A stretch of 16,076 nt of DNA from Candidatus Woykebacteria bacterium GWB1_45_5. GTDB lineage: Bacteria > Patescibacteriota > Microgenomatia > Woykebacterales > RBG-16-39-9b. Under the pieces are notes generated by a model. The model worked only from the letters and a program-made list of their open reading frames with translations, made no database searches and was not told the DNA's origin. The DNA lies in the NCBI GenBank assembly GCA_001816645.1, contig MHCO01000029.1, forward strand, positions 1 through 16,076, written 5' to 3'. The position numbers and the translations under genes are program-made. Of the stretch, positions 1 through 16,076 are shown piece by piece. How positions within the stretch are numbered: position 1 is the stretch's first letter; each line of letters starts with the position of its first letter.

Positions 1-21
1 ACTGCGAAATGCAAGTTTAAA

Positions 22-1155
22 TTAGACAAATTCGGGAAGAAATTCAGGTAAATTGGCTGGGGTGATTGTGACCTGTTTTATTTCCCCCTCGACATATTTT
101 TTCGCTACTTTACGTAAAATGCCATTGATTGTTCGCTGCAAAGATCGGATATCAATTTCGTAACCGAATGGTTTGATGATATGCGGCCAGGCGTCGTCGG
201 AGAACTTAACAAGATTTGATTTCAAACCAACGTTTAAAAACTCTTTTGGTAACAAATAATCACGGGCAATATGGATCTTATCTTCATCGGTGTAGCGGGG
301 CATGAGAATTATTTCTAATCGATCCATCACCGCAGCAGTGATGTTGCCAATTTTATTGGCCGAACAGACAAAAAAAACCTCGGAGAGATCAATGGGGTGA
401 TCGACGTAATAGTCAGCGAAGGCGTTGTTTTGTTCCGGATCAAGCAGCTCAAGAAGCACACCCATGACATCACTTTCCGCGCCTTGGGCGACAGAATCGA
501 TTTCGTCAAGCAGTATAACCGGGTTTTTTGCACCGACGCGTCTTAAGGCTTTAACGATCATTCCCGGTTCTGCTTCTGGGTAGGCATGGGGTTGGCCGCG
601 TAGAGTCAAGGGGGAGTTCATACCACCCATTGGAATACGGATAAACGCTCTTCCTAAACTTTCCGCAATTGAAGCAGCAAGAGAAGTCTTACCAGTACCA
701 GGAAGGCCAACGAAGCAAAGGATTGGTGAACGAGAAAGCTTGACTACACTTGTCTTTTCTCTTTCCGACTGTAATTTCAGCACGGCTAAATATTCCAGAA
801 TCCGCTCCTTAATTTGCTCTAAGCCGTAGTGGTTTCTGTCCAGAATTTCTTTAGCCTTTTCTAAGTTTAAATTGTCTTCACTTCTCTTATCCCAGGGAAG
901 AGAAAGAATCCATTCTACGTAGCGGGCAGTTTGTTCAAATTCAGCTTGGTAGAAGGCATGCCTCATAGCCCGATTGAGCCGTTTCAAGATTTCTTTTACT
1001 TCCTCTTTCAAATCGGCCGGAGCGCTGGAGTTTGCAACTTTGGAAAGGATTTCTTCGACTTCCGCAAGTAAGCTTTCGTCGGCAGTGGTGTAGCGGCTGC
1101 TGGTATCGCTTGAAGCTGGCTTAGATTCCTTAAAGGAATGGGCAGATTTTTTCAT
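22..1155 (-). CDS. Lon-type AAA+ ATPase lacking the protease domain
   Basis: 377 aa. Residues about 25-130 match the helical linker before the Lon ATPase (key words SLPW and HYGLEQIKERILEYLAV). The AAA+ module follows: Walker A GLPGTGKT at 150-157, Walker B VILLDEID at 213-220, sensor-1 Asn267, arginine finger Arg279 in MDRLE, sensor-2 Arg337. All ATPase residues are present. The protein ends at residue 377, just where Lon passes into its Ser-Lys S16 protease domain, and it also lacks the roughly 200-residue N-terminal substrate-binding domain. The stop is clean and only 21 nt of window follow, so a separate protease ORF cannot be excluded. Known for the family: Lon couples ATP-driven unfolding to proteolysis. 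Inferred: an unfoldase/remodelling ATPase or a regulatory paralogue. The ATG has no Shine-Dalgarno; a promoter lies 12 nt upstream. Confidence 0.88.
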   Translation of the reverse strand: MKKSAHSFKESKPASSDTSSRYTTADESLLAEVEEILSKVANSSAPADLKEEVKEILKRLNRAMRHAFYQAEFEQTARYVEWILSLPWDKRSEDNLNLEKAKEILDRNHYGLEQIKERILEYLAVLKLQSEREKTSVVKLSRSPILCFVGLPGTGKTSLAASIAESLGRAFIRIPMGGMNSPLTLRGQPHAYPEAEPGMIVKALRRVGAKNPVILLDEIDSVAQGAESDVMGVLLELLDPEQNNAFADYYVDHPIDLSEVFFVCSANKIGNITAAVMDRLEIILMPRYTDEDKIHIARDYLLPKEFLNVGLKSNLVKFSDDAWPHIIKPFGYEIDIRSLQRTINGILRKVAKKYVEGEIKQVTITPANLPEFLPEFV

Positions 1156-1167
1156 TTTAGTAATTTA

Positions 1168-1196
1168 AGTTTAACGTCTTTGAGGTTTCTCGTCAA
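1168..1196 (-). promoter_or_regulatory. Promoter of the Lon-like ATPase gene
   Basis: Reading the minus strand, TTGACG (1196-1191), a 17-nt spacer, then TAAACT (1173-1168). The -10 ends 12 nt before the ATG at 1155, so the transcript would have a leader of only a few nucleotides. Confidence 0.5.
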
Positions 1197-1338
1197 ACCG
1201 GGCCTGACTTAGGCTAAACTTAGTCGAGTTTTTTAGCGGTTGAAATAAACGTTGAATTTGTTTAATGTTCAAATCTTCTGGTCAAGGTTGCAGTAAGCAA
1301 AATTTTGTGGTGCTGTTTTCTCTAGTTGGGGAATAAGA

Positions 1339-1344
1339 TATAAT
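1339..1344 (+). promoter_or_regulatory. -10 element of uppS, 11 nt before the ATG
   Basis: Perfect TATAAT. No good -35 at 17 nt spacing (TTTTCT at best). The expected start site is around 1351, leaving almost no 5' UTR before the ATG at 1356. Confidence 0.55.
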
Positions 1345-1355
1345 AATGAAGCATT

Positions 1356-2039
1356 ATGAACAAATATTCACCTTGTCATGTAGCGATAATTATGGATGGA
1401 AACCGCCGCTGGGCGGCGGACAGGGGATTGTCAACCAATAAAGGACATCAAGCCGGCGCAGATACCCTGGAGGCTGTTGTTAAAACAGCAATTAAATTCG
1501 GGATTAAATATTTAACTGTCTATGCCCTTTCAGCGGAAAATCTGCGAGGGCGAAGTAGGCTTGAGATTTCATTTTTATTTTCGCTCCTCGAAAAAGGCGT
1601 GAAGGAAAGACTATCTACCTTGGAAGAAAACGGCGTACAGGTAAGATATATCGGTGATCTTACTGCCCTTCCAGTTAATGTCCAGAATGCTTTGACACAA
1701 GCCGAGCAGAAACTTTCCAAAAATAAGCGCCTTACTTTAATAATTGCGCTGAACTATGGTGGGAGAAAAGAGATTGTCCAGGCGGTTAGAAATATTAAAA
1801 AGAAAATAAATAAAATCTCCGAGGGAGACATCGCCAATAATCTCTATACTGTAGGTATACCCGATCCCGATTTAATTATCCGCACCGGCGGGCAGATGCG
1901 GCTTTCCAATTTTTTGCTTTGGCAATCTTCCTACTCTGAACTCTACTTTACTGATACGTTGTGGCCGGATTTTTCCGAAAAAGAATTTATGCTTGCTTTA
2001 GAAAGCTACAGCCAAAGGGTAAGGAATTTTGGGCGTTGA
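1356..2039 (+). CDS. uppS: Isoprenyl (undecaprenyl) diphosphate synthase
   Basis: 227 aa cis-prenyltransferase. It condenses isopentenyl diphosphate onto farnesyl diphosphate to make the C55 lipid carrier for peptidoglycan and surface glycans, at the cytoplasmic face of the membrane. Visible motifs: MDGNRRWA at 13-20 with catalytic Asp14, LSAEN at 58-62, NYGGRKE at 133-139, and the C-terminal block PDLIIRTGGQMRLSNFLLWQ (171-190) followed by SELYF, whose Glu195 corresponds to a Mg-contacting Glu in E. coli UppS. One oddity: the usual RT(S/G)GExR has Gln180 where Glu is normal. Slightly shorter than typical 240-250 aa enzymes but complete. It ends tail-to-tail with the next gene, 20 nt apart, and has its own promoter with essentially no leader. 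Confidence 0.95.
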   Translation: MNKYSPCHVAIIMDGNRRWAADRGLSTNKGHQAGADTLEAVVKTAIKFGIKYLTVYALSAENLRGRSRLEISFLFSLLEKGVKERLSTLEENGVQVRYIGDLTALPVNVQNALTQAEQKLSKNKRLTLIIALNYGGRKEIVQAVRNIKKKINKISEGDIANNLYTVGIPDPDLIIRTGGQMRLSNFLLWQSSYSELYFTDTLWPDFSEKEFMLALESYSQRVRNFGR

Positions 2040-2059
2040 TTATTAGAAATGGAAGGTTA

Positions 2060-2746
2060 TCACCGTAGAATGAAATAGACAATAATACCGGCAATAATCG
2101 CTAGGATTAAGATCACAAAAATAATGATTGGGAAGGCCCCGTGCTTTTCTCCCGCAGAAGTATAAACCTTCGGTTGAGTGTTGACCTGCCTCTCCGATGG
2201 TACCTGCCATGGTGGGGGTGGTTCAGGGGTAGGTGGGTTTGGTGAAAGGTTAGGTGTCTTGTTTCCAGCATTATCTTGTGCTTCTCTTACCTTTGGATCG
2301 GTACGAAGCCAAGGTGGGCCCATCTCCTCGCCTTTTGAAGATGGTGTAGGCATACTTGGTATTCCCGGTGGCTCAGGGCTTGGTGTTGGTGAAGATGCTG
2401 TCGGTGTTGGAACGGCTTGGCTGGGTGTAGCTTCGTTAGGTTCTAGTGTTGGTGCGATTGGAGTGGGTGCTGGATCCTTTGCGGGAGGGGTATCGGTAGT
2501 TGGTGCGGGATCTGCTGGCGGTGGGTCAGTAGTAGCTGGCGAAGGTGCTGGTGTTGATGGTTCGGGTTCTGATGTCGCCGGTTGGGTTGGCGAAGAGCCT
2601 GGTTCAGAAAGTGGATTTGAATTGGTGCTAGGGCTTTGATTAATACTGGTTGGGTTCGGCAAACCACCCTCATTAGTTAGCGCTGGTGACTGACCAGCAC
2701 CGGTGGGGGCATCACTTTTGGTGGAATCAGTTGGCGGTTCGGCCAT
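2060..2746 (-). CDS. Pro/Ser/Thr-rich protein with C-terminal membrane anchor
   Basis: 228 aa, no recognised family. Residues 1 to about 190 are low complexity, dominated by Pro, Thr, Ser, Ala and Glu/Asp, with many PxP and TPxP runs and no signal peptide. Residues about 201-226 are one strongly hydrophobic helix ending in Leu-Arg at the C-terminus, so this looks tail-anchored with the disordered part in the cytoplasm; the opposite topology is possible. The weak Shine-Dalgarno GAGG sits 10 nt before the ATG; a better AAGGAGG at 2785-2779 is too far away to be used. The Pro-rich composition also leaves long open frames on the other strands, which are shadows. Role unknown; possibly a spacer or scaffold at the envelope. 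Confidence 0.7.
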   Translation of the reverse strand: MAEPPTDSTKSDAPTGAGQSPALTNEGGLPNPTSINQSPSTNSNPLSEPGSSPTQPATSEPEPSTPAPSPATTDPPPADPAPTTDTPPAKDPAPTPIAPTLEPNEATPSQAVPTPTASSPTPSPEPPGIPSMPTPSSKGEEMGPPWLRTDPKVREAQDNAGNKTPNLSPNPPTPEPPPPWQVPSERQVNTQPKVYTSAGEKHGAFPIIIFVILILAIIAGIIVYFILR

Positions 2747-2830
2747 TAAATTTTGCCCTCAAAGAATAGTTCGGGCAGCCTCCTTATCTTTAAAGGTACC
2801 TTATTTTGGCGGTAGTTGTCAAGCATCTTC

Positions 2831-2898
2831 AGAAAACAGATAGCAGGTAACAGACAGCAGAAAGCAAAGAGCAAAGAGTAGAGATTAGAAGGCAGGAA
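2831..2898 (+). repeat. AG-rich degenerate short-repeat tract
   Basis: A run of imperfect direct repeats built from CAGAtAGCAG, CAGCAGAAAGCA and AGCAAAG units, ending just before the tRNA promoter. The same 10-11-mers (CAGATAGCAG, AGCAGAAAGCA) recur inside serS at 15836-15867. No ORF or promoter is evident in it. Confidence 0.55.
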
Positions 2899-2910
2899 GA
2901 TAATGGGATT

Positions 2911-2939
2911 TTGACTTAAGTGGGGTAAAATAATATAAT
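2911..2939 (+). promoter_or_regulatory. Promoter of the tRNA locus
   Basis: TTGACT (2911-2916), a 17-nt spacer and perfect TATAAT (2934-2939). The expected start near 2946 lies 30 nt before the outer tRNA half at 2976 and 77 nt before the intact tRNA-Glu. Confidence 0.7.
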
Positions 2940-2975
2940 TTCACTACTTTCGGTTGTTTAATACTCAAAAAATTT

Positions 2976-3002
2976 GGTGCTACTATCTAGAGGTTTAGGA
3001 CA
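2976..3002 (+). pseudogene. 5' half of an outer tRNA (acceptor strand + D arm)
   Basis: GGTGCTA (2976-2982), two linker bases, then a D arm (2985-3001) almost identical to that of the neighbouring tRNA-Glu: same 9-nt loop length and the same GGAC 3' strand. The first D-stem pair is a mismatch (A/C). The seven acceptor bases can pair with the acceptor strand of the 3' fragment at 3148-3154 (five Watson-Crick pairs and two G-U). What follows (3003-3022) is not a normal anticodon arm. See the 3' half at 3126-3158. Confidence 0.6.
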
Positions 3003-3022
3003 CATGGTCCCCTGCCCGACAT

Positions 3023-3099
3023 GCCGCCATCGTCTAGTGGTCTAGGACACGGCGTTCTCAGCGCCGAGATCGGGGGTTCGAATCCCCCTGGCGGTACCA
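3023..3099 (+). tRNA. tRNA-Glu (anticodon CUC)
   Basis: Complete cloverleaf. Acceptor 3023-3029/3089-3095 (first pair G-U, as in cyanobacterial tRNA-Glu), D stem 3032-3035/3045-3048, anticodon stem CGGCG/CGCCG with loop TTCTCAG and anticodon CTC at 3057-3059, 5-nt variable loop, T arm 3072-3088 with TTCGAAT loop, discriminator A3096 and encoded CCA at 3097-3099. It reads GAG codons. It lies between the two halves of another tRNA-like sequence. Confidence 0.95.
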
Positions 3100-3125
3100 A
3101 AGTCTTTGGCAGGCGGGTCACTCAC

Positions 3126-3158
3126 GAAACCGGGGTTCAAATCCCCGTAGCGTCACCA
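3126..3158 (+). pseudogene. 3' half of an outer tRNA (T arm, acceptor, CCA)
   Basis: Variable-loop-like GAAAC, perfect T arm CGGGG/CCCCG around TTCAAAT (3131-3147), acceptor strand TAGCGTC (3148-3154), discriminator A3155 and encoded CCA (3156-3158). No 5' part lies immediately upstream; the matching acceptor strand is at 2976-2982, on the far side of tRNA-Glu. The last acceptor base and the CCA also form the start of an 81-bp direct repeat. Confidence 0.7.
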
Positions 3159-3234
3159 TATTTTTAGCAATTTTTAGCTTCAGATTTTGTCAAAAAAAGC
3201 CTTCAGGCACTGTTGAGTCGAACTTCGAACCTAA
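3154..3234 (+). repeat. 81-bp direct repeat, left copy (starts at tRNA 3' end)
   Basis: Aligns without gaps to 7588-7668, with most positions identical. It begins CACCATATTTTTAG, so its first five bases are the end of the outer tRNA 3' half. Read on the minus strand it contains GTTCGACTC, a short GCC/GGC hairpin (loop TGAA) and seven T, a weak terminator shape downstream of the exchanger gene. Confidence 0.75.
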
Positions 3235-3319
3235 GGTAAAGTTCACAATCTTTAGTAAAATTTCTTAAACCCAAGTTTCATAAACAGCCAGTTTTCAGTA
3301 GGTTTTGTTGGTATATCTG

Positions 3320-4264
3320 TTAAATCCTCACAAGTTCATATAACAGAAATAAAACGTAGATGGATAGTAAAACAAAGCCCTCTTTTCTAGAAAGGAGGTT
3401 TTTTGATTGAGAGAAAATATAGAAAAGACCCAAGCCCAAAATTACAAAAAGAAATGGTATAAGAAATCTATTTCCAGTCAGAACTTCTCCATTGTGTATC
3501 AGACTAAATACTCCAAGCAAAAGAATATTAGCAGAAGCAGAGCCTATATAGTCCCCAAAAGCAACCTGTTTTTTACCCGAAAAAACTGACTTTATTGCAA
3601 TAGACAGTTCAGGAACATTTGTTCCAATCGAAAGCAGGGTAAGACTAATTAAAAATTGTGAGATACTGAAAACTTCGGAGAAATAAACAGTCTTTTCTAC
3701 TATGAAATGGCTGGAAATAAAGACTATCACCACTCCAATCAAAAGTTTGGAAATCTCTTTGAATATCCCAATATGTTGGAATCCTTCAACAACCTCTTCT
3801 ATTTTTTCAATAAACCCCCTTTTGCTTTCGACAAGATACAAAGTAACAAGATAAAAAAACATAAGGAGTATTGCCTCTGGGTTAGTAATCTTTTTGTCTA
3901 TTACAATCAAGAAAGGCGCTGCTATTACAGCTAAGGTTATTAGTAGATTCTTACCTTGAAGGTGGTCAGTTAAATGAATACCTTTTCCAAGCACAGCCAA
4001 CAAAGGTATCACGAGAAGAAACATAACTACTATCCCACCTAAAAGATTACCCACGAAAATTTCCGGTCTATCTTCGGCTAGAGAGTTTATACCGACTGCT
4101 ATTTCAGGAATTGAAGTTAAAAAACCAAGAACAAGGAAGGAAAAAGCGAATGAAGACAATTTCAGCCTGTGAGAAAACTTATCAACTGCTGAAACTATTA
4201 GACCAGCTCCAAACCAGACAAAAATAAAAGAGAAGATGTAGATAAAAAGACTGGAAAGAAACAT
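3320..4264 (-). CDS. Na+/Ca2+ exchanger (CaCA) family membrane antiporter
   Basis: 314 aa, about ten hydrophobic helices in two inverted halves. The alpha-1 repeat (about 38-90) contains GFLTSIPE with Glu54. The alpha-2 repeat (about 205-255) contains SIGTNVPE with Glu219 and GDYIGSASAN. These are the family's ion-binding signatures, with a loop of about 110 residues between the halves. Expected role: cation (Ca2+ or related)/Na+ or H+ exchange at the cytoplasmic membrane. Odd: after alpha-1 the usual GNxxGSNxxN is GNLLGGIVVM, so the Ser and Asn ligands known from archaeal NCX are replaced by Gly and Met, while alpha-2 keeps Ser and Asn. The specificity is therefore uncertain. It is a single gene; its -10 lies 8 nt before the ATG and there is no Shine-Dalgarno. 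The next upstream gene starts beyond 4378. Confidence 0.88.
   Translation of the reverse strand: MFLSSLFIYIFSFIFVWFGAGLIVSAVDKFSHRLKLSSFAFSFLVLGFLTSIPEIAVGINSLAEDRPEIFVGNLLGGIVVMFLLVIPLLAVLGKGIHLTDHLQGKNLLITLAVIAAPFLIVIDKKITNPEAILLMFFYLVTLYLVESKRGFIEKIEEVVEGFQHIGIFKEISKLLIGVVIVFISSHFIVEKTVYFSEVFSISQFLISLTLLSIGTNVPELSIAIKSVFSGKKQVAFGDYIGSASANILLLGVFSLIHNGEVLTGNRFLIPFLFVILGLGLFYIFSQSKNLLSRKEGFVLLSIYVLFLLYELVRI
3379..3404 (+). terminator. Plus-strand terminator-like hairpin inside the exchanger gene
   Basis: CCTCTTTTCT (3379-3388) pairs with AGAAAGGAGG (3389-3398; one G-U, central CTAG as loop), followed by six T (3399-3404). It points along the plus strand, so it could end transcripts from the tRNA promoter. 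On the minus strand the sequence encodes residues of the exchanger's C-terminus and no T run follows the hairpin. It could be chance. Confidence 0.4.
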
Positions 4265-4272
4265 CTTAAATT

Positions 4273-4278
4273 ATTCTA
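4273..4278 (-). promoter_or_regulatory. -10 element of the exchanger gene
   Basis: TAGAAT on the minus strand, 8 nt before the ATG at 4264; the -35 is weak (TTTCCT, 4301-4296). The start site should coincide with the start codon. Confidence 0.5.
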
Positions 4279-4377
4279 GCAGAAATTTATTTATTAGGAA
4301 ATAAAAACTGAAACCAAAAAGGCTGGTCCCGAGTCGTAGGGAATGTTAGAATTTTTTATGCCTTTTCTAGCTAAATG

Positions 4378-4887
4378 CTAATAGCCAGAAGCCTTCCATC
4401 TTACAACCAGCAAGCCACACAGTAGTACTATTGGCAATCCCACGTCGATCAGATTGCCTAAATCGCCTAAAAGAATATCTGTTGCCACGCTAGCAATAAT
4501 CATCAATGGTATGGCTACGACCAAGTACCTTTCCATGAGATGCTGACGTCTATCGTAACTTAATTCCCACTTTCCGCTACCCGATAGCCTTTCAACTACT
4601 CTTTCAAGTTTATCGGTTGATTCGTTCAGAGATTGAAGTACTTTAGCTTCTTTCCTGCTTGGTCTTCTGAATTTATGATTTTCCATGAGGGAAAGGGAGG
4701 CCTTGATAACTGTCAGAGGGGTACGTAGTTCGTGGCTAATTTTAAGAATCATACTTTTTCTTTTTCTGTCTAATTCTCTGCGGGACCAGAATACCCAAGA
4801 TGTCGCCAGTAGGGTCACAATTAAATCAGCGAGGATAACTTCATTCAATTCATTAAGCCAACCTGGCAACGTTATCATTAAAGACAT
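4378..4887 (-). CDS. Membrane protein with histidine-kinase HisKA box only
   Basis: 169 aa. One membrane helix (about 17-34) is followed by a basic linker and a good HisKA/DHp helix pair: SHELRTPL at 51-58 with phosphoacceptor His52 and Glu53, then the second helix to about residue 102. A HATPase_c domain (N, G1, F, G2 boxes) should follow but does not; instead there are two further membrane helices (about 121-139 and 147-163) and the C-terminus. It therefore cannot phosphorylate itself. Options: substrate or modulator of another kinase, a dimerisation decoy, or a rearranged kinase remnant; the intact reading frame and well-formed helices argue against simple decay. No response regulator or full kinase lies in the window. 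TATAAT is at 4913-4908, 20 nt before the ATG, and no clear Shine-Dalgarno is seen. Confidence 0.78.
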   Translation of the reverse strand: MSLMITLPGWLNELNEVILADLIVTLLATSWVFWSRRELDRKRKSMILKISHELRTPLTVIKASLSLMENHKFRRPSRKEAKVLQSLNESTDKLERVVERLSGSGKWELSYDRRQHLMERYLVVAIPLMIIASVATDILLGDLGNLIDVGLPIVLLCGLLVVRWKASGY

Positions 4888-4923
4888 CCTACCATAATGA
4901 TAATCGGATTATAAATCCAAAAG

Positions 4924-4951
4924 AAAAACGGCCCGTTAGCGAGCCGTTTTT
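4924..4951 (-). terminator. Bidirectional intrinsic terminator
   Basis: AAAAACGGC (4924-4932) and GCCGTTTTT (4943-4951) are perfect inverted repeats around a 10-nt loop. It lies just downstream of the LPDTG gene (minus strand), insulating it from the HisKA-box gene whose start is at 4887. The A/T flanks let it work in both directions. Confidence 0.85.
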
Positions 4952-4978
4952 CCTAGTTGGAACTTTCAACTATTATGA

Positions 4979-5893
4979 TTAGGCACTCTGCGTCCACATC
5001 GGTAGTTTCTCTTTCTCAGCCAATCTAGACCTAATCAGACCTCTCATCTCCGCGATCATCCGTTCCTTGTAACCTTTGAGGTATTTGTACAGGAACAGCC
5101 TGATAACCAAACCCACCAAAATTAGGGACAGGCTAACTGTTGGAAGAGTCCTTCCTATGCTGCCTGCAATACCTGTATCAGGTAAGGTTTCTGCCAGTAC
5201 TTTACCATTGTCATCGTTGTTCGTATCAGTAACTGCTAAGACTTTTCCGTCGTCGTTGTCATTGTTGTCCTGCTGATCTTGATCTTCGTTAGTCTCCGTA
5301 CAATTTCCCTCCTCGTCTACTTGGTAGCCTTCAGGGACCTCGGCCTGGTTACCTTCTAGGTTGGGGCAAATGTCGGTCTCTTCAACTTGTTCTTGAATGC
5401 AGGCACCTGGATTCTCAGGGTCAGAAACGTAGCCTTCGGGGAATTCCTCTTGTACACCATCTAAGTTGCTACAAATATCAGTTCCTTCTTGTTCTTCCTC
5501 GATTGGTGTGCAGTTTCCTTCTTCGTCAACTTGATACCCCTCGGGAACGTCAGCCTGATCTCCATCAATGTTGGGACAGATGTCAGTCGGTGGTTCAGTG
5601 GTGTCGGGTACACAAGCACCGCTTTCGTCTAAGTGGTAACCCTCAGGGACAGACTCCTGCACCTCATTGATGTTAGGACACATGTCTTGAGGTTCCTCAG
5701 AGATTGGAGTACAAGTACCATCTTCGTTTTGCTGGTAACCTTCAGGAGCTGTTTCTTGGACCCCATCTAGATTGCTGCAGACATCAGTAGGTTCTGGGTC
5801 GTCAGCCGAAGTGATTACTGGAAAAAGAACAACTGAAGACAAGAGAAGTGCGGCTACGACAAAGATTGCACTTATTTTGTGTGTTTTGACCAA
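4979..5893 (-). CDS. Secreted five-repeat protein with LPDTG sorting-type motif
   Basis: 304 aa. The signal peptide spans about residues 1-30 (basic start, hydrophobic core, cleavage after ITSA). Five repeats of 33-35 residues fill 37 to about 205, each of the form D-x-C-x-N-(L/I)-x-G/E-x-Q-5x-PEGY-...-G-x-C, i.e. two Cys per repeat that could form a disulfide, in an acidic context. An Asp/Asn/Gln-rich stalk with a doubled GKVLA follows, then LPDTG (237-241), a membrane helix (about 251-269) and a basic tail. This is the plan of a sortase substrate, but the tail beyond the helix (about 35 residues) is long for one, and no sortase is in view. The start codon is TTG, supported by an excellent Shine-Dalgarno 7 nt upstream. 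Likely surface-exposed; function unknown. It lies downstream of the sigma/anti-sigma pair. Confidence 0.85.
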   Translation of the reverse strand: MVKTHKISAIFVVAALLLSSVVLFPVITSADDPEPTDVCSNLDGVQETAPEGYQQNEDGTCTPISEEPQDMCPNINEVQESVPEGYHLDESGACVPDTTEPPTDICPNIDGDQADVPEGYQVDEEGNCTPIEEEQEGTDICSNLDGVQEEFPEGYVSDPENPGACIQEQVEETDICPNLEGNQAEVPEGYQVDEEGNCTETNEDQDQQDNNDNDDGKVLAVTDTNNDDNGKVLAETLPDTGIAGSIGRTLPTVSLSLILVGLVIRLFLYKYLKGYKERMIAEMRGLIRSRLAEKEKLPMWTQSA

Positions 5894-5900
5894 ACTAAAT

Positions 5901-5910
5901 TCACCTCCCT
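5901..5910 (-). promoter_or_regulatory. Strong ribosome binding site deciding a TTG start
   Basis: AGGGAGGTGA on the minus strand, 7 nt before TTG (5893-5891). No in-frame ATG or GTG lies nearby. CACC just upstream (5915-5912) can pair with the GGTG of this site, forming a small hairpin that could limit access. Confidence 0.75.
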
Positions 5911-6121
5911 TCGGTGTAGGCAGCTCACAAGCCTAAAAGGAAGTTCGCTTCGTCGTTGTTAAATAGAACTGAAGTTAATTGGGGCGGTAGGTCCTAAGAT
6001 GGAGAAGAACTTTCCGCCTGCCCTCTTTACAAAATCTACAAACCAGGGCGAAAAAAGTATTCGCCCTTGCCCTTCACTATACTAGACGAAACAACGTAAA
6101 TAATGTTGCAGACAAATCTTA
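5911..6121 (-). other. Intergenic leader with hairpins, no gene seen
   Basis: About 210 nt between the anti-sigma gene and the LPDTG gene. On the minus strand: an 8-bp hairpin AGGGCGAA/TTCGCCCT just after the anti-sigma gene but with no T run behind it, a possible GGCGG/CCGCC pairing in the middle, and TAGGC/GCCTA just before the ribosome binding site. I recognise no known riboswitch class and no convincing sigma-70 or ECF promoter. Confidence 0.4.
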
Positions 6122-6781
6122 CTACTCGTTTTCTTCAGGTTCGGAAAGGGTCTCCAAGCTTTCCGTCGCTTTAGCCTGCAAATCTTCGAGCGATTCTTGT
6201 ACCTCTTGTAGATCGTCTCTTGAGTCTTCTGGTAAGGACTGTTCGAGGTCCGAAAGTTCTTTCTGATTTTCATCTACACTTGAAACCAATTCTTCTAAAG
6301 ATTCTTTAATCTGCTGGCTATTATTACCATCTTCCTGCGAGGCTTCTAGTTGGCTAGATACTTCTGGCAAATCTTGGTTAAGTGTTGAGATTGAGTTTAC
6401 TATCTCTCCCATAGCTTGGTTTATCTGTTGATACCTTTCTTGATCAACCAGCTTCTTTAGCTCATCGATTCGTCTTTCTGTAAATTCCTGATGTAAGGAT
6501 ATTTTGTCTTCAGAGCTAGCGAAGGTGACCCTTAAATTCTCAACGCCTCGCTTCGTGGGGTATAAGAAATCTCCAGGCACACTATTTTCGGCTAAAGTGA
6601 CTGTTCCAGCAGTAAGAAAAACAATTGTCAAAAGGGTCGCAAATGACGCGCGCCACCAGAGCCCAAATTTGGGAGAGGAGGTTTCTTGGCTGTATTTACT
6701 GACTAATGTTGCCCGTAAGTTGGCACGCCAAGTCGGGTCTGGTTTAAACCTCTGTAGTAGTTTTTCTTCTAAATCGTCCAT
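6122..6781 (-). CDS. DUF5667-type membrane protein, probable anti-sigma factor
   Basis: 219 aa. A short cytoplasmic N-terminus (1-42, containing FKPDPTWRANLRATL) is followed by one membrane helix (about 45-64) and then an extracytoplasmic part starting VPGDFLYPTKRGVENL, the hallmark of DUF5667. From about 90 onward it is a long, acidic, Gln/Glu/Ser-rich helical region, probably a coiled coil. It starts 34 nt after the sigma-factor stop, in the same operon. In other bacteria DUF5667 proteins often sit next to ECF sigma genes, and single-pass proteins in this position usually bind the sigma factor. Inferred: it holds the ECF sigma at the membrane until an envelope signal releases it. No zinc-finger (ZAS) motif is seen, so the cytoplasmic binding part is unusually small. 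Confidence 0.75.
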   Translation of the reverse strand: MDDLEEKLLQRFKPDPTWRANLRATLVSKYSQETSSPKFGLWWRASFATLLTIVFLTAGTVTLAENSVPGDFLYPTKRGVENLRVTFASSEDKISLHQEFTERRIDELKKLVDQERYQQINQAMGEIVNSISTLNQDLPEVSSQLEASQEDGNNSQQIKESLEELVSSVDENQKELSDLEQSLPEDSRDDLQEVQESLEDLQAKATESLETLSEPEENE

Positions 6782-6791
6782 ATTTTACTTT

Positions 6792-6825
6792 CGCAGGAGA
6801 CACCCTTCAAAGGTGTCATCTCCTA
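6792..6825 (-). other. Hairpin between sigma and anti-sigma genes
   Basis: Minus-strand GACACC/GGTGTC stem with loop TTTGAAG, extended by GGA/TCC pairing after a small bulge. It contains the sigma gene's TGA stop (6818-6816). It may tune expression of the downstream anti-sigma gene or mark a processing site. No T run, so it is not an intrinsic terminator. Confidence 0.4.
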
Positions 6826-7373
6826 GAACTCATAATTTTGCTTAATTTCTTTAAAGCTCTGTGCTTTGTGCTCCTCAAGGCAACCACGCTTTTGCCAGTC
6901 GTTTTAGCAATTTCATCAAAACTATACCCTTCCATAGAGTGTGAAATTATTAACTCTCGCGCATCTTTGCTTAATCCATTTAAAGCCTCAACGAAACTGG
7001 CAAAGAGCTCTCTATATTCTAATTCCTGAGTATTATCAACTGTTATTAACTCGGATTCGGGTACAGATTCTATCGAAATATGTTTTCTTTTCGAACGATA
7101 ATGATCTATTATTAGGTTTCTGGCGATAGCAAAAAGCCAAGAACTAAAAGACCCCTTCTCCCTAAAACTCCTGATGTTCTCAATAACCTTAAGAAAAACG
7201 TTTTGGGTTAAATCTTCAGCTAACTCCCTATCTCCCGTCTTAAAATATACCAGCCGAAAAACTGACTCCACAAAATGATCATAAATCTCTCCAAATGCTT
7301 GTATATCTCCCTTTTTGGCTAAGGCTGCCAGTTTATCAACGGGGTGATCCTTTTTCTTTCGGGTAAAAAACAT
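6816..7373 (-). CDS. ECF-type RNA polymerase sigma factor
   Basis: 185 aa with sigma-2 at about 25-95 (DLTQNVFLKVIENI, SSWLFAIARNLIIDHYR) and sigma-4 at about 120-180 (EALNGLSKDARELI, then the helix-turn-helix GYSFDEIAKTTGKSVVALRS). It lacks sigma-1 and sigma-3, as ECF (group 4) factors do. It directs RNA polymerase to a small regulon, typically envelope functions. The downstream DUF5667 membrane protein is the likely cognate anti-sigma factor, and the LPDTG repeat protein beyond it is a candidate target. The ATG lies 6 nt after a -10 element and has no Shine-Dalgarno. An inverted repeat overlaps the -35. Confidence 0.93.
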   Translation of the reverse strand: MFFTRKKKDHPVDKLAALAKKGDIQAFGEIYDHFVESVFRLVYFKTGDRELAEDLTQNVFLKVIENIRSFREKGSFSSWLFAIARNLIIDHYRSKRKHISIESVPESELITVDNTQELEYRELFASFVEALNGLSKDARELIISHSMEGYSFDEIAKTTGKSVVALRSTKHRALKKLSKIMSSRR

Positions 7374-7379
7374 TAACTT

Positions 7380-7408
7380 ATTTTACCCTAGACCACCATA
7401 GCAGTAAA
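7380..7408 (-). promoter_or_regulatory. Promoter of the sigma/anti-sigma operon
   Basis: TTTACT (7408-7403), 17-nt spacer, TAAAAT (7385-7380), then 6 nt to the ATG at 7373. It looks like a housekeeping sigma-70 promoter and gives a leaderless mRNA. Confidence 0.55.
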
Positions 7409-7420
7409 ATATACTTTTAC
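7404..7420. promoter_or_regulatory. Inverted repeat GTAAAA-N5-TTTTAC, possible operator
   Basis: Perfect 6-bp arms around TATAC, overlapping the -35 of the sigma-factor promoter. A third TTTTAC half-site lies at 7381-7386, over the -10. The placement would suit a repressor; no regulator is identified in the window. Confidence 0.45.
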
Positions 7421-7482
7421 CACTACAATGCAAGACGTTTTTAAAATAAACTTGTTGCGTGCTACTAACCAGTAGAACTTAG

Positions 7483-7593
7483 TCAGGGATTAACTGCAAG
7501 GGGATAAGCCTTAAAAACTGTACTCCAGTCTTTGAAAATCTCCACCAATTGATCTATAATTTCGTCTGTAAGCATAGAACTAAGGTTCACCAT
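7483..7593 (-). CDS. Micro-ORF copy A (36 codons)
   Basis: ATG at 7593, TGA at 7485-7483. The core MLTDEIIDQLVEIFKDWS starts at Met7 (codon 7575-7573) and continues TVFKAYP. A second copy lies at 9172-9282. Over the 25 codons from the internal Met to Pro31 the two copies differ at seven synonymous codons and only three replacements (V/I, E/D, I/T), the pattern of selection on a protein. It is amphipathic, acidic in the first half and aromatic in the second. No family recognised. A -10-like AATAAT (7609-7604) sits 10 nt before the ATG. Alternatives: the conserved tail of a larger decayed gene, or translation from the internal ATG. The 7706-8566 gene lies upstream and the sigma operon downstream. 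Confidence 0.6.
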   Translation of the reverse strand: MVNLSSMLTDEIIDQLVEIFKDWSTVFKAYPLAVNP

Positions 7594-7668
7594 ATTTTTA
7601 GAAATTATTAGCTTCAGCTTTTATTGAAAAAAGCCTCAAAGCACTATTGATTCGAACTTTGAACCTAA
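7588..7668 (+). repeat. 81-bp direct repeat, right copy
   Basis: Ungapped match to 3154-3234. Here CACCAT is the complement of the ATG GTG opening micro-ORF A instead of a tRNA tail. On the minus strand it carries GTTCGAATC, a weak GC hairpin and six T, downstream of the 7706-8566 gene, where it may act as a terminator. Confidence 0.75.
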
Positions 7669-7705
7669 AAGTTTTTTTCGATCTGATCACTTCCTCAAAA
7701 AGCCA

Positions 7706-8566
7706 TCAGTTAATTGGTGCCATTGAACCAGCAACCTTCAAATATTCCTGCATAGGGATGCGTGTGCTGGGAGCAAAATTAAAGAAAATAATTGTATTTT
7801 CAATTTCCATATACCATAAGATCGACTCTCTAGTATTTAAATCCTCATTATCTAATCTAAGTTCGCTGTAGGCTAGACCACCAAACCTAGACTCCGCTAA
7901 ATTAGCACTTTTGCCTAGTAACGTTGTTTGGTAAGCAGGCTGGCCGCTGATTGTAATTTTAGTTCCAGACAATGATTTATCTCTCAAATATTTAATGTCC
8001 TCAAAACCCTTCCTAAAAGTAAAATCATAGTTTTTTGGTATTTGGATTATCCTGATGTATCCTGATGTAGGACTACTCAAATAGACAATCTGGTTCTCAC
8101 ATTTTTTCACACTAGCATAAGCCTTACTAAAACCCGTAACCGGGTTTTTCAAAGAGGGATCACGCAGTTTGTAATTTGGTAAAAAGACCTTAAAACAGAA
8201 ATCTTTAGCTTTAGTTTTCAGAGTCTCTGGACCCAAACCTCTTAAATCAAGGTAAACCCCTTCTTTTGTTTTTTGACCATTAAAGGAGGTGAGTGGTCCC
8301 GGTGCTTTTGAAATGTTGTATCCCAAGGCCGTGCTAAAAAAAGTAAATAAAAGAAGTAATGAAATCGGTACACTAACAAGAGGTAGGTAGTTTCTTCTAG
8401 AGATAGCAAACGCTACTGAGACAGGTGTAGCAGCTACTACTAAGAATAAAGCTAGATAATACCAAAAAAGATTTGTCTGGTCTGTAGCAAAAGAAAGCCT
8501 TAACGGAGTTAAAAATATCAATCCGAAAAGAAGTGCTAAAATTATAAATTGTAGCATAAAAAACAT
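7706..8566 (-). CDS. Three-helix membrane protein with extracytoplasmic domain
   Basis: 286 aa, not recognised. Three hydrophobic helices (about 3-25, 34-55, 60-82) precede a soluble region of about 200 residues predicted outside the membrane, with two Cys (in DFCFKVF and VKKCENQ) that could form a disulfide. It contains TKEGVYLDLRG, RFGGLAYSELRL and, near the end, ILWYMEIENTIIFFNFA. It starts 3 nt after the stop of the 8570-9100 gene, so the two are almost certainly translated together and probably work together at the envelope. The plain intracellular-looking C-terminus gives no anchor or catalytic hint. Confidence 0.75.
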   Translation of the reverse strand: MFFMLQFIILALLFGLIFLTPLRLSFATDQTNLFWYYLALFLVVAATPVSVAFAISRRNYLPLVSVPISLLLLFTFFSTALGYNISKAPGPLTSFNGQKTKEGVYLDLRGLGPETLKTKAKDFCFKVFLPNYKLRDPSLKNPVTGFSKAYASVKKCENQIVYLSSPTSGYIRIIQIPKNYDFTFRKGFEDIKYLRDKSLSGTKITISGQPAYQTTLLGKSANLAESRFGGLAYSELRLDNEDLNTRESILWYMEIENTIIFFNFAPSTRIPMQEYLKVAGSMAPIN

Positions 8567-8569
8567 ATC

Positions 8570-9100
8570 TTATAATCCGGATGGTTTTTCTCGCGAAGAA
8601 ACTACTATAGATGCTCTCTGCGGCTCTTCTGTAATTTCCTTGCCTACACTAAAGTTGCTTTGTCCTGTAATATCTTGAATTTTACCTACTCTCAGATAAA
8701 AGTCTCGACCAGAAAAAATTCGTTTAAAGGTTTTGAACCAAACAAGATTCCCTTCGCTTTCCTCTTTTACTAGCTTCCATCCTCGCCCCGTCAGTTCTTC
8801 TTGATAAAAATCCAAAATGGACTTTGCTGTGTCGCTGGTGTCAAAATATATAGATTGTCGCCAAATGATTGTCATATCGTTTGTTTCGTAGCCACTACTA
8901 AAGCGCCAGTTTGCAGCGTTTGGATAACGAGGTATTGTATTTGCTACCAGCCGGTCACTAACGTTTGTGTACCCAAAGAGAAAATAAAAAAGGAAGGCTA
9001 TGCCAAGCGAAAAAAATGTCGTTAGGACAATTGAAGCTATTGTAGCAGTTCTTCGATCTGGGGTGGACCGGTTTGGAAGTGATGCAGGAGCTATTTCCAT
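8570..9100 (-). CDS. Single-pass membrane protein, unknown extracytoplasmic domain
   Basis: 176 aa. The short basic N-terminus is followed by one membrane helix (about 21-44) and an exported domain beginning RYPNAANW. A stretch FDTSDTAKSILDFYQEEL then GRGWKLVKEE resembles a small alpha/beta module seen in many uncharacterised lipoproteins and membrane proteins (a helix from 'A..IL.FY...L' followed by 'GW'). No catalytic residues stand out. It is the first gene of a two-gene operon with the 7706-8566 gene. Its TATAAT ends 9 nt before the ATG and there is no Shine-Dalgarno, so the mRNA is probably leaderless. Confidence 0.75.
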   Translation of the reverse strand: MEIAPASLPNRSTPDRRTATIASIVLTTFFSLGIAFLFYFLFGYTNVSDRLVANTIPRYPNAANWRFSSGYETNDMTIIWRQSIYFDTSDTAKSILDFYQEELTGRGWKLVKEESEGNLVWFKTFKRIFSGRDFYLRVGKIQDITGQSNFSVGKEITEEPQRASIVVSSREKPSGL

Positions 9101-9109
9101 CTATGAAAA

Positions 9110-9138
9110 ATTATACTTAAACTGATAAGGAAAAGCAA
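9110..9138 (-). promoter_or_regulatory. Promoter of the two-gene membrane operon
   Basis: TTGCTT (9138-9133), 17-nt spacer, perfect TATAAT (9115-9110), then 9 nt to the ATG at 9100. Confidence 0.6.
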
Positions 9139-9171
9139 AAAACCAAATGGCTGACAAGGTCTGATTTGTTT

Positions 9172-9282
9172 CTAAGTTGACGCCAGGCTAATTGGATAAG
9201 CCTTGAAAACAATACTCCACTCTTTGAAAACTTCCACTAATTGATCTATAATCTCGTCCGTCAGCATTAAATGAAGGCTCAC
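9172..9282 (-). CDS. Micro-ORF copy B (36 codons from GTG, or 31 from ATG)
   Basis: GTG at 9282 (same length and position as the second codon region of copy A) or ATG at 9267; TAG at 9174-9172. Protein core MLTDEIIDQLVEVFKEWS then IVFKAYP. It shares almost all residues with copy A at 7483-7593, with mostly silent codon differences. The DNA similarity extends to CACCA (9280-9284) and then stops, so unlike copy A it lacks the 81-bp repeat beside it. No Shine-Dalgarno and no clear promoter. It diverges from the greA promoter at 9314 and lies upstream of the membrane operon. Confidence 0.55.
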   Translation of the reverse strand: MSLHLMLTDEIIDQLVEVFKEWSIVFKAYPISLAST

Positions 9283-9313
9283 CAGCTTTCTGCGGGTAGA
9301 GCAAGCTTACTTA

Positions 9314-9342
9314 TTGACAAACTGGTGTTTATTTGGTAGTAT
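9314..9342 (+). promoter_or_regulatory. greA promoter
   Basis: Perfect TTGACA (9314-9319), 17-nt spacer, TAGTAT (9337-9342); TATAAA at 9340 is an alternative -10. Start expected near 9349, giving a leader of about 120 nt, in contrast to the leaderless genes around it. Confidence 0.7.
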
Positions 9343-9367
9343 AAAGTGACTTTAGTACTTAGCCCTC

Positions 9368-9373
9368 CTCGGG
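9368..9373 (+). promoter_or_regulatory. Possible antiterminator arm in the greA leader
   Basis: CTCGGG here is the exact complement of CCCGAG at 9417-9422, which forms the 5' arm of the terminator. Pairing between the two would prevent the terminator from forming. Confidence 0.4.
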
Positions 9374-9415
9374 TTTGAGTATTGAGAGTTGTAAAGCTGC
9401 GAACGCCAATGAAGT

Positions 9416-9438
9416 CCCCGAGCGGTCGGGGTTTTTTT
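9416..9438 (+). terminator. Intrinsic terminator in the greA leader
   Basis: CCCCGA (9416-9421) and TCGGGG (9426-9431) pair around a GCGG loop and are followed by seven T (9432-9438). It lies after the greA promoter and 33 nt before the greA ATG, so it would stop transcription before the gene unless bypassed. Confidence 0.75.
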
Positions 9439-9471
9439 GTCCCAAAAGAGAACCTGCCACAAAGAAGTGAT

Positions 9472-9927
9472 ATGGAAAAAGTTTATTTGACCCACGAGGG
9501 TCTAGAAAAATTAAAGAAAGAGTACGAACACCTCACCAAGGTGAGGAGAAAAGAAGTTACCGCCCGTATTGCCAAGGCCAGAGAATACGGCGACATCAAC
9601 GAAAACTCCGAATACGACACCGCAAGGGAAGAGCAATCTTTCATCGAGGGAAGGGTATTAGAAATTGAGGAAATCCTTCGTAATGCCCAGGTGATTGAAC
9701 AAAAAGGCAAGGGAGAGGTTGTTGCGGTTGGTTCAAGAGTTAAAGTAGAAGTGGATGGTGAGGAGGATGAGTTTGTGATTGTTTCTTCGGTGGAGGCTGA
9801 TCCGATGCAAGGGAAAATTTCCAATGAATCTCCGGTAGGCAAAGCCCTAATTGGTGCTCGGGCGGGTGATGTCGTAACGGTTTCCTCAACGATCAAATCT
9901 ACCTACAGAGTGCTCGAAATTAATTAA
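9472..9927 (+). CDS. greA: Transcript cleavage factor GreA
   Basis: 151 aa. The N-terminal coiled coil (about 8-75) carries the acidic tip in YGDINENSEYDTAREEQ: Asp41 and Glu44 fall at the same numbers as in E. coli GreA, which fixes the start at the ATG at 9472 and not at the TTG 90 nt upstream, whose frame runs through the terminator. The C-terminal FKBP-like domain (about 80-151) ends with GKALIGARAGDVV and YRVLEIN. It inserts into the RNA polymerase secondary channel and stimulates cleavage of backtracked RNA. Single gene with its own promoter and an attenuator-like leader; the AAAGAAG before the ATG is a weak ribosome binding site. Confidence 0.95.
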   Translation: MEKVYLTHEGLEKLKKEYEHLTKVRRKEVTARIAKAREYGDINENSEYDTAREEQSFIEGRVLEIEEILRNAQVIEQKGKGEVVAVGSRVKVEVDGEEDEFVIVSSVEADPMQGKISNESPVGKALIGARAGDVVTVSSTIKSTYRVLEIN

Positions 9928-10019
9928 AAGCCTTTTTCTTCTAAAAATTTGTGCCAAACCATACCCGTTTTAAACTCCTCAAATTATAACCCAGACTAGC
10001 AGATCCCCCTTTCAATTGA

Positions 10020-10025
10020 TATAAT
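10020..10025 (+). promoter_or_regulatory. -10 element of the tandem-HD gene
   Basis: Perfect TATAAT that overlaps the first in-frame ATG (10024) and lies 10 nt before the second (10036). A -10 box cannot be inside its own transcript, so the second ATG is the likely start, on a leaderless mRNA. No good -35 is seen. Confidence 0.55.
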
Positions 10026-10035
10026 GCAAATTCGT

Positions 10036-11313
10036 ATGGAAGAGTTTATCCGTTTTTTTATTGAAGTCGGCAAGCTGAAATCGACTAAAAGGCCTGGTTG
10101 GGTATTACGTGGTATTAAAAATCCGGAAACAGTTGCCGATCACGCTTTTCGGGTTTTGATTCTCGCTTGGGTTTTTGGTAAGGAGACTAACCTTAATCAT
10201 AGAAGGCTTTTGAAGCTTGCTTTGGTTCATAGCCTCTCGGCAGTCTATATCAATTACATAAGTCCTTACGATAAACTTCTTGAGACCAAAAGTAAGAAAG
10301 AACTTTTAAAAAAATACCCGGCTTTGGTGCTACGGGCGCCGATAGGCGATAAGTGGAAGATCGCTCGACAAAGGTTTGAGGAGGAACAACGGGCCATCCG
10401 AAAGCTTACCCAAGATCTTCCTGAACCGGTCAGACACGAAATTGACTACCTTTGGCTAGATTTCCAACAAAGAACCTCGAAAGAAGCAAAATTCCTCAAA
10501 GCCCTAGACCGATTAGAAAATTTAATTCAAGCCTTGGAGTATAAAGATCAGATCAAAGATGACTTACTAGCGCCTTTTTTGTCACAAATTGGGCAAATAA
10601 CCGATAACAAAAGAATATTAGGTTTTGCGCAAGCACTCTGTCAGTATTTCACTAAGGGGGAAAAGTCAGTCAAAAGCCGCAAAGATAGGAATTTGATTAA
10701 ATTTATTCTTGAAGTTGGAAAGTTAAAAACCGTCTGGCGCAAGGGCTGGCTAATTCGCGGGGTTAAAAACCCAGAGTCAATAGCTTCTCATAGCTTTCGG
10801 ACGGCGTTTATGTCCTGGATGCTTTTGGGTCGCCGGAGGGTAAATTTTGAGGCGATAATTGTTATGTCCATGGTGCACGACCTCTCTACCGCTGTAATCG
10901 GAGATTTTACCCCTTACGATAAGGTGCTTGAAGCCAGTAGAGACAAAAAGAGGTTGTTTGAAACCCTACCATGGCTTGGCTCTCGGCGAGGTAAGTCCGT
11001 GTTGACTATGGAAAGACTTCAGATAGAGGCGAAGGGATTAGATAAGACGATTTCTTTTTTGCCTCAACAACTCCGTCAAAAATTAAAGTATCTTTGGCTC
11101 GAATATAAAACAGGCACTAGCAGGGAAGCTAGACTCACTAGGCAAATAGATAGAGTTGAGGATCTTATTCAAGCAATGGAGTATTATGAGGGGGACAAAT
11201 CAATTCCGGTTAAAGCTTTTTGGCTTGAGCTAAAAGAACTAGTAGATGATTCTCTGCTTGCTGAGTTTGTTGATCAGTTAGATTATTATTTCCTTCAACA
11301 GAGCGGGAAGTGA
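10036..11313 (+). CDS. Tandem HD-domain protein (one intact, one degenerate domain)
   Basis: 425 aa from the ATG at 10036. Two copies of a domain of about 205 residues related to the YfbR/HDDC2-type nucleotidase HD fold, at 1-205 and 217-425. Shared words: FIxEVGKLK, W..RG(I/V)KNPE, SPYDK/TPYDK, YLWL, LIQAMEY. Copy 2 has a full metal set: His252, His281-Asp282, Asp290 (GDFTP) and Asp372. Copy 1 keeps His36, His65 and Asp158, but the HD Asp is Ser66 and the second Asp is Asn73, so it should not bind metal normally. Known for the family: phosphohydrolase activity on deoxynucleoside monophosphates. Inferred: the N-terminal copy is a pseudo-domain for regulation, substrate binding or pairing. Single gene followed by an independent promoter. 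Confidence 0.85.
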   Translation: MEEFIRFFIEVGKLKSTKRPGWVLRGIKNPETVADHAFRVLILAWVFGKETNLNHRRLLKLALVHSLSAVYINYISPYDKLLETKSKKELLKKYPALVLRAPIGDKWKIARQRFEEEQRAIRKLTQDLPEPVRHEIDYLWLDFQQRTSKEAKFLKALDRLENLIQALEYKDQIKDDLLAPFLSQIGQITDNKRILGFAQALCQYFTKGEKSVKSRKDRNLIKFILEVGKLKTVWRKGWLIRGVKNPESIASHSFRTAFMSWMLLGRRRVNFEAIIVMSMVHDLSTAVIGDFTPYDKVLEASRDKKRLFETLPWLGSRRGKSVLTMERLQIEAKGLDKTISFLPQQLRQKLKYLWLEYKTGTSREARLTRQIDRVEDLIQAMEYYEGDKSIPVKAFWLELKELVDDSLLAEFVDQLDYYFLQQSGK

Positions 11314-11325
11314 TTACCTAACTGC

Positions 11326-11354
11326 TTGACAAAAAAGTAGTGGGAAGCTAGAAT
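11326..11354 (+). promoter_or_regulatory. Near-consensus promoter of the 11409 gene
   Basis: TTGACA (11326-11331), 17-nt spacer, TAGAAT (11349-11354). Start expected near 11361, so a leader of about 48 nt with a strong Shine-Dalgarno: the most canonical expression signal in the window. Confidence 0.75.
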
Positions 11355-11408
11355 ATCCTGCACCAACGACGAGCCTCCAAATACTCCAAATGAAAGGGGG
11401 GAGAGCAA

Positions 11409-12239
11409 ATGAGGCTGCTCACTCACTTGAGTAGGCTTGCAAGTCTCGTGTTCCTCGTTTGGCTCCTCACCTTCGCGAATGTTCCCCGCACCGCGGTGGG
11501 AGGAGTTTCAAGGAACACAGGTAACAAGCCGTTGGCTGATCGGATCACCCGTCTGCCAAAGAAGTGGCGGAGGGAGGGGCGGCAGAAAAGGATAACCAAG
11601 TTTATCCAAGACCACTGCGAAGCCGCCTGGTCGAAGATAATTAAGGAGGGGTTCGCCCGGCTAGGTTCTTCGTCGCCCCAGACGGTTCAAGAGCATCGTT
11701 TGAGTGTGAAGCAGAGGTTTCTGGAGGAAGCCGAGATTGAAAGACTTACCCCGGAGGAGGTGATGGAAGGCCTCTGCCAGATCGATGTTCACGAAATCGA
11801 TGAGGTAGTTACTGGTGACCGGGCGCGCCTGAAGCTTCCCCATCGGCGAGACCAAAGACAGGCCTACGTGGAAGGTTGGTGGCCAGAGGCTGATTGGCTC
11901 CCCACCAGTCCCGGTGGTGTAAGCCCACGCTGGAAGAGAGAGTGGCAAGAGGGTAAAGCAGCGGCATATGAGTTTGTCCGTCAAAGAGCTGGTAAGCACC
12001 TTGCGGACATAATAATTGAGGTCTACGACGACTTCCATGGCGGGAGGAGTAAGGTCTCACGCCTAGCACGTGATTGCCACTATGCCGAAACAGTGTCGGA
12101 GGGCATTCGCGAGCGTGTGCCTGTTCCCCACTTTGCTCTTGAGGCATTGTCTGCCGTCGCTACTCCACGGATCCGCGAACGTGTGATGCGGGAGTACAAG
12201 GAAGCCGTGGAGAGAAAGGAGCAAAAACCGATCTTCTAG
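11409..12239 (+). CDS. Exported orphan protein, GC-richer than its neighbours
   Basis: 276 aa, not recognised. Residues 1 to about 31 form a signal peptide or membrane anchor (MRLL.., hydrophobic 11-24, then FANVPRTAVGG). The rest is soluble, very rich in Arg, Glu and Trp, with RLTPEEVMEGL, YVEGWWPEADWLPT, a possible helix EGKAAAYEFVRQRAGKHLADIIIEVYDDF and a basic end. No catalytic motif is convincing. GGGGGGAG (11396-11403) lies 5 nt before the ATG. The base composition is visibly more GC-rich and uses CGG/GGG/CGC-type codons that are scarce in the flanking genes. With its own consensus promoter, Shine-Dalgarno and terminator it forms a self-contained cassette, which suggests recent transfer or a distinct expression level. 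Minus-strand open frames here are shadows of the GC-rich sequence. Confidence 0.75.
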   Translation: MRLLTHLSRLASLVFLVWLLTFANVPRTAVGGVSRNTGNKPLADRITRLPKKWRREGRQKRITKFIQDHCEAAWSKIIKEGFARLGSSSPQTVQEHRLSVKQRFLEEAEIERLTPEEVMEGLCQIDVHEIDEVVTGDRARLKLPHRRDQRQAYVEGWWPEADWLPTSPGGVSPRWKREWQEGKAAAYEFVRQRAGKHLADIIIEVYDDFHGGRSKVSRLARDCHYAETVSEGIRERVPVPHFALEALSAVATPRIRERVMREYKEAVERKEQKPIF

Positions 12240-12242
12240 AAC

Positions 12243-12283
12243 AGGCCTCCGCCCTTACCTTTAGGTGGAGGCCTTCTCTTTTC
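12243..12283 (+). terminator. Intrinsic terminator after the 11409 gene
   Basis: AGGCCTCC (12243-12250) pairs with GGAGGCCT (12267-12274), then a T-rich TCTCTTTTC tail. It ends just where the lysS -35 begins. Confidence 0.85.
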
Positions 12284-12313
12284 TTGCCTTAAAAAAGCTT
12301 TTCAGGGTATACT
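12284..12313 (+). promoter_or_regulatory. lysS promoter
   Basis: TTGCCT (12284-12289), 18-nt spacer, TATACT (12308-12313), then 8 nt to the ATG at 12322; a leaderless mRNA is expected. There is therefore no room for a T-box leader. Confidence 0.6.
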
Positions 12314-12321
12314 AAAGTTAT

Positions 12322-13902
12322 ATGTTTTGGGCGGATAAAGTTGCGCAAGAACTGGCTAAAACGAAAAAACCACAACTAGTTGACGATGCGAAAACACCTT
12401 CAGGCCGAATTCACGTTGGGGCTTTGCGTGGGTTAATTATCCACGAGTTAGTTTATAAAGCTTTGAAAGAAGCTGGGGTAAAGGCGCGTTACACCTTTAT
12501 TTTCGACGATCTTGATCCTATGGACTCCCTCCCCGTTTACTTATCAAAAGAAAAATTTGAAAAGTACATGGGTGTCCCCCTCAAAAACATCCCCGCTCCG
12601 ATAGAAGCTGAAAAAGTTGTGCGTCAAGGTCGGACCTTCGAAGCTAAATCTTATGCCGAGTATTACGCTAGCGAGTTTATCAATGTATTTAATAAACTAG
12701 GAGCGGTACCAGAGGTTTTGTGGAGTTCGAAACTTTACAAAGAAGGAAAACTTGATAAACAAATCAAGACCGCTCTAGACTCGGCCGAAAAAACTCAAGA
12801 AATTTATGAGAAAATTTCTGGGTCGAAGCGGCCGCGTGATTATGTGCCCTTTCAACCAATTTGTGAAAAATGCGGCAAGATTGGTACGACCCAAAGTACA
12901 AGGTGGGACGGCGAGTATGTTTATTATGATTGTTTAGAAAGAAAAGTAGAATGGGCAACTGGTTGTAGTTACAGTGGGAAGGTGAGACCTTTTGGCGGAA
13001 CTGGCAAGATGCCTTTTCGAGTGGAATGGCCGGCGAAATGGGCAGCTCTTGGTGTCAGCGTAGAAGGAGAGGGGAAAGACCATTCTTCAAAGGGTGGGAC
13101 ACGTGATACTGCTAACGCTATTGCCCGGGAGATTTTTAAGATTGAACCGCCTTATGATATCCCTTACGAACACTTTTTGCTTTCTGGTAAAAAGATGAGT
13201 AGTTCTAAGGGAATCGGCGTTTCCGCTGTTGAAGTCTCCGAAATTTTACCGCCAGAAGTCTTACGCTTCTTAATGGTTCGGCCCCGGCCAATGCAACATA
13301 TCGATTTTAACCCCGAAGAGTCGTACACAATTCCAAAACTTTTTGATGATTTTGATACTGCAAGAGCATCAAAGGAGCCAGATTTGAATAGAATTTGGGA
13401 GCTTTCCTTGGTCAAGGACGATCATACGAAATATTTTGTTCCGCGGTTTTCCGACCTGGTGAATGTCGTTCAAATGTCCAATGTCGATCTTGCTTCCTGG
13501 GCAGAAAAACAAAAAGGAGCGAAACTTACTGAAAAAGACGAGCAAGAACTCGAAAAAAGGGTTGGGTATGTTAAAATTTACCTAGAGCGATTTGCGCCAG
13601 AAGAGATTAAGTTTGCGGTCAAAGAAAGTTTGCCTGCTCAGACTAAAAATCTGACTGATAAACAAAGAAGGCTGTTAGAAAAAATAGTCTACTTGGTTGA
13701 AAAAGCAAAAGAACCAGAAGTTTTTCAAAACGAAATTTACCAGGCGGGGAAGGAACTTGGGCTTTCTTCGGCCGAGAGTTTTAAAGCAATTTATTTAGCT
13801 CTTTTAGGCAAAGAATCCGGACCGAAAGCCGCGTGGCTAATTTTGAGCTTGGATAGTAATTTCGTCAAGCAAAGATTCCGTGAGCTCAAGGCTGGATCTT
13901 GA
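12322..13902 (+). CDS. lysS: Class I lysyl-tRNA synthetase
   Basis: 526 aa. HIGH-type motif HVGA at 31-34 in TPSGRIHVGALRG, KMSKS-type KKMSSSKG at 290-297, a zinc-finger-like set Cys181-x2-Cys184 ... Cys204 ... Cys215 in the insertion, and GEGKDHSSKGGTRD at 249-262. This is the archaeal-type class I LysRS, also found in spirochaetes, some alphaproteobacteria and candidate-phyla bacteria, and is unrelated in fold to the class II enzyme usual in bacteria. It charges tRNA-Lys. The C-terminal helical anticodon-binding part runs from about 340 to the end. It is the first gene of a plus-strand run of four genes (DUF2007-like protein, HD hydrolase, serS) with gaps of about 23-27 nt, so probably one operon. 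The symbol lysK is also used. Confidence 0.95.
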   Translation: MFWADKVAQELAKTKKPQLVDDAKTPSGRIHVGALRGLIIHELVYKALKEAGVKARYTFIFDDLDPMDSLPVYLSKEKFEKYMGVPLKNIPAPIEAEKVVRQGRTFEAKSYAEYYASEFINVFNKLGAVPEVLWSSKLYKEGKLDKQIKTALDSAEKTQEIYEKISGSKRPRDYVPFQPICEKCGKIGTTQSTRWDGEYVYYDCLERKVEWATGCSYSGKVRPFGGTGKMPFRVEWPAKWAALGVSVEGEGKDHSSKGGTRDTANAIAREIFKIEPPYDIPYEHFLLSGKKMSSSKGIGVSAVEVSEILPPEVLRFLMVRPRPMQHIDFNPEESYTIPKLFDDFDTARASKEPDLNRIWELSLVKDDHTKYFVPRFSDLVNVVQMSNVDLASWAEKQKGAKLTEKDEQELEKRVGYVKIYLERFAPEEIKFAVKESLPAQTKNLTDKQRRLLEKIVYLVEKAKEPEVFQNEIYQAGKELGLSSAESFKAIYLALLGKESGPKAAWLILSLDSNFVKQRFRELKAGS

Positions 13903-13925
13903 GCAGACAAGATCGGTAATGGCTT

Positions 13926-14150
13926 ATGGCATTAGCGAAGAAAGAATTTAAAGAGGTGGCGGTTTATACAGCGGAAAATAATAGTATTGCCCAGATGCTT
14001 GTTGAAAAGCTGGAAAATTTGGATATTCCGGCTAGGATTGGTACCGAATCAGCATCAGCTGGTGTTTTTGGTGTACCAGGAGGTGGCCGGACAATTTTGG
14101 TACCGGAAAAATTCGTCCAAAAGGCCAAAGAAGTTTTGGAGATTAGGTAG
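13926..14150 (+). CDS. DUF2007-like small putative signal-transducing protein
   Basis: 74 aa. Begins FKEVAVYTAENNSIAQMLVEKLEN, then IPARI and, after a Gly-rich turn (GVPGGG), RTILVPEKFVQKAKEVLEI: the beta-alpha-beta-beta-alpha outline of the DUF2007 family, small domains of unknown function often called putative signal transducing proteins. The Gly/Ser stretch SASAGVFGVPGGG is longer than usual. It starts 23 nt after lysS with no clear Shine-Dalgarno; translation may follow lysS. The next gene follows after 23 nt. Confidence 0.75.
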   Translation: MALAKKEFKEVAVYTAENNSIAQMLVEKLENLDIPARIGTESASAGVFGVPGGGRTILVPEKFVQKAKEVLEIR

Positions 14151-14173
14151 GGTACAGGGTGAAAGGTACAGTT

Positions 14174-14740
14174 ATGAATCGTGAAGAGGCTTTGAAAATT
14201 GTTGACGAACTTGTGAAAAATCCGAATATTAAAAAACACTGCTTGGCGGCGGAAGCGGCAATGATTGGGGTGTATGATTACTTTGAGAGTAAGGGAAAAG
14301 CAAACGTTGGAAACCGTGTTGATTGGGGAATTGTTGGTTTGCTGCATGATGCTGACTACGAGGCGACAAATAAGGATTTAGAAAGGCACACCGATTTAGT
14401 GACAGAAAAACTGCAAGGACGGGCCTTACAAGAGGTAGTCGATGCGATACGTGGCCATGCTGATAAAGTCGAGAGAAAAGCATTGATGGCAAAAGCAATT
14501 TTTGCAGCGGACGAATTGACTGGTCTTATTGTTGCTGCTGCTTTGGTTCGCCCCGATAAAAAGTTAGAAGGTTTAACACCAGAATCGGTTCTAAAGCGGA
14601 TGAAGGAACCAGCTTTCGCCCGCGCCGTGAATCGAGATGATATCAAAACTTGCGAGAGCGAACTTGGGATTCCGCTGCCGGAATTTGTGGAGATTGTTTT
14701 GAACTCAATGAAAGGAGTCTCTAAAGACCTCGGTCTTTAG
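14174..14740 (+). CDS. HD-domain phosphohydrolase
   Basis: 188 aa from ATG 14174, preferred over GTG 14159 because AAAGG lies 7 nt upstream of the ATG. HD-superfamily metal-binding pattern: His22 (KKHCLAAEAAM), His58-Asp59 (LLHDADYE), His72 (ERHTDL), His95 (IRGHAD) and Asp113 (AADELTGLI). This matches the small bacterial HD hydrolases whose usual annotation is 'HD domain-containing protein, YedJ-like'; the substrate is unknown, probably a phosphomonoester or nucleotide. The middle gene between lysS and serS. Unrelated in detail to the tandem-HD protein at 10036. Confidence 0.82.
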   Translation: MNREEALKIVDELVKNPNIKKHCLAAEAAMIGVYDYFESKGKANVGNRVDWGIVGLLHDADYEATNKDLERHTDLVTEKLQGRALQEVVDAIRGHADKVERKALMAKAIFAADELTGLIVAAALVRPDKKLEGLTPESVLKRMKEPAFARAVNRDDIKTCESELGIPLPEFVEIVLNSMKGVSKDLGL

Positions 14741-14766
14741 ATATCAGATATAAGATCTAAAAACTT

Positions 14767-16023
14767 ATGTTGGATATAAGATTTATTAGGGAGAACAAAA
14801 GTGAAGTAGAAAAAATGCTCCAAAAACGGGGGGTGAAACTCGATTTAGATCACGTTATTGAGATTGATGATGAGCGAAAGAAGCTGATTGGGGAAGTAGA
14901 AAGCTTGCGTCACACTCGCAAAGAAGTTGCGGATAAGAAAGATATAAAAAAAGGCCGAGAGATCAAAGAAAAACTAGCCAAAGCGGAAGCTGCCCTGGCA
15001 GCGGTAGAAGAAGAATTAAATGAGTATTTGGATAAAGTTCCCAACATGCTCGATAAGAGCGTACCGGAAGGTAAAGATGAAAATGACAATGTTGAAATAA
15101 AACGTTGGGGTCAAACACCAAAGTTTGATTTTAAGCCTCTTGATCACATTGAACTGGGCAAAAGACTGGATCTAATTGATTTTGAGAGGGCGGCCAAAGT
15201 AGCCGGACATAAATTTTATTACCTAAAAAATGATGCCGTGCTGTTGGAGTTTGCCCTGATTAATTACGCTTTCAAAACCCTTCTCAAAGAGGGTTTTACC
15301 CCGGTCCGTCCACCAGATCTGGTCCGGCCAGAAATTGCCAACGGAATTGGCTTCCAGCCGCGGGGTCCAGAAGCGCAAATTTATAATATTGAGTCAGAAA
15401 ACCTATCTCTAATTGGTACGGCCGAAATTCCGCTTGGCGGCTACCACGCTGGTGAAATTCTGGGCGAAAAAGCTTTACCATTGAAATATCTTGGTTTTTC
15501 CCCTTGTTTCCGGACCGAAGCGGGCAGTTATGGCCGAGTTTCCTACGGCCTTTACCGAGTCCATGAGTTTGATAAGGCCGAGATGTTTATTTATTGCCGA
15601 CCGGAAGAATCAGAAAAAATGCACCAATATATCTTGTCCTTAGAAGAAAAACTTTTTCAAGGGTTGGAAATTCCTTATCGAATTGTCGATATTTGCGCTG
15701 GCGACATGGGAGCGGCGGCGGCTCGAAAATTTGATCTCGAGGCTTGGATGCCGGCTAGAGAAGGCGGAAGCTTCGGTGAGGTAACTAGTACTTCAAACAC
15801 AACTGATTATCAGGCAAGAAGGTTAAACATTAGATACAGAAAGCAGAAAGCAGATAGCAGCCAGCAATTAGAATATGTGCATACTTTGAATGGAACGGCT
15901 TTGGCTATTGGACGAACATTAATTGCAATTTTAGAAAACTACCAGCAAAAGAACGGTTCTGTGAAAATCCCTCGTGTTCTCCATGAGTATTTGGAAAAAG
16001 ACACTATACAAAGGCCAAAGTAG
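14767..16023 (+). CDS. serS: Seryl-tRNA synthetase
   Basis: 418 aa, complete. The N-terminal long coiled coil (about 28-100) that grips tRNA-Ser is followed by a class II catalytic core: motif 2 in FRTEAGSYGRVSYGLYRVHEFDKAEMF (about 256-282), the serine-site region GEVTSTSNTTDYQARR, and motif 3 in LNGTALAIGRTLIAILENYQ (about 374-393). It charges tRNA-Ser with serine and is also able to serve tRNA-Sec in organisms that have it. The loop between IRYR and YVHTLNG holds an AG-rich repeat (15836-15867) like the one at 2831-2898, apparently adding a few residues (KQKADSSQQ). TATAAG at 14749-14754 could be a local -10, 12 nt before the ATG; otherwise it is last in the lysS operon. No terminator is seen in the 53 nt that follow. 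Confidence 0.95.
   Translation: MLDIRFIRENKSEVEKMLQKRGVKLDLDHVIEIDDERKKLIGEVESLRHTRKEVADKKDIKKGREIKEKLAKAEAALAAVEEELNEYLDKVPNMLDKSVPEGKDENDNVEIKRWGQTPKFDFKPLDHIELGKRLDLIDFERAAKVAGHKFYYLKNDAVLLEFALINYAFKTLLKEGFTPVRPPDLVRPEIANGIGFQPRGPEAQIYNIESENLSLIGTAEIPLGGYHAGEILGEKALPLKYLGFSPCFRTEAGSYGRVSYGLYRVHEFDKAEMFIYCRPEESEKMHQYILSLEEKLFQGLEIPYRIVDICAGDMGAAAARKFDLEAWMPAREGGSFGEVTSTSNTTDYQARRLNIRYRKQKADSSQQLEYVHTLNGTALAIGRTLIAILENYQQKNGSVKIPRVLHEYLEKDTIQRPK
15836..15867 (+). repeat. AG-rich repeat tract inside serS
   Basis: Tandem AGAAAGC and AGCAGATAGCAG units in frame, sharing 10-11-mers with the intergenic tract at 2831-2898. It encodes a variable surface loop of the synthetase. Confidence 0.5.
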
Positions 16024-16076
16024 CTACAACGGTGAGGTAGAAGTTGTCGAAAGACTGGGTACCCGACGTTTAGTGG

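Follow-up and report, generated by a model that had tools for sequence, protein, structure and literature searches.

Palindrome-Borne tRNA Genes Nested in Resident tRNA Genes of the Same Specificity: A Probable In-Place Replacement in Bacteria

Introduction

How does a complete tRNA gene come to lie inside another tRNA gene, and what becomes of the gene that it splits? The question is raised by a locus of Candidatus Woykebacteria bacterium GWB1_45_5, where an earlier note, made from the letters alone, had described an intact tRNA-Glu between the two halves of another tRNA and had offered two explanations, namely a decayed host tRNA or a split RNA with unusual processing. In what follows, the window is the whole stretch of DNA that was analysed (16,076 nucleotides), the enclosed and the interrupted tRNAs are called inner and outer, respectively, and the whole arrangement is called a nest. 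The explanation to which we give most weight, with a probability of roughly 80%, is that a foreign tRNA, carried by a palindrome, replaces in place a resident tRNA whose specificity it shares.

Structure of the Interrupted Locus

The resident gene is a tRNA-Glu(CTC) of 76 nt, split at the junction of bases 34 and 35 by an insert of 107 nt located at 3011-3117, all features described here being on the plus strand. Its 5' half (bases 1-34) occupies 2976-3010 and its 3' half (bases 35-76, with CCA) occupies 3118-3158, both being assigned by the joined length and by the identity to the corresponding tRNA of a genome of the same family (G005, see below). The insert is an imperfect palindrome with the ends CCTGCCCG.. 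and ..GGCAGGCGGG, whose loop holds a complete, different tRNA-Glu(CTC). It reads CCTGCCCGACAT, then the inner tRNA, then AAGTCTTTGGCAGGCGGG, being composed of a left arm of 12 nt (3011-3022), a tRNA of 77 nt with an encoded CCA (3023-3099) and a right arm of 18 nt (3100-3117). The start of the left arm and the end of the right arm are common to other nests and to empty palindromes.

The inner tRNA is the sole one found by ARAGORN in the window, in concordance with Rfam (RF00005, 61.3 bits), which confirms the intact tRNA-Glu between the halves of another tRNA. The outer halves are real as well, but the borders at first placed at 3002 and 3126 had to be moved to 3010 and 3118. Their acceptor strands, GGTGCTA (2976-2982) and TAGCGTC (3148-3154), pair over seven of seven positions with two G-U pairs, as had been described, and the pairing segments CCTGCC (3011-3016) and GGCAGG (3108-3113) are also present, now recognized as part of the arms of the palindrome. 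When the joined halves (35 + 41 = 76 nt) were run through a tRNA finder, as had been advised, ARAGORN still called a tRNA-Glu(CTC), despite the loss of U8, U33 and two stem pairs (10-25 and one of the anticodon stem), as read from the alignment with the G005 tRNA.

Upstream, the promoter-like site of the resident gene pointed out beforehand at 2911-2939 was recovered as TTGACT-17 nt-TATAAT with 11 of 12 matches, two such sites being found in the 701 bases scanned, where 0.9 were expected. Downstream, the 48 bases directly 3' of the outer tRNA (3153-3200) are 88% identical to 7587-7634, in another gap of the window.

Identity of the Resident and the Newcomer

The comparison with related genomes, also proposed at the outset, provides an empty site. 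In G005, the tRNA-Glu(CTC) of lon-uppS-tRNA-greA is uninterrupted, and these genes have the same order and orientation as in the window, which has additional genes between the tRNA and greA. The syntenic tRNA of G005 has 76 nt, equal to the length of the joined halves, and is 87% identical to them, compared to 71% between the inner and outer tRNAs of the window; because of this equal length and higher identity, the outer tRNA is the resident and the inner one the newcomer. As 35 + 41 nt give exactly the 76-nt empty site, no target bases were lost or duplicated at the insertion. A tRNA-Asp or tRNA-Gly identity of the outer tRNA, which alternative junctions would yield (GTC or CCC), was ruled out by the tRNA-Glu(CTC) of equal length in G005. 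Together with the damage to the outer tRNA, the empty site lends support to a decayed host tRNA interrupted by another tRNA, and its equal length does not agree with the competing scenario of three tandem tRNAs whose outer two decayed separately.

A sister genome, G002, has the same nest and the same synteny, with an inner tRNA 95% identical to that of the window and an outer tRNA (L002) that is more damaged, bearing a D-arm deletion and an extra insertion. In the genome of the window (G000, 92.5% complete), no Glu(CTC) besides the inner tRNA is called. A second nest was found on the minus strand (L068, G000:C32:29736-29838), consisting of a tRNA-Val(CAC) inside a tRNA-Val(CAC) with the palindrome in the opposite orientation; its inner tRNA is also the only Val(CAC) called. 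Two further observations concern the same genome. At L213 (G000:C7:27318-27435), the 3' half of a tRNA, by eye similar to Glu, adjoins one end of the palindrome without an intact tRNA and is perhaps a nest minus its inner tRNA. Furthermore, Ala, Asp, Trp and Tyr tRNAs are absent from those called in this 92.5% complete genome, which may reflect either gaps of the assembly or the interruption of the genes.

Distribution of Nests

Nests were searched with a pattern composed of arm, tRNA T loop and arm, in which the letters of the arms and their spacing are fixed, and therefore only part of the existing nests is sampled. Matches were obtained in 62 of 373 genomes of the class (one of the 62 only through L126, which lacks a tRNA) and in 33 of 379 phylum-wide genomes (two of the 33 only through the tRNA-less L178 and L179), the two draws overlapping by a few genomes, and the reversed pattern gave no match in the class and phylum genomes listed. 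From both searches, 112 distinct loci were read, 109 of them with an inner tRNA, and 13 phylum loci were left out. A scan of named genomes added at least 117 stretches, 115 with an inner tRNA, of which 85 were new (57 + 28) and 30 already counted. The nest layout is then present in at least 194 distinct loci, the tRNA-less ones having been excluded before the counts (L126, L178 and L179 in the first set; L240 and L260 in the second). As this many loci share the layout and the reversed pattern has no matches in the genomes listed, the layout is not due to chance. An intact inner tRNA was a selection condition of the locus set and not a result. Regarding the scope of the analyses, the calling of outers, the matching of loops and the inner-outer identity refer to 109 loci, the flank isotypes and the census of inners to 166, and the folding to 165.

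Among the matches listed, tRNA-bearing loci belong to Candidatus Shapirobacteria, Roizmanbacteria, Levyibacteriota, Gottesmanbacteria, Woesebacteria, Berkelbacteria, Doudnabacteria and Kerfeldbacteria. Beyond these, they belong to Ignavibacteria and Bacteroidota, including the strains Hyunsoonleella aquatilis SJ7 and Flagellimonas beolgyonensis KCTC 23501, so that cultured marine Flavobacteriaceae have nests as well. The two tRNA-less matches of the named-genome scan, again among the matches listed, come from a Desulfuromonadaceae record and a Rhodobacterales record. In G167 and G599, one nest each reaches three levels, with a tRNA-Thr in a tRNA-Thr in a tRNA-Thr.

The Palindrome and Its Insertion Points

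The arms have medians of 18 and 17 nt in nests, while the empty palindromes have 30-56 nt, with a median of about 37 (30 pattern matches), and occur at 0 to 19 pattern matches per genome in 15 genomes. Since both arms together have approximately the size of an empty copy, the nest resembles an empty copy whose hairpin bears a tRNA at the tip. The palindrome is found in both orientations, 58 and 40 times in the 109 nests, with 11 unclear. By eye, five of the 30 empty copies lie within seemingly interrupted tRNAs. A preference of empty palindromes for tRNA genes is not claimed, as five of 30 copies score at least 43 against tRNAs and the shifted controls score alike (4/28), the controls reaching this score because tRNAs lie near.

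One empty palindrome was observed in the T loop of a tRNA-Met-like sequence (L138, 1501-1531). In addition, the dead outers of L052, L110, L228, L255, L350 and others carry extra short palindromes, such as TTTCCGCC..GGCGGA and CCTGCCTGCCGGCAGGCAGG, in their D, anticodon and T loops, a distribution suggestive of tRNA loops receiving hairpin DNA in general. Regarding the mover, the Y1 domain (PF01797) is present in 14 of 16 genomes, the transposase being undetected in G000 and G002, and a palindrome lies within 1 kb of two of 22 Y1 domains. A RAYT is at most a candidate for the mover, Y1 transposases being common in the class but undetected in both sister genomes and rarely close to the palindrome.

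The main insertion points, taken from the 109 loci with base numbers assigned by eye, recur per anticodon: after base 37 in Val and Ala, after 35 in Thr and Ile, after 36 in Gln and Pro, after 34 in Glu, Trp and Gly and after 33 in Arg(TCG). Other insertions are in the D arm (GGTAGA|GC) and rarely in the T loop, and one motif shared across the insertion points was not seen in these 109 loci. The spacers are shared within some isotypes (Trp, Ala), and a single conserved cassette with fixed spacers was rejected as a general rule, as the spacers differ around identical inners.

Such recurrence per anticodon across families, as well as the restriction to genes of like specificity treated below, would be explained if ready-made nests spread by homologous recombination through the outer halves, and not by transposition of the palindrome. 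We consider this spread improbable, because both palindrome orientations are found at the same point (Val CAC, Ile GAT) and because the identical inners of Flagellimonas and Croceitalea differ in their insertion points and spacers, besides the fact that the first nest is left unexplained.

Specificity of Inner and Outer tRNAs

The relation between both tRNAs was measured by matching the flanks of each nest to tRNAs, with its own locus left out and with scoring in the orientation of the inner tRNA only. For the 166 loci listed, the best match of the flanks is a tRNA with the amino acid of the inner in 157 and with its anticodon in 122, as also occurs in a further 28 loci listed (27/28 and 21/28, respectively), compared to 11/101 and 3/101 in the shifted control, whose flanks lay 250 bases farther away. 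The joined outer also contains the 7-nt anticodon loop of its inner, as an exact match, in 62 of 109 loci, the shuffles giving a mean of 3.7 and a maximum of 10. In the automated test of the amino acid, ten of the at least 194 loci do not pass (nine from the set of 166, plus L328), among which L037, L050, L120 (right half only), L228, L230, L255 and L328 look by eye like the same tRNA, and L176, L177 and L233 are too damaged to judge. In L096, with an inner Cys (GCA), the anticodon may differ between inner and outer, as the outer loop reads GTA by eye. A tRNA-bearing palindrome outside a tRNA of like specificity was not seen among the loci read.

The 166 inners of the loci listed comprise 31 anticodons and 13 amino acids, and none for His, Ser, Phe, Met, Lys, Asp or Tyr was seen among them. 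C34 types other than Trp and Met account for 79 of the 166, and many C34-type tRNAs should be dispensable. The pure rescue of an essential tRNA is weakened as an explanation by this share of C34 types. Selection for function accounts for the survival of a matching tRNA, but not for the missing palindrome-borne tRNAs elsewhere or in dispensable genes of other isotypes. The match of specificity would be due partly to selection for function and partly to some homology-guided step.

State of the Outer tRNAs

The joined outer is called with the anticodon of its inner in 42 of 109 loci at exact borders and in 50 of 109 with a freedom of ±4 nt; more than half of the tested outers do not behave as exons. 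These numbers bear on the split RNA with unusual processing, according to which the interrupted tRNA would be functional, the insert being a tRNA-containing intron whose removal joins the halves, and one transcript would give two tRNAs. The pairing of all seven positions of the outer acceptor strands in the window agrees with it, as do the outers called at exact borders and the position of the Val and Ala nests after base 37 (by eye), which is the classical archaeal and eukaryal tRNA intron site. However, over half of the 109 outers cannot be called even with the additional freedom, many have deletions or further palindromes, that of the sister genome G002 included, and U33 is lost in the outer of the window; moreover, the insertions lack a common motif, being distributed over the D arm, the anticodon loop and the T loop, and the two products would share one anticodon. 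A spliced split tRNA is then unlikely, and we give very little credence to a functional interrupted tRNA. A group I intron was rejected separately, as Rfam (E ≤ 1) gave no match to an intron in the window and the insert minus its tRNA has 30 nt; self-splicing introns are far longer than the insert of a nest.

Lineage of the Inner tRNAs

For the 50 callable outers, the identity to the inner has a median of 73% and a maximum of 92%, while any two panel tRNAs of the same anticodon share 74%. Being at this background, the inner tRNA is not a copy of its outer and, judging from the sequences, belongs to another lineage. In two tRNA-Trp nests of different families (G151 and G277), the identity of one resident to the newcomer of the other nest reaches 93%, compared to 70-71% between their own partners; the opposite pairing gives 75%, no higher than other Trp pairs there, the relation being half reciprocal only.

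The nest of F. beolgyonensis can be compared with close relatives. In its genus, 60 of 60 genomes match the 501-base locus in part, a few of them in the tRNA part only, and the 30 loci read comprise one nest, 28 uninterrupted tRNAs of the resident type and one uninterrupted tRNA of the inner's type (L351), which means an uninterrupted tRNA in 29 of the 29 relatives read. The F. beolgyonensis insert is located in the D loop, where the resident sequence joins without a repeat, and the outer further has a perfect palindrome replacing the anticodon arm and another palindrome in the T loop. Its inner is identical to that of the Croceitalea nest, which uses another D-loop point and other spacers. 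As seen by BLAST with the inner, three Flavobacteriaceae genomes have one intact tRNA-Val(GAC) each, which is the inner itself. As a separate observation, L351 (G754) has the newcomer-type tRNA-Val(GAC) close to this position but lacks the palindrome arms, representing either a simple replacement or a stage reached later.

The same anticodon and the shared orientation of inner and outer would both be accounted for by an in-place duplication, in which a tRNA was copied into itself through the palindrome and the copies later diverged. Nevertheless, this origin is highly improbable, considering that the inner-outer identity equals the background even for callable outers, that the resident type is constant in 28 Flagellimonas relatives while the inner is identical to that of another genus, and that, in the two Trp nests, the resident of one family is closer to the newcomer of the other than to its own partner. 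Lastly, most of the named loci among the matches listed derive from metagenome-assembled genomes, but an artefact of the assembly of metagenome bins is hardly conceivable, as the layout is the same in the strains F. beolgyonensis KCTC 23501 and H. aquatilis SJ7 and in sister genomes with shared synteny.

Proposed Replacement of the Resident tRNA

The in-place replacement by a palindrome-borne foreign tRNA is built, at the level of the DNA, on the anatomy of the locus, the empty site, the recurrence, the isotype match, the damage to the outers and the foreign lineage of the inners. In the proposed sequence of events, a REP-like imperfect palindrome with a foreign tRNA-Glu(CTC) at its tip would enter the anticodon loop of the resident tRNA-Glu(CTC), palindrome and tRNA probably being inserted in one step. 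The resident gene of the window would then be dead and decaying, and the inner tRNA would take its promoter and its decoding job. We infer transcription from the old promoter because the left arm is too short to accommodate a promoter of the inner tRNA, and the shared orientation of inner and outer agrees with it.

The paired arms may form a stem that aids the separate folding of the inner tRNA from the leftover halves. In silico, the probability of the inner acceptor stem over 165 loci is 0.97 alone, 0.87 in the nest, 0.68 without the arms and 0.60 when these are shuffled. RNase P and 3' processing are established tRNA biology, and this ordinary end processing would free the inner tRNA from the transcript. 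Regarding the added specificity, it could result from homologous recombination via the outer halves or from the insertion of single-stranded DNA at hairpin tips.

A broader proposal, which we regard as tentative and rather doubtful at present, is that of a tRNA-swapping mobile system, in which a single-strand mechanism, guided by homology or by hairpins, would direct palindrome-borne tRNAs into genes that share their specificity, where they would eliminate the resident and use its promoter; the swap would be repeatable, and tRNA alleles would cross species. A possible advantage of such swapping is that toxins or phages directed at tRNAs would miss a foreign tRNA body.

If replacement takes place in this manner, a physical route is added to those of tRNA gene replacement, where a gene is inserted in the resident, inherits its promoter and the resident decays. 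It would also give a meaning to the tRNA fragments beside intact tRNAs that are omitted by tRNA finders, and it is directly testable in the cultured marine Flavobacteriaceae. The question that it raises is how a palindrome of about 35 nt reaches a gene of its cargo's own specificity. A description of such nests or of such a route was not found in the open-access literature, subscription papers being mostly outside this scope, and the one match on nested tRNAs concerned, in the portion accessible, a tRNA within a protein gene.

Comparison with Known Systems

The REP/RPE elements of the GTAG and CGTC classes are described, in the accessible part of the source, as short imperfect palindromes with several copies per genome in both orientations, some of them inside genes, and their mobility has been proposed (PMC3733652). 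Similarly to REP/RAYT systems, whose palindromes measure some 20-40 bp, the palindrome of the nests is imperfect and multi-copy, with the length and copy numbers given above. However, its ends, CCTGCCCG.. and ..GGCAGGCGGG, have neither the GTAG nor the CGTC tag, and, unlike REP, it carries a whole tRNA in its loop and is inserted in tRNA genes with the specificity of that tRNA. Unlike a MITE, the insertion occurs without target site duplication, both in the window and in the D-loop insert of Flagellimonas.

Integrative elements at tRNA sites split a tRNA gene and restore it at one border, having an integrase and att direct repeats. The nests resemble them in inserting into a tRNA gene with a working tRNA remaining, but the insert of 107 nt has no integrase gene and no direct repeats at its borders, and it supplies a whole foreign tRNA inside. 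As for the mobile introns and split tRNAs of archaea, the excerpted account reports interruptions at several loop positions and introns that move between tRNAs (PMC10714607). Nests likewise interrupt tRNA genes at several loop positions; unlike these introns, their outers are often damaged beyond joining, and the insert itself contains a tRNA. Group I and II introns also occur in rRNA genes of CPR bacteria, according to the available text of PMC11270868, and nests are similarly inserts in RNA genes of the same bacteria.

Finally, tRNA gene sets evolve by loss, transfer, duplication and anticodon switch, as summarized in the accessible part of PMC7661048. The nests agree with this view, as a horizontally gained tRNA would replace a resident one, the inner of the window being 71% identical to its outer and the outer 87% identical to the G005 tRNA. 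The difference lies in the place of arrival, since the gained tRNA is found inside the resident gene of the same specificity, which it would inactivate while keeping its position.
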